From the NCBI GenBank assembly GCA_009777315.1, contig WRMD01000003.1, positions 1 through 64,000 of the forward strand: a stretch of 64,000 nucleotides of DNA, in the 5' to 3' direction. The stretch comes from Candidatus Saccharimonadota bacterium. Lineage in GTDB: Bacteria > Patescibacteriota > Saccharimonadia > Saccharimonadales > Saccharimonadaceae. The notes below the pieces were generated by a model. That model was not told the origin of the DNA. It made no database searches and saw only the letters and a list, made by a program, of their open reading frames with translations. Of this stretch, positions 1 to 64,000 are shown piece after piece. The position numbers and the translations under genes were made by a program. Within the stretch, counting starts at the first letter, position 1, and each line of letters opens with the position of its first letter.

Positions 1-1189
1 GTGGTTTCTTAGCGGCTCCTCCTACTGCGCCGCCTAGCTGGTTCATCTTACCCGTTAGCGCTCCACCCACCATACCTAGTCCTAGCAGTGCTGTCTTCGT
101 TACCGTAATAACCAAGAAGAATGGCAGTATCGTAGCGGCGGCGGCGATCAGGGCAAAGAGCGTCCTCCTCGGATCGTCTGCCGGCAACCCAGCCACCGAC
201 GTCGCGATAACTCGCCCCGCCAATACCCCTCCACCCATCAACGCCCCCGCGACCGGGTAGACCATCAGCATCGCTTTAAACGCGTTAAACCAACTCCTAT
301 ATAATTTCTCTGTGTTTGGTAGTAGCATCGCCGCAAACGCCAGAGGCGCCATCACCACTAATAGTACTACCGCCACCTGCCGGAAGACCAACACCGCGAA
401 AATCAACGCCACCGCTATCAGGCCAGAGATAATCAGCATGATAAACACGGCCATCACCCCCCCTATGCCACCCGCCAACGTCAAAAACGCAAACCCCGCC
501 AGACCAATCCCTAAGATCGGCAAAATAATACCCAAAAACCCCGGTCCAGCTGTGCTTCCTCCCGTCGCTGGCGGTGGCGGCATGATACTTGAGAGCAGGG
601 AATTAAGCTGGCTACCCAAAATGTTCGACAAATCAACCGCCGCCTGCGCGATAAAAAACGACAGGTTAATCAAAATCGCCGTAATCAGCAGCTTCGGAAA
701 GATCTTCTTTATCCCGTAGTTACTTATCCCCACACTAGTAATCTGTGAGAAAATCACCAGCAAGAACATAAGCACAAAGATCACATTAGCTATATCTCTA
801 AACACCGTCCACGCTTCGTACGTTCCGCACTCCGGCCCCCCTATACACATAAACCCAGCTGGCACCACCAACATCTGCTCAATCACATTCTCGTAAATCG
901 AACCGAGCAGGTTATTCGCCGTATTTACCAGCCCGCAGATCGCCCAGCCAAATCGCCCCAGGTCACACTGCTGATTCTCCCTTAGCTGCGCTGTCTCTGC
1001 GTCTTCTGGTACATCAAATGGTGGCTCTGTAGATACGGGCGGGTCCGACGTGACCGGTGTCTGTTGCACCGCCAACCGCTCGCTCACCGCGCCTCGCGCT
1101 GCCACATCAGCCGCACCACTCCAAGACACTACCAGAACAGCGGTCAGAACCACCGCCGCCAGCCCGCTTAGAAGCCTCCCAAATCGCAT
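1..1189 (-). CDS. TrbL/VirB6-like multi-pass membrane protein (type IV secretion-like), partial at window start
   Basis: Minus-strand reading from ATG at 1189 gives a signal-like N-terminus (MRFGRLLSGLAAVVLTAVLVVSW...) followed by many TM segments; runs off the window edge. Confidence 0.6.
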   Translation of the reverse strand, partial: MRFGRLLSGLAAVVLTAVLVVSWSGAADVAARGAVSERLAVQQTPVTSDPPVSTEPPFDVPEDAETAQLRENQQCDLGRFGWAICGLVNTANNLLGSIYENVIEQMLVVPAGFMCIGGPECGTYEAWTVFRDIANVIFVLMFLLVIFSQITSVGISNYGIKKIFPKLLITAILINLSFFIAQAAVDLSNILGSQLNSLLSSIMPPPPATGGSTAGPGFLGIILPILGIGLAGFAFLTLAGGIGGVMAVFIMLIISGLIAVALIFAVLVFRQVAVVLLVVMAPLAFAAMLLPNTEKLYRSWFNAFKAMLMVYPVAGALMGGGVLAGRVIATSVAGLPADDPRRTLFALIAAAATILPFFLVITVTKTALLGLGMVGGALTGKMNQLGGAVGGAAKKP

Positions 1190-1260
1190 ACTAAAAGTAT
1201 AGCATAAGCTTTAACAAAATTAACCGCGCCGCTTAGGGCAGAGCAGGCGAGGCGTAACGC

Positions 1261-1656
1261 TTATGCCAAGTCTATCGGCGCTACTCGAATCTTCTCTGCC
1301 ACCCCCGCCATCTCTTCCGCCGTCATCTCTACTTTTCGCCCATGCTCCCAGGTCTCGTCTAACGGCATCAAATGCACGTGAGCATGCGGCACATCCGTCC
1401 CAATCACTTTCACCAGCGTCCGAGCCCCAAACGCTCGCTCCATCCCTGCTGCGACCTTCTTCACTGCTCGCCAGAGCGCTACGTAGTCCTCGTCTGCCAG
1501 CTCATAAAATTTGTCCACTTGCACCTTCGGCACCACTAGCACATGCCCCGCCGTCTCCGGCATAATATCCAAGAACGCCACTACCGCCTCGTCCTCGTAC
1601 ACCTTATACGCCGGGATTTCCCCCTTAATAATTTTCGTAAAAACACTCTCTTCCAT
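1261..1656 (-). CDS. HIT family protein
   Basis: MEESVFTKIIKGEIPAYKVYEDE...HAHVHLMP; HIT motif; ORF trimmed to internal Met at 1656. Confidence 0.9.
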   Translation of the reverse strand: MEESVFTKIIKGEIPAYKVYEDEAVVAFLDIMPETAGHVLVVPKVQVDKFYELADEDYVALWRAVKKVAAGMERAFGARTLVKVIGTDVPHAHVHLMPLDETWEHGRKVEMTAEEMAGVAEKIRVAPIDLA

Positions 1657-1671
1657 ACCCCCTAGTCTACC

Positions 1672-1827
1672 ACACTCTCCACCCCCTAGCCCGAGGTCAG
1701 GCTCCGCCTGCCTCGGGCGTCCTGTCCGAGCCTGCAAGGCGAGTAGGAGGAGTATCTGTAGACACAGTGTCCAGCAAGGAAAGGAAGAAAACCTTGGTTT
1801 TCTTAGCAGGAGACAGTGGCGAAGGCA
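1672..1827. repeat. Decayed relative of the cassette element (TIR-like end plus central box)
   Basis: CTCCACCCCCTAGCCCGAGGTCAGGCTC resembles the TIR and is homologous (reverse complement) to 35849-35877; ends with GGAGACAGTGGCGAAGG central box; no open cassette. Confidence 0.4.
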
Positions 1828-1872
1828 AATCAACCCCACTTAGTGTGGGGCCATTCGCCAATCTTCGGTGAA

Positions 1873-2355
1873 TCACGTCAAGTCATCCCTCCCTCTTAAA
1901 GAAATCAGCCAGCGTTGCCCGCAGTGATATTTTCGCAGCTCCATCAGCAAGCCTTCCTCTTCAAAACGCACCCGAATCGCTGAAGCGCCCAGGTTACCCA
2001 AGCTGTCCTTGTACAATGCTTCGGCCAATGCTTTCGATGTTTCGCCTGTTCCGCTATCCGCGCCGCCGCAGAAGTCGCTCCTGCTGTACCGCATAAAAGC
2101 GCCATTCTTCGCTAACACGAAGCCAATGGTACCCTTATACTCCTCGTGCCCCTTCCATGACGGATCGTACGGCGACAATGCCGGCACAGCCTGCGCAATC
2201 CGCGCAACCAAAGCGTCTACCTCCGGCGAGCGCGCCAAAGTATCCACTTCCGGACCACGGATGCTGCCGTTCCTGCTGTCAATTAGATTCCAAAACTTAG
2301 CACTCACGTCTTTCACCTCCAAAGTAAAATATGCATTGCCAGACTGCGGCAACAA
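1873..2355 (-). CDS. Hypothetical protein
   Basis: 160-aa ORF between cassette-like repeats. Confidence 0.5.
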   Translation of the reverse strand: MLPQSGNAYFTLEVKDVSAKFWNLIDSRNGSIRGPEVDTLARSPEVDALVARIAQAVPALSPYDPSWKGHEEYKGTIGFVLAKNGAFMRYSRSDFCGGADSGTGETSKALAEALYKDSLGNLGASAIRVRFEEEGLLMELRKYHCGQRWLISLRGRDDLT

Positions 2356-2385
2356 TACAACTATTTTCAGTATAGCACGAGCTTC

Positions 2386-3269
2386 CTCCCCACCCCCTAC
2401 GGGTAGACACAGCGGAGGGAGTGGCCATAGCGCTTTATCTCGTACGCAATATTAGGAGTCCAGCCAGCACGGATAAGTTCAGCATTTACGTCTGCAAAGG
2501 CGACCATTGCGCCAGATAGTAGTGAAGACCCCCACCACAGTGCTCGAGCTTGGTCATATAGCCCCTGCGGCGCACGATACAACCCCATCGAGACAGTGGC
2601 GAAGATTCTTATGCTTGCAAGTTGGTGGTTTAGTGGTTGTAAGATTCTTTTTGCAGTTTTCCGCCCCTGAGCCCTCAGAGACAAAACGCTACAAGGGTTA
2701 TGCTTGTACTGATTTTGTGGATTTGATAAGATTCTCTAGGGTTTTGGGCTGATTTGTGGAGTGCTAGGAGTGTTATCCACCCTCCTGCAATGGACTTCAT
2801 AAATCTAATCCTAGTTGAACTTTAAGAAGTCCAGTGTTTCTGCTAGTCGAGGGCTTACTCTCGATAGAAAGGAGGTGCGTATGCTTAAACTACGTTTGTT
2901 GTTTGGCCTACTAGAAGTAACCGTAGATTTTCGTAAGAAATAGTTAAGTGTACCTTGCGGTACACTTAACACCCGTAGAGGTTTACTAGGTAAGCCTCGT
3001 TAGTATCATTCTATAACAAGCCAACACATAAAAGCAAGCTTTTTGACTGATCAAAAGCGCGCCTTCGCCACTGTCTCAGGAGCATTCTTCTACCCGGCTA
3101 TTGGTGCATATTGGCAGTCTTCACATGGGCATTGGTGGACCTCTTCACTAGTAGGGGCAATAACTCCGTCCTATATATTCTTGAGCAATACAGCTATCCA
3201 ACCCAACACCAGCGACGATAGAAATCTTGGCTATTCCCTCCGCTGTGTCTACCCGTAGGGGGTGGGGAG
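2386..3269. mobile_element. Cassette element E1: inverted pair of FISUMP C-terminal cassettes with ~450 bp central cargo
   Basis: Left TIR CTCCCCACCCCCTACGGGTAGACACAGCGGAGGGAG, minus cassette to GAGACAGTGGCGAAG (~2604); plus cassette from GCCTTCGCCACTGTCTC (~3060) to right TIR. Confidence 0.8.
2881..2943 (+). CDS. 20-aa micro-ORF MLKLRLLFGLLEVTVDFRKK
   Basis: Strong SD AAAGGAGGTGCGT directly upstream of ATG; immediately followed by hairpin GTTAAGTGTACC-TTGC-GGTACACTTAAC (2943-2970). Confidence 0.4.
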   Translation: MLKLRLLFGLLEVTVDFRKK

Positions 3270-3277
3270 AAGATTAT

Positions 3278-3414
3278 GCGAAAGGCGTGCGAGATACAGT
3301 TTCATTCGGAACGTCCCGGAAGGCGGCAGCCTGAGGGGGAAGAAAACCCTCCCCGTGGCGACGGGCGAGGGTTATTCTGTGTCCGAATGAAACTGTGCTC
3401 GGCGAGCCTTTCGC
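3278..3414 (+). ncRNA. Candidate structured RNA associated with cassette element (copy 1)
   Basis: Closing helix GCGAAAGGC.../...GCCTTTCGC and TTTCATTCGGA/TCCGAATGAAA; inner hairpin AACCCTCCCCGTGGCGACGGGCGAGGGTT; two related copies at 38.4 and 42.4 kb. Confidence 0.6.
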
Positions 3415-3504
3415 TGAAGCTTAGTACTCGGCAGCTGGTTTTAAAGCTTTACTTATTGTCCGAGCCTGTTAGGCGGGTAGACGATTGTATAGTACAATAT
3501 ACTT

Positions 3505-3870
3505 ATGTTATTCGGGGTCTTCGGCTGGTGGTACGGTAGCGGCTTAGCCGCCTTCGTCAAATGGCTCAAAAACCGCCTCCAAGGCACCGCCGACATGTTC
3601 TCCCTCGGGCTTATGCTTAAAACCCTCTTCGCCCCCTTCCGCCAAATCGGCAATGAAGGCAGCGACAAAACCGGCCTCGAACGCTCCATCGACATCTTCG
3701 TCAGCCGCCTCATCTCCCGCTTCATCGGCCTCATGATGCGCTCCATCATGCTCATCATCGGCACCGTCGTCCTCACCCTTCAAATCCTCGCCACCGTCCT
3801 CGCCCTCGTCATCTACCTCATCATCCCATTCCTCCCTCTCGTCATTATCGGAGTTTTCATATGGATTTAA
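3505..3870 (+). CDS. Small membrane protein
   Basis: 121 aa, TM-rich; overlaps next gene start; preceded by TACAAT -10 box 6 nt before ATG. Confidence 0.7.
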   Translation: MLFGVFGWWYGSGLAAFVKWLKNRLQGTADMFSLGLMLKTLFAPFRQIGNEGSDKTGLERSIDIFVSRLISRFIGLMMRSIMLIIGTVVLTLQILATVLALVIYLIIPFLPLVIIGVFIWI

Positions 3871-6158
3871 ACTATCACAGCTGGCGCAGCAAACAGGCCC
3901 GTTACGGCTATAAGCTCAAGCGACTTCGCCCGATTCTCATCCTACTTTCCCCGCTCGGCATTCCCTTTATGCTCCTCATGTGGCAAAAACACCACTGGCG
4001 CCGCCTTCCAACCAAACCCGGCAGCATCGACGGACGCCTCACCGCCGGCATCCTCGGCCAGCTAAAATCCAACCCCACCGCCCTCGATCTCGCCCGCGCC
4101 GCCACTACCGCCAGCTCCGGCCGCTTCATCATCCGCCGCTTCGCGATTCCCGCCGACTTCTTCACTAGCATCGCGCCAAACCTCGACCTTAAAACCGTCC
4201 TCACCACCGCCGACCAGCTCCGCGAAGAAGCCGGTCAAGACGTCATCTCCGGCGGCCTCGTCCTCGCCGCTCTCATCAAGTCCGCCCCCGACTACGAAAA
4301 GTTACTCGCCAAATACCAGCTCGATCTCCCCGACCTCCTCGAAGGCATCCGCTGGCAAGACCAAAATTACTACCTCGAACGCCAAGCCGCCGAACCCATC
4401 CGCACCGGCGGCCTCGCACGCGACTGGAGCTTCGGCTGGACCCCACTCCTCGATCAATTCGGCCGCAACATTTCCGCCGAAGTCGCCGCCCACGGCGGCC
4501 GCACTATGTCGCTTATGCTTCCCAGCCGCCGCAAAATTGTCGGCCGCATGCTCGACATTTTCTCTCAGGGCGGTCGCCAAAACGTCGCCATCGTCGGTCC
4601 CGACGGGGCAGGGAAGACCAGCGTCGTCCACGACTTCGCCGAAGTCATCATCGACGCCGACGCCAACATCCCCACCCACCTCAAGTTCCGTCAAATCTTC
4701 CTCCTCGACCCGGCCGCCATCATGGCCGCCAGCCCCGCCCGCGGCGACCTCGAAAACCTCATCAGCCGCATTTTCGCCGAAGCCTCCCACTCTAAAAACG
4801 TCATCATCTGCCTCGACAACGCCCACCTCTTCTTCGCCGACGGCACCGGCAGCGTCAACCTCCAAAACGTCCTCCTCCCCATCCTCGAAAAGGGCAACCT
4901 CCGCCTCATCCTCACCCTAAACGAACAAAAACTCCTCGAAATCGGCCAAAACTCCCCCGCCGTCATGAACGCTTTGAACCGCATCAACATCACAGCCAGC
5001 GACGACCAAGAAACCCTCGCCGCCATCGAAGACCGAGCCGGCCAACTCGAAAGAACCTTCGGCGTCCTCTGGACTTTCCAAGCCTTAAAAGCCATTATCA
5101 AACTTTCCTCCCGCTACGTCCGCGGCCGCGTCCAGCCCGGCCAAGCCGTCTCCCTCCTCGAGTCCTCCGCCAACTACGCCCAAGGCGGCATCGTCGACGT
5201 CAAGGAAGTCGAAGCCTGCGTCACTAGCACTCTCGGCGTCGAAGTCGGCGTCGCCACCGACGAAGCCGACAAAGAAAAGCTCTTAAACCTCGAACAGCTC
5301 CTCCACCAGCGCATGATCAACCAAACTCGCGCCGTCCAAGTCGTCTCCGACGCCCTCCGCCGCGCCCGCGCCGGCGTCCGCAACCAAAACCGCCCCATCG
5401 GCACCTTCCTCTTCCTCGGCCCCACCGGCGTCGGCAAAACCGAGCTCTCTAAAGCCCTCGCCGCGGTCTATTACGGCGACGAACAAAACCTCGTCCGCGC
5501 TGACCTCAACCAATTCGTCACCGCCGACAAAGTCGCCGACCTCACCGCCGACCCCGGCACCAACCCCCAGTCCCTCACTGCCCAAGTCATGAAACGCCCC
5601 TTCTCCGTCGTCCTCCTCGACGAAATCGAAAAAGCCCACCCCAACGTCCTCACCGCACTCCTCCAGCTCCTCGACGAAGGCATCCTCCGAGACACCACCG
5701 GTGAAGAAGTCTCCTTCCGCGACTGCATCGTCATCGCCACCTCTAACGCCGGCGCCCTCCACATCCGCGACCTCGTAGAACAGGGCAAAGACCTCGCCGA
5801 AGTCCAAGAAATCATCACCGACCAGCTCGTCTCTAGCGGCGAATTCAAGCCCGAATTCTTAAACCGTTTCGACGAAATCGTCACCTTCGTCCCCCTCGGC
5901 AAGGCCGAACTCCTCCAGGTCCTCGACCTTATCATAGCTGGCGTCAACAAAACCCTCGCCGACCAAAAAGTCAAAGTCCAGGTCGACCCCGCTGCCGCCG
6001 AAAAGATGGTCGAACTCGGCTACGACCCCCGTCTCGGCGCCCGCCCCATGCGCCGCGTCGTCCAAAAAATCGTCGAAAACCAAGTCGCCAAACAAGTCCT
6101 CGCCGGCCAAGTCGAATCCGGCGGCACCGTCGTCATCACCCCCGACATGGTTCAATAA
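3861..6158 (+). CDS. Clp-family AAA+ ATPase (ClpC/ClpB-like) with N-terminal membrane segment
   Basis: Two AAA modules (GPDGAGKT, GPTGVGKTELSKALA), DEIEKAHPNV, LNRFDEIVTF, C-terminal GYDPRLGARPMRRVVQ. Confidence 0.88.
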   Translation: MDLNYHSWRSKQARYGYKLKRLRPILILLSPLGIPFMLLMWQKHHWRRLPTKPGSIDGRLTAGILGQLKSNPTALDLARAATTASSGRFIIRRFAIPADFFTSIAPNLDLKTVLTTADQLREEAGQDVISGGLVLAALIKSAPDYEKLLAKYQLDLPDLLEGIRWQDQNYYLERQAAEPIRTGGLARDWSFGWTPLLDQFGRNISAEVAAHGGRTMSLMLPSRRKIVGRMLDIFSQGGRQNVAIVGPDGAGKTSVVHDFAEVIIDADANIPTHLKFRQIFLLDPAAIMAASPARGDLENLISRIFAEASHSKNVIICLDNAHLFFADGTGSVNLQNVLLPILEKGNLRLILTLNEQKLLEIGQNSPAVMNALNRINITASDDQETLAAIEDRAGQLERTFGVLWTFQALKAIIKLSSRYVRGRVQPGQAVSLLESSANYAQGGIVDVKEVEACVTSTLGVEVGVATDEADKEKLLNLEQLLHQRMINQTRAVQVVSDALRRARAGVRNQNRPIGTFLFLGPTGVGKTELSKALAAVYYGDEQNLVRADLNQFVTADKVADLTADPGTNPQSLTAQVMKRPFSVVLLDEIEKAHPNVLTALLQLLDEGILRDTTGEEVSFRDCIVIATSNAGALHIRDLVEQGKDLAEVQEIITDQLVSSGEFKPEFLNRFDEIVTFVPLGKAELLQVLDLIIAGVNKTLADQKVKVQVDPAAAEKMVELGYDPRLGARPMRRVVQKIVENQVAKQVLAGQVESGGTVVITPDMVQ

Positions 6159-6224
6159 ACCTCTTGCATTCTCAACCAAAGAGTGGTAAATTATAGTATT
6201 GTCAAATTGTATTAGAAAGGAAAA

Positions 6225-6479
6225 ATGGCAAATCTATTTATCGGCAGCCTCGCTTTTGCGACGACTGACGACGGTCTCAAGGAGTTCTTTGAGCAAATCG
6301 GCGAAGTGACCAGCGCCCGAGTTATCAACGAACGAGATACCGGCCGCTCCCGTGGTTTTGGCTTCGTGGAGTTCGCCGACGAGGCAAACAACCAAAAAGC
6401 CATCGACCAACTTGACGGCAAGGAACTTGACGGCCGACCGATCAAGATCTCTGTCGCCCAGCCCAAGCCACAGCGCTAA
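6225..6479 (+). CDS. RNA-binding protein, RRM domain
   Basis: LFIGSLAF...RSRGFGFVEF RNP2/RNP1 motifs. Confidence 0.92.
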   Translation: MANLFIGSLAFATTDDGLKEFFEQIGEVTSARVINERDTGRSRGFGFVEFADEANNQKAIDQLDGKELDGRPIKISVAQPKPQR

Positions 6480-6594
6480 GCTTAAGATCGATTGATGCAA
6501 GCATAACACCCCCGACCAAATCGGGGGCGTTATATCACAAGTCAAAACCCTGCTCGAAAGAGCAGGGTGACTTAATTAGTTAGTTTTAGTTTGG

Positions 6595-6984
6595 TTACCA
6601 ATCTTTTGCGATTACAGCGCATTCTTCCGCTGTGCCAGTAAACTGCCATACACCGTTCGAGTGATATACTGTCACCTTCGGTACGACCCGATTCCTTTCC
6701 ATAAACCTATCCAAATAGGCATAGTAACGCGCGTCCGCCGCCGCCTGGCCTTCCTGCTCGCAGGCGACACAATACGTCCATACGAACTGCGTTGCGCCTA
6801 TCCCGGCCAGAAACATCGCCGTGAAGGACACATACGCCCACAGAGAAAGCGTTGGCTCAAACGTAATTAACCCCGGGACAAACCACGGACCGAAACCAAC
6901 GATGGCAAACAACAGGGTAAGGCCAAGATTGATATTGGCCAAGCGGTAAATAGGGCTCCTCAGCCAGTTCAAGAATTTTTTCAT
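6595..6984 (-). CDS. Hypothetical membrane protein
   Basis: 129-aa ORF with TM helices. Confidence 0.6.
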   Translation of the reverse strand: MKKFLNWLRSPIYRLANINLGLTLLFAIVGFGPWFVPGLITFEPTLSLWAYVSFTAMFLAGIGATQFVWTYCVACEQEGQAAADARYYAYLDRFMERNRVVPKVTVYHSNGVWQFTGTAEECAVIAKDW

Positions 6985-7186
6985 GATATCCCTCCATACG
7001 GATAATTGTGGTGGTCAAACTAACCATTTAAAGCTGCTAGGTCGCTGACCTCTCGTAGGCATGATATATTTACCTACTCAACCATTATAGCACACCAGCC
7101 GCCAAAAGTCAATACCTTTTATGCTTAAAACCACCGTCCACCCCAGTTAAAAACCGGCTAAAATCCAGCCCAAAACCCGATTAAAT

Positions 7187-7720
7187 CTACTGATTCGCTC
7201 GCAAAAATCGCGCTATCGCCGCTGTATCCTGCGTATCTTCCAGGGGCAACACCGCTTGCACCCCACCTCTATCCACAAAAACCAAATGCGGCACGCCGTC
7301 CACCCCTAGCGACTCGAGAGCCCTCACTCTCACCTGGCTCCCCACATCCACATCTATGTCAAAATACAGCACCGTCGCCCCTGTCTCCCTGATCGCCGCC
7401 CCCAGTCGCGGCGTAAACTGCACGCAAAACGGACAAGTATCCCGCCCGATATACACAAAACTCGCCTCGCCCAACGCCAAAATATCCATCACGTCCTGCC
7501 CGCTAATTTTCGACATCAGCGCCAAATCCGCATCTCCGCCCCCCTGGCTGCCTTGCCCATCTTGACTCCCGGAGCCGCTCGTCGACCCATCCCCCCCGCT
7601 ATAACTATTATCCTCCCCGCTCGACCCCGACCCCTGAAATACAAATATCGCCACCAAAATCAGCACCATCCCAGCCACCACCGATAGCCCGATAATCAGA
7701 TTCCTCCGTTCTTTCGCCAT
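7187..7720 (-). CDS. Membrane-anchored thioredoxin-like protein
   Basis: N-terminal TM, Ser/Gly linker, YIGRDTCPFCVQFTP CxxC motif. Confidence 0.8.
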   Translation of the reverse strand: MAKERRNLIIGLSVVAGMVLILVAIFVFQGSGSSGEDNSYSGGDGSTSGSGSQDGQGSQGGGDADLALMSKISGQDVMDILALGEASFVYIGRDTCPFCVQFTPRLGAAIRETGATVLYFDIDVDVGSQVRVRALESLGVDGVPHLVFVDRGGVQAVLPLEDTQDTAAIARFLRANQ

Positions 7721-7773
7721 TTTACCTCCTTTTCTATCTTTCAGTATACCATCCTCGGCCCCCTAGCGAAAAC

Positions 7774-8463
7774 CTACTCACTCATAATTTTATTTATAAT
7801 CTTCTTTCTAAAGGCCAACGCCAGCAGCGCCACCACCACGATCACGGCCACCAAGACAATCACCACCTCATAGCTACCGCGCGATATACGATCCCCCAAG
7901 AAAACATACAAAATCGTCACCGGCACACTCCCCGCCACGACCGCCAAAAGGTATTTAGCAATCGAAATCCTTGTCCCAGCAAACAAATAAGGCCCAGTCC
8001 CAGATATAAACGGTATCAGCGCCAGAAAAAACGCCGCCACCTCCGGCTTCCTAAGCCTATCCAACCGCCCCCTTAGGCTAACATCCTTACGTTTCGCCTT
8101 TCGCCTCCGCCTAAGCATAGGAAACAAGCTACGAAGTTCACGCGCATAAACCATAACCAATAACTGCCCAGTCGCGATACCACACAAGAAAATCAGCGAC
8201 CCCCAGAGCACCCCATAACTCAGCCCAATCACCACCCCCATAATCGCGGACGGCAGGGGAGTGATCGCCACCAACCCCGTCAGCCCAATCATCGCAATCA
8301 CGCCACGCCAACCCAGCAACTTAACCTGCGTAGCCACGGTCGCATCATTAGACCCACTTCTCACCACGTCTTCTAGCAGCGGCAACACCTGTATCACCAT
8401 GGCCAACAACAAACATAAAAGCGCGGCTAGCAAAACCGCTTTGACAACCTCACGCCTACTCAT
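7774..8463 (-). CDS. VTT/DedA-like (TVP38/TMEM64 family) membrane protein
   Basis: Multi-TM with PLPSAIMGVVIGLSYGVLWGS region; start at internal Met (MSRREVVK). Confidence 0.55.
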   Translation of the reverse strand: MSRREVVKAVLLAALLCLLLAMVIQVLPLLEDVVRSGSNDATVATQVKLLGWRGVIAMIGLTGLVAITPLPSAIMGVVIGLSYGVLWGSLIFLCGIATGQLLVMVYARELRSLFPMLRRRRKAKRKDVSLRGRLDRLRKPEVAAFFLALIPFISGTGPYLFAGTRISIAKYLLAVVAGSVPVTILYVFLGDRISRGSYEVVIVLVAVIVVVALLALAFRKKIINKIMSE

Positions 8464-8471
8464 CACGCGAC

Positions 8472-8933
8472 CTAAAACACATACCAAACGTTGTTAATCT
8501 TCACGATTTGCACCTCCACCGGCGCCGAATCGCGCGTCACACCGCTCAAGGTAATTGTATACCCAGCCGTCACGTCCTCTTTTTCAAAATAGCTATACAT
8601 CATTTCCTGGTTGAGGCTATCTATTTCCTTTGCCGTCATCTGCGTACTCTCACCCACGTCACACGAATCAATCTCAAACCCCGCTATCCAGTCTGCTGTT
8701 ACCGTCTCCTTCAAATCATTCCGCCTAAATGCCGGATACAGCGCTACAACCGCGTTTTCATCTTTGGCCCGCAGAGCCTCACAGTATAATTTCGCCACAT
8801 CTTCCGGCACGGCCGCGGACGTACTGTTACCTAGCCACGCGCGTAACAAAAAAGCACCCCCAACCAAAATCGCAATCCCCACCAATATCCATATCACGGT
8901 CTTGTCGTTTACACCTTCAGCTAACTTTTTCAT
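8472..8933 (-). CDS. Hypothetical membrane-anchored protein
   Basis: 153-aa ORF with N-terminal TM, overlapping preceding gene. Confidence 0.6.
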   Translation of the reverse strand: MKKLAEGVNDKTVIWILVGIAILVGGAFLLRAWLGNSTSAAVPEDVAKLYCEALRAKDENAVVALYPAFRRNDLKETVTADWIAGFEIDSCDVGESTQMTAKEIDSLNQEMMYSYFEKEDVTAGYTITLSGVTRDSAPVEVQIVKINNVWYVF

Positions 8934-8969
8934 ATTAAATGATTATCCTTATGCCTTATTCTACCACAC

Positions 8970-9433
8970 CTCCCCACTCCCTACGGGTAGACACAGCGGA
9001 GGGAGTTACCAGCCCGTTTATGATTGCTATCTGTACCAGGATTATTACTTGCGTTATTTGTGTTTGTGCGCGCCGCATTTGAGGCCGAGGCCAACGACGA
9101 AGCATGCTGAAACAACGCTGATGACTGGCTGCCTAGGCCAGGATTTAATGGACTAAAGTTACCTATGGAGACAGTGGCGAAGGGAAGTTGTATAAAACTT
9201 CGACCCTCTCTGGAGGCCACCGAATCCTCCTTCGCCACTGTCTCGGCAGGTAGCTTTCAGTCAGGCGTTCGTAATCAAGCCAGCCTCATGCAATCGTGGA
9301 CTGGCTCACCTACATCATCTAGTAGTGCCAACCGTATAAATATATCCTCCGAGAATGCACAGCCATCTCAAGGTGCCAACAACAAAGCCTATGGTAACTC
9401 CCTTCGCTGTGTCTATCCGTAGGGGGTGGGGAG
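8970..9433. mobile_element. Cassette element E2 (inverted pair)
   Basis: TIRs at both ends; cassettes FATVSIGNFSPLNPGLG...NSLRCVYP (minus) and FATVSAGSFQSGVRNQ...NSLRCVYP (plus). Confidence 0.85.
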
Positions 9434-9494
9434 AAGAGCTTGGCCGATGGTCAGGGTAGGTATTTTGCGCGTTTCGTGGTAGTATTATAGAGGC

Positions 9495-9571
9495 GGGCGA
9501 TTAGCTCAGTTGGCTAGAGCGTGTCTTTGACGTAGACAAGGTCATAGGTTCGAGTCCTATATCGCCCACCA
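9495..9571 (+). tRNA. tRNA-Val (GAC)
   Basis: Cloverleaf GGGCGAT...ATCGCCC ACCA; anticodon loop TTGACGT. Confidence 0.9.
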
Positions 9572-9630
9572 CGGTTTTGTCTCTGCTAGACTCCTATTTC
9601 GGGAGTTTTTCTTTTTGCAGATATCATCTC

Positions 9631-10085
9631 CTCCCCACCCCCTACGGGTAGACACAGCGGAGGGCATAACCAGCGTCTCTAGGTGGATTGCTACCGAATC
9701 CTGAACGAATTCTAGTAGCGTTCACATCTGAAAGATTAGTTCCAGCTCCCGAAAGGACAGACGATACCCACCAAGTTGCCGTTGTGGAATAACTAATGTT
9801 TGTGCTAATTACATGAATGACACCAGCCGTGACAGTGGCGAAGGAGGGGAGACTTTTATAAAGTCCCAACTTCCCTTCGCCACTGTCTCAGGTGGAGACT
9901 TTCTGTTTACTACCACTCTTGGGTTGCGATCTCAGTCTGAAGGCCCACACTGGTATTCATCGTCTATTGCTTCGGTAGCTAATGCTGCCAACATCTGGAT
10001 GTCAGGCATTGGCTCTTTTCCAGATGCGATTGCAAACAAGTACCGTGGTTACTCCCTCCGCTGTGTCTACCCGTAGGGGGTGGGG
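9631..10085. mobile_element. Cassette element E3 (inverted pair)
   Basis: TIRs; cassettes FATVTAGVIHVIST...YALRCVYP (minus) and FATVSGGDFLFTTT...YSLRCVYP (plus); centre contains GACTTTTATAAAGTC. Confidence 0.85.
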
Positions 10086-10251
10086 CATAAGGCACTAGCT
10101 TTAAAACAAACGCGCCGAGGCTGCCTTCGGCAGCTTGTTTAAAGCTTTACATTATTGTCCGAGCACGATAGACAAGTACAAAACGGACACCGACACGCCA
10201 CAAGGCGCGATAATCTTGGACATCGAGCGAATCAGCGAAATAAAATAAGTT

Positions 10252-10328
10252 TGGTGGGTCGTGAGGGACTCGAACCCCCGACTTTCTCGGTGTAAACGAG
10301 ACGCTCTAGCCAACTGAGCTAACGACCC
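10252..10328 (-). tRNA. tRNA-Val (TAC)
   Basis: Reverse complement GGGTCGT...ACGACCC ACCA; anticodon loop TTTACAC. Confidence 0.9.
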
Positions 10329-10398
10329 ATAGGGGTATTATACCACAAGGTGGACGATTAGTGAACACCTAAGGAGTACAGTATGTTATACTATTCCT

Positions 10399-10449
10399 AT
10401 GAATTACATAATTCTGACTACCACATTGACGACAACCCTTCGGGGTTAG
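10399..10449 (+). promoter_or_regulatory. Thr-rich leader peptide MNYIILTTTLTTTLRG with overlapping attenuator-like hairpin upstream of thrS
   Basis: 6 Thr codons in 16; -10 TATACT 6 nt before ATG; hairpin AACCC-TTCG-GGGTT (10434-10447) followed by a T-rich tract GTAGTTTTGTTGCTTTTT. Confidence 0.7.
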
Positions 10450-10505
10450 TAGTTTTGTTGCTTTTTAGCATAGATGGAAGTCAAATTATTAAGAAATGAG
10501 GTTAA

Positions 10506-12260
10506 ATGAACAATATAGATAATCTAGAAGCGATGCGCCACAGCCTCGCTCACATCCTAGCAGCCGCCGTCCAGGAGCTGTATCCCAAGGTCGAGTTCGG
10601 CATCGGGCCGGCGATTGAAAACGGCTTTTACTACGACTTTGCCAACATCAAACTCTCCGAAGCCGACCTCCCCAAAATCGAAAAGAAAATGCGCGAAATC
10701 ATCGTCCAAGACCTACCAGTAGAGCAGGGCGACTGGAACAAAGCCAACGCCCTCAAATGGGCCGCCTCCCAACCCTTCAAAAAAGAACTAGTCGAGGATC
10801 TAGTCTGCGAAGACCCTTCCGCTAAATCCTGCAGTCTGACCTTCTATCGCATCGGCAATTTCACCGATCTCTGCGCCGGCCCCCACCTCAAGTCCACCTC
10901 CGAAGTTGGCGCTTTCAAGCTTACTAGCATTGCCGGAGCCTACTGGCGCGGCGACGAAACCCGCGCCCAAATGACTCGCGTTTACGGCATCGCCTTCAAG
11001 ACTCAGCAAGAACTCGACGACTACACGGCCATGCTCGCCGAAGCCGAAAAACGCGACCACCGCAAGCTCGGCGCCCAGCTCGACCTCTTCACCTTCTCGT
11101 CCGATGTCGGCTCTGGCCTCCCCATGTTTACCCCCCGTGGCACCATCCTCTTTGACAAACTCTCCGAGCTCTCCCTCTCTCTCCGCGAAAAAATCGGCCA
11201 CCAACGCATTCGCACCCCTCACATCACCAAGACCGACCTCTATAAACTCTCCGGTCACTGGGACAAGTTTGGCGACGAGCTCTTTATGGTCAAAAGCCAA
11301 GAAACCTCCGACCAATTCGTCATGAAGCCCATGTCTTGCCCTCACCACATCCAAATCTACCTCAGCAAACCTCGCTCCTATCGTGATCTCCCTGTCCGTC
11401 TAGTGGAAGCCGCCATGGTCTACCGCGACGAGAAAAAAGGCGAGCTCGGCGGCATGTCCCGCGTCCGCGCCTTCACTCAAGACGACTCCCACATTCTCTG
11501 CCGCAAAGACCAAATCAAACCCGAAGTCGACTCTCTTATCAAGTTCATCCATCAACTCTACGGCACTCTCGGCATGACCGACATCCGCGCTCGACTCTCC
11601 TATCGCGATGACGGCGATGGTTATCTCGGCGATCGTGAACTCTGGAACATGGCCGAATCCCAGCTCAAGGCTCTCGCCGACGAAAACCACCTCGACTACT
11701 ACGAAGCCGAAGGCGAAGCCGCCTTCTACGGCCCTAAAATCGACTTTATGGCTAAAGACGCCATCGGCCGTGAGTTCCAAGTCGCCACCGTCCAGCTTGA
11801 CTTCAATATGCCCGGTCGCTTCGGCCTCGAATACACCAACGAAGAGGGCAAAAAAGAAACCCCGGTCATGCTCCACCACGCCGCCCTCGGCTCCGTTGAG
11901 CGCTTCCTTTCCGTCTTCATCGAGCACACCGCTGGCCATTTCCCGTTCTGGTGCGCCCCGGAACAAGTCCGCGTTCTCACTATCGGCGAAACCAAAGAAT
12001 ACGCCGAAAAGATCGAGACCATCCTCGCCGGCATCACTCTCGAGCAACCTCTGAAGCACAACGACCTCCGCTACAAAATTGATTCAGGCAAAGACAACTT
12101 GAGCAAGAAAATTAAGCGCGCCGAAGAGCTTAAGATACCAGTATTAATCCTCGTCGGCCCCAAAGACGCCGAAGCCGAACAGGTCACCATCCGCACCCGT
12201 GACGGCGAAGAAAAAGTCGCCCTAAAAGATCTATCTGAATGGCTGAAAAAACAAGCTTAA
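10506..12260 (+). CDS. thrS: Threonyl-tRNA synthetase (apparently lacking the N-terminal TGS domain)
   Basis: HSLAHILAAAV, class II motifs, MSCPHHIQIY; starts directly at the SAD-like region. Confidence 0.95.
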   Translation: MNNIDNLEAMRHSLAHILAAAVQELYPKVEFGIGPAIENGFYYDFANIKLSEADLPKIEKKMREIIVQDLPVEQGDWNKANALKWAASQPFKKELVEDLVCEDPSAKSCSLTFYRIGNFTDLCAGPHLKSTSEVGAFKLTSIAGAYWRGDETRAQMTRVYGIAFKTQQELDDYTAMLAEAEKRDHRKLGAQLDLFTFSSDVGSGLPMFTPRGTILFDKLSELSLSLREKIGHQRIRTPHITKTDLYKLSGHWDKFGDELFMVKSQETSDQFVMKPMSCPHHIQIYLSKPRSYRDLPVRLVEAAMVYRDEKKGELGGMSRVRAFTQDDSHILCRKDQIKPEVDSLIKFIHQLYGTLGMTDIRARLSYRDDGDGYLGDRELWNMAESQLKALADENHLDYYEAEGEAAFYGPKIDFMAKDAIGREFQVATVQLDFNMPGRFGLEYTNEEGKKETPVMLHHAALGSVERFLSVFIEHTAGHFPFWCAPEQVRVLTIGETKEYAEKIETILAGITLEQPLKHNDLRYKIDSGKDNLSKKIKRAEELKIPVLILVGPKDAEAEQVTIRTRDGEEKVALKDLSEWLKKQA

Positions 12261-12946
12261 ACTCCATCCCCGTCGCTCCCAAAGACAGCATTGACGCTGA
12301 TCTTCCCACCGGCTGGCAAGACTTCCAAACCGTCTACAGCTATCTCAATCTCTGCGACGAGCTACCCGAGCACGCCGACGCCATCGTCGTCGGTGGTGCC
12401 GGTTCCCGCGTCGATATGGCCGAATGCGCCTCTAGGCTCTATTTTCTTGGTCTCAGTCCCATCATCGTCGTCTCCGGCTTCCGCCACCCCGACTTTAAGG
12501 AAGCCGAGGCCAACCTCCTCGGCGACCGGCTCCTCGAACTCGGCGTCCCAGCCGAAGCCATCCTCCGCGACCCCAAAGCCGCAAACACTGGCGAAAATAT
12601 CCTCTTTTCCGCCGCTCTCCTTGCCGACCGAGGCATTTACCCCAAGACCGTCATCCTCGTCCATCGTCCCTTCATGTCCCGCCGCTTCAAAGCCACCGCC
12701 GAGGCCCAGTGGCCATCCGACCCTAAACCCAAGTTTTATGCCACCTCCGCCGATTACAACTTCTGCGAATACTACGAAATAGACCAGGGCCTCGGCCTCT
12801 ACGACCGCATGCTCTGGTCCATGCTTGGTGACTACGAGCGCATCACCACCTACGCCGAAAAAGGCTGGCAAACCCCCCAACCGGTGAGCCCTGAAGCCGA
12901 AGCCGCCTACCAGCGTCTCCTCGCCCGCGGCTACTCGCCTAGATAA
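12239..12946 (+). CDS. YdcF/SanA-like DUF218 protein
   Basis: ADAIVVGGAGSRVDMAECASRLYF...NTGENILFSA pattern. Confidence 0.7.
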   Translation: MAEKTSLNSIPVAPKDSIDADLPTGWQDFQTVYSYLNLCDELPEHADAIVVGGAGSRVDMAECASRLYFLGLSPIIVVSGFRHPDFKEAEANLLGDRLLELGVPAEAILRDPKAANTGENILFSAALLADRGIYPKTVILVHRPFMSRRFKATAEAQWPSDPKPKFYATSADYNFCEYYEIDQGLGLYDRMLWSMLGDYERITTYAEKGWQTPQPVSPEAEAAYQRLLARGYSPR

Positions 12947-13017
12947 TCGCCTCGATAAGTTCAGCCTAGGGCAGACGAGCCGCCCTAGACATCTCAAGCA
13001 CAACCAGCTATAATATA

Positions 13018-13160
13018 GTTGTCTTAATCCATACAGCCACAGAAGCGATGTGTGAACATCATGCGGTTCAGTTTATTCCAATAAACGGCACCGCATAAGC
13101 AGTTCGGGATAAACACCGTTTCTGTGAATGGATTAAGACACCTTGCGGTGTCGTTTTTTG
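13018..13160 (+). ncRNA. Candidate 6S-like structured RNA
   Basis: TATAAT ~10 nt upstream; 12-bp closing helix GTCTTAATCCAT/ATGGATTAAGAC, second helix ACAGAAGCG/CGTTTCTGT, large central bubble, apical hairpin GCGGT..GTTTAT/ATAAAC..ACCGC; terminator ACACC-TTGC-GGTGTCGTTTTTT. Confidence 0.55.
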
Positions 13161-13203
13161 TTGCTGGGCGACAACGTAATACTAATCAGCGACGGAGGAA
13201 AAT

Positions 13204-13545
13204 ATGGACATATTAAAAATCCTGGCTGTAACTGCTACCGGAGGCACCCCTGGGACTGGCGGAGTTACCGGCGGCATTAACTCTGCTGGCGGTTCGAGCA
13301 ACACTGCGCTTCCCGTGCAGACACTAGTCACTAACGCTATGGGCTGGATGGCCTGGGGTGCAGGTGTTCTTAGCGTCATCTTCATCATTGTCGGTGGCAT
13401 CCGCTACATCACTTCCGGTGGCGACGCCGAGAAGGTCAAAAAAGCCAAAAACACCATCCTCTATGCCTGTATCGGTCTCGCCGTAGCGATTCTCGCTGGC
13501 GCTATTGCCCTGTTTATCGCAAACACAGCGTCAACCACAACATAG
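13204..13545 (+). CDS. TrbC/VirB2-like small membrane protein (pilin-type)
   Basis: Two TM helices with IVGGIRYITSGGDAEKVKKAKNTILYACIGLAVA, typical of T4SS pilin-like proteins. Confidence 0.7.
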   Translation: MDILKILAVTATGGTPGTGGVTGGINSAGGSSNTALPVQTLVTNAMGWMAWGAGVLSVIFIIVGGIRYITSGGDAEKVKKAKNTILYACIGLAVAILAGAIALFIANTASTTT

Positions 13546-13695
13546 TCTGTCGGCTAGGGCAGCGCGTAGTAATACGACAGCCTCGCGCCGCAAGGATGAA
13601 GAATACTATTCTCAAAAACTTCGTCCTTGCAGCCTGAGGCTGTCTTCCATTTTTATTCTAGCACGCGCCACGGCTGCACGTAGTATAATCATCTC

Positions 13696-14382
13696 ATGCT
13701 AACGCCTGAACAACTTCTCGGCCTCGTCATCGCCCTTGTCGTCATCTTTTTCGCCCTCAGCGGCCGCTGGATCCGTCGCGCCCTCACTTTTTTCGACCAA
13801 CTCACCCACTACAAAGAATGGAACAATAACGGCAACTCCGGCGAACGCGCTCTTTATCGCGCTCTCCTCGACGAATGCCACATCCCCGAAAAACACCTCT
13901 TCCGCAACCTCTACCTCAAAGATATGGAGGGTAGGGTAGTCGAAATCGACGTCGTCGCCGTCACTCGCTACGGTCTCCTCGTCTTCGAATCCAAAAACTA
14001 CAGCGGCTTCGTCCGCGGCGATCAGCAGGCCAGGAAATGGTTCCACGCCATCGGCCGTCACATCTACAAATTCCCAAACCCGATCCGTCAAAACGACCGC
14101 CATATAGAAGCCCTCCAGCTTTATCTTCACGGTCATAACGTCCGCTTCCTCTCCGTTATCATCTTCACCGAACGCCTCCGCTCACTTCACGTCGATTACG
14201 ACTCGCGCCACACCGTCATTCTCGAACGCGACCAGCTCAAAACTTTCTACAAACACCTCGGCAAAAACTCCTCCAAAATGCCCCTTGATCGCGACGAACT
14301 CAGCCGCGTTCTCGAGCTCCTCCGCCAAGCCGAAGGCAGGCGACCCTCCAAGCTCCGCAAAAAGAAACCCCAAAAGAAATAA
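13696..14382 (+). CDS. NERD-domain protein
   Basis: GERALYRALLDE...EIDVVAVTRYGLLVFESKNYSGFVRG nuclease-related motif. Confidence 0.8.
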   Translation: MLTPEQLLGLVIALVVIFFALSGRWIRRALTFFDQLTHYKEWNNNGNSGERALYRALLDECHIPEKHLFRNLYLKDMEGRVVEIDVVAVTRYGLLVFESKNYSGFVRGDQQARKWFHAIGRHIYKFPNPIRQNDRHIEALQLYLHGHNVRFLSVIIFTERLRSLHVDYDSRHTVILERDQLKTFYKHLGKNSSKMPLDRDELSRVLELLRQAEGRRPSKLRKKKPQKK

Positions 14383-14521
14383 CCCCCCACCAAATCCCAC
14401 CCTCACACCAGTCCTCCCCGAACCTCCACACACCCACCTCTCGCTAAACCCCCCTTGACATCTACATACTATACGACATATAATATACTCGTAAACATAC
14501 TAATAGCAAAGGAGCTAATCT

Positions 14522-14836
14522 ATGACAATTCAAGTCCCGAGCGCGCTTTTAGAGGCATTTGTGCTAGCGTCACTCCGTCAAGAAGACGCTTATGGTTACA
14601 GCTTGACTCAGAGCATCAAGCAAACGCTCGACGTCTCCGAGTCTACCCTCTATCCCGTCATGCGCCGGCTCGAAACTGAGGGCTGCCTGGCGACCTATGA
14701 CCAGCCGCACAACGGTCGTAACCGCCGCTATTACAAGATTACCGAAATCGGTCTCGCCAAGTATAAAATCTGCCTCAAGGATTGGGAAATCTTCCGGCAA
14801 AAAGTCGACAAACTCATAGAAAGGAGTCAAAAATAA
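14522..14836 (+). CDS. PadR family transcriptional regulator
   Basis: LASLRQEDAYGYSLTQSI...LYPVMRRLETEGCL...RRYYKITEIG. Confidence 0.9.
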   Translation: MTIQVPSALLEAFVLASLRQEDAYGYSLTQSIKQTLDVSESTLYPVMRRLETEGCLATYDQPHNGRNRRYYKITEIGLAKYKICLKDWEIFRQKVDKLIERSQK

Positions 14837-15420
14837 TGGACAAAGCAGAATATCTAGCCGAGCTCGAGCGACGTCTCAAAGCTCTACCGGAAAGCGAACG
14901 ACAAGACGCTCTCGACTACTACAAAGGTTATCTAGACGACGCTCCAGGTCAGGGCAAAAAAGCCATGAAAGAACTCGGCACACCCGCCGAAGTCGCCGCC
15001 AAAATCCTCGCCGAATTCTCCATCAAAAAAGCACCAAAAACCGACGAGTCCAAAAAGAAAGGCATGAGCACCACTCTCGCCGTTATTCTCGCCGTCTTCG
15101 CCGCGCCCATTGGTCTCCCGCTCGCCATCGCCGTCTTCACCGTTGCATTCGCCCTCCTCATCACCCTCATCGCCCTCATCGTCTCCTTTGGCGCCAGCGG
15201 TGTTGCCATGATCCTCGCCGGCATCGCCTATCTCCCCATCGCCCTCATCGTGCTCATCCAAGACGGCGCGCTCGGTCTCGCCACGCTCGGCGCCGGTGCT
15301 TTTTCTCTCGGCCTCGGCATGGTTTTTCTCGGCGGCGCCACCGTCTTAGCTCGCGTCGGCTTCGGAGGCATTGCTAATTTCGTCGGCAAAGTAATCTTAA
15401 AAGATAAGGAGTCAAAATGA
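14836..15420 (+). CDS. DUF1700-like membrane protein
   Basis: MDKAEYLAELERRLKALPESERQDALDYYKGYLDD; operonic with PadR. Confidence 0.8.
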   Translation: MDKAEYLAELERRLKALPESERQDALDYYKGYLDDAPGQGKKAMKELGTPAEVAAKILAEFSIKKAPKTDESKKKGMSTTLAVILAVFAAPIGLPLAIAVFTVAFALLITLIALIVSFGASGVAMILAGIAYLPIALIVLIQDGALGLATLGAGAFSLGLGMVFLGGATVLARVGFGGIANFVGKVILKDKESK

Positions 15421-16295
15421 AAACCTGGACAAGCAAATGGTGGATCACCGCCGGCATTTTCCTCGCTGTCGGCCTAGTTTTCATGGCGTTCAGCGTCGGA
15501 CTAGGCGCGCTCGGCCACGGCATCTATATCGACAGCCGCGGCGTTCACATTTCCGGTCGCGACAACACCGACACCACCTTCACCGAATCCAACCTCGACG
15601 CCTTCACCAGCATCACCGTCTCCACCCGCTCCACCGACATTGAGCTCATCGCCTCCGACCACTTCGGCTTTGAAGCACATCTACCTCACAACAACGACAG
15701 CTTTGAATGGCGGCTCGAAGACGGCCGACTCACCATCGAAGCTGGCCGCCACAACGACTCTTGGCGCATCGACCTTTTCAGCCTCAATTTCAGCAGCAAC
15801 AACGCCATCAAAATCTTCTATCCCGAAGGCGCCGAATTCGCCGACCTCGTTTTTGACGCCACTTCCGGCAACATCACTTTCAGCGACATCTCAGCCGACA
15901 GCATCCGCGCCCGAGTCGTCTCCGGCGACATCCGCACTGAGCGTTGGCAGAGCAGGGCAGTCGGCCTACACACCACTTCTGGCAATATCACAGTAATCGA
16001 CGCCGACTGGCAAGAGCTTGACGCCGAAGCAGTCAGCGGCAATATCCGCTTGGGTGGCACTGCCGCCCTCCGCACCCACGCCAAAACCACGTCCGGTAAC
16101 ATCACCTCCACCCTCACCGGCTCGCCCGAAGCTCACGTCTACGAACTCGAAGTCACCTCCGGCACAATCCGAGTCGGCGGTCAGCGCATGGGCAGTCCAG
16201 CCCGCTCGGCCTGGCCTCCATCAGGCAGCTCCGACCTCAGCGAAATCAAATTCCGCACCACCTCCGGCAACATCCATCTCGACTTCCGCGACTAG
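15417..16295 (+). CDS. DUF4097-like beta-helical membrane protein
   Basis: Repeated TTSGNITV/VSGDIR motifs; ATGA overlap with previous gene. Confidence 0.8.
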   Translation: MKTWTSKWWITAGIFLAVGLVFMAFSVGLGALGHGIYIDSRGVHISGRDNTDTTFTESNLDAFTSITVSTRSTDIELIASDHFGFEAHLPHNNDSFEWRLEDGRLTIEAGRHNDSWRIDLFSLNFSSNNAIKIFYPEGAEFADLVFDATSGNITFSDISADSIRARVVSGDIRTERWQSRAVGLHTTSGNITVIDADWQELDAEAVSGNIRLGGTAALRTHAKTTSGNITSTLTGSPEAHVYELEVTSGTIRVGGQRMGSPARSAWPPSGSSDLSEIKFRTTSGNIHLDFRD

Positions 16296-16315
16296 CTCCT
16301 TTTAGCCACAACTTC

Positions 16316-16816
16316 CTCCCCACCCCCTACGGGTAGACACAGCGGAGGGAGAAGCCGTAGGACTTACCAACATTACTGTGCGCGCCCGGTGGATACAGAG
16401 TGTTGGGGGCTACGCTCATGTGAGGTGGATTTGTCGCTGAATCCATGGAGATGACCCACCATTGTGCAGCTGCAGACTGAGCATATAAGCCTCTATTCGG
16501 AACGAAGTACCCATTCGAGACAGTGGCGAAGGAGGGCGATGAGAACTTCAAGTTGCCCCAAAATAAGCATAATCTCTTGACTTTTCATCCCGCTTGTGCT
16601 ATACTGTACAATAGAGATAATTATGTCCCAAGCCTCCTACCCCTGTTACAACAGGGGTCGTTCTTATTCTCTTCGCCACCACCTCATCGAGTAATAGTTC
16701 GTCAAAAAGGTCAGGATTCACTCCTGCCTTTTTGACTTTACCTAAAAGGGAAGAGGAAGAGAAACCGCTAGGTGTCTCTTAGCTGGACGCTGTGTCTACC
16801 CGTAGGGGGTGGGGAG
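16316..16816. mobile_element. Cassette element E4 (minus cassette intact, plus cassette degraded) with internal promoter/hairpin
   Basis: TIRs at both ends; FATVSNGYFVPNRG...FSLRCVYP (minus); TTGACT-17-TATACT promoter and ACCCCTGTTACAACAGGGGT hairpin in centre; right half out of frame. Confidence 0.8.
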
Positions 16817-16833
16817 GGATCATGATACTTACT

Positions 16834-16956
16834 AGCCGCACTCGTAAGGGTAGTCTTCTCCGGAAGGCTGGAGGGTGAATTGCTCCGTAGGAGCAAGAGG
16901 GAGTCCTCTCCCTTGCGATTGCCTTGAGGAGAAGATCTACCCTTGTACGTGCGGCT
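16834..16956 (+). ncRNA. Candidate structured RNA (long multi-branched hairpin)
   Basis: AGCCGCAC..GTAAGGGTAGtCTTCTCC pairs with GGAGAAGatCTACCCTTgtacGTGCGGCT; internal hairpins TTGCTCCGTAGGAGCAA and GGGAGTCCTCTCCC; followed by the TGTGTCCGAATGAAAT motif of the element-linked RNA. Confidence 0.45.
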
Positions 16957-17115
16957 CTAGGATGTATGATTATGCTGTGTCCGAATGAAATCCTATGCCC
17001 GGCAGCTGGTTTTAAAGCTTTGCGCTCCCTCCCAGCCCGTATGCGTGGGGAGACGGAGGATGTGGGCCCCGTGAGCCCGCTGGGTGGCCATAAGATTGTA
17101 GTATAATGTATTACT

Positions 17116-17850
17116 ATGAACCTCCCTCATACTCTCGTTATCGTCGGCCCTACCGCCAGCGGCAAAACCACCGCCAGCATCGAGCTCGCCAAGCGTCTAG
17201 ACGGCGAGATTATCTCCGCCGACAGCCGCGCAATCTACCTAGGCCTCGACCTCGGATCTGCCAAACCTACCCCAGAAGAGCAGAGCGGCATCCCGCACTA
17301 CGGCATCGATCTCGTTAATCCCGACGAACGCTTCACCGTCGCCGACTTCCAGGAATACGCCTATGCTAAAATCCGCGACATAGCTGGACGCGGCAAGTTA
17401 CCCATCCTCGTCGGCGGCAGTGGCCTGTATGTCGATGCCGTCATTTACAATTATAATTTTAGTGTTCAAGATAAAGCACAGCAGTTTGACCGTGCTCGCG
17501 GCCCTGAGCAAAATTTTTATACAGTCGGTATCACCGTCCCACGCGATGAACTCCGTGATCGCATCCGCGCCCGCGCCCATATCATGTTCGATTCCGGCAT
17601 CGAGGAGGAGACCAAGAAGCTTGTGCAACAATACCCCATGGGTCTCCAAGCCATGCGCAGCAACATCTATCCCATCATCAAACGCCTGTTGGACGGCGAA
17701 ATTACCAGAGATGAAGCTATCGAGCTCTTCATCACCGACGACTGGCAACTCGCCCGTCGCCAGATGACCTGGTTCAAGCGCAACCCGGGCATCCACTGGC
17801 ACGAGCGAGCGGATATTGTTCAGGCCGTGCTCAACCATTACAATAAGTAA
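17116..17850 (+). CDS. miaA: tRNA dimethylallyltransferase (short form)
   Basis: VIVGPTASGKTTASIELAKRLDGEIISADSRAIYLGLDLGSAKPT. Confidence 0.93.
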   Translation: MNLPHTLVIVGPTASGKTTASIELAKRLDGEIISADSRAIYLGLDLGSAKPTPEEQSGIPHYGIDLVNPDERFTVADFQEYAYAKIRDIAGRGKLPILVGGSGLYVDAVIYNYNFSVQDKAQQFDRARGPEQNFYTVGITVPRDELRDRIRARAHIMFDSGIEEETKKLVQQYPMGLQAMRSNIYPIIKRLLDGEITRDEAIELFITDDWQLARRQMTWFKRNPGIHWHERADIVQAVLNHYNK

Positions 17851-17904
17851 GAAGCGCCGTATAAAATTGTTGCATCCCTACTTAGCGTCGTGTATACTAT
17901 TTAT

Positions 17905-18633
17905 ATGTCGGAGGTAAAAGTAACCATAGCGGAAAATGCACAGGCGGAGCAGGGCGGTGACGTACAGCCGGACACTAAGCCTAAAAGCAAGGCGCCCCCC
18001 AAAAAGACCCCAGCCGACCAGACTGAGACTCAAATCGCCAATCTCGAAAAGCTCTTCGGCTCTCGCACCCGCGTCAAGCTTTTGCGACTTTTCTTTGAGA
18101 ACCCATACAAGTCATTCTTCGTCCGGGAAATCACCCGCGTCGTTGACGAGCAGGTTAACTCTGTCCGCCGCGAACTCGCCAACCTCGAAACCCTCGGCGT
18201 CATCAAAAAAACCACCGAGGACAACAAGATCTTCTACAGCACCGACCGCTCCTACCCTTACATCCGCCCCTTCACCGACCTCTTCTCGCGCCGCTCCGTC
18301 CCTGAGAAACAGAGCGAAGACGACATCTGGCAGGAGCTCGCCCGCCCGGTTCAAGACATCCTTTCCGCGGTCATGCTTATTAGCCGCATCCCTGGCGATA
18401 ACGGCGTTGAAATGCTCGTCGTCGGCGACGATCGCACCCGCCGCCTCAGCAACTGGGCCGACGTGGTCGAAAAACGCCTCAGCCGCCCCATCAACTACGT
18501 CATCCTCTCCAAAGAAGATTATTTCTATCGCCGCAGCATCAAAGATGAATTCCTCGAGGAGCTTTTCGCTGTTGGGCATAACCTGGTTTTTGATGTAGGT
18601 ATAATTGAAGGACGTAAGGAGTCTGATGTTTGA
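17905..18633 (+). CDS. Winged-helix transcriptional regulator-like protein
   Basis: LFGSRTRVKLLRLFFENPYKSFFVREITRVVDEQVNSVRRELANLETLGVIKKT. Confidence 0.7.
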   Translation: MSEVKVTIAENAQAEQGGDVQPDTKPKSKAPPKKTPADQTETQIANLEKLFGSRTRVKLLRLFFENPYKSFFVREITRVVDEQVNSVRRELANLETLGVIKKTTEDNKIFYSTDRSYPYIRPFTDLFSRRSVPEKQSEDDIWQELARPVQDILSAVMLISRIPGDNGVEMLVVGDDRTRRLSNWADVVEKRLSRPINYVILSKEDYFYRRSIKDEFLEELFAVGHNLVFDVGIIEGRKESDV

Positions 18634-19267
18634 TTTAGAATATGGCGGCGGCAACAATATCAAGGTCACCACCAAAGGCCTAACCCTAGTTTTCGACGCT
18701 AAGCGCAGTGTCTTCGGCGGCAAAGACGTAGTCGTGCCCGGTGGGGTCGAGTTTGCCACCGAATCTCGCCTCTACCTCGGCGACAAGAACTACAAGCTCA
18801 ACATCAACGGCCCCGGCGAATACGAGGTCGGCTCCTGCATCATCAAAGGTATCGCCGCCAAGCAGCACCTCGACGACCCCGAGGGTAAGGAAACCGACAG
18901 CACTATCTACACTGCGGACGTCGCCGGCTTTCGCCTCGCCATCCTCGGCAACATCTGGGGTAAGCTGACCGACAAGCAGCTCGAACGCATCGGTGTTATC
19001 GATATTCTCGTTCTCCCTGTTGGCGGTCGCGGCTATACCCTCGACGCCGAAGAAGCCGTCGCTCTCACCCGCCAAATCGACCCCAAGATCGTCATCCCGG
19101 TTCACTACGCTGGTTCTAGTCTCAACTACGAAGTAGCGCAAGACACCGCCGACGAGTTTATCGACCGCCTCAAAGCCCCGGTCATCGAAGCTAAATCCCT
19201 CAAACTCAAGTCCGGCGCCCCTCTCCCGTCCGAACTTGAAATCCACAAGCTCTCCGTATCGGCGTAG
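18626..19267 (+). CDS. Metallo-beta-lactamase-fold protein (UlaG-like)
   Basis: MFDLEYGGGNNIKV...IDILVLPVGGRGYTLDAEEAVALTRQIDPKIVIPVHY. Confidence 0.8.
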   Translation: MFDLEYGGGNNIKVTTKGLTLVFDAKRSVFGGKDVVVPGGVEFATESRLYLGDKNYKLNINGPGEYEVGSCIIKGIAAKQHLDDPEGKETDSTIYTADVAGFRLAILGNIWGKLTDKQLERIGVIDILVLPVGGRGYTLDAEEAVALTRQIDPKIVIPVHYAGSSLNYEVAQDTADEFIDRLKAPVIEAKSLKLKSGAPLPSELEIHKLSVSA

Positions 19268-19359
19268 AGACCACTAAAGACCCCGACCACTAAAGACCCC
19301 ACTTCGTGCAAGCCAAGAAAGCGACGAACCCTCGTCGCTTTCTTTTAGCCTGATAGAGC

Positions 19360-19590
19360 CTAAGCCGCTTTGCTTGCAGCAGGTTTAGTCTCGATATTCT
19401 TGCCGAGCAGACCCTTTTTCTTCAGAGTCCTAATCGCCGCTGCCGACACGTTCAGCCGCACCTTGCGCCCGTCTACAATCAGTGTCTTCTTCTGGATGTT
19501 CGGATTCCACACTCGATTGGTCCGTCGCTGCGAAAAGCTCACGTTGTGTCCGTGTTGCTTGCCTTTCCCCGTAATTTCACATATCGCCAT
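19360..19590 (-). CDS. rpmB: Ribosomal protein bL28
   Basis: MAICEITGKGKQHGHNVSFSQRRTNRVWNPNIQ. Confidence 0.95.
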   Translation of the reverse strand: MAICEITGKGKQHGHNVSFSQRRTNRVWNPNIQKKTLIVDGRKVRLNVSAAAIRTLKKKGLLGKNIETKPAASKAA

Positions 19591-19707
19591 AATAGATAAA
19601 GTTTATCTGATTTTCCCCATAAAGTCAAGAGTAAACTACCTTCTCACCCCTTCTAATCCATAAATGTGGTAGAATGGGTCTAGCAACTAATTAAGAGGGA
19701 TAAAGAA

Positions 19708-20016
19708 ATGGCTGAGCAAGACATGAAAAACGCAGAACAATCAGAGGCATCAACCAAAGATAAGAGGAGCTTTAAGGACGATTTGCTTGCCAACCTCGCG
19801 GCAGGAGCCGGTTTAATATCAATCGGTACGGATATCTTGGGTGGTTCTGTCGATGAGAACATGTACCTCGCATCGTTCGTTCTTGAGATCTTAGCAGTCG
19901 TACTAGGTGTGATCGCTCTTTCCAAGGGCCAAAACAAGAACAGGGCATGGCTAGGTATCGTACTCGGTGGCATCGGCCTAGGGATGACCGTCATCGGCAT
20001 CTTCATGGCAGGATAA
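19708..20016 (+). CDS. Small membrane protein (DUF4190-like)
   Basis: ASFVLEILAVVLGVIALSKGQNKNRAWLGIVLGGIGLGMTVIG. Confidence 0.6.
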   Translation: MAEQDMKNAEQSEASTKDKRSFKDDLLANLAAGAGLISIGTDILGGSVDENMYLASFVLEILAVVLGVIALSKGQNKNRAWLGIVLGGIGLGMTVIGIFMAG

Positions 20017-20065
20017 TGCCTGAGCCCGCTGGGCGAGCATACGATTGTATAGTATACTAGATGCT

Positions 20066-20704
20066 ATGGCACTCACGATTCTCCTAGTTCTTCTCGTCAT
20101 CCTCATCAGTATGACGTTGCACGAAATCGCTCACGGCTACGCTGCCTACGCCCTCGGCGATGACACCGCAAAAGAGGAGGGCAGGCTCAGTTTCGACCCT
20201 CGCCGCCACCTCGACCCCGTCATGAGCATCGCTATGCCCATTATCATGCTCTTAACAACAGGGGTCGCCTTCGGCGGCGCCAAGCCCGTCCCTATCGACA
20301 CTTCCCGACTCAAATACCGCGAATGGGGCTTCGCCCTCGTCGCACTTGCCGGCCCCGCCACCAACCTCGTCCTAGCTTTCATCGGCTATCTCCTCCTCTC
20401 CTTTCTCCCCGGCTCCTGGCTCGCCAACCCTAGCGCACCCTCCCTTCTCGGCGAGTTTCTCGTCCTCTTTACCCGCGTCAACCTTGCCTTCATGGCCTTC
20501 AACATCCTCCCCATCCCACCCCTGGACGGCTCCCGCATTCTCTACGCCATCGCCCCCGATTTCGTCCGCCGTGGCATGGAACAATTCGAGCGTTATGGCT
20601 TCATCATTCTCCTCCTCATTGTGTTCCTCGCCGGGGGCATTCTCTGGGTCGTTATCGGTCAGGTCATGCAACTTATGCTTGACCTATTTCAGCTTATTGT
20701 GTAA
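20066..20704 (+). CDS. Site-2 protease family (M50) membrane peptidase
   Basis: HEIAHGYAAYALGD HExxH motif, NILPIPPLDGSRIL. Confidence 0.92.
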   Translation: MALTILLVLLVILISMTLHEIAHGYAAYALGDDTAKEEGRLSFDPRRHLDPVMSIAMPIIMLLTTGVAFGGAKPVPIDTSRLKYREWGFALVALAGPATNLVLAFIGYLLLSFLPGSWLANPSAPSLLGEFLVLFTRVNLAFMAFNILPIPPLDGSRILYAIAPDFVRRGMEQFERYGFIILLLIVFLAGGILWVVIGQVMQLMLDLFQLIV

Positions 20705-20852
20705 GATAAAAGTAAGCTGATTGGCTTACTGATTTTCTCAGTAATTCGTGATCAGGGGGTTTAATATAGCAGTCCTCGGACTACTTGCAAACATACCCAC
20801 CGTTTTATAACGGAGAAAATCACGCCTTGCCAGTCAGCCCCTTGTTATTATT

Positions 20853-21743
20853 ATGAAGCAGCGCATTAGGGTGGTGGCGATTATGGGCGAGGAGCGTGAG
20901 TACACGCACCTCTTGCTCGAGCGTTTTCCCAGTCGCCTCGAAGAGCCACCCAGCTGGGAACTCCCCATGGGCAAAATCCTCCTCGGCGAACAGCCCGAAG
21001 ACGCCATGGTTCGGGTTCTCGCGGATTCACTCGGTGTTACAGCCGAGCATTTAGCCCTTATCGACGTCGTTGCCGCCAGCGATCTCCGCACCAGCAGTTC
21101 CGCCTACAACCTTTTCATTGTCTATCGTGTCGATGCACCTCTTGAAGCCATCCGTCTCAGCCCTCGTTATTCTTCTTACCAACTCGTCCCCGAGCACGAC
21201 CTCCCACGTACCAACCTCGATGAAGCTACCTCTATTCTCCTCCGCATCTTGTCAGGAGAAGGTAAGTACAAAGCGGTTGATACCGGTCAATCTCCTCGGA
21301 ACGCCTCAGAGGTTAGCAAACCGAGGGGGCAGCGGAGCGTAATGGTTTACACCGACGGCGGCTCCCGCGGCAACCCTGGCCCCGCCGCTATCGGCTGGCA
21401 CATTGTCAGCGACACCGGCAAGGAGCTCGCTCGCGGTGGCGAATTCATCGGCCAGGCCAACTCCCGCCAGGCCGAGTACCTCGCCGTCAAGAAAGCCGCC
21501 CAAGTCGCCCGCGAGCTTGGCGCCGAGAGTGTTAGCTTCTTCTGCGACAGCCTCATGGTCGTCTCACAGATGAACGGCGTTTACCAAGTCAAAAACCGCG
21601 ACCTCTGGGAAATCACCGACGAGATCGACGAAATCCTCCATCACTTCCAGCACCACATCTTTAATCACATCCCCCGTAGCCAGAACGCTGCCGCCGATTC
21701 TGAGGTCAACAAAATCCTCGACGCCCGCACCAGCAAACCCTAG
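20853..21743 (+). CDS. Degenerate Nudix-like domain fused to RNase HI domain
   Basis: N-terminal GKILLGEQPEDAMVRVLADSLGV (Nudix-box-like without the REUxEE acids); C-terminal MVYTDGGSRGNPGPAAIGW...AEYLAVKKAAQ RNase H. Confidence 0.8.
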   Translation: MKQRIRVVAIMGEEREYTHLLLERFPSRLEEPPSWELPMGKILLGEQPEDAMVRVLADSLGVTAEHLALIDVVAASDLRTSSSAYNLFIVYRVDAPLEAIRLSPRYSSYQLVPEHDLPRTNLDEATSILLRILSGEGKYKAVDTGQSPRNASEVSKPRGQRSVMVYTDGGSRGNPGPAAIGWHIVSDTGKELARGGEFIGQANSRQAEYLAVKKAAQVARELGAESVSFFCDSLMVVSQMNGVYQVKNRDLWEITDEIDEILHHFQHHIFNHIPRSQNAAADSEVNKILDARTSKP

Positions 21744-21856
21744 TGAGTACTCTCTCGTGAACGCTAGCGAACGCCGTTAGGCATAAAGCAGATCAAAATG
21801 ACATTTTGTCTGCTTTATTGCGAGCTTTAGCGAGCTAGACATGGTATAATTACAGG

Positions 21857-22235
21857 GAGTTCGCTAAGCGATCACTTGTTTTTTACAAGAGGAAAGTCCG
21901 GGCAGCAAAGGGCAGGATAGTCGTTAACGGCGACCGAGGGCGACCTTAGGGAAAGTGCCACAGAAACTATACCGCCTCATCTGTTTTGCGAAAGTAAGAC
22001 TACGAGGTAAGGGTGAAAAGAGTGCGGTAAGAGCGCACAATCGCTTATGGTGACATAGGTGAATGGTAAACCCTATCCGCTGCAAGGAGAGTGTCAACAG
22101 GCGGCCCGCTTTGGCATTCGACCACCGCTCGAGCCTAGGAGCAACCCTAGGCCTAGATAGATGATCGCTCACGACAGAACCCGGCTTATCGGCGAACTTA
22201 TTAGAGAAGACTAGCCCCCGCTGGTCTTCTCTAAT
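21857..22235 (+). ncRNA. rnpB: RNase P RNA
   Basis: GAGGAAAGTCCGGGC, ACAGAAA, GGTAAGGGTGAAA, AGATGATCGCTCACGACAGAACCCGGCTTATCGGC; P1 AGTTCGC/GCGAACT; terminator hairpin. Confidence 0.95.
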
Positions 22236-22294
22236 TTCCGCCCCCACGTCGGATGTGCTAAAATAACCAAAAGCACTAGGAGGTGAAGAGCGCG

Positions 22295-23479
22295 ATGCAA
22301 ATAGAAAAAATCTATATAGGTGGATGGTTCCAGCGAACTATGCTACACCTCACCGAGGTCTATAACCTTCTCAAGAACGGCGAGAGTTTCCTTAAAGCCC
22401 TAGATCCGGACAAGCTTAAGAAATTACAGCAATCACTGGACGTAAAGCAGCTCGATTACATCGTAGACGGCTTCGAACGTGTCGAGTTCACCACGGAGGA
22501 CGACATCACCGTCAAGATTTTTGAGGACGGCCTCATCGTACTCTCTGGCAAGCCAAAAGACGCCAAGTCTATGGACGCCCAAATCACCACCCTGACCAAA
22601 TACTACGAGAATGTCCTCTCACCGGCCTTCAGCTACATTTTCAGCCTCGGCGCCCCCGTCCCCAAGGAGTTGGCCAACATCAAGACTGTTTACCCTTACT
22701 TCATCGTCCTAAACGACGCCAAGCCAAAAGCCATGCAAAAGTTCATGGAAGGCATCGATCAACAGCGCTATTATAGCCATACCGGCAAGTCTTTTGACAT
22801 CTTGCGGGGTGAAAAATACTACTTCATCAACAACAAGATCAAGTCTGAGGATAGGGTAGAGGACTACATCGAAGAGCAGATTTTCATCCGCGAGTTTAAA
22901 GGCCAGTTGCATCGCTATCTAGATCTTCACCGCATCATTTGGAGTCAGATTGCCAAGCTCAAGGAAAAACAGAACATCCGCGGTCGTGAGATCGTCGAGT
23001 TCTCCGCCGAGCTAGACGACATCGCCAAAACCATCAATCTAGTAGACAGCCGCATCAACCAAATGGGTTCTTATCTCCGCACGCGCGAGAAACTTGCCCT
23101 CAAAGACCCCGACTTCCAAGACGTACTTGATGTGATGGAATATCGCTACGAAGCTTTAGCCAACACTTTATCCTATATACAACACGTTTGGAAGATGACC
23201 GCCAATTATGTCGCCGACGCCCGCTCCCTGTTCAGCGGATTGCAACAAGAGGTAACCCAGCGCTCAGTCGAAAGTTTGGCCGTAATAACCTCGATGGGCG
23301 TAGGCGCGTCTCTCATCGCCCTCATCACCACCGATACCCTGCCACAATTCACCACCTTTGGAGTGCTATACTTCCTCGCTCTGGCTGGCATCGGTTTCGC
23401 TGCCAACTGGGCCATGCGCACCATCGGTAACCGCCGCCGCTACACCATAAGCGACAAAGATTACACAAAAATCGACTAG
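22295..23479 (+). CDS. Hypothetical protein with C-terminal TM helices
   Basis: SD AGGAGGTG upstream of ATG 22295; long uninterrupted ORF. Confidence 0.7.
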   Translation: MQIEKIYIGGWFQRTMLHLTEVYNLLKNGESFLKALDPDKLKKLQQSLDVKQLDYIVDGFERVEFTTEDDITVKIFEDGLIVLSGKPKDAKSMDAQITTLTKYYENVLSPAFSYIFSLGAPVPKELANIKTVYPYFIVLNDAKPKAMQKFMEGIDQQRYYSHTGKSFDILRGEKYYFINNKIKSEDRVEDYIEEQIFIREFKGQLHRYLDLHRIIWSQIAKLKEKQNIRGREIVEFSAELDDIAKTINLVDSRINQMGSYLRTREKLALKDPDFQDVLDVMEYRYEALANTLSYIQHVWKMTANYVADARSLFSGLQQEVTQRSVESLAVITSMGVGASLIALITTDTLPQFTTFGVLYFLALAGIGFAANWAMRTIGNRRRYTISDKDYTKID

Positions 23480-23557
23480 CATATATCACACAAGGTATAA
23501 AATAACCCCACCAAATAACCCCGCCAGAAGCGGGGTTATTTTATCCTAACGGATGAC

Positions 23558-23899
23558 TTATTTAGTCGCTTTTACCACGGCTTCAAACGCTTTCGGCTCA
23601 CTCACCGCCAGCTCAGCCAGCATCTTGCGATCTAGAGCGATGTTCTTGTTATCTAGACCATCCACCAGCTTGCTGTAGGTAGTGCCTAGCTCGCGTGCCG
23701 CGTTGTTAATTCGCGTAATCCATAACGAGCGCAAGTCGCGTTTCTTGTTTCGTCGGTCTCGATACGCATATCGTAGAGACTTAATTACACCCTGTTTCGC
23801 TAGGCGAAAACTTCGGGTGCGATAGTGTTGCATGCCTTTAGCTGCCTTCAAAATCTTTTTGTGCTTCTTGCGTGCCGGTACTCCTCGTTTAACGCGCAT
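23558..23899 (-). CDS. rplT: Ribosomal protein bL20
   Basis: MRVKRGVPARKKHKKILKAAKGM...; canonical infC-rpmI-rplT order. Confidence 0.97.
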   Translation of the reverse strand: MRVKRGVPARKKHKKILKAAKGMQHYRTRSFRLAKQGVIKSLRYAYRDRRNKKRDLRSLWITRINNAARELGTTYSKLVDGLDNKNIALDRKMLAELAVSEPKAFEAVVKATK

Positions 23900-23908
23900 G
23901 ATGTCTCC

Positions 23909-24103
23909 TTAAATGTTTAGTGCTTTCTTGATATTCAAGCGGCTCTTCCCACCAACCACCGCCGGCGTAGCCATATTGCGCTTCCGCCTCTGGCTCTTCT
24001 TTGACAAAATATGATTACCAAACGCCCGCTCTCGCACCAGCTTGCCACTAGCGGTCACCTTGATCCGTTTCGCCGTCCCTTTATGGGTCTTAATTTTGGG
24101 CAT
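23909..24103 (-). CDS. rpmI: Ribosomal protein bL35
   Basis: MPKIKTHKGTAKRIKVTASGKLVRERAFGNHILSKKSQRRKRN. Confidence 0.95.
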   Translation of the reverse strand: MPKIKTHKGTAKRIKVTASGKLVRERAFGNHILSKKSQRRKRNMATPAVVGGKSRLNIKKALNI

Positions 24104-24111
24104 TTCTCTCC

Positions 24112-24621
24112 TTATTTACTCTTTCTTCGCAGTCCGAAGCTCAGATTCCTACCTGCCTGCGTTGGCTTATCGGCCGTCGCCTCGTCAGCTAGTATTCCAA
24201 TGATCCGCTCTGCCAGCGCCATGCCAACCTCTTTGTGTGCCATTTCCCGCCCTTTGAAGAGCAGGGTAACTTTCACCTGGTCGCCATCCGCCAGAAACTC
24301 GCGAATCTTGTTAATCTTAATGTTGAGGTCGTTATCCCCAATCCTGAGCCCCAGCCGAATCTGCTTCAACTCGCTACTCTTAGCATTTTTCCTCGCTTTG
24401 GATAGTTCCTTCATCTTTTGATACTGGAACTTCCCGTAATTGATGATTTTCACCACCGGAGGCTTAGCGTTCGCCGAAATCTCAACGAGGTCCTCCCCCT
24501 GATCACGCGCCATCATATAGGCGTCACGCGAACTCATAATGCCAAGCTGCGAGCCGTCAGCACCGATGACACGAACTTCAGGATACCTAATATCCTGGTT
24601 GATACGCACCCGGTCGCTAAT
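24112..24621 (-). CDS. infC: Translation initiation factor IF-3, predicted AUU start
   Basis: ISDRVRINQDIRYPEVRVIGADGSQLGIMS...; ATT at 24621 preceded by AAAGGATCAGCA; no in-frame ATG/GTG/TTG at the expected N-terminus. Confidence 0.88.
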   Translation of the reverse strand: MSDRVRINQDIRYPEVRVIGADGSQLGIMSSRDAYMMARDQGEDLVEISANAKPPVVKIINYGKFQYQKMKELSKARKNAKSSELKQIRLGLRIGDNDLNIKINKIREFLADGDQVKVTLLFKGREMAHKEVGMALAERIIGILADEATADKPTQAGRNLSFGLRRKSK

Positions 24622-24724
24622 TGCTGATCCTTTCCATTGCTCCCTATTATTGTAGCAGACTATTCCAGAAAAACAAGGGGTTCTTAGGGGTATTTTGGCA
24701 AGTCTACCCATAGCCATGGACCGT

Positions 24725-26269
24725 TTAACCATCATCCCCACCCGTCTTTTCTCGATACTGCAACGCTTCTAGCAGGTGCTCGTCGCCAATCTCGTCTCCT
24801 GCTTCTAAGTCCGCAATCGTCCTCGCCACCCTAAGTACCCGAAAATACGCTCGAGTCGACAACTTTAGCTTCTCTGTTGCTCTTCGTAGTAAATCTAGCG
24901 CTCCTGGCGCCACACCCAGCTCTTTTATCGAGTGGCTAGGTACCCCGCTGTTATACAGATAAGGGTGTCGCTCCCTTTGTTTTGCTGTCGCTTGCGCTAT
25001 TAGAGTCTCCGCTCGCCTCTGTTCGAGCGCCTCTTCTCCGCCCCCGGCCTTCTTAGTAGCTGCAACCAACTCGTTCGTATCCACCCTCTCAACATCGACG
25101 AACAGGTCAATCCGATCCAGTAGCGGCCCCGAAACCCGCTTCTGATACGCTCGTATCTGACCTGTTAAACACCTACACTCACGCTCTGGGTCACCCAAGT
25201 ACCCACACGGACATGGGTTTCTTGTCGCGATCAACATAAAGTCCGCCGGATAATTCAACTTCTGACTCACCCTTGTTATCGTTATCTCCTTGTCTTCCAG
25301 CGGTTGTCGCAGTGTATCTAGCAAAGCACGTGGATACTCAGGTAGCTCGTCAAGAAACAAAACCCCCAAATGCGCCAGGCTTATCTCACCTGGGATTGCT
25401 TTCGCTCCGCCGCCTATCAGCGACCCCACACTTGCTGTATGGTGCGGCGCCCGAAACGGCCTTTCCGTAGATAGTGGCTGTGGCCTTATCAGGCTGTGAA
25501 GCTTCGATACGGCAACTACTTCCTGTGGGAGCAGGGGAGGTAGTAGCCCTAGCGCCGCCCGCGCCAGCATGGTTTTCCCTACCCCCGGCGGCCCTGATAG
25601 CAAGATGTTGTGTCTTCCTGCTACCGCAATTGTCAGCGCCCGCTTCGCCTCCGCCTGCCCATGGATGTTGTCCAGCCATACATGCGGCTTTTTCTTCTCT
25701 TGCGGTTTTATCACCCTGCCTGCATCCACTCTGGCGTTCATGTCTGCCGTCTCTACGCGCGTTCCTATCAGTTCCCGAAATAATGTTTTTAGATCTGTTA
25801 CACCCCTGATCTCAACGCCATCGACCAAACTCGCCGCCTCAACGTTTTCCGTAGGGATGTATACAATTTTTATACCCGCATCTCGAGCTACCTCCACGAC
25901 GTTTATGATACCTGGAACGGGGCGAACTAGGCCGTCGAGCGCTAGCTCACCCACAAACAACTTACCGGAAGTCGCCGCCTCCGGTAACTGTCCCGATATG
26001 GTTAGGATGGCGAGAGCTATTGGGAGGTCAAGCCCTGCGCCTTCCTTGTTTAGTTCGGCCGGCGCTAAGCTTATTGTTAGCTTTTTAGCAGGGAAGTCGA
26101 GCAAGGAATTGTTTATAGCACTCCTGACTCGCTCACGGCTCTCCTCGACAGTTTTAGCAGCCATTCCGACTATGCTAAACCCGGGCAGGCCATTACTGGC
26201 ATCGCCCTCTATCTCGATGATCTTGCCGCCGTATCCCAGCGGTATTGCCGACCGAATCTTACTAACCAT
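24725..26269 (-). CDS. YifB/ComM-like Mg-chelatase family AAA+ ATPase
   Basis: MVSKIRSAIPLGYGGKIIEIEGDASNGLPGFSIVG; GPPGVGKTMLARA; RNPCPCGYLGDP. Confidence 0.93.
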   Translation of the reverse strand: MVSKIRSAIPLGYGGKIIEIEGDASNGLPGFSIVGMAAKTVEESRERVRSAINNSLLDFPAKKLTISLAPAELNKEGAGLDLPIALAILTISGQLPEAATSGKLFVGELALDGLVRPVPGIINVVEVARDAGIKIVYIPTENVEAASLVDGVEIRGVTDLKTLFRELIGTRVETADMNARVDAGRVIKPQEKKKPHVWLDNIHGQAEAKRALTIAVAGRHNILLSGPPGVGKTMLARAALGLLPPLLPQEVVAVSKLHSLIRPQPLSTERPFRAPHHTASVGSLIGGGAKAIPGEISLAHLGVLFLDELPEYPRALLDTLRQPLEDKEITITRVSQKLNYPADFMLIATRNPCPCGYLGDPERECRCLTGQIRAYQKRVSGPLLDRIDLFVDVERVDTNELVAATKKAGGGEEALEQRRAETLIAQATAKQRERHPYLYNSGVPSHSIKELGVAPGALDLLRRATEKLKLSTRAYFRVLRVARTIADLEAGDEIGDEHLLEALQYREKTGGDDG

Positions 26270-26430
26270 GACCCCACTATACACCCAATTTTCTAGAGAA
26301 AAAGCATAACCCTTCTGATTTTTCACCCCTGTTTGCTCAGATCAGAAAAAGTGAAAAAAGAATATCTTATCAACAGAGGTGACAAGAAATGTCCACCAAA
26401 AAGTTATATTATACGGCTCATGCTTATTTT

Positions 26431-26884
26431 CCCCACCCCCTACGGGTAGACACAGCGGAGGGAGAGACCAAGATAGCTTGCTGTAGCGTCACGTGTACCG
26501 GGGTTTATGGTGTTGTGGAGCAGGCGTGTATATGAAGCAACCGTTCCAGAGGCGACAGAGGGAACGAACCAGTGAGCTCGTTCGTTTAGGTACTCTAGGC
26601 CATTACCAGGACGTAGCATCCCGTCCGTGACAGTGGCGAAGGAAAGCCAGGACTTTATAAAGTCGCTCCTCCTTCGCCACTGTCACGTCGGCATGGCTTC
26701 AGCCCTTTTCTGGCGTCCGTGAGCAGTCCATGCAATCATATTGGTGGGATGCGTCACTAAGCACAGCCGACAACGCTTCCCTCACGAATGTGTTTAACGC
26801 GCAATCTGGACCGGGCCAACACGCCAACGGCCAAAGACATTTTGCCTTCTCCCTCCGCTGTGTCTACCCGTAGGGGGTGGGGAG
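26431..26884. mobile_element. Cassette element E5 (inverted pair)
   Basis: TIRs; minus cassette FATVTDGMLRPGNGLEYLNERAHWF...SLRCVYP and plus cassette FATVTSAWLQPFSGVREQSMQSYWWD...SLRCVYP (neither has an ATG-initiated ORF of track size); centre GACTTTATAAAGTC. Confidence 0.83.
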
Positions 26885-27088
26885 GATCTGCTTAGTCATT
26901 TGCTTAACCAAAAGGAACAAGAAGTAGAGTAAAGAAAAAGACCCTTCCCTCCCTAACTAACCCTAAGTAAGCCAAAAAGGACTAGACCATCCCCACTAAG
27001 TAACCATGAGCAAGACAGACAAGGAGGCCAGGAGGGCATAACTCTACTCTACACCAACAGCAGTGGGGAGGGAGCGTTTGCCGTGAAC

Positions 27089-28024
27089 TTACCAGGTCAT
27101 GAGGAAGCCGAGCATGATCGGTAAGGTGACGATGGAGAGGATGGTGCTGATGACGACGAGTTCGGAGGCGGAGATGGGGTCGCCGCCGTATTTTTCGGCG
27201 AAGAGACCGAGGCTGGTGGCGGTGGGGAGGGCTTGGATGAGGACGAGGATGTTTCTGACGTCGGCGGGGGCGCCGAGGAGATAGAGGATGCCGAAGGTAG
27301 CGAGTGGGCCGATGGTGAGTTGGACGAGAGCAGTGATGAAGAGGCGCTTCTTTTTGATGAGTTTTTTGAGGTCGGCGCGGGAGAGCATGTAACCGATGCA
27401 GATGAGAGAGAGCGGAGTCATCATGCCGGCGACGGAGGACACGGACATGGTGAGGATTTCGGGGAGGGCGACGGGGAGGATGAAGAAGGCGGCGCCTAGG
27501 GCAACGGCGATGATGTTGGGGTTTAAGAGGGTGCTAATGAAGAGTTTGCGATCGAATTTGCCTTGCATAAGGTAGACGCCGTAGCCGAAGAGGCCGAGGT
27601 TGAAGGGGATGATGAAGCCGCAGTAGGGCATCATGGCTTCGGGGCCGAAGATGGTGAGGACGAGGGGGAGGCCGAGGAAGGCGGCGTTGTTGAAGATGAG
27701 GGCGAATTGGCTTTCGTTTCGGGAGTAGCGGGAGGTGTTTTTGAGGGTGTGTTTGTTGAAGAGGAGTTTGCCGAGGATGGCGAGGGCACCGAGGACGAGG
27801 GCGCCGGCGCCGAGGCCGAAAAGGAAGTTGCTGAGGGCGGCTTGGTCGAAGTCGGCGGGGAAGGCGCTGAAGAGGGCGGCCGGCATGGCAACGAGCAGGA
27901 GGATATTGATGAGTTGTTTGTTGGTGCTTTCGGAGATCCATCTGATTTTGCCGAGGAAGAGACCAAGGAGCATGATAATGCCGACCATCGCGAGGCGGGA
28001 GTAGAAGATGTTTAAATCGCTCAT
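27089..28024 (-). CDS. AEC-family (auxin efflux carrier-like) transporter
   Basis: Ten-TM pattern; MSDLNIFYSRLAMVGIIMLLGLFLGKIRWIS. Confidence 0.8.
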   Translation of the reverse strand: MSDLNIFYSRLAMVGIIMLLGLFLGKIRWISESTNKQLINILLLVAMPAALFSAFPADFDQAALSNFLFGLGAGALVLGALAILGKLLFNKHTLKNTSRYSRNESQFALIFNNAAFLGLPLVLTIFGPEAMMPYCGFIIPFNLGLFGYGVYLMQGKFDRKLFISTLLNPNIIAVALGAAFFILPVALPEILTMSVSSVAGMMTPLSLICIGYMLSRADLKKLIKKKRLFITALVQLTIGPLATFGILYLLGAPADVRNILVLIQALPTATSLGLFAEKYGGDPISASELVVISTILSIVTLPIMLGFLMTW

Positions 28025-28125
28025 ACTTGAACTGATTATATCACGTTGGTTGACATGTTGGCTGATGTACCCAGCGGTGGCGAAGGGCTGGCAAAACATC
28101 CGACAATGTGATATAGTCTAGCCAT

Positions 28126-28212
28126 GCCCGGATGGCGGAATTGGTAGACGCGCTAGCTTCAGGTGCTAGTGTCTTTACAGATGTGCTGGTTCGAGTCCAG
28201 TTCCGGGCACCA
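28126..28212 (+). tRNA. tRNA-Leu (CAG)
   Basis: GCCCGGATGGCGGAATTGGTAGACGCG...CTAGCTTCAGGTGCTAG...CCGGGCACCA with long variable arm. Confidence 0.93.
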
Positions 28213-28255
28213 AAATAATTTTACTTCTGGGGGGTGTGGTATACTACTAGCAAGT

Positions 28256-28723
28256 ATGCTACCTTCGATTTTGGTTGACATTCTGGCCAACCGTTATTTT
28301 ATGATTGCGCTGGTCGCGCTGGTCTTGGCGCAAGTTTTAAAGACCTTTTACAACTATTGGCGGACGAAATCTTGGAAAAAGACGTTGCTATACAGTACCG
28401 GCGGCATGCCGAGTTCGCATAGCGCGCTGGCGGTTTCGCTGATGGTGGCGGTGGGGTTGTATGACGGCTTTCGGACACCGTTGTTTGCGATGAGTGCGGT
28501 GCTTGCGCTAGTGGTGTTGCATGACGCGGTGGGGATTCGTCGCGCCGCCGGCCAACAGGCCGAGGCGATCAACTTTCTTGCTGGTAAACTCGAGAAAAAA
28601 CACGGCATCAAACTCGGCTATAATCTCAAGGAGCTCCTCGGACATCAACCGATTGAAGTCGTGGCCGGTGGTATTCTTGGTTTGATAGTGGCGCTGGTTA
28701 TGTATTGGTTGATCCCGCTGTAA
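28256..28723 (+). CDS. Divergent PAP2 family (DUF212/YuiD-like) protein
   Basis: STGGMPSSHSALAVSL...HDAVGIRRAAGQQA. Confidence 0.88.
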   Translation: MLPSILVDILANRYFMIALVALVLAQVLKTFYNYWRTKSWKKTLLYSTGGMPSSHSALAVSLMVAVGLYDGFRTPLFAMSAVLALVVLHDAVGIRRAAGQQAEAINFLAGKLEKKHGIKLGYNLKELLGHQPIEVVAGGILGLIVALVMYWLIPL

Positions 28724-28866
28724 AATATCGCCTTTATCGCATATCGCTTTTACCACGGTGCGAGGTATTGATTTACGCTCTAATGCTGGTATAATGAGAG
28801 TAGCTGCAAAGCAAACATAAACACAATCGACTACAATAAAGACCAAAAATATCCTATAGGAAGGGG

Positions 28867-29535
28867 GTGGAAGATGTGGGTAGTTTGTCTCTGGCAGAGA
28901 CCTTTATGGCAATGTACTCTAGCGGTGGATGCTTGGAGAGATTCTTGAATCGGCGCGACGGCATACATCAAGAAGTAATGGAAGGGATGTCGGCCTGGCA
29001 CGACCATATGCGTGAAGTAGAAATCCTGGCGGTTTGTATGGGCATAGTGGGCGGATTGCCAGACGAAGACATTAAGATTTTGGCGGTAGGAGCCGGATCG
29101 CACGACATTGGCAAAGTACGTGAGGGAATCCAACAGTTGATTAGCGCGCCGAGGCATTTATCGGCGGCGGAAATGGACCAGGTTAAGACACATGTGGAGT
29201 TTGGCGTGTACCTGGCAAGAGCCAGTATGCTGGACGATGTGAGCCCGAGAGCTATAAGCATCATCGGCGAGCACCATGAGCGGAGAGACGGGTCAGGTTA
29301 TCCGAAGGGGCTCAAGGGAGACGAAATAGATGTGCTGGCAGAAATTACCGGTATTGCAGATACGTACGATGCTATCACGAGCGACAGGCCACATGAGAAG
29401 GCTAGATCTCAGGACGAGGCGATTGACATAGCGAGAGGAGAAGCACGGAAAGGCAGGTTTCGCGAGCGCTGGGTGGAAGCACTGGTGACAGTGGTGACGA
29501 ACCCGGGATACAGAAGGCGAGCTTGGCTAGAATGA
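28867..29535 (+). CDS. HD/HD-GYP-domain phosphohydrolase (GTG start)
   Basis: VGAGSHDIGKVREGI...EHHERRDGSGYPKGLKGDEI...ITGIADTYDAI. Confidence 0.85.
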   Translation: MEDVGSLSLAETFMAMYSSGGCLERFLNRRDGIHQEVMEGMSAWHDHMREVEILAVCMGIVGGLPDEDIKILAVGAGSHDIGKVREGIQQLISAPRHLSAAEMDQVKTHVEFGVYLARASMLDDVSPRAISIIGEHHERRDGSGYPKGLKGDEIDVLAEITGIADTYDAITSDRPHEKARSQDEAIDIARGEARKGRFRERWVEALVTVVTNPGYRRRAWLE

Positions 29536-29588
29536 ATACATTGTGATGTAGAGCGAACGGGATTAAGACGACCGTTCGCTTTTGCTGT

Positions 29589-31046
29589 TTAGTTTTTGCA
29601 TTGGAGGAGCATGTGCTCGATGGGGGCGAAGCGGTCGGTGTAGACGCGGCCGATAGCGCGCTGGAGCGGCTGGATGCTGCTGGTCTCGTCGAAGGTGAGG
29701 GCGCGGCGAGAGAAGATAAGTTCGATGTTGGTGATGGTATGATCGCCTGGGAATTGTTGGACTATGTAGCGGTTGGGTAGATGGCGAGCGTAAATGCCGT
29801 AGACGGCATCAAAGAGGCGGCTGCAATTGCCGGCTTGAGCGCCGATGAGGTTGACGACGATGACGCCTTGGTCGTCGAGTAGGTGGTTGAGGCGATCGCC
29901 GAATTCGCGGGTGACGAACTGCCAGGGCATGGCGATGTCTTTGGAGACGTCAACCATGATGAAGTCGTATTGCTTGGTGTCGGCTTTACTCCGGACGAAG
30001 CTGCGGGCGTCTTCGCCGTAGATATTAATGTTATCGTGTTGGACAAAGCCGAAGTGTTTTTCGGCGATGGTCTGGAGCTTGGGGTCGATTTCGACGACAT
30101 CGATGGTGGAATCGGGGTATTGTCTGGCGAAGTAGTCAGGGAGATTGAAAGCGCCGCCACCCAAAATAAGGATGCGGGGGGGGGCTTCGATGTCGGACAT
30201 GCTGCTATGGAAGACTTCAGCGACCCGATGTTGATACCAAAAGACGAGCTCGCCGGAGCCGTCGGTGAAGACGGCGGACTGGATGCCGTGCGGGCCACTG
30301 AGAAGGGCGGTGATGTCGCGATCTTCCCAGGTGGTGGAGACGACTAAGTAGCGGGCGGTGGCGGTGTCGATGGTTATAGTATCGGAATCGCTGGAGCGCC
30401 AGACGAGGAAGCCGGCGACAACAACGAGGGCGATGGAGAAAACGAGGCGAACTTCCCAGAGGTCTTTAGTGACGAGCAGCCAGCTAATGCCGGCTGAGAG
30501 GGCGACGAGCAAGGCAAGCGTGACGTCGCCGCCGATGAGGCCAAAGAGGACAAAACCAGTAAGGAAAGTGCCGAGGATGCTACCGATGGCGTTCATGGCG
30601 GAGAGGTTGGCGACTGAACTGCCGGAAGTTTCGGTGGAGGTGATGGCCATTTTGGCGAGATAGGGGCTGACCATGCCGAGGATGAAGCTGGGTAGGGCGA
30701 AGAGGAGGAGGGCGGCGGTAAGGCCTTGCCAGCGGGCGTCTTTGAAGATAGCGACGGAAAGGTCAATGATGAGGCTTCCGGCCATAAGGACGAAGACGAT
30801 GCCGGCGCTTGCTGCGAGGAGGAGCCAGACGATGTCGAGAGGATTGTTGCGCTGGTCGGCGACGCGACCGCCATACCAGTAGCCTAACGCAAGGGCAGCC
30901 ATGATGACGCCGATGACGCTAGTCCAAACGAAGATGGAAGCGCCAATAGTGGGGGCGAGGAGGCGGGCGGCAACTAGCTCGAAAATCATTAGGACGAAGC
31001 CGGCGGTAAACGCGACGATTTTGTAGGCTAGCCCCTTATTCTTCAT
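29589..31046 (-). CDS. Membrane-fused spermidine synthase-like protein
   Basis: N-terminal multi-TM domain; ILILGGGAFNLPDYFARQYPDSTIDVVEIDPKL methyltransferase-like core. Confidence 0.85.
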   Translation of the reverse strand: MKNKGLAYKIVAFTAGFVLMIFELVAARLLAPTIGASIFVWTSVIGVIMAALALGYWYGGRVADQRNNPLDIVWLLLAASAGIVFVLMAGSLIIDLSVAIFKDARWQGLTAALLLFALPSFILGMVSPYLAKMAITSTETSGSSVANLSAMNAIGSILGTFLTGFVLFGLIGGDVTLALLVALSAGISWLLVTKDLWEVRLVFSIALVVVAGFLVWRSSDSDTITIDTATARYLVVSTTWEDRDITALLSGPHGIQSAVFTDGSGELVFWYQHRVAEVFHSSMSDIEAPPRILILGGGAFNLPDYFARQYPDSTIDVVEIDPKLQTIAEKHFGFVQHDNINIYGEDARSFVRSKADTKQYDFIMVDVSKDIAMPWQFVTREFGDRLNHLLDDQGVIVVNLIGAQAGNCSRLFDAVYGIYARHLPNRYIVQQFPGDHTITNIELIFSRRALTFDETSSIQPLQRAIGRVYTDRFAPIEHMLLQCKN

Positions 31047-31062
31047 TTAGCTAGTATAGCAT

Positions 31063-32184
31063 TTATTTAGCGCTGGCGATGGCGGAGAGGAGAGAGTCTT
31101 CGGCTTTTTTGCTGGTCTTGGGCTTGGCCTTTTTCTCGAGGATTTCGATGTCGAGGTCGTAACCGGTGAGCTGAGAGGCGAGGCGGACGTTTTGGCCTTG
31201 GCGGCCGATAGCGATAGCTTGCTGGTCTTCGGTGGTGTAGACTTTGGCGCGTTTGGCTTTTTCGTCGAGGTCGATTTTGCTGATTTCGGCGGGCTGGAGA
31301 GCGGCGCGGATGAACTCAGCTACGTTGTCGCTCCAGGCGATGATGTCGATCTTCTCGCGGTCGCCGATTTCGTTTTGGACGGCTTGGACGCGGACGCCAC
31401 GACCGCCGACGAATGATCCGACCGGGTCAACGCCGGGGACTTCGCTGGCGACAGCGATTTTGGTGCGACGGCCGGCTTCGCGGGCGATGCCCTTGACGCT
31501 GACACTGCCGCTGGAGAGTTCGGGGACTTCTTGGCGGAAGAGGAGGTCGATGAATTCTTTGGCGCCACGGGAAACGATCATATCGACGCCACGCTCGTCG
31601 CGTTCGATGCCTTTGAGGTAAACTTTGAGTTGTTCGCCGACGCGGTGCCTTTCGCCCTCGATTTGTTCGGAGATGGGCATGATGGCGCTACCGCTGCCGC
31701 CGATGTCGATGCGGATGATTTTGGGCTCGACACGAGTGACGCGGCCGTTGATGATAGTGCCGATGGAATCTTCAAACATAGCCAGGACAGCTTCGCGCTC
31801 GGCTTCGCGGAGGGCTTGCATGAGAACTTGTTTGGCAGTTTGGCTGGCGATACGGCCGAGGGTTGAGACTTCGTGGCTTTCTTCGACGATGTCGCCGATA
31901 GCGGCGTCCTTTTTGAGAGCTTTGGCTTCGGCGAGAGGGATTTCTTTGGCCGGGATGTAGCCGACTTCGTCCTCGATGACTTCACGCATGACGTAGACGG
32001 TGGCGGTGCCGCTGTTGACATCCAGTATGGAGCGGACGTTTTGTTCGCGCTCGCCGTGTTCACGGCGCCAAGCGGCGGCGATGGCGGTTTCGATAGCCGC
32101 GAGCACAATCTCTTCGCTGAGGTTCTTCTCGTCAGCGAGGATTTTGACCATAGGGATCATTTGTTTTAAATCTAGTGTTTCCAT
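31063..32184 (-). CDS. nusA: Transcription termination/antitermination factor NusA
   Basis: GRGVRVQAVQNEIGDREKIDIIAW KH domain, S1-like region, IGRQGQNVRLASQLTGYDLDI. Confidence 0.94.
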   Translation of the reverse strand: METLDLKQMIPMVKILADEKNLSEEIVLAAIETAIAAAWRREHGEREQNVRSILDVNSGTATVYVMREVIEDEVGYIPAKEIPLAEAKALKKDAAIGDIVEESHEVSTLGRIASQTAKQVLMQALREAEREAVLAMFEDSIGTIINGRVTRVEPKIIRIDIGGSGSAIMPISEQIEGERHRVGEQLKVYLKGIERDERGVDMIVSRGAKEFIDLLFRQEVPELSSGSVSVKGIAREAGRRTKIAVASEVPGVDPVGSFVGGRGVRVQAVQNEIGDREKIDIIAWSDNVAEFIRAALQPAEISKIDLDEKAKRAKVYTTEDQQAIAIGRQGQNVRLASQLTGYDLDIEILEKKAKPKTSKKAEDSLLSAIASAK

Positions 32185-32337
32185 TTTGTTCCTTTCGTGT
32201 AATGATTATACCTATACATTAATCCTGAAAAATCCGCCCTTTCGGCCGGAATTGTCAGGTGTAATACATCTATTATAGCGCAGGCTTGAAGCAAAAGCAA
32301 GTTGTGCTTGGTGCATTAGCTGTGATAAGATAAGAAT

Positions 32338-32787
32338 ATGACGGTTTTTGTGGTGCTGGCTATCATAGTAGCGATTATGGTTTTTGCGCACCGGCATTCA
32401 GGACCGGCGATGCTGGCAGTGATTGCCGGTGGGTATGTACATCAGACTTTTGGTGATTGGCTGACGGAGACGGTGATGAAAAATGTCGATGGGCTGGCGC
32501 AAGATATCGTGTCGAGCGTGATCTTCTTGATACTGGTGGCGGGCGTGCCTTTGCTGCTTTATTTTAAGTCGAAATCGGGACGGGTGGGGCTGATACATCT
32601 GGTGCAGATTGTGATATTTGCCGCGGTGCTGGTGCTTTTGGCGGCGCCGGTAGCCGGGCAGTGGGTGACATTTGATGCGTTGACGCAGGAGATCGTGGGG
32701 TGGGTGAATGCAAACATCCAATTCGTGGTAATAGCGGGTGTTGTGAGCGCCTACTACGATATTTTCTTTGCGACAGCGGCGGACTAA
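32338..32787 (+). CDS. Membrane protein
   Basis: 149 aa with four TM helices. Confidence 0.55.
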   Translation: MTVFVVLAIIVAIMVFAHRHSGPAMLAVIAGGYVHQTFGDWLTETVMKNVDGLAQDIVSSVIFLILVAGVPLLLYFKSKSGRVGLIHLVQIVIFAAVLVLLAAPVAGQWVTFDALTQEIVGWVNANIQFVVIAGVVSAYYDIFFATAAD

Positions 32788-32799
32788 GGGGGAGGGCGA

Positions 32800-33594
32800 G
32801 TGGACGATGAGAGTGACAGCGAGCTAAAAGTACTTCCCGAAGGTTTGTCGCGGGTGAAAACGCAACAGGATTTGTTGAAGTTTGAGGCGACGAACTTGGG
32901 GTTTATCGTGCTTCGGAGGAGCGGGGTTTACTGGACGGGGTATGAGCGGACGGCTTGGTTTTTGGATGAGCTGTATGGGATAAGAAATAAAGAGATAAAG
33001 ATGCGTTATGATGCGAACTTGAAGCGGAAAGTGCGGTCGGTGGTGTTTCATGTGGATAACTTTGGAAAGATTCGGGAGAAATTGCTGGAAAAGTGCGACG
33101 CGATAGTGCAGAAGGACACGTTTTTGGTGTTGCGTTTGCCGAAACCGGTGAAGGAAGAGGAAATTAAAGCGTGGGAGCGGCGCGGGGAGAAGGTGAGCGA
33201 TGTGGAGGCGGCGCTTTATCCGGATCGGCTGAGTAATCGGACGCTGGTGCGGCAGTTCGTGGCGTTGAACGCGGCGCTGATGCAGACGATTCGGGATGAT
33301 ATGCCGTCGGAGATGCGGACGGTGCTGGGGAGTGAGATGCTGAGAACGACACAGGCGGCGCTGGGGCATTATGTGGAGCTGGAGATTACTTGTAAGACGA
33401 TGGAGGCGTGCGCGGTGCAGGCTCGGTCGGTGGTGACGGAACTGCAAAAATTGGCGGTGCTGGCGATGACTGCGTTTAGTGCTGGGGCGATGGAAGAGGA
33501 GCGGGCGATGCGGATTGGACAGATGCAGCAAGAGGTGGTGCGGGGGCTGTACAATAAATACTTGAGGCTAGAGATTGTGGATGCGGAGAAATAA
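32800..33594 (+). CDS. Hypothetical protein
   Basis: 264-aa ORF with GTG start and codon use matching neighbours. Confidence 0.6.
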   Translation: MDDESDSELKVLPEGLSRVKTQQDLLKFEATNLGFIVLRRSGVYWTGYERTAWFLDELYGIRNKEIKMRYDANLKRKVRSVVFHVDNFGKIREKLLEKCDAIVQKDTFLVLRLPKPVKEEEIKAWERRGEKVSDVEAALYPDRLSNRTLVRQFVALNAALMQTIRDDMPSEMRTVLGSEMLRTTQAALGHYVELEITCKTMEACAVQARSVVTELQKLAVLAMTAFSAGAMEEERAMRIGQMQQEVVRGLYNKYLRLEIVDAEK

Positions 33595-33652
33595 GGCGTG
33601 TTTTTGGGTGAGGAGGTGTGCTATAATAAGGTAGATTTATGGGTTGGGCAGA

Positions 33653-35185
33653 ATGAAGAAGCTAGCGGCGTATCTGAACAGACGGTTGACTGGCGCGGTG
33701 TACGTGAGTCGGCGGATATGCGAGGCGTATTCGACTGATCAGAGCGGGATGAAGATGTTGCCGCAGATGGTGGCGGTGCCGACTTCGACGCGGGATGTGC
33801 AGAAGCTGGTGGTGTTTGCTGGGTCGTTGGCGGGCAAAGGGATTAAACTGGGGATTACGCCGCGGGGGAGCGGGACAGATAAGACGGGGGCGGCGATTGG
33901 GCAGGGGATTGTGGTGAGTATGCGGGAGGAGATGAATAAGATTCTGGAGATTGATACGAGGCAGAAGTTGGTGCGGGTGCAGGCGGGGGTGACGATTCGG
34001 GAGCTGAACAATACGTTGGCGCTACACGGGATGACGTTGCCGATTGCGGCGGATGATCAGACGGTGGGGGGGTTGCTGGCGAAGAACTTTACCGGGCCGA
34101 TGAGCGCGAAATACGGCGGATTAGGGCGATACGTGACGAACGTGGAGGTAGTGCTAGCAGACGGGACGGTGGCGAGTACGGCGCCGGTGAGTCGGAGGAG
34201 GGCGGAAAAAATAGCTTCGGGGTCGGGGCTGCTGGCGGAGATTTATAAGGTGCTACTAAATGATTGTGAGCCGCGGACGGATGATGAGACGACTTTTGGG
34301 TATCAAGTGCCGAAGCGGGAGAAGACGATTTCGATATTGCCGATGCTTTTGGGATCGCAGGGGACGCTGGGGGTGATGACGGAAGTGATTTTTCGGACGG
34401 AGTACTTTGAGGAGTTGCCGACGATGGTGGCGGTTAGTTTTGAAACTTGGGCGGAGGCGCTGGAGTGGACGGAGAGGATTGTGCCGTTGCAGCCGAGCGT
34501 GGGTGACGTGTATGATATGAAGTTGTTGAATTTGGCGGACGGGATGGGGAAGGCGCTGAAGTTTTTGGAGCTTGGGGGCCAGGGCGTGTTGATGGTGGTC
34601 GGGTTTGACGAGGAGAAGCGGCATAAGCGGATGGCGAAGGCTCTAAAGGCGGCGAAGTTGGCGCCGGAGAGCGTGAAAAAGGTAGTGAGCGATGAGCAGA
34701 ACTATGAGGATTTTTTGCAGTTGCGTGAGGTTATGGGGGTGTTTTTGAATGAGACGGGGCGGCATCGAGTGGCGATATGTGATGACGTGGTGATACCGCG
34801 GGAGCAGACGGAGCGGTTTATGGGGGCGCTTAGCCGGCTGGGGGCGCAAGTGGGGACAGAGATGCCGTTTTTTGGGTCGCTGCTCACTCGGCAGTGGTCG
34901 GTGCGGCCGGATATGAATGAGCGGAAGCGGGTGGTGTTCTTGCAGCATTATGCGCGGCTGGTGAAGATGTGCGGCGGGGCGGTGTGCGGGGCGGTTCCGG
35001 AAGGTAGGACGCGGGCGGGGATTATGAATCGGCTGGTGGACGGGGCGATCGTGGCGCAGAACAAGAAGATAAAGCAGGTGTTTGATCCGAATGATATTAT
35101 GAATCCGGGGGTGAAGGATGGATTCCCGCCGGAGAGGATTCCGCATTTCGAGACGGAGACGGCGGTGAGAAGGGTGCTTCCCTAA
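33653..35185 (+). CDS. FAD-binding oxidoreductase (GlcD/lactate dehydrogenase-like)
   Basis: VVAVPTSTRDVQKLVVFAGSLAGKGIKLGITPRGSGTDKTGAA; C-terminal FDPNDIMNPGVKDG. Confidence 0.85.
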   Translation: MKKLAAYLNRRLTGAVYVSRRICEAYSTDQSGMKMLPQMVAVPTSTRDVQKLVVFAGSLAGKGIKLGITPRGSGTDKTGAAIGQGIVVSMREEMNKILEIDTRQKLVRVQAGVTIRELNNTLALHGMTLPIAADDQTVGGLLAKNFTGPMSAKYGGLGRYVTNVEVVLADGTVASTAPVSRRRAEKIASGSGLLAEIYKVLLNDCEPRTDDETTFGYQVPKREKTISILPMLLGSQGTLGVMTEVIFRTEYFEELPTMVAVSFETWAEALEWTERIVPLQPSVGDVYDMKLLNLADGMGKALKFLELGGQGVLMVVGFDEEKRHKRMAKALKAAKLAPESVKKVVSDEQNYEDFLQLREVMGVFLNETGRHRVAICDDVVIPREQTERFMGALSRLGAQVGTEMPFFGSLLTRQWSVRPDMNERKRVVFLQHYARLVKMCGGAVCGAVPEGRTRAGIMNRLVDGAIVAQNKKIKQVFDPNDIMNPGVKDGFPPERIPHFETETAVRRVLP

Positions 35186-35283
35186 GAAACCAAGGTTTCT
35201 TCCTTCCTTAACTTGATTAAAAAGTCGGGAGTAAATCCCGAACTTTTTAATTGTTTATTGTCGCCTAGCGGCGTAAACTTATC

Positions 35284-35820
35284 CTCCCCACCCCCTACGG
35301 GTAGACACAGCGGAGGGAGAAGCCCTCCCTCCTAGATGAAGCATCTGTGCCAAAAAAGATTTGGGATGCACTGCTACCACGTAAGCTCGTAAAGGCCGAC
35401 TGAATCCCCGAGAGCACTGAAGAGGTGTACCAAAAGCTACGATCGTTTCGAGTATATTGCCCCTGGGATGGGAAGAAATAATCGCTCGAGACAGTGGCGA
35501 AGGAGGATTTCTATTGACTTTTCATTTCGCTTGTGCTATACTGTAGAGTAGAGAGAACTATGTTCTAATCCTCCCACCCCTGTTATAACAGGGGTCGTTC
35601 TTATTTCCTTCGCCACTGTTTCGGGCGGGTGGTTTCATCCTCCGGGAGGGGCATCGAGTATGTCTATGTTGTTGGTGTTTCATGCTTCTTCTTTGAATGT
35701 GCCTCCTGCTCCGTCCTCCATATGGTTGCGTACAATTACGGAAGTTCTGCCTGGCACACATGAAGGCATAACATCAAGTAGCTATCTACTCCGCTGTGTC
35801 TACCCGTAGGGGGTGGGGAG
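35284..35820. mobile_element. Cassette element E6 (inverted pair) with internal promoter/hairpin
   Basis: TIRs; FATVSSDYFFPSQG...FSLRCVYP (minus) and FATVSGGWFHPPGG...YLLRCVYP (plus); TTGACT-17-TATACT promoter plus ACCCCTGTTATAACAGGGGT hairpin in centre. Confidence 0.83.
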
Positions 35821-35888
35821 GATGCAGGCTTGGATAGGATACATAAGATGGGCAGAGTCTGACCTTGGGCTAGGGGGTGGGGAGGAGG

Positions 35889-36710
35889 TTAGTTTTTGCG
35901 GAGGGAGGCTAGGATGCTGATGATTTCGTTGGTGATGTGAATGTCGGTTGGTAGGCCGTCTTGTATGCCGGAACCGAAACTGACGTGTGTGTCGGGGTGC
36001 GGGGAGAATAAGTAGGAATATATGTTTCCTGGGCATGTTAGGTAAGGCGTATCAGTCATTTCGCTAGGTAGCACTATGAGGAAGGGCTCTCGTTCTGGCT
36101 CGGTTGCGAGGACGACGTTGAAGCCTGGGATACTCGTAGGTCGTTTGGGAGAGTAATCAAAGATGAATTCTTCTTCGTCTGCGCAGGTGCCGCCTCCCCA
36201 AAACCCATCGGGGTACTCGGAGTAGGAGATTTCTATGCCATCAGGGCGTCGGATTTCTAAATGAGAGTGACCTGCGCCGGTTGTGACATCAGATACGGTC
36301 CAGCTGTTTGGAAAATTAAAGGAGATGCGAAGGGCGGTAGAGGTGAAAATAGTGGAGTCGGCAGTCTTAGTCAGGGTGTACCAGCCGTGGTTTTCGATGT
36401 CAGGTCCTCCGCCTGTGTTTGATCCGCCCCCGTTGTCTGGGTCATCTCCGTTGCCATTAACTATGTTGTTGCTTGGTGAGTCGTTGTCGCGGCTGTCTAG
36501 CCAAAACCAGGCGCCGATGCCGGCGGCTAACAGTATTATTGCTATGGTGCTTATGATTAGGTAGAGTTTTTTATGGGATTTGACTGGTGGTGTGGAAGAT
36601 ACGATCGGTGGCTCGAGTGTTGGCGGCGAGGCTGTTGGGACGGGGGTGTTGATGGGCGTGGTGGTGGGCAGACCTTCTGGAGGTGGTTTGGTTGTGTCAT
36701 CCATAAGCAT
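35889..36710 (-). CDS. Hypothetical membrane-anchored extracellular protein
   Basis: Pro/Thr-rich N-terminus, single TM, extracellular domain. Confidence 0.65.
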   Translation of the reverse strand: MLMDDTTKPPPEGLPTTTPINTPVPTASPPTLEPPIVSSTPPVKSHKKLYLIISTIAIILLAAGIGAWFWLDSRDNDSPSNNIVNGNGDDPDNGGGSNTGGGPDIENHGWYTLTKTADSTIFTSTALRISFNFPNSWTVSDVTTGAGHSHLEIRRPDGIEISYSEYPDGFWGGGTCADEEEFIFDYSPKRPTSIPGFNVVLATEPEREPFLIVLPSEMTDTPYLTCPGNIYSYLFSPHPDTHVSFGSGIQDGLPTDIHITNEIISILASLRKN

Positions 36711-36786
36711 AAGTATAGCAGGTTTGTTGCCCCCTCATCGTTCTCGTCGGTGGCGAAGGAGGATTCGTGGTATAATTATGAGTATT

Positions 36787-38103
36787 ATGGAGAATATAGT
36801 TAGTCTGTGCAAGCGGCGGGGGTTTATTTTTGCTGGTAGTGAAGTTTATGGGGGGTTGGCCGGGACGTGGGATTATGGTCCGCTCGGGGCGATGTTGAAG
36901 CGGAATGTTGAGGGTAGCTTTTGGCGGACTTTTGTGGATAGTAGGACTGACATGTATGGGGTGGATGCGGCTATTATCATGAATCCGAAGGTGTGGGAGG
37001 CGAGTGGGCATGTGGCGACGTTTGCGGATCCGCTGATTGAGGACGTGGTGAATGGCAAGCGGTATCGACTGGATCATCTGCTCGAGGATGCTGGGGTGGA
37101 TGACGTGGCGGGGTTGACGATGGATGAGATGGTGGAGGTGGTGCAGAAGCGGAAGTTGAAGAGCCCGGACGGAAATAAGCTGGGTGAGGCGCGGATGTTT
37201 AACATGATGTTTACGACGCATGTGGGGCCGGTGCAGGATGATGAGTCGATTGCGTATCTTCGGCCGGAGACGGCGCAGGGGATTTTTACGAATTATAAGA
37301 ACGTGGTGGATACGATATACCCGGATTTGCCGTTTGGGATTGCGCAGGTGGGGAAGGCGTTTCGGAATGAGATTAGTCCGCGAGATTTTGTGTTTCGTAG
37401 CCGCGAGTTTAATCAGATGGAGATTGAGTATTTTTGTGATCCGGGGACTTGGGAGCGGTTGTTTGAAGCGTGGGTGGCGGATTTTCATAAGTGGCTGGAG
37501 AGTTTGGGCTTGCCGAAGAGTAAGACGCATGATCTCGAGGTGCCGGATGCGGATCGGGCGTTTTATTCGAAGCGGACGATAGATATTGAGTTTGATTATC
37601 CGACGGGGCGGGCGGAGCTGATGGGGATAGCGTATCGGACGGATTTTGACTTAGGGAATATCCAGCGGGCGAGCGGTAAGAGTATGGAATATACCGTGAA
37701 GGGGACGAATGAGAAGCTGATTCCGCATGTGATTGAGCCGTCGATTGGGACGGAGCGGCTGATTATGGCGATTTTGTGTAGTGCGTATGTGGAGGAGGGT
37801 GACCGGGTGGTGCTGAAATTGCCGGAAGAGATTGCGCCGTATAAGATGTGCGTGTCGCCGCTGCTCAAGAACAAGCCGGAACTAGTGGCGAAGGCGCAGG
37901 AAGTGTTTGCGAAGATGAAGAAGAAATATGGTTTTGTGGCGTGGGATGACAATGGGAACATCGGGAAGCGTTATCGGCGGCAGGATGAGATTGGGACGCC
38001 GCGGTGCGTGGTGGTGGATTTTCAGACGCTGGAGGATGGGACGGTGACGGTGCGTGATCGTGACACCATGGAGCAGGTGCGGGTTGAGATAAATAAAGTG
38101 TAG
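36787..38103 (+). CDS. glyS: Glycyl-tRNA synthetase (alpha2 type)
   Basis: MENIVSLCKRRGFIFAGSEVYGGLAGTWDYGPLG; RPETAQGIF; start trimmed from ORF using the TATAAT box at 36771. Confidence 0.94.
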   Translation: MENIVSLCKRRGFIFAGSEVYGGLAGTWDYGPLGAMLKRNVEGSFWRTFVDSRTDMYGVDAAIIMNPKVWEASGHVATFADPLIEDVVNGKRYRLDHLLEDAGVDDVAGLTMDEMVEVVQKRKLKSPDGNKLGEARMFNMMFTTHVGPVQDDESIAYLRPETAQGIFTNYKNVVDTIYPDLPFGIAQVGKAFRNEISPRDFVFRSREFNQMEIEYFCDPGTWERLFEAWVADFHKWLESLGLPKSKTHDLEVPDADRAFYSKRTIDIEFDYPTGRAELMGIAYRTDFDLGNIQRASGKSMEYTVKGTNEKLIPHVIEPSIGTERLIMAILCSAYVEEGDRVVLKLPEEIAPYKMCVSPLLKNKPELVAKAQEVFAKMKKKYGFVAWDDNGNIGKRYRRQDEIGTPRCVVVDFQTLEDGTVTVRDRDTMEQVRVEINKV

Positions 38104-38157
38104 CCCAGGTTGTTGCCGGGGCTATACCAGGGTTCTTGGTTGGTCTTGGGGTGTGGT

Positions 38158-38298
38158 TTATTTCTTGTTTTTGGATTTTTTCTTGCTGTCGTACTCGAAC
38201 TCGACAACTTTGGTGCCGGTAATGATACCAGCTACCGCGCAACTTGTCAAGAATATCGTAATACAGACGATGATTGTGATAAGCACTGCATCGCTCAT
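38158..38298 (-). CDS. Small single-TM protein
   Basis: MSDAVLITIIVCITIFLTSCAVAGIITGTKVVEFEYDSKKKSKNKK. Confidence 0.45.
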   Translation of the reverse strand: MSDAVLITIIVCITIFLTSCAVAGIITGTKVVEFEYDSKKKSKNKK

Positions 38299-38421
38299 AA
38301 ATACCCCTTTCTTGCAAGTATTATAACATATGCAATCGTAGACTCGCCTAGAATCACTCACGAAGTGTAAGCTAGATAGGCAAAAGGCTCACCAAGGTAC
38401 AGAATTCCTCTACAGTGATCC

Positions 38422-38563
38422 CTAAAACCCCCTCATCAAGTTCGGCTCATTCGGACACAGAATCGTCTACCTCTGTCGCCACAGAGGTATCCGTTCTTCC
38501 CCCTCGGCTTGCCAGCCTGCGGGACGTTCCTCATGATTCCGAATCTTGCTACGGGGGTTTTAG
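38422..38563 (-). ncRNA. Candidate structured RNA associated with cassette element (copy 3)
   Basis: Outer helix CTAAAACCCCC/GGGGGTTTTAG; GAACGTCCCG, GGCTggcaAGCC hairpin, ACCTCTGTGGCGACAGAGGT hairpin, ATTCTGTGTCCGAATGA. Confidence 0.58.
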
Positions 38564-38657
38564 ATACTTCTATCCAGTCTTACTTTGATGCTGCTAACCT
38601 ATCCTACCCCTACCTATCCTATCCCAACCTAACTATATCCTCCCAACCTAGCACTAA

Positions 38658-39144
38658 CTCCCCACCCCCTACGGGTAGACACAGCGGAGGGAGAGACCAT
38701 ACCGTTTAAAGTCGCTGCCGCCAGGGCCGCTAGACGTTAAGCTAGTAATTATGGAGCCTCCCGATATGTTTGATTGGAGAGAAGAGTTCCACTGATCGAT
38801 GCGTGTGGATTGGTAGGTTGAACCACTATCAGCCGCGGGACCGAAGCGACCCGACGAGACAGTGGCGAAGGAAAGCCGGAACTTTATAAAGCCAGCGATA
38901 TAACAGAGGTAGGAAACTTTATAAAGTTTTCCTTCGCCACTGTCGTTATGGGAATCTTTGATACAACTAGTGGCGGGCTAAGAGACCAGTCCCTGTTTGT
39001 ATGGTGGAGCAGTTCGTCCGTAGTATCCGCCATACATGCTGGTGGGGTGAATATGATGTCAACATCTGCCATAAACATCAGCTCGACACAGCAGAAACAA
39101 CATGGTTTTACCTTCCGCTGTGTCTACCCGTAGGGGGTGGGGAG
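38658..39144. mobile_element. Cassette element E7 (inverted pair)
   Basis: TIRs; FATVSSGRFGPAADSGS...LSLRCVYP (minus) and FATVVMGIFDTTSGG...FTFRCVYP (plus); centre has two CTTTATAAAG palindromes. Confidence 0.83.
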
Positions 39145-39183
39145 GATCTGGTAGAGGAGAGGTAATAATGGTATAATTCAAGT

Positions 39184-39351
39184 ATGCATACAGAAGTTGA
39201 GCAAGGAGTCAAGGAAGCGCCGCAAGTAGATCCGGCGATTTTGAAGGCTGAACAGGAAATTCCTAAGGAAAAAAAGGACCGGGCGGATAAGATTGTCAAA
39301 AAAATCGCCAAAGATTTCGGCTCGGCTATCAAGAAGCTCGCTGACACATGA
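39184..39351 (+). CDS. Putative antitoxin upstream of Doc
   Basis: 55-aa charged protein overlapping (ATGA) the Doc ORF; TATAAT box 6 nt before ATG. Confidence 0.6.
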   Translation: MHTEVEQGVKEAPQVDPAILKAEQEIPKEKKDRADKIVKKIAKDFGSAIKKLADT

Positions 39352-39806
39352 AACCGCTCGACCTGGAGATTGCGCTACTCGCGTTACAGGGGATGCCGAT
39401 TATGCTTGGCTTGGGTAAGGAGCCGATGTGGCAAATCAATGGTGGTTCGGTAAAAGAGCTGGCCACGCTTTTAGAGCGGCCTTTTCAGCAGTACGGTGGG
39501 CAGGATCTATATCCGACTCCGGCGGAAAAGGTAGCGGTTTTGTTTTACCAGACGATTAAGGATCATCGGTTTGAGAATGGCAACAAGCGGACGGCGGTGA
39601 TTCTGGTGTTGGCGTTGCTCATTGAAAACGGTTACTGGCTGAAGCTAGGCCCGGATGAGATTTATGATTTGGCGCTTAGGACTGCTGAAAGTAAAGATAG
39701 CGAGGCGATGACTGGCGAGCTGACGAGACTGTTTGGTAAAAAGATGACCGGTAGTTTACTGTTGCAGTGGATGCGAAGTTTGTTTAGTTTTAGTAGAGGG
39801 AGCTAG
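39348..39806 (+). CDS. doc: Doc-family (Fic fold) toxin
   Basis: HRFENGNKRTAVILVLALLIENGY matches HxFx(D/N)xNKR-type Doc motif. Confidence 0.85.
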   Translation: MKPLDLEIALLALQGMPIMLGLGKEPMWQINGGSVKELATLLERPFQQYGGQDLYPTPAEKVAVLFYQTIKDHRFENGNKRTAVILVLALLIENGYWLKLGPDEIYDLALRTAESKDSEAMTGELTRLFGKKMTGSLLLQWMRSLFSFSRGS

Positions 39807-40825
39807 TGAAGGCCGACGCGCGTGATACAGAGACGTTTGGCGCCGTGACTAGAGAGGCGGGGCGGCATCTGCGGGGTGGCGAGGTGGTGGCTTTTCCAAC
39901 GGAGACGGTTTATGGGCTGGGGGCGGATGCTTTGAATGAGGCGGCGGTAGCGAAAATCTTTGTGCTAAAGGGGCGGCCGGCGGATAATCCGTTGATTATT
40001 CATATTGCGGATCTGGCTGATTTAGAGCGGGTTGCTGAGTGGACGCCGAGCGCGCGGAAGCTGGCGGAGGCGTTTTGGCCTGGGCCGCTAACAATGGTGT
40101 TGCCGAAAAAGGCGGGGGTTTTGGATATTGTGAGTGCAGGGCTGCCGACGGTTGGGGTGCGGTTTCCGGCTCATCCGGTGGCTTTAGGTGTGATAAAGGC
40201 GGCTGGGCGGCCGATTGCGGCGCCGAGTGCGAATCTGTCGGGGCGGCCGAGTCCGACTTTGGCTAGGCATGTGGTGGAAGATTTTGGGGATGAAGTGATG
40301 GTGGTTGATGGCGGGGCGACTGAGGTGGGGTTGGAGTCGACGGTGGTGGATGTGTCGGGGGAGCGGCCGGTGATTCTCAGGCCGGGGTTTATTACGGGGG
40401 CGGAGATTGGGGAGGTGCTGGGTGAGGAGGTTGGTTGTTCGTCGGCGGGTTGTTCGTCGGCGGCGGGCGATGAACGGCCGGCGGCGCCGGGTATGAAATA
40501 TAAACATTACGCGCCGAAAGGGGAGGTGCGGTTGGCGGGGAATCGGGCGGAAATTTTGGAGCAAGGTCGGGAGCTGGAGGCTAAGTATGGGGAGAGGCCG
40601 CTTTGTATTGTGATGGGATCTGCTGATGAGCCGTGGCCGGATGAGTTGGAGGTGTTTTTGGTTGCTGGGCGGGGGGATTTGGAGGCGTACGCGCGGAATA
40701 TATTCGCGGCGCTACGGTATGCGGATGCGAATAATTATGCGGCGGTAGTGGTGGAAGCGGTGCCGGAGGAAGGTCTTGGGGTTGCTATTATGGATCGGTT
40801 GAAAAAGGCCGCGGGCGGCGGGTGA
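39806..40825 (+). CDS. L-threonylcarbamoyladenylate synthase (Sua5/TsaC)
   Basis: GGEVVAFPTETVYGLGADA...KGRPADNPLI; C-terminal Sua5 domain after PGMKYKHYAPKGEV. Confidence 0.93.
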   Translation: MKADARDTETFGAVTREAGRHLRGGEVVAFPTETVYGLGADALNEAAVAKIFVLKGRPADNPLIIHIADLADLERVAEWTPSARKLAEAFWPGPLTMVLPKKAGVLDIVSAGLPTVGVRFPAHPVALGVIKAAGRPIAAPSANLSGRPSPTLARHVVEDFGDEVMVVDGGATEVGLESTVVDVSGERPVILRPGFITGAEIGEVLGEEVGCSSAGCSSAAGDERPAAPGMKYKHYAPKGEVRLAGNRAEILEQGRELEAKYGERPLCIVMGSADEPWPDELEVFLVAGRGDLEAYARNIFAALRYADANNYAAVVVEAVPEEGLGVAIMDRLKKAAGGG

Positions 40826-40849
40826 GGTAGTTCGCTCTGGAAGCTCTAA

Positions 40850-42313
40850 TTATTGAGGTAGGGTGATGAGGTGGAGGGAGGGGTCTCTCCGAGCGGTTTT
40901 TGATGGTTTTTGGGTGAGGAGGAGGTTGCAGCGGTCGACCATGATTAGGGAGCCGTGTTTCTTGAAGTGGCGGCGGGCGGCGCGGAGCTGACTCTCGGTG
41001 TCGGGGGAGAGAGGTTGGTTGCTCAGGATAGGTTCTAGGGCGAGCTGGAGGCTGATCCAGTGGACGTAGTCGGTGTTGAGACGGGTGAAGTGAGCGGCTT
41101 TTAGGCGGAGGTAGGCGTGTTTGGTGAGCCAGGTGAAGAAGAGGGCGCTGGCGATGATGAAAGCGAAGGTGGCGAAGATGCCGGGGGCGGAGGAGAGGAT
41201 TTCGCTGAAGGCAAGGCGGGCAAGGGCGGCAAGGACGGCGCCGACGGCGACGTAAGCGGCGCTGAAGTTTTTGGCGTCGGCTTCGGCGTAGAGGTAGGAG
41301 CTGTCGGTGACGGGGCGGTGGCGGAGGAATTCGCGGAGGGTTTTGAGCTCGAAGCGGGCGGCGGTGGCTTCGTTGGTTCCGGCGGTTTCGGTGGCCTTTG
41401 TAGCGAGGAGTTTGAGGTTGCAGGCCATGACGCAGGTGTAGTATTTGAGGCGTTCGCTTGCGATGAGGTTGGGGAGGGTTTCGAGGACGGGGATGAGGGT
41501 AGCGTAGTCGGCGCGGTCTTCGAGGATGCCTACCTGGGTTTCCCAAATGACGGCCCAAACTCTGGTGCTGGCGGTGACTTCGGGGTGAACGAGGTCTTTT
41601 TGGTTTTGTTTGATGAGGGTGGTGATTTGGGCTTTGGTGGCGGGCTTTGGTTTCTTGGTGTGGCGGGTGATGAGGAGGATGAGTTTTAGGGTTTGGAGTT
41701 CGACTTTATGGCTGATGTTTGTGGTGGGGGAATTTTTGAGGATTTCGGTGGCTTCGTTTGCGAAATGTTCGGCTGGTTCGAGTTGGTTTAGGTGGTGGTA
41801 GATTTTTGCGGAGGCCAAGCAGTAGGCGAAGAGGGTTTCGGTGTTGCCGGTGGGCTTCGTTTTGTTGATGAATTTGGAGGGGCGGAGGTTGGTGTGCGAG
41901 GTGTTTTCGTCGAGGATTTCGCCTAGGTCTTGGGCGAGCCGGAGGGCGTGGGAGATTTTGCCGTTGTAGAGGTGGAGGTTGATGAGTTGTTGGTAGATTT
42001 GGGTTTGGGTGTTTTTTAGGTCGGCTTCGGAAATGGCGAGCCATTTGGTGAGGAGGGGGAGGCGAAGGGCGAGGAGGGCGGTATGGCTGCGGGGGACGAT
42101 CCAGAGGAAGACGCGGGCGCGATTGTAGTCGGCAGCGTTTTTCTTGGCGACGCCTCGGAGGTAGGTGAGGATGAGTTTTTTGAGGAAGGCGGCGGGGGTG
42201 GTATATCGGGCGTTTTCGAACTTAGCGGAGAGGGAGAGGAGGCCCTTTTTGCGGTAGTCTTGGGCTAGCGCTTGGGAGTTGTTGGGGACCTCTGGCTGAT
42301 TTTGCTTATGCAT
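40850..42313 (-). CDS. TPR-like membrane protein, hypothetical
   Basis: Long ORF, helical repeat-like, two TM segments. Confidence 0.6.
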   Translation of the reverse strand: MHKQNQPEVPNNSQALAQDYRKKGLLSLSAKFENARYTTPAAFLKKLILTYLRGVAKKNAADYNRARVFLWIVPRSHTALLALRLPLLTKWLAISEADLKNTQTQIYQQLINLHLYNGKISHALRLAQDLGEILDENTSHTNLRPSKFINKTKPTGNTETLFAYCLASAKIYHHLNQLEPAEHFANEATEILKNSPTTNISHKVELQTLKLILLITRHTKKPKPATKAQITTLIKQNQKDLVHPEVTASTRVWAVIWETQVGILEDRADYATLIPVLETLPNLIASERLKYYTCVMACNLKLLATKATETAGTNEATAARFELKTLREFLRHRPVTDSSYLYAEADAKNFSAAYVAVGAVLAALARLAFSEILSSAPGIFATFAFIIASALFFTWLTKHAYLRLKAAHFTRLNTDYVHWISLQLALEPILSNQPLSPDTESQLRAARRHFKKHGSLIMVDRCNLLLTQKPSKTARRDPSLHLITLPQ

Positions 42314-42379
42314 ACTATATAGTATAGCACAAAGTGGCGGAGAAAGCAAGGGTACTAAAATAACTTCCTTCACGTATTA

Positions 42380-42519
42380 GCGAAAGGCTCGCCGAGCACA
42401 GAATTTCATTCGGACACAGCATCATTTTAATCCGTCGCCACGGACTAAAATGTGCTTCTACCTCGGCTTGCCAAGCTCCGGGACGTTCCGAATGAAACTG
42501 TATCTCGCACGCCTTTCGC
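42380..42519 (-). ncRNA. Candidate structured RNA associated with cassette element (copy 2)
   Basis: Same outer helix as copy 1, hairpin GCTTggcAAGC, inner hairpin ATTTTAGTCCGTGGCGACGGATTAAAAT with different stem but identical GTGGCGAC loop. Confidence 0.6.
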
Positions 42520-42564
42520 ATATAGAACATCCGCTATTTTGGTGTGAACCTGCCTCCGCGCTCC

Positions 42565-42782
42565 TCCTTCGCCACTGTCGGATCGGCTATCTTGCATAAT
42601 CAAGGCCTCACAGGGCTTCATGTAATGTCAGAGCGATCAATATGGTGGACGTCATCTAATGTATCAACTATATGGCCCGGCTATTCGTGGATCAGTCCTA
42701 CATTGACAGACCTGGCACGTTCCGATCATGGCAAATTCAGTGGTCTAGCCCTCCGCTGTGTCTACCCGTAGGGGGTGGGGAG
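42565..42782 (+). mobile_element. Half cassette element E8 (single plus cassette)
   Basis: CCTTCGCCACTGTCGG ... FATVGSAILHNQGLTG...LALRCVYP ... right TIR; structured RNA copy 2 directly upstream. Confidence 0.8.
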
Positions 42783-42873
42783 GAGGAGTGCGGCTAGTAA
42801 CTATCTGATAAATATGATATAGTATACATTAGAGTCGGGCAAACGCCCTGATTAGCATTTTGGAGGTGAGATC

Positions 42874-43338
42874 ATGGCAGATAAGTTTACAGTACGCACG
42901 GCGGCGCAGGTCTATCTGATACGTGACGAGGGTGGCGGCCGACTATGGCAAGCGCTTTTTTACAAACGAAAAGATTGCGGGCTGTGGGACACGATAGGGG
43001 GTCATCGTGAAGAGGGCGAGAGCCTGATGCAAGCCGCTCAGCGCGTTGCCCTAAAAGAATACGGCATAACTTTTGACGAAGTTGATGTCGAGTTTGCTAC
43101 TATCATCGATGTCGGCAAGCACAACATTACGGGTCAACAATATGTCACCGCCCACTTTTTTATTCGCAGGTGGGGAGGCGAACCTAAAATTTGCGAACCT
43201 GAAAAAATGGGAGAAATGCGGTGGATGGATGTCCATAGTCTCGACTTGCTTGACGGGCTACCCGAACTAAACTTTGACCGCAAGCAAGCACTCAGCAACT
43301 TTCTTCGTGGTGTCGGATACTCGCAAACGATGTTTTAG
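42874..43338 (+). CDS. NUDIX hydrolase
   Basis: GGHREEGESLMQAAQRVALKEYGI Nudix box variant. Confidence 0.85.
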   Translation: MADKFTVRTAAQVYLIRDEGGGRLWQALFYKRKDCGLWDTIGGHREEGESLMQAAQRVALKEYGITFDEVDVEFATIIDVGKHNITGQQYVTAHFFIRRWGGEPKICEPEKMGEMRWMDVHSLDLLDGLPELNFDRKQALSNFLRGVGYSQTMF

Positions 43339-43444
43339 AGAAAACGAACAGCTACACTAGCCGCCCATATGGGCGGCTTTACTTAAGGGGGTTGCCTCTG
43401 TTTGACAGGGGTATTTTCTTGCCTCTAATGTGGTAGAATAAGAT

Positions 43445-45868
43445 ATGAAGCGGCTGGTGATAATCGACGGGAAGAGTGTGTTTTATCGGGGGTATTACGC
43501 GATGCGGAGTTTGAGTTTGCCGGACGGGACGCCAACGGGCGGGGTGTATGGCGTGGCGATGATGTTGATTGAGGTGCTGAAGCAGCTGGGGCCGGATTAT
43601 TGGGCGATTGCGTGGGATAAATCGGGGACGAATATCCGGCGGCGCAAAGAGATTTATGCGGAATATAAGGCGAATCGGCAGAAGATGCCGGATGAAATGC
43701 GGGCGCAGATCCCGGTGCTTTTAGAGCTTTTGAAGGCGCTTGACGTGCCGTTGATTGAGCTGGATGATTACGAAGCGGATGACATCATGGGGAGCTTGGC
43801 GAGGCGGGCGGTTGCGGACGGTGTGAAGGTGGATTTGGTGTCGTCGGATCTGGATATGTTGCAGATTATTGGTGATAATATTGAGTTTTATGCGCAGAAG
43901 ACGGGGCTGAGTAAGATGGAGCGGTTTGATTGTAAGGCTTTTGAGGAAAAATATGGGCTGAAATGTGAGCAGTTCTTGGATTTGAAAGCTTTGCAGGGGG
44001 ATTCGAGTGATAATATTCCGGGGGTGCCGGGAGTGGGGGAGAAGACGGCGGTGAGTTTGCTGCAAAAGTATGGGACGCTGGAGGAGGTGTTGGCGCACGC
44101 GGGGGAGCAGAAGGGGAAGTTGGCGGAGAAACTTGCGGCGGGGAAGGAGTTGGCGCATGTGTCGCGGGAGTTGGCGGAGTTGCAGTTTGACGCGCCGGTG
44201 GAGTTTGATGAGAAGGCGATGGCGGTGCGGCTGGATGTGAATAAAGTGATACCGGAGTTGGAGAGGTTGCAGTTTAAGTCGCTCTTAGAGCCGTTTTGGA
44301 AGTTATCGGAAAAGTGGCATCAACCCTCAGCAAGTGCGACTCATTCCGCTTCTCAGTCATCTTCTAGTGCCTCATCCGAGGTGGATCGAGCTGAAGAGGA
44401 AGTGGAGGCGCCAGAGGAAGTGGAGGCGCCGAGGGGGGAGCTGTATGAGGGGCAGAAGATTGCGAATGGGTTGGTGGTGGCGGAGGATGTGAAGGAGCTT
44501 TTGGGAGAGATTGAGGTTGGTGGTGGGGTGGACTTTTATGATACGACGGTGGCGGGGTTTTTGCTGAAGAATTCTGGGGTGCGGCTGGCGGAAGGGTCTT
44601 TAGAAGAAGTGTTTAGTGCGCAGCGGGAAGCGTTTAATGATCTGCCGAAGGTGAAGTGGGTGGCGGCGAACTTGGATTTTCCGTTGATACCGGTGTTGTA
44701 CAAGATGGAGCGGAAGGGGTTAAAGATTGATCCGGAGAAGTTTTTGGAGTTGCATAAGGTCCTCGGGAAGCGGGTGGCGGAGCTGACGGAAGAGATTCAG
44801 AACCAAGCGGGGGAAGAGTTTAATATCGATAGTCCGAAGCAGTTGGCGGAGATTTTGTATGGGAAGCTGAAGCTGGTGGCGGCGGGGGCGCGGAAGACGA
44901 ATTTTGGTAGGAGTACAAATAAGGACGCACTGGATAAGATGCGCGACACGCATGAGATAATTCCGCTGCTAGAAGAGTATCGGGCAACGAAGAAATTGAT
45001 CTCGACGTATGTGGACGCGTTGCCGGCGCTGGCGGATAAGGAGTGGCGGATCCATACGACGTTTTCGCAGGTGGCGACGTCGACCGGACGACTGGCGTCG
45101 AGCAATCCGAATTTGCAGAATATCCCGGTGCGGACGGAGCAGGGGCGGCAGGTGCGGGAGGCGTTTGTGGCGCCGAGTGGGTATTGTTATGTGGCGGCGG
45201 ATTATGCGCAGTTTGAGCTAAGGCTGGCGGCGGTGTTGGCGAATGACGAGGCGTTGATTTCTGATTTTAATAAAGATTTGGATGTACATACGAAGACGGC
45301 GAGCGAAGTTTATGACGTGCCGATGGACAAGGTGACGAAGGAGCAGCGGGAAGTGGCGAAGGTGGTGAACTTCGGGATATTATATGGGATGGGGCCGCAG
45401 AATCTGGCGCGGACGATTAATGTGCCGGTGGCGGAGGCGAAGGAGTTTATTGATAAGTATTTTGAGATTCGGAAGCCGATTCGGGAGTATTTGGACAGGA
45501 CGCTGGCTTTTGCGAAGGAGTACGGGTATGTGGAGACGTATTTTGGCAGGCGGCGGATGGCGGCGGACTTGCACGCGCCGGCAGCGATGGTACGGGCGGC
45601 GGCTGAGCGGGCGATTTTGAATATGCCGATCCAGGGGACGGAGGCGGATTTGATGAAGCGGGCGATGATAAATGTGGATAAACGGTTGGAGGGATTGGAT
45701 GCGGAATTGGTGCTGCAGATACATGATTCGCTGATGGTGGAGTGCAAGGAAGCGATAGTGAAAAAAGTGGCGGAGATTTTGAAAGAAGAGATGGAAGGGG
45801 TGGCGAAAGAGCTGAAGGTGCGGCTCGCGGTGGATGTGAAGACCGGGCGCAGTTGGGGAGATGTGTAG
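43445..45868 (+). CDS. polA: DNA polymerase I
   Basis: N-terminal 5'-3' exonuclease domain; family A polymerase motifs DYAQFELRLAAVLAND, QREVAKVVNFGILYGM, LQIHDSLMVE. Confidence 0.95.
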   Translation: MKRLVIIDGKSVFYRGYYAMRSLSLPDGTPTGGVYGVAMMLIEVLKQLGPDYWAIAWDKSGTNIRRRKEIYAEYKANRQKMPDEMRAQIPVLLELLKALDVPLIELDDYEADDIMGSLARRAVADGVKVDLVSSDLDMLQIIGDNIEFYAQKTGLSKMERFDCKAFEEKYGLKCEQFLDLKALQGDSSDNIPGVPGVGEKTAVSLLQKYGTLEEVLAHAGEQKGKLAEKLAAGKELAHVSRELAELQFDAPVEFDEKAMAVRLDVNKVIPELERLQFKSLLEPFWKLSEKWHQPSASATHSASQSSSSASSEVDRAEEEVEAPEEVEAPRGELYEGQKIANGLVVAEDVKELLGEIEVGGGVDFYDTTVAGFLLKNSGVRLAEGSLEEVFSAQREAFNDLPKVKWVAANLDFPLIPVLYKMERKGLKIDPEKFLELHKVLGKRVAELTEEIQNQAGEEFNIDSPKQLAEILYGKLKLVAAGARKTNFGRSTNKDALDKMRDTHEIIPLLEEYRATKKLISTYVDALPALADKEWRIHTTFSQVATSTGRLASSNPNLQNIPVRTEQGRQVREAFVAPSGYCYVAADYAQFELRLAAVLANDEALISDFNKDLDVHTKTASEVYDVPMDKVTKEQREVAKVVNFGILYGMGPQNLARTINVPVAEAKEFIDKYFEIRKPIREYLDRTLAFAKEYGYVETYFGRRRMAADLHAPAAMVRAAAERAILNMPIQGTEADLMKRAMINVDKRLEGLDAELVLQIHDSLMVECKEAIVKKVAEILKEEMEGVAKELKVRLAVDVKTGRSWGDV

Positions 45869-46782
45869 TGCCGGAATTGCCGGAGGTGGAGACGATAAGA
45901 AGGGGGTTGGCGGAAGTGCTGATTGGGCAAACTTTTATAGGTTTATCTTTCGGAGACAACAGCCAGGGGGAGACCCCCTCTTTGCCATTTGACAATGGCA
46001 AGACCCCCCAGTCTCCTCAAAATAATCCTATAAAAGTTTGTCGGCTCAGACGCTTTGGGAAGTTGCTGGTGATTGATTTTGATAATGGGTGGTCGTTGAC
46101 GTTTCATCTACGGATGACGGGGCAGTTGGTGTATAGGGCGGAGAGCTTGGGTGTTTCGGGGAGCGAGGGGGTTGAGAAAAGGACGGTGGCGGGTGGGCAT
46201 CCGACGGCGTCGTGGGTGGGTGAGTTGCCGGATAAAAGTACGCGGGCGGTTTTTGAATTCGAACGCGGAAAATTATTTTTTAATGATCAGCGGAAGTTTG
46301 GGTTTTATGAATGGGTGGAGACGGATAAAGTGGAAGAAATACCGTTCGTGAAGAAGTTGGGGCCGGAGCCGTGGGTGATGAGTGTGGGGGAGCTGGCGGA
46401 AAAGTTGCAGCGGCACAAGAAGATGAAGATTAAGGCGGCGCTTTTGGATCAGACGATTATGGCGGGCTTAGGGAATATCTATGCGGATGAGACGTTGTAT
46501 TATGCGAGGGTGTCGCCGCTACGTTTGGCCGGGAGTTTGACGCGGGCGGAAGTTGGTCGGGTTATTGAAGGGGCGAAAAAGTCGATGGAGGCGAGCTTGG
46601 AATCGGGTGGGTCGAGCATGAAGAATTATCGGCGGTCGGACGGGAGCTATGGGGATTATTTGGATCTGTTTGCGAAAGTTTATGGGCGGGCGGGGGCGAA
46701 GTGTGAGCGGGACGGTTGCGAGATTGTGAAGATTAAAGTCGCGGGGCGAGGAACGCATTACTGTCCTTGTTGTCAGAAATGA
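45868..46782 (+). CDS. mutM: Formamidopyrimidine-DNA glycosylase (GTG start)
   Basis: PELPEVETIRRGL N-terminus; C-terminal zinc finger CERDGCEIVKIKVAGRGTHYCPCCQ. Confidence 0.95.
   Translation: MPELPEVETIRRGLAEVLIGQTFIGLSFGDNSQGETPSLPFDNGKTPQSPQNNPIKVCRLRRFGKLLVIDFDNGWSLTFHLRMTGQLVYRAESLGVSGSEGVEKRTVAGGHPTASWVGELPDKSTRAVFEFERGKLFFNDQRKFGFYEWVETDKVEEIPFVKKLGPEPWVMSVGELAEKLQRHKKMKIKAALLDQTIMAGLGNIYADETLYYARVSPLRLAGSLTRAEVGRVIEGAKKSMEASLESGGSSMKNYRRSDGSYGDYLDLFAKVYGRAGAKCERDGCEIVKIKVAGRGTHYCPCCQK
45928..46040. repeat. 113-nt palindromic element inside mutM coding sequence
   Basis: CAAACTTTTATAGG (45928-45941) and perfect reverse complement CCTATAAAAGTTTG (46027-46040), nested GGAGAC/GTCTCC, GGGGG/CCCCC, TTGCCATT-TGAC-AATGGCAA; frame stays open. 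Confidence 0.8.
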
Positions 46783-47495
46783 TCAGTTGGTTTTATGGGG
46801 ATGATCGGGTGCGAATCGCGAAAGCGGTGGAGCGGTTGGTGGGTGAGGGCGAGCAGTTGGTGGTGGATGCGGAAGTGGTGGGCGAGCAGGATTTTTGGGC
46901 GCGGCTGATGATGCCGTCGATGTTTGCGGCGGAAGAGGTGGTTGTGGTGAAGGATGTGATGAAGCGGCCGGAGTTGCATGCGGAATTGTTGAAGTGGGCT
47001 TCGCTAGGGTCGCCTGGGAAGACGGTGGTGTTTTGGGATGAGAAGGTGGACAAGCGGGGGAAGTTGTACAAGGACTTGTCGAAGGCGGTGCGGTTTACTG
47101 AGTGTGCGTTGCCGAAAGTAGATGAGAAGGCAGTGTTTAGGCTGTTTGAGTCGGCGCTTTTTGGGAGGCTGGCGCAAGTGGATAAGGATTTGGAGGCGGT
47201 GCGGATGAATGGCGGCGAGCCGGTGGCGGTGATGGCGCTGGTGAGTGGGCAGCTATATAACTTGGGTGCGGTGGTGTTAACGAATGAGCAGCCAGCGAAA
47301 TTGGCGAAGAGCTTGGGGGTGCATCCGTTCGCGTTGTCAAATTTGACGAAGTTTCGCGGGAAGGTGACAGAGGAGGGTTGGCGGGAGATGGTGGAGATGG
47401 CAAACGAAACCGACCGCCTGATGAAGACGGCCGGTGTTGATGCGTGGTTGCTACTGCGTAAGTTTTTTTACCGCGTGAACGCGATTATTTCTTAG
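46779..47495 (+). CDS. holA: DNA polymerase III subunit delta-like
   Basis: MISWFYGDDRVRIAKAVERLV...SMFAAEEVVVVKDV...; position and pattern fit HolA. Confidence 0.65.
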   Translation: MISWFYGDDRVRIAKAVERLVGEGEQLVVDAEVVGEQDFWARLMMPSMFAAEEVVVVKDVMKRPELHAELLKWASLGSPGKTVVFWDEKVDKRGKLYKDLSKAVRFTECALPKVDEKAVFRLFESALFGRLAQVDKDLEAVRMNGGEPVAVMALVSGQLYNLGAVVLTNEQPAKLAKSLGVHPFALSNLTKFRGKVTEEGWREMVEMANETDRLMKTAGVDAWLLLRKFFYRVNAIIS

Positions 47496-47886
47496 CTGCA
47501 GGTTTTTTAGCGGCTGACTTCTTGGCTGTGGTGGTTTTGGCCGGAGCTTTAGCTGCTGGCTTTGTTGTCTTTGCGGCTGGTTTAACAGCGGCTTTTGGAG
47601 CTTTTGGAGTGGCGACCTTGGCCTTGGTGGCTTTTTCGACCTTGACGCCAGCGGTTCTCGCTAGTTTGGCAGCGGTGCTCTTCCTGCGGCTGGCGGTGTT
47701 CTTCTTGATCAGACCCTTCTTGACAGCTTTGTCGTATTCGCTCTGAAGCGCCTGAGCGGCTGCGGCAGAAGGAGTTTTGACTAGCTTTTTATAAGCAGCT
47801 TTAATCTGCTTCTTGATACGATCGTTTTTAGCTTTCTTTTTCTGGTCTGCGCGCGCCTGCTTTTTGGCTGATTTAATGATTGGCAT
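47485..47886 (-). CDS. rpsT: Ribosomal protein bS20 with long Lys/Ala/Pro-rich C-terminal tail
   Basis: MPIIKSAKKQARADQKKKAKNDRIKKQIKAAYKKL..., then KAKVATPKAPKAAVKPAAKTTKPAAK. Confidence 0.9.
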   Translation of the reverse strand: MPIIKSAKKQARADQKKKAKNDRIKKQIKAAYKKLVKTPSAAAAQALQSEYDKAVKKGLIKKNTASRRKSTAAKLARTAGVKVEKATKAKVATPKAPKAAVKPAAKTTKPAAKAPAKTTTAKKSAAKKPAAKK

Positions 47887-48049
47887 GGTTCAATGTTTCT
47901 CCTATGATAATACATATTATTATACACGTTTTAGGGAAAGAGTCAACTTGGTTTGGAACTTTCCCCCTCCCCCTTGCTTTAACCCTCATGCTAATGTTAA
48001 ACTTAAAGCATTAATGATTAACACAAGGTCTAAACGAGGTGCTCTAAAT

Positions 48050-49944
48050 ATGAAACAGCTTAACTCTAATAATACCTCCCCCCACCCAACTGGGGGGGGG
48101 GTCCTTCTAAGCTTGGTTTAGCTAGATACTCTACTAATAACAAACACTCCACCAAACTCCCATCATACAAACATACTACCAACTCCCCCAAAGGAACAAT
48201 CCACCAGTATAACAAGAAGTATAAGCATAATACCTCCATACCTACACTCTCCTCCAACCTCCTCACCAAATCCCTCCAGCCTACTAAGATACTAACTGGC
48301 CTAGTAATACTATCAGTCTTTACCACCCTAGCGGCTGGCATCGCCAGCCGCTTAGTCCCCTCATACGCGAGCCCTGCAGAACTCGGAGTAGCTTTTGGTG
48401 CCACGGTCGACTTCAGCCTAACTATGACCGTAGGGGACGCCTTTAGTACCTACAACTGCCCAGCCTCCGGCGGAGCCGGAGGCAGCCTGAACCTAGGCAG
48501 TGTCGCACCTAACGGCAATCTCTACTATGCCTGCGTTAACGTCAACGTCACTACCGACAGCACCCTAGGCTATACACTCTCGATGCAGGGAGACAGCACT
48601 GGACTATACAATAGTGCAGCTAGTGCTACGATAGCTAGAATGCCAGGCTCTATAGCATCTCCTTCTAGTACAGTCCTAGCCCAGAACAACACCTGGGGCT
48701 TCTGTATACCTGGTGATACGATGCAGGGTATAGCTAATGGCTTTAACACAGGCCCTACAGCCTGTGGTGGTACTAATGGTAACACAGCTAGTGCGATAGG
48801 CTTTGCCGGAGTACCTGTAGGTAAGACCCTAATCAAGTCCGTAGAGACCCTACCTACTACCGACACCCAGCAGAACACTCCAGTTAGGTTTGGGGTTCGT
48901 CCTACTGGAGCTACTGCAGCTGGTACCTACTCCTCCACCATTACCTTTACTGCTAGCATCAATGAAGCCCCTATAGTCTTTATGCAGACCTTCACTACTG
49001 CAGAGTGTAACATGCTTGCAGTAGGAGACATCATCACCCTACCTGATGCTAGAGACAATACACAGTACCGTATCAAAAAGATGCCCGACAACAAGTGCTG
49101 GATGATGGATAATCTGGCTTATACTGGTGGTGGGGATAATACCTATGGGGATGTGGTGCCGGCCTTCAGTGGCAGCACTCCCACTACATCCAGTACTGGT
49201 GTCCTGATTGAACACCCAGGCGGTGGTGACTGGCCAGTAGGTGGCAGTAACGCTAACCGACAAACTGTTCGTCAGTTCGCTAACAACAGCAGTGCCGGCT
49301 TTAATAACACGTCCTGTCTACCAGATACTCCAACCGGCACTGGTGTTATGCAATCTATCTGTGGCGACCAGGTGCTCTACAACTTCTGCGCAGCTATGGG
49401 GCTAGACGATTCTACCACTCCTACTTGTAGTGCAGTTTCTAACACAACCACCGGTACCAACATGGCATCTACCGGTGTGGTCGGTGCAACAGGAAGCGGC
49501 ATAGGTGGCGAGAGCCTTGGTTCCGGCGGCACTTCCATTTGCCCTGCTGGCTGGAGGATACCTGTAGGACGGGTCGGCGCCAGCAATGACAGCAACAATG
49601 AATGGGCTATACTCAGTGGAGCATTCAATACTGGCGGGACAAACTTAGCCCCTAATACTTCAACTGATGCTGGCTTCATGGGTTACTGGCAGCCGGCTGG
49701 TACATCAGTAGGTTCGGGTGGTATCCAGCTTGGTGGCGGGGCCTTTGGTACAGTATCAGCCGGCAGCGTCACTAGTGCGGCGGGCGATCTCAACGGTCAG
49801 TCCTCGTACGCGTACTGGTGGACATCCTCCTTAAGCTCTGCTACCAACGCTTGGGACACGGCCGTGAACAGCACGAACGTCAACCCCGGCACGAACGGCA
49901 ACAATAAGGCCGCCGGATTCACTGTCCGATGTGTTTATCCTTAG
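48050..49944 (+). CDS. Secreted/surface protein with C-terminal FISUMP (Fibrobacter succinogenes major paralogous-like) domain; interrupted at a G10 tract
   Basis: SD GAGGTG and ATG at 48050 (MKQLNSNNTSPHPTGGG), then G10 at 48092-48101; main frame opens from 48073 and has no ATG/GTG/TTG upstream of the signal/TM segment KILTGLVILSVFTTLAAGIASRLVPSYA; C-term ...GGAFGTVSAGSV...YWWTSSLSSATNAW...GFTVRCVYP. Confidence 0.8.
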
Positions 49945-50060
49945 AGAAGTTTTATAAAGTTTTGGATTTGGGTCGATCTGACAGGGGTGAGTGCGAGAGG
50001 AGAAACTTTATAAAGTTTCTCGCCTCTGTTATAGCGCCGGCTTTATAAAGTTCCGGCTCT

Positions 50061-50271
50061 CCTTCGCCACTGTCACATCGGATGCGTTCAATGCTTCCTT
50101 TGGTCTATGGGGTCAATCTTTAGTTTCTACCTGGTACACTTCTTCGCTCTTGTCGGCAACACGAACAACGTTCGCACATTTAGCACCTACATTCATGAGA
50201 GCCGGAACTCATGATGATGTCAGAGCTTTTGGCGAATCCCTCCGCTGTGTCTACCCGTAGGGGGTGGGGAG
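50061..50271 (+). mobile_element. Half cassette element E9 (single plus cassette) directly downstream of the FISUMP gene
   Basis: CCTTCGCCACTGTCACATCG...FATVTSDAFNASFGLWGQSLVSTWYTSSLLSATRTTF...ESLRCVYP + TIR; preceded by three TTTATAAAG palindromes. Confidence 0.8.
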
Positions 50272-50330
50272 GATATGGTATAATTACCTCATGAACGAGG
50301 AGTCTCAACTGGTAATGGTAAGGGGGCGTA

Positions 50331-51395
50331 GTGAGCCAGTCTGACAACTTCGGAGAATACAAAAAACTTGGTGAGCCGGATAAACTAAGGAAGGTTGAGA
50401 ACTGGCGGGTCGGTATTGGTCTGCAACAAATTGACGGGCTGACGCCATCTAAGCAACTGATTGAGCTTGCGAAAGACAACATTGAGGGCAAGATTTCGAT
50501 TGATGAAGCAACAGAACGAATCGCCCAGTATTACAAGAAGAACCCGGCTCAAACTCCAATAGAGAGAGGCGAGCAGGAAGCCGATGAAGTTTCTTCTCGC
50601 ATCACTAGGCTGCTGAGTAGCAATACTTTCGCTCTTAGTCCGGCCGAACTGGTGTCAATTCACAAATACCTGTTCAATGGTGTGCTGAGCGACGAAATCG
50701 CCGGCAAAATTCGCGACTACGACATTAGCAAGGACGAGCCCATATTGAACGGCTATACTGTGAGTTACGGTCGAGCAGATAGTATCCAAGAAACGCTGGA
50801 TTATGACTTCAGTCGGGAGAAAGAGTTTAGTTTTAAGGGTTTGACGCAGCAGGAGAAAGTCGAACATATCATGATGTTTATGTCTGGCGTTTGGCAGATT
50901 CATCCGTTTGCTGAAGGGAATACTCGTACTATAGCCGTGTTTGTTATTAAGTACCTTCGAACGTTGGGGTTCAAGGCGAATAACGAGTTGTTTGATGAAA
51001 ACTCTGTTTACTTCCGCAATGCTCTTGTCCGGGCGAACTACAATAATCTTGAAAAGGGTGTATATGAGAATACGGAGTATTTACGTATGTTCTTCGGTAA
51101 CTTGTTGCTAGGCGAGAAGAATAGGTTGCGTAACGGAGACATGCAAATTGACTCAGAAACTACCCAGAAAACTACCCAGAAAACTACCCAGAAAGTCTTG
51201 GATGTTTTAGTGAATAATCCATCAGCTACTCGCAAAGAAATGGCGGAGATTATAGGACTAACTGAAGATGGGGTGAAGTGGAATCTTAACAAGCTACGTG
51301 AAGAAGGTAAGATTAGGCGCATCGGCCCGGATAATGGCGGGCACTGGGAAGTTGTGGAAGCGGGCGGCGCTTTTCTCCCCACCCCCTACGGGTAG
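50331..51395 (+). CDS. Fic-domain protein with C-terminal winged helix; C-terminus encoded by an element TIR
   Basis: HPFAEGNTRTIAVFVIKYLR Fic motif; TTQKTTQKTTQK linker; last residues FLPTPYG read through TIR of E10. Confidence 0.88.
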   Translation: MSQSDNFGEYKKLGEPDKLRKVENWRVGIGLQQIDGLTPSKQLIELAKDNIEGKISIDEATERIAQYYKKNPAQTPIERGEQEADEVSSRITRLLSSNTFALSPAELVSIHKYLFNGVLSDEIAGKIRDYDISKDEPILNGYTVSYGRADSIQETLDYDFSREKEFSFKGLTQQEKVEHIMMFMSGVWQIHPFAEGNTRTIAVFVIKYLRTLGFKANNELFDENSVYFRNALVRANYNNLEKGVYENTEYLRMFFGNLLLGEKNRLRNGDMQIDSETTQKTTQKTTQKVLDVLVNNPSATRKEMAEIIGLTEDGVKWNLNKLREEGKIRRIGPDNGGHWEVVEAGGAFLPTPYG

Positions 51396-51592
51396 ACACA
51401 GCGGAGGGAAAAGCCTGCAGGTTTGCCGACGTTGGCTGCGCTATGGGCTATGAAGGTTTCGGTTAAATATAGATAGGGTGCTGTGGCGGTCGATAGCAGA
51501 GATGAGTTCCACCAATGTGCTTCGTTGCTGGGTTGAGACAGAGTGCTGGTAGTAAACCAGCCGGTCGAGACAGTGGCGAAGGCCCCATGCTC
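51375..51592 (-). mobile_element. Half cassette element E10 (single minus cassette)
   Basis: TIR then minus cassette FATVSTGWFTTSTLSQPSNEAHWWNSSLLSTATAPYLYLTETF...FSLRCVYP; ends at GAGACAGTGGCGAAGG. Confidence 0.8.
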
Positions 51593-51646
51593 TTTCGGCT
51601 ATTGTACGTATGGTTAGATCCGGCCATGTTTTCTGGTGATGTTTTG

Positions 51647-51723
51647 TGGTAGCACCAGCAGGATTCGAACCTGCGACCTTAGGCTTAGAAGTCCTCTGCT
51701 CTATCCAGCTGAGCTATGGTGCC
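51647..51723 (-). tRNA. tRNA-Arg (TCT)
   Basis: Reverse complement GGCACCATAGCTCAGCTGGATAGAGCAGAGGACTTCTAAGCC...GGTGCTACCA. Confidence 0.9.
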
Positions 51724-51797
51724 AACAGATTAATTTTACCACATTTTATACGGATAGTCCCCTGGCGCGCTGTGTGGTGCTATGTTATAATTATGGG

Positions 51798-54062
51798 GTG
51801 AGCAAGAAGAAGCGAGGTAGCAAAAAGGCTAAAAGCACGCGGAGTGTGAAGGAAGCACCAAAGGAAGCGGTGCAGGAGAACACGCTCGGGCGGCAGGTAA
51901 TCGCCCTGTTGTTAATCGCGATTGCGCTGGTGCTTGGCGCGGCGAACTTCTTTGCGACGGGGGCGGTGTTTGGTGGGATGGCGCGACTGGGACAAGCTTT
52001 GATTGGGCCGGTGGCGTGGTTTATCGTGCCGGTTTTACTCTTGTACGTAGGGGTTTCGATTTTTCGGGCGGATCCGCGGCAGAGACGGATGGTGAGCGGG
52101 TCGATGCTGGTGATATTCTTCTTGGCGGGATTTTTTGGGGCGCTGAGTGGGGCGAATGAAGATTTGGGTGGGGTGATTGGTAAATGGTTGGCGCAGATAT
52201 TTATTGACAGCCAGTGGTTTACGCCGACGGTGATGGCGATATTATATATAGTGCTGATAATCGTGACGCTGATGATTATGTTGCAACAGGGTCCGAAAGA
52301 GATCGCGGAGAAGCTGAAAAAGGCACCGAAGACGGAAAGGATGGCGGAGGAAGAGGTGAGGGTGGAAGGTATAGGGAAGCCGGAAAAGACGAAGCCACCG
52401 AAGGCGGGGTTGTTTGGCAGGAACAAGAAGGGCGTGCCGCCGGTGGAGCCGGTGGTAGTGGCGCCGCCGACGAATGCGCTAGTGGCGATGGCTGATCCGA
52501 ACTGGAAGTTGCCGGAGTTGGATTTGCTGGACAATAAGAGTAGTCGGCCGGATGCGGGGAATATCATCAATAATAAAGAGATTATAAAGAATACGTTCGC
52601 GCAGTTTGGGATTGACGTGGAGATGGGGCATCATCAGGTGGGGCCGCGGGTGACGCAGTATACGTTGACGCCGCCGAATGGGGTGAGCTTGAGTAAAATT
52701 GTGGCGCTGGATAAAGAGCTGAGCTTGAATCTGGCGATTGATAAGGTGAGGATTGAGGCGCCGATTTCGGGGACGAGCTTGGTGGGCGTGGAGGTGCCGA
52801 ATCGAGTGAGCGAGGGTGTGGGGCTAAGGGCTACTTTAGGGTCGCCGGAGTGGGCAGAGGCGACGTCGCCGTTGTCGTTTGTGCTGGGCAAGGGTATCTC
52901 TGGGAATACGGTAGTGGCGAATCTGGCGAAGATGCCGCATCTTTTGATAGCCGGGACGACGGGGTCCGGTAAGAGCGTGATGACGAATGGGTTGATTACG
53001 TCGCTACTATTTCGCAATACGCCGTCGGAGCTTAGGATGATCATTATTGATCCGAAGCAGGTGGAAATGAGTCAATATAACGATATAAAGCACTTATTGT
53101 GTCCGGTGATTACGCAGACGGTGGAGGCGGTGAGCGCGCTGGCGTGGGCGGGCAAGGAGATGGAGCGTCGTTACACGTTAATGAGTGAGGCGCGGGTGAA
53201 GAATATCGGGGATTATAATCTGAAGATGCTGAACTTGGCGAAGAAAGAGCAGAAAAAAGCTGAGGCGGCGGCGAAGAAAGATAAGAGTGCTAGCTTGGAT
53301 GAGGTAGAGCTGGAGATCAAAGATAAGCACGCGGAAGGGGAGCAGGACAAAGGGCGAGACGAGAGTATAACTGAGGCATACGAGAAGCTGCCATATCTTG
53401 TGGTGGTGATTGACGAGATGGCGGATCTGATGATGCAGGCTGGGAAGCAGCTGGAGGCGCTGATTGTGCGGATAGCGCAGAAGGGGCGAGCGAGTGGGAT
53501 ACATTTGATACTGGCGACGCAGAGGCCGGAGGTGAAAGTGGTGACGGGGTTGATAAAGGCGAATGTGCCGGGGCGGATTGCTTTTGCGGTGAGTAATCAG
53601 ACGGATTCGCGGGTGATGATCGACCAGGCCGGAGCGGAGAAGTTGCTGGGGTCGGGTGATGCGTTGCTTTTGACGACGGAGATGATGGGTAAACCGAAGC
53701 GAGTGCAGGGGGCATACGTGAGCGATGCAGAGGTGGAGCGGGTGACGGAGTTCCTGAGGAAACAGGCGCAACCTGACTACAATGAAGAGGTGTTGAAGCA
53801 GGAGGTAGCACAGCCGGGCAAGAACGGGGCGGATAATAGCATGGCTCCGAATACGGGGGACTTGGTGCGGGATGCGGCGGCGCTGGTGATTGAGAACTCG
53901 CAGAACGCAACGATCTCGAAGTTTGGGCGGAAGTTTAGGATTGGCTATAACAAGGCGGCTGATTTGATGGAGGAACTAGAGGAGCGTGGGGTAGTGGCTC
54001 CGAGCGATGGGAGCAATCGGCCGCGCAAAGTGTTGATAAATAGCCTCGAGGAGATGACTTAG
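51798..54062 (+). CDS. ftsK: DNA translocase FtsK/SpoIIIE (GTG start)
   Basis: Four N-terminal TMs, GTTGSGKSVMTNGLI, ATQRPEVKVVTGLIKANVPGRIAF, C-terminal gamma wHTH. Confidence 0.95.
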   Translation: MSKKKRGSKKAKSTRSVKEAPKEAVQENTLGRQVIALLLIAIALVLGAANFFATGAVFGGMARLGQALIGPVAWFIVPVLLLYVGVSIFRADPRQRRMVSGSMLVIFFLAGFFGALSGANEDLGGVIGKWLAQIFIDSQWFTPTVMAILYIVLIIVTLMIMLQQGPKEIAEKLKKAPKTERMAEEEVRVEGIGKPEKTKPPKAGLFGRNKKGVPPVEPVVVAPPTNALVAMADPNWKLPELDLLDNKSSRPDAGNIINNKEIIKNTFAQFGIDVEMGHHQVGPRVTQYTLTPPNGVSLSKIVALDKELSLNLAIDKVRIEAPISGTSLVGVEVPNRVSEGVGLRATLGSPEWAEATSPLSFVLGKGISGNTVVANLAKMPHLLIAGTTGSGKSVMTNGLITSLLFRNTPSELRMIIIDPKQVEMSQYNDIKHLLCPVITQTVEAVSALAWAGKEMERRYTLMSEARVKNIGDYNLKMLNLAKKEQKKAEAAAKKDKSASLDEVELEIKDKHAEGEQDKGRDESITEAYEKLPYLVVVIDEMADLMMQAGKQLEALIVRIAQKGRASGIHLILATQRPEVKVVTGLIKANVPGRIAFAVSNQTDSRVMIDQAGAEKLLGSGDALLLTTEMMGKPKRVQGAYVSDAEVERVTEFLRKQAQPDYNEEVLKQEVAQPGKNGADNSMAPNTGDLVRDAAALVIENSQNATISKFGRKFRIGYNKAADLMEELEERGVVAPSDGSNRPRKVLINSLEEMT

Positions 54063-54065
54063 CTA

Positions 54066-55406
54066 GTGAAGCGGGCACCGTTTTTCCTGTTTAAGGTGGC
54101 GTTGTTTGGGCTGGATCTGGCGGCGATTACGTTATCATTTGGGTTTGCGTATTATGTGCGATTGCATTATGACGCGCGACCGTTTTACTTTGAGGGAGAT
54201 ACCAGAGGGTTTTTGGGTGCGATGCTGTTGATTGTGCCGCTTTGGGCGATAATACTGCTGATTTCCGGAATTTATGAGCGAAGGCAGTTGAGCACGAGGT
54301 CGGCGCTGTATCCGAGGCTGGCGGTGGTGGCGGTGTTGTCGGTGTTAGGGCTGATTGCAGTCGACTTCTTTAGCGGGTCTGACATATTAGCGCTTAGATC
54401 GGTGGCGTTTTACGCGATGGTGATTTGTTTTGTGGCGCTGGTAGTGCTCAGGGAGTTTGCGGGATTGGTGTATCGCGGAATCCTGCGAAGGGGATTAGGA
54501 TGCCAGAGGCTGGCGGTGTATGGGGACCATGAAAATACGAAGATCTTTACGCAGTACGTGTTGGATAACCCGCAGCTGGGGTATCGGATAATTGGGGTAG
54601 TGGCGAAAAAGAAATATGTGTTGGGAGAGGTGCCGCAGTATCGTAGTTTAACGACTTTGCTGGATGATGAAGAGGTGGACGTGGTGGTGCAGACGGAGTC
54701 GAGCAACGCGGCGGATGTTTACGCGCGGGCGCTGAATCGTCACGTGGGATATATGTATGTGCCGGACAACGAGACGATTGCGCAGAATGCGGGTGAGCTC
54801 CGGTTGTTTGGGACGCAACCGGTAATCGACGTGCAGGCGACGCCGCTGGTGAACGAGGGGAGGCTGTTAAAGCGGGCGTTTGACTTGGTGTTTGGCACGA
54901 TTGCGTTATTGTTGTCGCTGCCGTTTATGTTGATAATAGCGGTGGTACAGAAGTGTCTGGCGCCGACGGCTCCGGTGTTGTATAGACAGAAACGGGTGAC
55001 ACGGTTTGGTAAGACGTTTGTGATCTACAAGTTCCGTTCGATGAGGCCGGCCGATTTTGGCAAGCCGTCGGAAGAGGTTAAGTTGCCGATTTTCGGACGG
55101 TTTCTTAGGGCAACTAGCTTAGATGAGATACCGCAATTTTGGAATGTGCTTAGAGGGGATATTTCGTTGGTAGGGCCGAGGGCGTTAGTGCCAAGTGAGA
55201 TCAAAGCGTATCCGAGGCATCCGATGGTGCTGACGGTAAAGTCCGGGTTGACTGGGTTGGCGCAGGTGTCGGGGCGGAAGAATATCAGCTTTGAGGAGCG
55301 GCGGACGCTAGATATATATTATGTGCAGCACTGGTCGATTTGGCTGGATTTGCAGATAATTATTAGAACGATAAAGATGGTCTTACTGATGCGAGGGGCT
55401 AAATAA
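54066..55406 (+). CDS. Bacterial sugar transferase (polyprenyl glycosylphosphotransferase)
   Basis: KRAFDLVFGTIALLLSLPFMLIIAV...LPQ-type ATSLDEIPQFWNVLRGDISLVGPRAL. Confidence 0.92.
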   Translation: MKRAPFFLFKVALFGLDLAAITLSFGFAYYVRLHYDARPFYFEGDTRGFLGAMLLIVPLWAIILLISGIYERRQLSTRSALYPRLAVVAVLSVLGLIAVDFFSGSDILALRSVAFYAMVICFVALVVLREFAGLVYRGILRRGLGCQRLAVYGDHENTKIFTQYVLDNPQLGYRIIGVVAKKKYVLGEVPQYRSLTTLLDDEEVDVVVQTESSNAADVYARALNRHVGYMYVPDNETIAQNAGELRLFGTQPVIDVQATPLVNEGRLLKRAFDLVFGTIALLLSLPFMLIIAVVQKCLAPTAPVLYRQKRVTRFGKTFVIYKFRSMRPADFGKPSEEVKLPIFGRFLRATSLDEIPQFWNVLRGDISLVGPRALVPSEIKAYPRHPMVLTVKSGLTGLAQVSGRKNISFEERRTLDIYYVQHWSIWLDLQIIIRTIKMVLLMRGAK

Positions 55407-55435
55407 ATGGCGATGGGTGTGGTATAATAGTGCTT

Positions 55436-56182
55436 ATGAAAATGGTGGTCGCAAACTGGAAAATGCACATGTCGGGGGCGGAGAGTGAGAGGTTTTTTAA
55501 GGACCTAATGAAAGAGGTGACACCGGGTGGCGTGGAGGTGGTGATTGCGCCGAGTAATTTTGCGTTGTATAGCTTGAGCAAGATCAAGCAGTGGCAGTTT
55601 AGTCTGGCGGCGCAGAACTTCTATCACATGGATTATGGCGCGTACACGGGGGAGACAGCGGTACGTCAGCTGGTGGGGGTGGCGGACTATGCGTTGGTTG
55701 GGCATTCGGAGCGGCGGCAGTACTTTAGGGAAACGAATAAAGATACAAGGCGTAAGGTGGCAGCAGCGCTCAGTGTGGGCGTGAAGCCGATACTTTGCGT
55801 GGGTGAGACGGCGATGGAAAGAGAGAACAAAGAAACAGATGACGTGGTGCGAGACCAGCTTTTGGCGGGGTTGGCGGATGTGACGCCGACGCAACTGAAA
55901 GACGTGGTGATTGCGTATGAGCCACGCTGGGCGATATCTACAGCGAAGAATGTCGGGGTGTGTACACCTGAGGATGCCAGAAGTGCGTTGACGTTTATTC
56001 GGCAGCAGTTGAAAGAATTATACGGGAAGACCGCGAGAGTGTTATATGGAGGGAGCGTGAAGTCAGATAATATAGTGAGCTACCTGAAGAAGGGTGAGGC
56101 GGATGGCGCGTTAGTGGGGGGTGCCAGCTTGCAGCTAAAAGAGTTTGGTGATATAATTGAAGCAACTAAGGCGGTAAGATAA
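55436..56182 (+). CDS. tpiA: Triosephosphate isomerase
   Basis: VVANWKMHMSGAES...GHSERRQYFRETN...AYEPRWAIST...YGGSVKSDN. Confidence 0.95.
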   Translation: MKMVVANWKMHMSGAESERFFKDLMKEVTPGGVEVVIAPSNFALYSLSKIKQWQFSLAAQNFYHMDYGAYTGETAVRQLVGVADYALVGHSERRQYFRETNKDTRRKVAAALSVGVKPILCVGETAMERENKETDDVVRDQLLAGLADVTPTQLKDVVIAYEPRWAISTAKNVGVCTPEDARSALTFIRQQLKELYGKTARVLYGGSVKSDNIVSYLKKGEADGALVGGASLQLKEFGDIIEATKAVR

Positions 56183-57018
56183 TGGACGGACTGAATTACG
56201 ATGATATTGAGAAGATGCTGGCGAGCCAACAGTGGCGGGCGCGGCGTGCGGCTGAACGACCGCAAGGGCGCTATTTAGACGTAGTGCGTCCGGGCGGGGA
56301 GATGAAGCGACAGAAGCCAACGGCTAAGCCGGTAGCGAAGAAGCAGGTTGGGCAGGTGACGTCCGTGAAGCCTGCACCAGCCAAGACGTCAACGGCGGTG
56401 GTGATGACAGAGACGACGGTAGCGGTGATTCCTGATGAGGAGCTGAGCGCGGTGACGACAGGTGAAGAGGGGGGCGTGAAGGGCGGTCGAGATGAGGTTG
56501 ACGATGCGGCTGATTTGCTGGAGAAGCTGATTATTGAAGAGGAAGACACGCCGACTGAGCAGGATGTGACGGAGACGTTTTTGGGGGATACGCCGAATCC
56601 GTTTTTGCCGGATGCGATTGAGCGGGTCGAGAAGCGGCCTCTAAGTCGCGATATACGGGATGGTGCATCGACGGCGCCGATGATTGTCGGATCGAGAGCG
56701 GCGGCAAGCGGGGCAAAACCAATAGTTGGTCCGAAACCGATGGCAAAGAAGCCGCAAGCGCAGCCGGAGAAGTCGCGTCTTAGGGCGATTTATGCCAAAG
56801 ATAAGGTGTCGGATGCGTTGACGAAAGAGGTGTCGATCAAGGATGGCGGTGACGTTATGCTGGAGCGGGAGGTGGAGATCGCGCTTTCGAAGAAGCCGGC
56901 GAAGAAATTGAACCGTCAGAATGCCGGGAATAGGAACTTACTGATTTTTTGCGTGGGTCTGATAATAGTATTTGGGGCAGTAGCGCTAGGCCTTGGGTAT
57001 TATTTGTTTATCAAATAG
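56182..57018 (+). CDS. Hypothetical protein with C-terminal TM
   Basis: Low-complexity linker, C-terminal hydrophobic helix. Confidence 0.6.
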   Translation: MDGLNYDDIEKMLASQQWRARRAAERPQGRYLDVVRPGGEMKRQKPTAKPVAKKQVGQVTSVKPAPAKTSTAVVMTETTVAVIPDEELSAVTTGEEGGVKGGRDEVDDAADLLEKLIIEEEDTPTEQDVTETFLGDTPNPFLPDAIERVEKRPLSRDIRDGASTAPMIVGSRAAASGAKPIVGPKPMAKKPQAQPEKSRLRAIYAKDKVSDALTKEVSIKDGGDVMLEREVEIALSKKPAKKLNRQNAGNRNLLIFCVGLIIVFGAVALGLGYYLFIK

Positions 57019-57073
57019 ACCGCTTTAGGGGCGGTCTAGTTGATCTCTCGCTACAACAGCTTGGTCAGGCAGT

Positions 57074-57670
57074 TTAGTTGGCGGTTACGAGTAGAGTAAT
57101 GCTGTTGCTATAAACACCGGTGGGTACGAACCCAGCCCATACGCCGATCTGGATAGGGAAGTCGAAGTTGCCAGATCCGGTTTCATTAGCTATGAGGTCA
57201 GGAGTCGTGGCGGCTGGGACTTGAGCGAAGGTGCCGGCGGCGAAGCTGTTGATGTTGTAGCCCCAAGAGTTCTGGGTCAGGATGGATGGGTTGGTTAGCG
57301 TGCCGGTGGAGGCAGGGATACGAGCAACGCTACTAGTTAGAGATTCGTGGATGAGAGCGCCGTCACTGGTGTCGGTGTCGATCATCGAGATAGTCATAGA
57401 CCATCCGGCTGGGTCGTTACTATTGACGTTGACGTTGACGGTGCTGGTAACTACGGTATTGAACTCAGCTGCTAGCATGGTAACCTCGATCTCGGTTGGT
57501 AGCTGGACAGTGAACTCGTCTCCGATTTCAACTGAGAGGCCGGTTGCCCCTGCTTCTGACGCGTATCCGGCTTGCGGCAACGCGATTCCGATGCTGAGGA
57601 GGAAAGCCGCGACCCATGTGATACCTACGATTTTCCACTGTTTGTTTGATTTTGTTTTAAGCATATTCAC
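57074..57670 (-). CDS. Secreted surface protein, paralogous to N-terminal domain of the 48-kb FISUMP protein
   Basis: Signal peptide; ...GWSMTISM...ARIPASTGTLTNPSILTQNSWGY...PTGVYSNSITLLVTA resembles ...GYTLSM...ARMPGSIASPSSTVLAQNNTWGF...AAGTYSSTITFTA. Confidence 0.7.
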   Translation of the reverse strand: MNMLKTKSNKQWKIVGITWVAAFLLSIGIALPQAGYASEAGATGLSVEIGDEFTVQLPTEIEVTMLAAEFNTVVTSTVNVNVNSNDPAGWSMTISMIDTDTSDGALIHESLTSSVARIPASTGTLTNPSILTQNSWGYNINSFAAGTFAQVPAATTPDLIANETGSGNFDFPIQIGVWAGFVPTGVYSNSITLLVTAN

Positions 57671-57714
57671 CCTTTTTGCTTTATTTTTATTTGTTTGTTA
57701 ATGTTTATGACTTT

Positions 57715-58599
57715 TTAGCGCTTGCGGTCGAGTATGATCTTGCCGATGAGTAGTGCCAAGAGTAGACCAACTATGACGATGAGGTAGAGTGGGATGATAA
57801 AGACAACGGAGGATTCGCTAGTGGTTTTGCCGAGAAGGGTTATTTCTTGCGTGACTCGGAAGATACCGATGCCCGGCGCGCCTTCCCAGCGGATTTCGAC
57901 GTCACGTGGTCGCTCGGAGAGGACGACGTGGCTGGTTTCAATGCGGGCTCGTTCGCGGCCACCGAAGAAGTTTTCTATGGTCATGGTGCCGCTGGCCCAC
58001 TCATCGGTGTTGCCGGTGTTCTCGAGCTTGACGTGGGAGCGGATGGGGGCTCGGAAGAGTAGGGAAGGGATGCGGATACGGGTTACGCTGGCGCTACTAC
58101 GAAGGTCGCCGGTAACTGTCGCGAAGACGCGATGAGCGGCTTGACGATGAACGTCGATGGTGGCGCCTTCATCTCGCATGGTGGCCAGGATGACTGCTCG
58201 TTGCGCACCGCCCGGGGCGTTGGTTGGGACGTTGATGTTGTATTTGACTTGGACATATTCGTCGGGCTGTAAGGTCCATTCCGTCCCGTTATCAAAGGTG
58301 ATCCAGTTGGCTAGTAGCGTCTGACTGCTCTTAGCCGCATCACCGAAGATGTCGGAATAGTCGGGAACGTTGACGTCTACAGCCTCAGCTCGGACGTCGA
58401 AAGTTAGGGTTTGGTTGCCGTTGTTCTTGATGGTAAACTCGCCAGCGGTTTGCATGCCAGGGTCGAGAGTAAATCGTGATTCAATCGGAGACATAAGCAG
58501 TCTTCGCCCACTTTCATTGTTGGCATACGCCACGCCCGCGCTTGCGGCAACTAATGTTACGGCCGTCAAGCATCCGAGAATCTTTGTTAGGGTTTTCAT
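57715..58599 (-). CDS. Membrane-anchored surface protein resembling DUF916/WxL-associated proteins
   Basis: Signal peptide, beta-sandwich-like MSPIESRFTLDPGMQTAGEFTIKNNGNQTLTFDV, C-terminal TM and basic tail. Confidence 0.6.
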   Translation of the reverse strand: MKTLTKILGCLTAVTLVAASAGVAYANNESGRRLLMSPIESRFTLDPGMQTAGEFTIKNNGNQTLTFDVRAEAVDVNVPDYSDIFGDAAKSSQTLLANWITFDNGTEWTLQPDEYVQVKYNINVPTNAPGGAQRAVILATMRDEGATIDVHRQAAHRVFATVTGDLRSSASVTRIRIPSLLFRAPIRSHVKLENTGNTDEWASGTMTIENFFGGRERARIETSHVVLSERPRDVEIRWEGAPGIGIFRVTQEITLLGKTTSESSVVFIIPLYLIVIVGLLLALLIGKIILDRKR

Positions 58600-58624
58600 G
58601 TTTATATCTCCTCAGAATCTCTAT

Positions 58625-59182
58625 TTATAGGTTATGCGCGATCGTGAAGACGACAGTGTTTGCGTATGTACCAGACTGGAGGGTCGAGTCAACATTGACA
58701 CCAAAGGTAAGGGTTTCAGTTGCCTCACCAGCAGCACCAGTTACGAAGACACCTACAGGCGTGCTTAGACCAGGAACCGGCATGTAGTTGCCAGTGGTTC
58801 GGTAGCCCCAGGTGTTAGCTGAAAGGCTGGCGCCGCCAGCAGTTGCCGGAATCGTGTTGACAGAGCTAACAGTGTTTACCAGGGCGTTGTTGTCGGTTGC
58901 AGTTGACATAGAAACGGTGAAACCGTTAGCAGCTGTCGTGCTACCAGTGATGGTGAGCGGCTGTGTCAACGTGCTGCCGATAGTAGTACCATCGAACACG
59001 AAGTTCAAGGCGGCCGGGCTGATCTCAGCGAACGTGGTTGGATCCGTGGGGTCGACAATCTCGATCGCCTCGGGGACCTCTACAGTTACCGGGATGTCTG
59101 CATACGCTGCAAGCGGCATAGCCGCGACACCCAGGCCCGCTACCACGCTAAGGGCAGCAATAGCCTTTGATATTTTTGTCAT
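58625..59182 (-). CDS. Secreted surface protein, paralog of 57074-57670
   Basis: Signal peptide MTKISKAIAALSVVAGLGVAAMPLAAYA; ANTWGYRTT...SGTYANTVVFTIAHNL. Confidence 0.7.
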   Translation of the reverse strand: MTKISKAIAALSVVAGLGVAAMPLAAYADIPVTVEVPEAIEIVDPTDPTTFAEISPAALNFVFDGTTIGSTLTQPLTITGSTTAANGFTVSMSTATDNNALVNTVSSVNTIPATAGGASLSANTWGYRTTGNYMPVPGLSTPVGVFVTGAAGEATETLTFGVNVDSTLQSGTYANTVVFTIAHNL

Positions 59183-59365
59183 AGTATCTCTCCTTATGAC
59201 TTTATTTTGTATTTGCTTTTGTAATCTTTGTTTCCACACAATTGAATTACATTCATATGGTAGCCCGGGATCGTGCTTATGTCAACTATTTATTTGGCTG
59301 GCTGTGGATAACTCTGGCTTTGACCCCAGTATTTTGGGCTTGGTTCGGAATTGCTTTAGGCGGAT

Positions 59366-60640
59366 TTAGGCGAAGGGGCTGGCGAGTTTTAGGTCGGGGT
59401 TGGCTTCGGCGATGCGGAAGAGCTCGTTGTATTTGGCGACGCGGTCGGAGCGGGAGAGAGAGCCGGTTTTGATTTGGCCACAGCCGAGGCCGACGGCGAG
59501 ATGGGCGATGGTGACGTCTTCGGTTTCGCCGGAGCGGTGGCTCATGACGACGCGGAAATTATTTTTCTGGGCGAGCTGGACGGCTTCGATGGTTTCGGTG
59601 AGAGAGCCGATTTGGTTGGGCTTGATGAGGATGGCGTTGCAGGCTCTTTCTTCGATAGCTTTTTGGAGGAGCTTGACGTTGGTAACAAGCAGGTCGTCGC
59701 CGACGATTTGGAGGTTTTGGCCGAGGCGTGCGGTGAGATCTTGCCAGCCGTTCCAGTCGGATTCGCCGAGACCGTCCTCGACGCTGATGACGCCGAATTG
59801 GTCGCGGAGGGCGGTGTACCAGTTGATGAGGTCGGAGTTGGATTTGTGTTCGCCGGAAGTTTTGAGGAGGTAGTTGCCGTCTTTGTCATAGAACTCGCTG
59901 GCAGCTACGTCCATGCCGAGGCCGAAATCTTTACCGACTTGGTAGCCGGCGGCCTTAATGGCTTCGGTAATCATTTCGAGGGGTTCGTTGTTGCCGTTTT
60001 TGACGCGGGGGCCGTAGCCGCCTTCGTCACCGGTGAGGGTGGCGTAGCCGTGATCGGCGATGACTTTTTTGAGGGCGTGGAAGACTTCGGCGCCCATCTG
60101 GACGGCTTGGAAGATGTCTTTGGCGCCTACCGGAATGACCATGTATTCTTGAAAGTCAGTGCCCCAGTCGGCGTGGGCGCCGCCGTTGACGAGGTTCATC
60201 ATCGGGAGGGGGAGAGTTTGGGTTTTGGTGCCGGAGAGCTCAGCGATATATTGGTGGAAGGCTTGGTTGCGACCCGCGGCTGTGGCTTTGGCGGCAGCGA
60301 GACTGACGGCGAGAATGGCGTTAGCGCCAAGGCGGGCTTTGTTTTCGGTGCCGTCTAGGTCGATCATGATTTTGTCGAGTTCGGCTTGTTTGCTGGCGTC
60401 TTTGCCGACGATGGCGGGGGCGATTTCTCTCGTGATGTTGTGGACGGCTTTTAGGACGCCCTTGCCGCCGTAAGCCTTCTCGCCGTCGCGGAGCTCGAGT
60501 GCTTCGCCGGAGCCGGTGGATGCGCCACTGGGCACGGCTGCCCTTCCCCACGCGCCGTTAGTTAATAGAACATCTGCCTCAACTGTCGGATTGCCGCGTG
60601 AATCCAACACCTGCCTGGCTATAACTCCCTGTATTTCCAT
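59366..60640 (-). CDS. eno: Enolase
   Basis: RQVLDSRGNPTVEADV, GDDLLVTNVKLLQKAIE, IKPNQIGSLTETIEAVQLA, MSHRSGETED. Confidence 0.97.
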   Translation of the reverse strand: MEIQGVIARQVLDSRGNPTVEADVLLTNGAWGRAAVPSGASTGSGEALELRDGEKAYGGKGVLKAVHNITREIAPAIVGKDASKQAELDKIMIDLDGTENKARLGANAILAVSLAAAKATAAGRNQAFHQYIAELSGTKTQTLPLPMMNLVNGGAHADWGTDFQEYMVIPVGAKDIFQAVQMGAEVFHALKKVIADHGYATLTGDEGGYGPRVKNGNNEPLEMITEAIKAAGYQVGKDFGLGMDVAASEFYDKDGNYLLKTSGEHKSNSDLINWYTALRDQFGVISVEDGLGESDWNGWQDLTARLGQNLQIVGDDLLVTNVKLLQKAIEERACNAILIKPNQIGSLTETIEAVQLAQKNNFRVVMSHRSGETEDVTIAHLAVGLGCGQIKTGSLSRSDRVAKYNELFRIAEANPDLKLASPFA

Positions 60641-60697
60641 AAGGTAATCTTAGCAAAATAACTTGACATAAGCAAGATGAACAGATAGAATAAGGGT

Positions 60698-60840
60698 AGC
60701 TGATACTCCTGCGGGGTTCTGCGGTAACGTAGAGTCGTGTGGAGAAAACAAACAGCAGATTAAAACAAAATACGTGCCCCTAAGTCAAAGGGTGAGCGGT
60801 GTATCAGATAAGAAAGAGCGGCCTGTGGCCGCTCTTTCGG
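60698..60840 (+). ncRNA. Candidate small RNA with sigma70-type promoter and strong terminator
   Basis: TTGACA-17-TAGAAT at 60663-60691; closing helix CTGATAC (60700)/GTATCAG (60801); terminator GAAAGAGCGGCC-TGT-GGCCGCTCTTTC. Confidence 0.5.
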
Positions 60841-60941
60841 TAGCCCACCCATTTAGCGAATTTCTGCGTCAGGCTTTTTGTTGCTCAGATTTTTCTTGTA
60901 TTTTATTTGAGGGGGTTAGGTCTTTGGGTATAATTCTCTCT

Positions 60942-60984
60942 ATTGTACAGTATAGCACAAGCGGGATGAAAAGTCAATAGAGGT
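60942..60984 (-). promoter_or_regulatory. Third copy of the repeated TTGACT-17-TATACT promoter module
   Basis: Reverse complement CTATTGACTTTTCATCCCGCTTGTGCTATACTGTACAATAGAGA nearly identical to 16575-16617 and 35511-35553. Confidence 0.7.
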
Positions 60985-61089
60985 TGTACCCGGATGAGAG
61001 ATAACTGGGGTGCGAGCTGTGGATAACGTATGGATAAACTATGGAAAACTGCGGAAAACCGTGGAGACGTGAAGAAGAGTTAAGAGGGG

Positions 61090-62850
61090 TTAGGGGGTGC
61101 GGAGGCGGGGTTCGGTGTTGACGGCGAATTGAGGGATGTTGTTGAAGCGGTTCCAGCGGGTGACGAAGGTGGTGTGGTCGGGGAAGGTGCGGACGTTCGG
61201 GTTGACGACGTAGAAGAGGCTGGAGCGATAGAGACCGATGCTGGGGAGTTCGGTGGCCCAGACTCTGAGGAAATCATTGTAGCGGTCGCGGCGAGTGATG
61301 AGGTTGGTGGTGGCGTTGGCGGAGGCGAGGATGGAGTCGACGGTGGGGTTGTTGAAGTTGGAGAAGTTGAGGCCGACGCCGTTGCCTTGAGATGAGTGGT
61401 AGAAAGGCTGCATGTCGGGGTCGGAGCCCATGGCGATGTTGTAGATGAGGACGTCGTAGAGGCGGGGGATGAGGCGGTCGCGGGTGAAGGCTTGGCTGTC
61501 GGTGTAGATGTGGAGGTCAACGGTGACGCCGAAGCTTTCCCATTGACGGGCGAGATCGGTGGCGGCGGCGCTGAGGCCGCCCTCGTCGAGGGTGACCATG
61601 GTGACAGTGAGGGGGTCTTCGCTGGCTGAGCTATACCAGAGGCGGTCGCGAGCAAAGCCGGCGTTTTCGAGGTATTCTTCAGCGGCGAAGAGATCGTAGG
61701 TGGGGACTTCAGGGAAATCGAGGGCCATTTGGGTGGGGAGGATGGGGTAGCCCAGGGTTATTTGAGCGCTGGTGGCTTGGATGATGAGGGATTTGTTGGT
61801 CATGTAGGCGAGGGCGCGGCGGATGTCGCGGTTGTTTAGCGGGGCTTGGGCGGTGTTGAAGAAGGCGAAGACGCCTTCGTTGAGGGGGGCTTGGCGGATG
61901 TGGAGGCGGTTGGGTAGGTCGGTGACGTGGGGGTGGCCGAGCTCGGCGGTGGCGGTAACGCGGCCTTGATAGATGGCGTTTTGGATGTCGCCGTGAGAAG
62001 TAAAGGCGTGGATAAGGAAGCTGTTGAGGAAGGGGGCGCCGCGGTGATAACGGGGGTTGGCGGAGAGGTGAACGATGGCGTCGGCAGTGCCGGCGGTGCG
62101 CTGGATGGAGCTGAAGGTGAAGGGGCCGGAGCCGATGGGGTTGCCGTTAAAGGCGGCTTCAAGGAGGTTGGTTTTGGGTGCCTGGTCGAGGGCGTGTTTG
62201 GGGAGGATCTCGAAGATGAGATGCTCGGGGAAGGCGGCGGTGCCGGAGCGGAGGGTGAATTCGACAGTGTAGTCGTCGATTTTTGCGACCTCGGTACCGG
62301 CCCAACCGGAGGCGCCGATGGCGCGGACTTCGGGGTCCTGGATCATTTGGATAGTGAAAACGACATCGTCGGCGGTGAGAGGGTGGCCGTCGTGGAAGTA
62401 GATGCCTTCGCGGAGGGTGACAGTCCAGATGTTGGCGGAATCGTTGCTGGTCCAGCCGGAGGCGACGTCGCCGCGGATGTTGCCGGAATCGTCGTAGAAT
62501 AATAGCGTGGAATAGATGAGGCGGGCGATGGTGCGTTCGGAGTTGGTAGTGGCGAACCAGGGAATGGTGGTGCGGATTTCGCCGAGGGTAGCTTCGGCGA
62601 AGGTGCCGCCGGGGACGAAAGCGTTGGTTTGGAAGCCGGCGCGAGACCAAGTGAGTTGAAGGCTGCCGGCGCCGAGGAGGACGGCGAGGAGGAGGAACCA
62701 GACGACGACTTGGAGGCGGACGAGATGGAGGCCGCGAATGCTTTTGATGAAGTGGCGAACGAAATGGCGCCAGACGCTGACGGAAGCTTCGCCGACGTTT
62801 TCTTGCAGGTCGTCGAGGGCTCGTTTGGTTTTTTTAGAAAAAAGTTTCAT
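61090..62850 (-). CDS. Extracellular solute-binding protein family 5 (peptide ABC transporter)
   Basis: EGIYFHDGHPLTADDVVFTIQMIQDP...; N-terminal TM. Confidence 0.88.
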   Translation of the reverse strand: MKLFSKKTKRALDDLQENVGEASVSVWRHFVRHFIKSIRGLHLVRLQVVVWFLLLAVLLGAGSLQLTWSRAGFQTNAFVPGGTFAEATLGEIRTTIPWFATTNSERTIARLIYSTLLFYDDSGNIRGDVASGWTSNDSANIWTVTLREGIYFHDGHPLTADDVVFTIQMIQDPEVRAIGASGWAGTEVAKIDDYTVEFTLRSGTAAFPEHLIFEILPKHALDQAPKTNLLEAAFNGNPIGSGPFTFSSIQRTAGTADAIVHLSANPRYHRGAPFLNSFLIHAFTSHGDIQNAIYQGRVTATAELGHPHVTDLPNRLHIRQAPLNEGVFAFFNTAQAPLNNRDIRRALAYMTNKSLIIQATSAQITLGYPILPTQMALDFPEVPTYDLFAAEEYLENAGFARDRLWYSSASEDPLTVTMVTLDEGGLSAAATDLARQWESFGVTVDLHIYTDSQAFTRDRLIPRLYDVLIYNIAMGSDPDMQPFYHSSQGNGVGLNFSNFNNPTVDSILASANATTNLITRRDRYNDFLRVWATELPSIGLYRSSLFYVVNPNVRTFPDHTTFVTRWNRFNNIPQFAVNTEPRLRTP

Positions 62851-62865
62851 AATCTTTGTTCATCC

Positions 62866-63087
62866 CTAGGCTGGCAGGAAGAAACCTGCCAGGATGGACA
62901 GGACAAAGACGACAGCCACCACTACCGTTACGTTAAAAATGCTCTTTTCGAGGCCGCGACGAGTAGTGATAAGCTCGCTACTGCTACCGAAACCGGCACC
63001 GAGACTGGCGCCGCGCTGTTGCAATAGAACCAACAGGATTAGGAGGACGGCTGAAATCATCATCAACCACTGTAAGAACTCGCTCAT
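62866..63087 (-). CDS. secG: Preprotein translocase subunit SecG
   Basis: LLILLVLLQQRGASLGAGFGSSSELITTRRGLEKSIFNVTVVVAVVFVLSI. Confidence 0.9.
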   Translation of the reverse strand: MSEFLQWLMMISAVLLILLVLLQQRGASLGAGFGSSSELITTRRGLEKSIFNVTVVVAVVFVLSILAGFFLPA

Positions 63088-63118
63088 ATATCTGTATTAT
63101 ACATGGTATAATGAGGAA

Positions 63119-64000
63119 ATGGAAGAGGGAGAGCAGGCGCCGGGATTTCGGCAGGGGTTTCGGGAGGCGTTTTTGCGTTCGCGGGGGCGGATTTGGTCGA
63201 AGAAGGGCGTGAAGCAGAACCCGAGCGTGCACCGGTCGTTTCGGCAGACGAAGCTGTATGAGGTGTATGAGCCGCCGGTTTACCATTATGGCTGGGCGAT
63301 TATTGATACCTTGCGGATGATTTTTAAGCATAAAAGGGTGTTTCTCGGGATGATATTGATAGCGGGTGTGGCGTCGGTCGTGTTGGTTGGGCTGATGAAT
63401 CAGGATCGGTATTCAGAGGTGACGTCTAGCTTGGATGATTTTGGAGAAGAGTTTGCTGAGGGGCAGTTTGGTGCGGTGGCGCGGGCGGGGGCGGTGTTCG
63501 TGACGACGCTAGCGACAGGCGGGTTGAATCAAGCGCCGACGGCGGAACAGCAATTGCTGAACGTGTTTTTGATGGTCTTGGTGTTTTTGGCGACGATATG
63601 GGCGATGCGACAATTGCTGTTAGGGCGGAAAATCCGGCTGAGAGATGCGCTATATAATGCATTTGGGCCGCTGGTGCCGACATTGTTGGTGCTGTTAGTG
63701 GCGCTGGTGCAGGCGATACCGATATTTATCTTTTTGATTATTTTCTCGGCGGCGACGGAAACTGGTTTCTTGGGTAATCCGTTTCACGCGCTCTTGTTTT
63801 GGCTGTTTTCGGTGGGGTTGATACTGCTGAGCCTGAGCTTTTTGGTGCCGACGGTGGTGGCTTTAGTGGCGGTGACGGCGCCGGGGCTGTACCCCTTGCA
63901 GGCACTATCGAACGCGGATGATTTGATGCGAGGGCGGAGGGTGCAGTTCTTGTTTCATCTGTTTTGGGGGTTGGTGGCGCTTGTAGTGATGTGGGCGGGG
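63119..64000 (+). CDS. Multi-pass membrane protein, partial at window end
   Basis: ATG at 63119, 6 nt after TATAAT; open reading to window end with TM helices. Confidence 0.6.
   Translation, partial: MEEGEQAPGFRQGFREAFLRSRGRIWSKKGVKQNPSVHRSFRQTKLYEVYEPPVYHYGWAIIDTLRMIFKHKRVFLGMILIAGVASVVLVGLMNQDRYSEVTSSLDDFGEEFAEGQFGAVARAGAVFVTTLATGGLNQAPTAEQQLLNVFLMVLVFLATIWAMRQLLLGRKIRLRDALYNAFGPLVPTLLVLLVALVQAIPIFIFLIIFSAATETGFLGNPFHALLFWLFSVGLILLSLSFLVPTVVALVAVTAPGLYPLQALSNADDLMRGRRVQFLFHLFWGLVALVVMWAG

Follow-up and report, generated by a model that had tools for sequence, protein, structure and literature searches.

What is the short inverted element at positions 8970 to 9433: a mobile unit bounded by terminal inverted repeats (TIRs), or coding material that serves another locus? 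We addressed this question in the window, that is, the whole 64,000-nucleotide stretch of Saccharibacterium DNA of which the element is part, and in the rest of the same genome. The assembly is single and metagenome-type (834 kb in 30 contigs, 87% complete); the window is its contig C3, and positions on other contigs are given with their contig number. A preliminary description had read the element as a TIR, a minus-strand cassette, a central box, a spacer, an inverted copy of the box, a plus-strand cassette and a second TIR, and all of these parts are present. The box of the left cassette, GACAGTGGCGAAGG, is followed by a 45-bp spacer and then by the right box, CCTTCGCCACTGTC (Table 1).

Coding cassettes in the window

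Read from its box, CCTTCGCCACTGTC, each half of the element is an open frame that starts with FATV, continues through ~55 variable residues and closes with LRCVYP*. The stop codon of each cassette falls within the outward 34-bp "TIR", which comprises the coding 3' end (...LRCVYP*), the stop and ~15 bp beyond it. The true unit is one box-to-TIR cassette of ~205-220 bp, and the palindromic element is two such units back to back. The inverted 34-bp repeat of the preliminary description does exist in pairs, but it is really a cassette 3' end that forms a terminal inverted repeat only because two cassettes sit back to back; genome-wide, 61 of 99 elements are single. The two halves had been called non-complementary, which holds for the DNA, yet both encode homologous protein segments. 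Reading the halves in frame also bears out that the coding C-termini point outward, a polarity opposite to that of a shufflon; with this polarity, inversion in place is unable to switch a fused C-terminus. A distant recombination partner had accordingly been called for, and a full-length gene that ends in a cassette does lie elsewhere in the genome, at C16:4404-7124.

Across the window, the box has 20 matches at ≤2 mismatches, against a chance expectation of 0.36. The window as a whole comprises five head-to-head pairs and six cassettes on their own, besides two non-coding elements that are truncated (Table 1). Six complete elements had been counted before; five stand as complete head-to-head pairs, and the sixth is probably 16316-16816, where a cassette lies opposite a truncated non-coding half. 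The window also contains a full-length FISUMP-type gene that has no box/TIR cassette, its C-terminal region (AFGTVSAG...TVRCVYP) being of the variable-region type of a diversity-generating retroelement (DGR).

Small repeats accompany the cassettes. The spacers between paired boxes (e.g., 9831-9887, 26629-26684 and 38858-38944) are made up of repeated small palindromes, AACTTTATAAAGTT and ACCCCTGTTGTAACAGGGGT, which recur in many elements. Directly outside the TIR of several unrelated cassettes lies a repeated module, TAAG(G/A)CACTAGCTTTAAAAC(A/C)A(A/G)CGCGCCG, found downstream of C3:10087, C2:42132 (-), C7:49933 (-) and C27:6386 (-).

Table 1. Cassettes and related features in the window
Feature	Position	Strand
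Silent cassette, left half of the reported element (FATVSIGNFSP...SLRCVYP*)	8970-9183	-
Silent cassette, right half of the reported element (FATVSAGSFQS...SLRCVYP*)	9229-9433	+
14-bp box, left cassette start, frozen DNA	9170-9183	-
14-bp box, right cassette	9229-9242	+
34-bp frozen cassette end ("TIR"), LRCVYP* + stop + ~15 bp, left cassette	8970-9003	-
34-bp frozen cassette end ("TIR"), right cassette	9400-9433	+
Head-to-head silent pair	9631-10087	9631-9844 -, 9874-10087 +
Head-to-head silent pair	26429-26884	26429-26642 -, 26671-26884 +
Head-to-head silent pair	35284-35820	35284-35503 -, 35607-35820 +
Head-to-head silent pair	38658-39144	38658-38871 -, 38931-39144 +
Single silent cassette	2386-2605	-
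Single silent cassette	3062-3269	+
Single silent cassette; then truncated non-coding half with TIR at about 16746-16816	16316-16532	-
Single silent cassette	42566-42782	+
Single silent cassette, 117 bp downstream of the full-length FISUMP gene	50061-50271	+
Single silent cassette	51375-51582	-
Truncated non-coding element beginning with the box; same ends, no coding cassette	1770-1825	-
Full-length FISUMP-type gene, open frame	48073-49944	+

The genome-wide repertoire and its full-length gene

Genome-wide, the box has 151 matches at ≤1 mismatch, against 1 for a reversed control. At ~214 bp apiece, the 137 box-to-TIR units that we delineated occupy ~3.5% of the assembly and are dispersed across all large contigs. 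Every unit codes for the final ~65 residues of a FISUMP-like domain (FATV...LRCVYP*). Unit length is divisible by three in 133/137, and interiors are open in the coding frame in 131/137, whereas the two remaining forward frames give 11 and 1 and shuffled sequence gives ~12; six of the 137 are non-coding, and four further units carry single lesions. The LRCVYP* ending is intact in 126 units, all of which differ from one another. They make up 99 elements, of which 38 are head-to-head pairs and 61 are single, the latter including the expression site described below; at C13:10563-11473 a pair is followed by two more units in tandem. Placement is intergenic, with ORFs of at least 200 aa covering 4% of unit length versus 75% at random places. 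Apart from the expression-site copy, the units are promoterless and all 136 lack a conserved start; an in-frame ATG, GTG or TTG lies upstream of the box in 57/136, an SD-like motif precedes an in-frame start in 3/136, and the sequences upstream of the cassettes are mutually unrelated.

The sole unit with a long frame running into its cassette lies outside the window, at C16:4404-7124 (-). It encodes a protein of 906 aa with an N-terminal signal/anchor segment (VLPILVLSPFVVLAAFFALNPASA, judged by eye), a long middle and a C-terminal Fib_succ_major/FISUMP-related domain; the last 68 residues are the cassette. The constant region ends in ...TFWRSSFATV, and another gene follows ~30 bp beyond the stop. 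Box and 34-bp end are common to the silent units and this gene. The protein scores 16.3 bits against PF09603 (FISUMP / Fib_succ_major), for which the cut-off is 33.9, and close homologues in the same genome, which align at 37-43% over the domain, pass that cut-off. Protein relatives in named genomes are mostly from 'Candidatus Saccharibacteria'. No silent twin identical to the expressed cassette was found in the 87%-complete assembly. The C-type lectin fold is typical of DGR targets. An AlphaFold model of the expressed domain itself was poor (pLDDT 39.5), and a good predicted model of the domain from its window homologue (pLDDT 79, pTM 0.85) matched no PDB fold at E ≤ 0.001, solved C-type lectin proteins included; a sequence-profile search of the PDB gave no match.

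A non-coding element of ~228 bp with the same box and a TIR-like end occurs in about ten copies that are >94% identical (C1:21827-22055, C9:29571, C13:18505, C4:21116 and the ends of C11, C19, C22, C27, C28 and C29), and fragments of it lie in the window at 1770-1825 and 16746-16816. It may represent a blank cassette or else an independent mobile unit of small size. Folding did not support a stable hairpin from the TIR (z about -0.5). Elsewhere, the box had one match, in one other of 394 family genomes, and the TIR core had none in viral contigs.

A profile search of the family and order returned further genomes with many short matching frames. The genome G300, from a Saccharibacterium of another genus, shows the same architecture with DNA ends unrelated to those of the window genome, the box being GTGCGCAGCGGG (VRSG) and the tail TTTCCCCCTCCGCTGCCTTAGTACTGTATTAGGTATGTAG. 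The tail occurs 72 times at ≤3 mismatches, against 0 in the control, with many copies in outward-facing pairs. Among G300 units with a box, 67/68 are in frame and all 67 are open; their interiors are near saturation and their ends frozen. Pairwise identity is bimodal: nine pairs reach 90-100%, a single pair falls between 60 and 85%, and the remainder lie near 45%. The nine near-identical pairs sit at different loci, their flanks diverging directly outside box and tail. A full-length expression gene was not found in the G300 assembly. Ten further G300 units combine the same box with a different frozen tail (CGCGG..GGTGCCGATCTTT) and are Asn-rich, with 8-15 AAY codons compared with a mean of 4.2 (loci L190:9619, L233, L243, L195, L230, L241, L189, L244, L242 and L218); they may represent templates or a class of more recent origin. 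G296 (L171-L180), G295 (L181-L188) and G133 (L146-L149), genus g2, likewise contain numerous short frames for FISUMP C-termini, some of which lie at the ends of contigs, and these are likely further silent repertoires with their own boundaries.

Copying, selection and the link to a DGR

Contigs of the assembly break inside cassettes because some cassettes occur twice. Eight contig-end cassettes match a second locus at 99-100% over 107-127 bp, a set of duplicates that may include strain variation. For seven of the eight, exact probes recovered both contexts, in which the flanks diverge at the unit end or within a few bp of it; a cassette common to C24, C26 and C29 shows flank divergence at both ends. 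Five silent units carry, upstream of the box, 12-26 bp of the coding sequence of the expression gene (CACAGCCAACACCTTCTGGCGCTCCT and shorter forms), and this nested series suggests that sequence was copied from the expression site or from its ancestor.

When 129 cassettes are aligned by codon, the box (FATV) and the end (LRCVYP*) show almost no variation, synonymous sites included, while interior third positions are saturated (33% pairwise identity) and the interior structural residues G, S, W, L and K are conserved. Mean pairwise DNA identity is 40%, and because its spread around this value is near binomial, the cassettes are almost without tree structure. Nor did we detect segmental mosaics among them, shared runs being no higher than under permutation. 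Between the members of one moderately old silent pair we counted 20 synonymous and 4 non-synonymous changes (pS 0.38, pN 0.03), and between those of a younger pair 5 and 4, respectively. The synonymous excess, the frozen ends and the conserved structural residues together indicate that the silent copies are maintained as coding sequence. Such upkeep requires at least occasional expression.

The genome also contains a complete-looking DGR at C6:30144-32705, consisting of a variable-region gene end, a 256-aa ORF, a reverse transcriptase (RT) gene (31346-32467, a 373-aa frame) and, on the other strand, a template rich in Asn (32469-32705). Between the template and two variable regions, substitutions fall at A in 12/13 and 22/22 positions. 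Variable regions of the C6-DGR type occur in full-length FISUMP-type genes on C6, C10 and C17, and the full-length gene of the window resembles these genes. The DGR unit begins with F-G-T-V and ends just past the stop, and the cassette borders coincide with these limits. At the columns where the template encodes Asn, pyrimidines make up 74% of 4-fold third bases in the cassettes versus 46% elsewhere (Fisher p = 2e-46, in a test that treats codons as independent). Randomisation of AAY codons to NNY is expected to leave such a trace, although fast turnover of amino acids could add to it; the G300 contrast, at columns chosen by variability, is weaker (65% versus 56%). The shared borders and the NNY bias suggest that the cassettes probably descend from DGR variable regions.

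Differences from the template lie almost all at adenines in the C6 targets but not in the cassettes, differences between young cassette copies are not at A, and no template for the cassette family was found. We rejected the possibility that all cassettes were written from one DGR template, given their 40% pairwise DNA identity and the variation of constant columns at third positions. A second RT gene, at C8:16183-17133 (L052), has a 316-aa frame with an IGNLTSQ motif and lies ~190 bp from a silent cassette; it was rejected as the cassette engine, there being no template beside it. One can tentatively picture a DGR-derived system in Saccharibacteria, an idea to which we give somewhat less than even weight, in which a genome-wide library of >100 cassettes replaced mutagenic retrohoming by whole exchange at two short frozen sites. 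This picture also includes unrelated DNA interiors, an engine that is an RT or a dedicated recombinase, and boundary sequences wholly different between genera.

Candidate mechanisms and known systems

We consider it probable that the elements constitute a dispersed silent-cassette repertoire for one expression site, akin to vls, pilS and MgPar, and not a transposon. In favour are the single full-length copy among many open frames, the intergenic placement, the selection visible in silent copies, the frozen ends, the duplicates whose flanks diverge at those ends, the stretches of expression-gene sequence beside five units, and an independent second case in another genus, G300. Each box-to-TIR segment would be an alternative ~65-aa C-terminal module of one secreted or anchored FISUMP-like surface protein, with C16:4404-7124 as the expression site. 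Whole cassettes would be copied or exchanged into the C16 gene and between silent loci, recombination being confined to the shared ends, i.e., the 14-bp box (FATV) and the 34-bp end (LRCVYP*), and in this way the cell would alter a portion of a surface protein. Transfer into the C16 gene, its direction and rate, and a role in contact with host bacteria are inferred. Candidate engines are RecA/RuvAB-type conversion, a dedicated recombinase and RT-mediated copying; RecA-, RuvB- and RecJ-like genes are present in the genome, as judged by motif. The left border of 12-14 bp is short for RecA-dependent recombination and counts against this explanation. It is not prohibitive, because the vls system of Lyme Borrelia (vlsE), which is RecA-independent, switches with short repeat borders that measure 17 bp in strain B31 (PMC2779866, PMC11499132). 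Also against the silent-cassette explanation are the ~100 loci whose seeding it does not account for, the lack of a silent twin of the expressed cassette, the missing full-length gene in G300 and the absence of the mosaics typical of vls and pilE.

Two of the alternatives concern the engine. A DGR-type RT could copy silent-cassette transcripts and home the copies to the expression site, the 34-bp end acting like a DGR 3' homing signal and the box needing short homology only. This is a version of the silent-cassette explanation with another engine; the coincidence of cassette borders with the C6 variable-region unit, the two RT genes (one without a recognised template), the NNY bias at template-Asn columns and the short border on one side are all consistent with it, but young copies differ at non-A positions, cassette transcription is without support and the C8 RT has no known tie to the cassettes, and we regard it as unlikely, if worth keeping in view. 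Exchange at box and TIR by a site-specific tyrosine recombinase, integron- or Xer-like, appears more doubtful still. The genome does encode two such enzymes (C2 and C4), the ends are short and frozen, exchange would take place between units without interior homology, and a cassette-free copy of the outer 17 bp of the TIR (1 mismatch allowed) lies at C4:39474-39490, just beyond the recombinase gene C4:39528-40475. However, it is not clear that box and TIR are one site, the C2 enzyme resembles an ordinary Xer, neither gene travels with the cassettes, and the unrelated G300 ends mean that enzyme specificity would have to differ.

The preliminary description had proposed a non-autonomous TIR-to-TIR mobile unit, which as a transposon family (MITE or IS-derived) would have 34-bp TIRs, coding ends and a transposase elsewhere. 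Sharp unit ends within unrelated flanks would agree with this, as would the ~ten copies of the ~228-bp non-coding element, in which the ends and not the coding content seem to be copied. Yet target-site duplications (TSDs) of at least 5 bp are not above chance (pairs, 1 versus 0.5 expected; singles, 2 versus 1.4), most elements have one TIR only, and a search of the 87%-complete assembly for tyrosine recombinases, serine recombinases and Y1 transposases found the two tyrosine recombinases but none of the other two kinds. Together with strong frame conservation, purifying selection and the one unit that forms the 3' end of a large gene, this makes a transposon very unlikely. Still less probable is that the units are non-functional debris, DGR target fragments scattered by chance recombination and now decaying: homology to DGR variable regions, missing promoters and conserved starts, and the ten non-coding or damaged units might suggest as much, but the 131 open frames, the 20:4 synonymous excess in a silent pair, the frozen ends and precise recent copying in two genera do not. 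Finally, we find it hardly credible that the cassettes are separate small genes, each for a secreted or binding peptide of ~65 aa; open frames and the 57 units with some in-frame start upstream of the box would allow it, whereas the rarity of SD-like motifs, the unrelated upstream sequences and a cassette that leaves no room for a signal sequence speak against it.

The silent-cassette explanation has several partial precedents. Like vls, the system comprises promoterless in-frame cassettes for one expressed surface protein with short repeat borders; vls, however, has 13-24 cassettes that are ~90% identical, lie in a contiguous array and generate segmental mosaics (PMC11499132), whereas the ~135 cassettes here are dispersed, share ~40% DNA identity and show no mosaics. 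In Mycoplasma genitalium, nine truncated MgPar donor copies of mgpBC are dispersed through a very small genome (PMC2169797). Both systems thus have dispersed truncated donors in a very small genome and one expression site each, but the nine MgPar donors are long and exchange segments through extended homology, in contrast to ~135 whole 65-aa modules with 14 + 34 bp in common. Neisseria pilS loci hold silent 3' portions of a single surface gene, in which the coding ends are conserved, as is a 3' segment past the stop. The cassettes resemble pilE/pilS in these respects and differ in being single dispersed units, where pilS has few silent loci with tandem copies, long shared blocks and RecA dependence. 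DGRs are matched in the C-terminal FISUMP-type unit and in the borders of the template and targets of this genome, although here diversity is stored in many genomic copies and a DGR writes it from one template. Shufflons likewise have alternative C-terminal segments, conserved joints and an inverted arrangement, but the coding ends here face outward and the units are dispersed, none adjoining the gene, and in-place inversion would not switch it. Unlike integron cassettes, the units are dispersed, and neither tyrosine recombinase lies in an array. MITEs and REP/BIMEs are similarly dispersed, intergenic and often in inverted pairs; the cassettes differ in being coding, under purifying selection and tied to one gene, with no TSD and no Y1 (REP-type) transposase.

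Literature searches, with subscription literature outside their reach, found nothing that joins Saccharibacteria with gene conversion, CPR with silent cassettes, or FISUMP with Saccharibacteria; publications pairing Saccharibacteria with antigenic variation appear to deal with other subjects. Novelty is provisional because subscription sources were excluded. If the cassettes feed the expression site, this would be, as far as the searched literature shows, the first silent-cassette switching in Patescibacteria/CPR and, to our knowledge, the largest and most divergent bacterial silent-cassette repertoire. Frozen ends beside saturated interiors pose a mechanistic problem, that of exchange with 12-14 bp in common on one side. 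Retroelement hypermutation and silent-cassette exchange usually occur apart; here, both strategies meet on the same domain in one cell. Saccharibacteria dwell on the surfaces of other bacteria and their genomes are very small, yet the present one devotes ~3.5% of its DNA to alternative versions of a single surface domain that are not expressed. If the cassettes do supply the expression site, host recognition by these epibionts, or their escape from defences, would become directly testable.

What the first reader, a model, noticed from the sequence alone, without database searches (positions are those of the whole stretch)
48050..48140. Poly-G(10) tract controlling a FISUMP surface protein: phase-variation candidate
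ATG 48050 has a good SD (GAGGTG) and reads MKQLNSNNTSPHPTGGG into a G10 run, then stops at TAG 48119. The 630-aa surface-protein frame is one base off and open from 48073, with no alternative ATG/GTG/TTG before its signal/TM segment. An 11- or 8-G tract would fuse them. Homopolymeric G tracts near the 5' end of surface genes are a classic slipped-strand phase-variation device; here it would gate the same protein family as the cassettes.
Basis: partly seen in the sequence, partly recalled or inferred. Interest (0 to 1): 0.78.

Follow-up and report, generated by a model that had tools for sequence, protein, structure and literature searches.

The report
Slippery G-tract switching a variable surface protein
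A run of ten G's just after the start codon leaves a surface-protein gene out of frame, and sister genes and relatives carry the same kind of repeat at the same place, so this very small bacterium probably switches hypervariable surface proteins on and off by repeat slippage, as Neisseria does, but in a group where this seems unreported.

Summary
A FISUMP surface-protein frame is open from 48073 with no usable start before its membrane segment; 8 or 11 G would fuse it. A G10 in 64 kb is unremarkable by chance (21 of 100 shuffles), but its placement is not. Three further FISUMP genes of this genome have G9-G10 in codons ~14-18. Two share this leader, and one of those has 9 G's between identical flanks. 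The blocked frames are under purifying selection (dN/dS about 0.2-0.34). FISUMP and other surface-type genes in related genera carry G-, CT- or AG-repeats just after the start codon, or G-tracts inside the promoter spacer. Of 43 coding gates collected, 14 read ON, the third expected of random frame. MutS was found in 1 of 101 genomes. The gated proteins end in a diversity-generating-retroelement (DGR) variable region; template and reverse transcriptase lie on another contig. Best reading: slipped-strand phase variation choosing which DGR-diversified surface proteins are made. The mechanism is known; its use in this lineage (inferred Saccharibacteria) and on DGR targets appears new. Cell-to-cell tract polymorphism could not be tested.

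The parts
47973..48005 (+). upstream block shared by the three paralogous loci (CTTGCTTTAACCCTCATGCTAATGTTAAACTTA); contains a possible extended -10 (TGCTAATGT, 47989-47997); putative promoter
   Evidence: near-identical in C3, C10 and C17 copies; promoter function is inference, the simple sigma-70 scan did not pick it
48036..48041 (+). Shine-Dalgarno GAGGTG
   Evidence: sequence; GAGGT conserved in paralogues
48050..48121 (+). leader frame as assembled: MKQLNSNNTSPHPTGGGVLLSLV*, OFF state
   Evidence: conserved leader in C10 and C17
48092..48101 (+). G10 tract, the proposed slippage switch (10 = OFF; 8 or 11 = ON)
   Evidence: 9 G at the same place in C10 between identical flanks
48119..48121 (+). 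TAG that ends the 10-G frame; the 9-G register ends even sooner, at TAA 48108-48110 (TCC TTC TAA)
   Evidence: both stops lie in DNA conserved among the three copies
48103..49944 (+). ON-frame part of the FISUMP surface protein (613 aa after the tract, stop included); 631 aa when fused with 11 G
   Evidence: no start codon in frame until ATG 48424; dN/dS against paralogues 0.2-0.34
48289..48348 (+). N-terminal membrane/signal segment ILTGLVILSVFTTLAAGIAS
   Evidence: hydrophobicity 2.19; aligned with the membrane segment of the un-gated C6 paralogue
49090..49935 (+). FISUMP (Fib_succ_major) domain
   Evidence: PF09603, TIGR02145
49741..49944 (+). DGR variable region (VR) at the C-terminus
   Evidence: 82% identical to the template repeat on contig C6; 20 of 57 template adenines changed against 13 of 144 other bases, P = 2e-5

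Best explanation
The locus is a contingency (phase-variable) gene. Slipped-strand mispairing during replication adds or removes a G in the tract 14 codons after the start. With 10 G (assembled) or 9 G the ribosome leaves the leader within a few codons at a conserved stop and no protein is made; with 8 or 11 G the leader fuses to a 613-aa frame and a membrane-anchored FISUMP surface protein is made. Several such genes per genome switch independently, so each cell displays a random subset. The same proteins carry a C-terminal variable region rewritten by a DGR, so slippage chooses which protein is shown and the retroelement changes what it binds. Shown here: anatomy, paralogous gates with different tract length, selection on the blocked frame, the family-wide pattern, missing MutS, adenine-specific DGR variation. 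Inferred: slippage in living cells, surface display, binding role (host-cell attachment or phage/host evasion), and that the organism is a Saccharibacterium.
For: Anatomy as described. Same gate in C10 (9 G), C17 (10 G) and, with an unrelated leader, C7 (10 G), all on FISUMP genes. C3, C10 and C17 flanks CCCCCACCCAACT and TCCTTCTAAGCTTGGTTTAG are identical while the tract is 10/9/10; all three ORFs keep the 8/11-G register and the 41-codon insertion of C3 relative to C17 keeps frame. dN/dS 0.2-0.34 for pairs of blocked frames where dS is measurable. Un-gated paralogues C6 and C17 (1224 aa) have a normal ATG in front of the same membrane segment. Relatives: coding G11 in G053 and G006, (CT)9-12 in G042, G012 and G003 FISUMP genes, all without a start in the ORF frame; G8-G9 tracts in -35/-10 spacers of FISUMP genes in G040, G042, G006 and G021. 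Over all fetched loci, 14 of 43 coding gates read ON and 30 of 43 have a membrane segment within 90 aa of the tract, against 18 of 50 window ORFs. TTGACA-Gn-TATAAT: 7 matches in 5 of 294 genomes, 0 for the reversed pattern. MutS_V in 1 of 101 genomes, as published for Saccharibacteria (PMC8406219).
Against: No reads, so no direct evidence of length variation within a population; the same-locus evidence is 9 against 10 G among paralogues. All four own-genome gates are OFF in the assembly (chance about 0.2 if independent). A G10 by itself is within chance for the window. Homopolymer length in an assembly can be wrong. The gate classification is automatic and includes some probable chance tracts (e.g. 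L004, L030, L162), and the loci were partly chosen because they hold long repeats.
Confidence: 0.85

Rival explanations
1. Expression without mutation: ribosomal frameshifting or transcriptional slippage on the G tract yields some fused protein from the 10-G gene.
For: G runs can slip in transcription and translation; the FISUMP frames are conserved although unreachable; a C-rich stretch next to the G run could form a hairpin.
Against: The same leader would need a -1 shift in C3 and C17 (10 G) but +1 in C10 (9 G), and C7 +1, so no fixed programmed shift serves. Relatives use CT or AG repeats at the same place and G tracts in promoter spacers, where frameshifting cannot act.
Confidence: 0.07
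2. Assembly or sequencing error: the true tract is 8 or 11 G and the gene is simply ON.
For: Homopolymers of 10 are error-prone; the genome is a 30-contig draft, 87% complete.
Against: Four loci in this genome and repeats in several other genomes would all have to be wrong; dinucleotide repeats of 18-66 bp, where indel error is less usual, show the same OFF states. Even if the assembled length is wrong, the slippable tract at this place remains.
Confidence: 0.05
3. Pseudogene: the frame was broken by a frameshift and is decaying.
For: No start codon reaches the ORF as assembled.
Against: 613 open codons, dN/dS 0.2-0.34, conserved SD, leader and tract in three copies, and no other damage.
Confidence: 0.02
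4. Chance G run in a GC-rich gene start with no switching role.
For: G10 in 64 kb occurs in 21 of 100 shuffles.
Against: Four FISUMP starts with G9-G10, one with an unrelated leader (P 1e-10 to 2e-5), and repeated use in other genera.
Confidence: 0.01

Closest known systems
Translational phase variation by 5' homopolymer tracts: pilC of Neisseria gonorrhoeae (reviewed in PMC5320596)
   Same: Poly-G in the 5' coding region of a surface gene; one length in three restores the frame
   Different: Unrelated protein family; lineage without MutS; targets also carry a DGR variable region
Opa genes of Neisseria (CTTCT repeats; PMC5320596)
   Same: Many paralogous surface proteins each gated separately by a repeat near the start codon
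   Different: Here repeats are G, CT or AG; diversity of the proteins comes from a DGR
Transcriptional phase variation of fetA/porA (homopolymer between -35 and -10; PMC5320596)
   Same: Related genera have G8-G12 tracts inside TTGACA/TATAAT spacers of FISUMP and pilin-like genes
   Different: Not the mechanism at the finding itself; expression effect untested
Diversity-generating retroelements of Patescibacteria (DGR clade 2, PMC8144416)
   Same: RT with IGNLTSQ, template repeat, adenine-specific variable regions at protein C-termini
   Different: Published account does not describe repeat-gated expression of targets; PMC8144416 reports that CPR clade-2 targets usually lack recognizable membrane segments, whereas these have one
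Hypervariable PTD-repeat gene of a gracilibacterium (PMC6851277)
   Same: Repeat variation in a CPR surface protein
   Different: In-frame 9-mer repeats varying synonymously, not an ON/OFF switch

Membership tests
Simple-sequence-repeat phase-variable (contingency) locus | Uninterrupted short-unit repeat long enough to slip, in 5' coding region or promoter | tested here: met
   G10, codons 15-18
Simple-sequence-repeat phase-variable (contingency) locus | Length changes switch an intact downstream ORF in and out of frame | tested here: met
   8/11 G fuse, 9/10 G hit early stops
Simple-sequence-repeat phase-variable (contingency) locus | Downstream ORF maintained by selection | tested here: met
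   dN/dS 0.2-0.34
Simple-sequence-repeat phase-variable (contingency) locus | Tract length differs between cells or strains | tested here: inconclusive
   9 against 10 G between paralogues with identical flanks; exact leader not found in 100 relatives or in IMG/VR; no reads available
Simple-sequence-repeat phase-variable (contingency) locus | Reversible ON/OFF expression | not testable with these tools
   needs culture, reporter or proteomics
DGR target protein | Variable region matching a template repeat with changes at template adenines | tested here: met
   window VR 20/57 A against 13/144 non-A, P 2e-5; the VR next to the RT 21/61 against 0/162, P 8e-14
DGR target protein | Reverse transcriptase adjacent to the template | tested here: met
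   RVT_1 at C6:31595-32269 beside TR C6:32478-32672; motif IGNLTSQ in the translation
DGR target protein | Accessory protein Avd | tested here: inconclusive
   249-aa ORF directly upstream of the RT, no Pfam or NCBIfam match
DGR target protein | C-type-lectin fold of the variable domain | tested here: inconclusive
   AlphaFold model failed with a two-sequence alignment, pLDDT 26
FISUMP (Fib_succ_major) family | Profile match above curated cut-off | tested here: met
   PF09603 37.6 bits, cut-off 33.9; TIGR02145 47.3 bits, cut-off 41.65

The most novel reading that the evidence does not exclude
This family of (inferred) Saccharibacteria runs a genome-wide set of repeat-switched surface genes, using G, CT and AG repeats in coding regions and G tracts in promoter spacers, helped by the loss of mismatch repair; in some members the switched genes are DGR targets, and in one (G040) even the DGR reverse transcriptase carries a coding G10 tract. 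Slippage would then choose the displayed protein while the retroelement rewrites its binding face: a two-layer diversification system in ultra-small epibionts.
Probability: 0.6. Interest if true: 0.85.

Novelty: new variant of a known kind. Interest (0 to 1): 0.75.

Why it matters
Cultivated Patescibacteria are obligate episymbionts, and how they recognise hosts is largely unknown (PMC12206443 abstract). If surface proteins are switched by slippage and rewritten by a DGR, host range and attachment would be heterogeneous within a clonal population, single reference genomes would misannotate such genes as broken or missing, and read data already in archives could test it directly. It would also tie the known loss of MutS/MutL in Saccharibacteria to a use: unchecked slippage at contingency loci.

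Tried and rejected
Exact leader pattern in 100 relatives: own genome only. Same pattern in IMG/VR: none. Protein search of GTDB contigs: one relative, a Defluviitaleaceae MAG contig cut before the 5' end (L052), so no second allele of this gate was found. Structure of the FISUMP domain: pLDDT 26, unusable, not searched. Avd-like ORF: no family match. Poly-G at contig ends of C12 and C16 looks like junk or assembly-edge sequence and was left out. Window C9 at 30176-30184 (minus strand) is inside an ordinary coding stretch (EAPPRI) and not gate-like. Literature: 'phase variation' with Saccharibacteria, Patescibacteria or CPR gave no report of SSR switching in the held open-access library; subscription papers and preprints are not covered.

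Full report
OBSERVATION. The tract, start, SD, premature stop and blocked frame are as described. With 10 G the reading is MKQLNSNNTSPHPTGGGVLLSLV*. With 9 G it would be ...GGGSF*. With 8 or 11 G it opens into PSKLGLARYS... and the 613-aa rest. The first start codon in the long frame is ATG 48424, behind the membrane segment. The protein is a FISUMP protein by Pfam and NCBIfam. A G10 somewhere in the window is not unusual (0.30 expected, 21 of 100 shuffles); the argument rests on where it is.

PARALOGUES. The window is contig C3 of an 834-kb, 30-contig draft genome. Outside contig-end junk there are 11 tracts of nine or more G. Four are in the first 60 nt of FISUMP genes: C3 (10), C10 (9), C17 (10) and C7 (10). 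C3, C10 and C17 share a leader, an upstream block, and identical bases on both sides of the tract; only the tract length differs. C7 has an unrelated leader (MGRSRLSFILSNRLGGG) and needs 9 or 12 G. All four are OFF as assembled. The C6 gene and the 1224-aa C17 gene have no tract at the start and an ordinary ATG ahead of the same membrane segment. Pairwise dN/dS outside the variable region is about 0.2-0.34 where dS can be measured, so the blocked frames have been translated and selected. C3 holds a 41-codon insertion relative to C17 that keeps frame.

WHY NOT FRAMESHIFTING. C3 and C17 would need a -1 shift and C10 a +1 shift at the same sequence. A fixed programmed shift cannot do both; a tract that drifts in length explains it.

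RELATIVES. Seventeen of 101 genomes of the order hold FISUMP genes. Reading the 5' ends gives three kinds of switch. (a) Coding G tracts: G053 and G006, G11, start codon out of frame. (b) Coding dinucleotide repeats: G042 (CT)12, G012 (CT)9, G003 (CT)10 twice, no start in the ORF frame. (c) G8-G9 inside promoter spacers, for example TTGACA-CTGACGGCT-G9-TATAAT in G042, TTGACA-TTATTTTCT-G9-TATACT in G040, TTGCCT-TTTGTCCCT-G8-TATAAT in G040, TTGACA-C-G9-TGCACT-TATAAT in G021. G003 and G012 carry many CT/AG tracts (135 and 284 overlapping 16-mer matches); those read are mostly an SD-ATG, a short leader, (AG)n or (CT)n, then a membrane segment and a large secreted frame. In G034, G9 and G12 tracts sit in the promoters of pilin-like genes. 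In the collected set 14 of 43 coding gates are ON, the expected third, and 30 of 43 have a strong hydrophobic segment soon after the tract against 18 of 50 window ORFs. This set was gathered by looking for repeats and FISUMP genes and classified by script, so it shows a pattern, not a rate. A strict promoter pattern gave 7 matches in 5 of 294 genomes and none for the reversed control.

MUTABILITY. MutS_V was found in 1 of 101 genomes and not in this one, while 11 of 14 control genomes have it. Castelle-type gene-content work reports no MutS or MutL in Saccharibacteria (PMC8406219). This agrees with, but does not prove, the placement of the organism there; genome names are hidden here. Without mismatch repair, slippage at such tracts should be frequent (established knowledge from mutS mutants).

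DGR. The C-terminal 68 codons of the window protein match a template repeat on contig C6 beside a reverse transcriptase with IGNLTSQ, the motif that in DGR enzymes replaces QGxxxSP (own knowledge). Changes fall on template adenines: 21/61 A against 0/162 other bases for the variable region next to the RT, 20/57 against 13/144 for the window gene. So the gated protein is, or recently was, a DGR target. In G040 the reverse transcriptase itself has an in-frame G10 near its start. RT genes were found in 6 of 16 FISUMP-bearing relatives, so gating exists in genomes without a detected RT as well; the two devices are not obligately coupled.

FUNCTION. Membrane anchor, FISUMP domain and DGR variable region suggest an outward-facing binding protein. 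For an epibiont the natural role is attachment to a host cell or escape from phage; this is inference.

VERDICT. It is a known kind of mechanism, apparently unreported in this lineage and unreported as a gate on DGR targets in the literature searched. The one missing piece is read-level polymorphism.

Noticed in passing
window, e.g. 3227-3269(+), 9383-9433(+), 9621-9664(-), 16314-16350(-), 26850-26890(+), 35280-35318(-), 39111-39153(+), 42749-42784(+), 50237-50275(+), 51375-51409(-): About 17 dispersed intergenic FISUMP-tail cassettes ending ...LRCVYP*GVG with hypervariable positions where the DGR variable region varies; silent donors, orphan DGR targets or mobile tails, not resolved.
   Followed up: partly
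L127 (G000:C6), 13-377: A remnant in which a leader ending TSPHPTG is joined directly to a variable region next to the DGR reverse transcriptase; the G tract is reduced to GGG.
   Followed up: partly
L003 (C10:17501), L010 (C18:12447), L001 (C5:39711): G9-G12 tracts in promoter-like spacers of non-FISUMP genes of the same genome, the C5 one ahead of a greA-like gene.
   Followed up: partly
L207 position 2048 (G040:C4:73747): DGR-type reverse transcriptase gene with its own in-frame G10 tract near the start codon (ON as assembled).
   Followed up: partly
L073, G000:C6:4139-4188: (CT)25, the only long CT repeat of the genome, about 340 bp upstream of the un-gated C6 FISUMP gene.
   Followed up: no
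L004 (G000:C11:11224 and 16103): Two G9 tracts inside genes of what looks like a surface-polysaccharide cluster (membrane protein, methyltransferase), both in frame as assembled.
   Followed up: no
L126 (G000:C8:16381-16962): A second reverse transcriptase with the IGNLTSQ motif; its template was not sought.
   Followed up: no
L052 (WRLD01000030.1): A contig binned as Defluviitaleaceae from a termite-gut sample encodes a 68% identical FISUMP domain; possibly a misbinned contig of this lineage.
   Followed up: no
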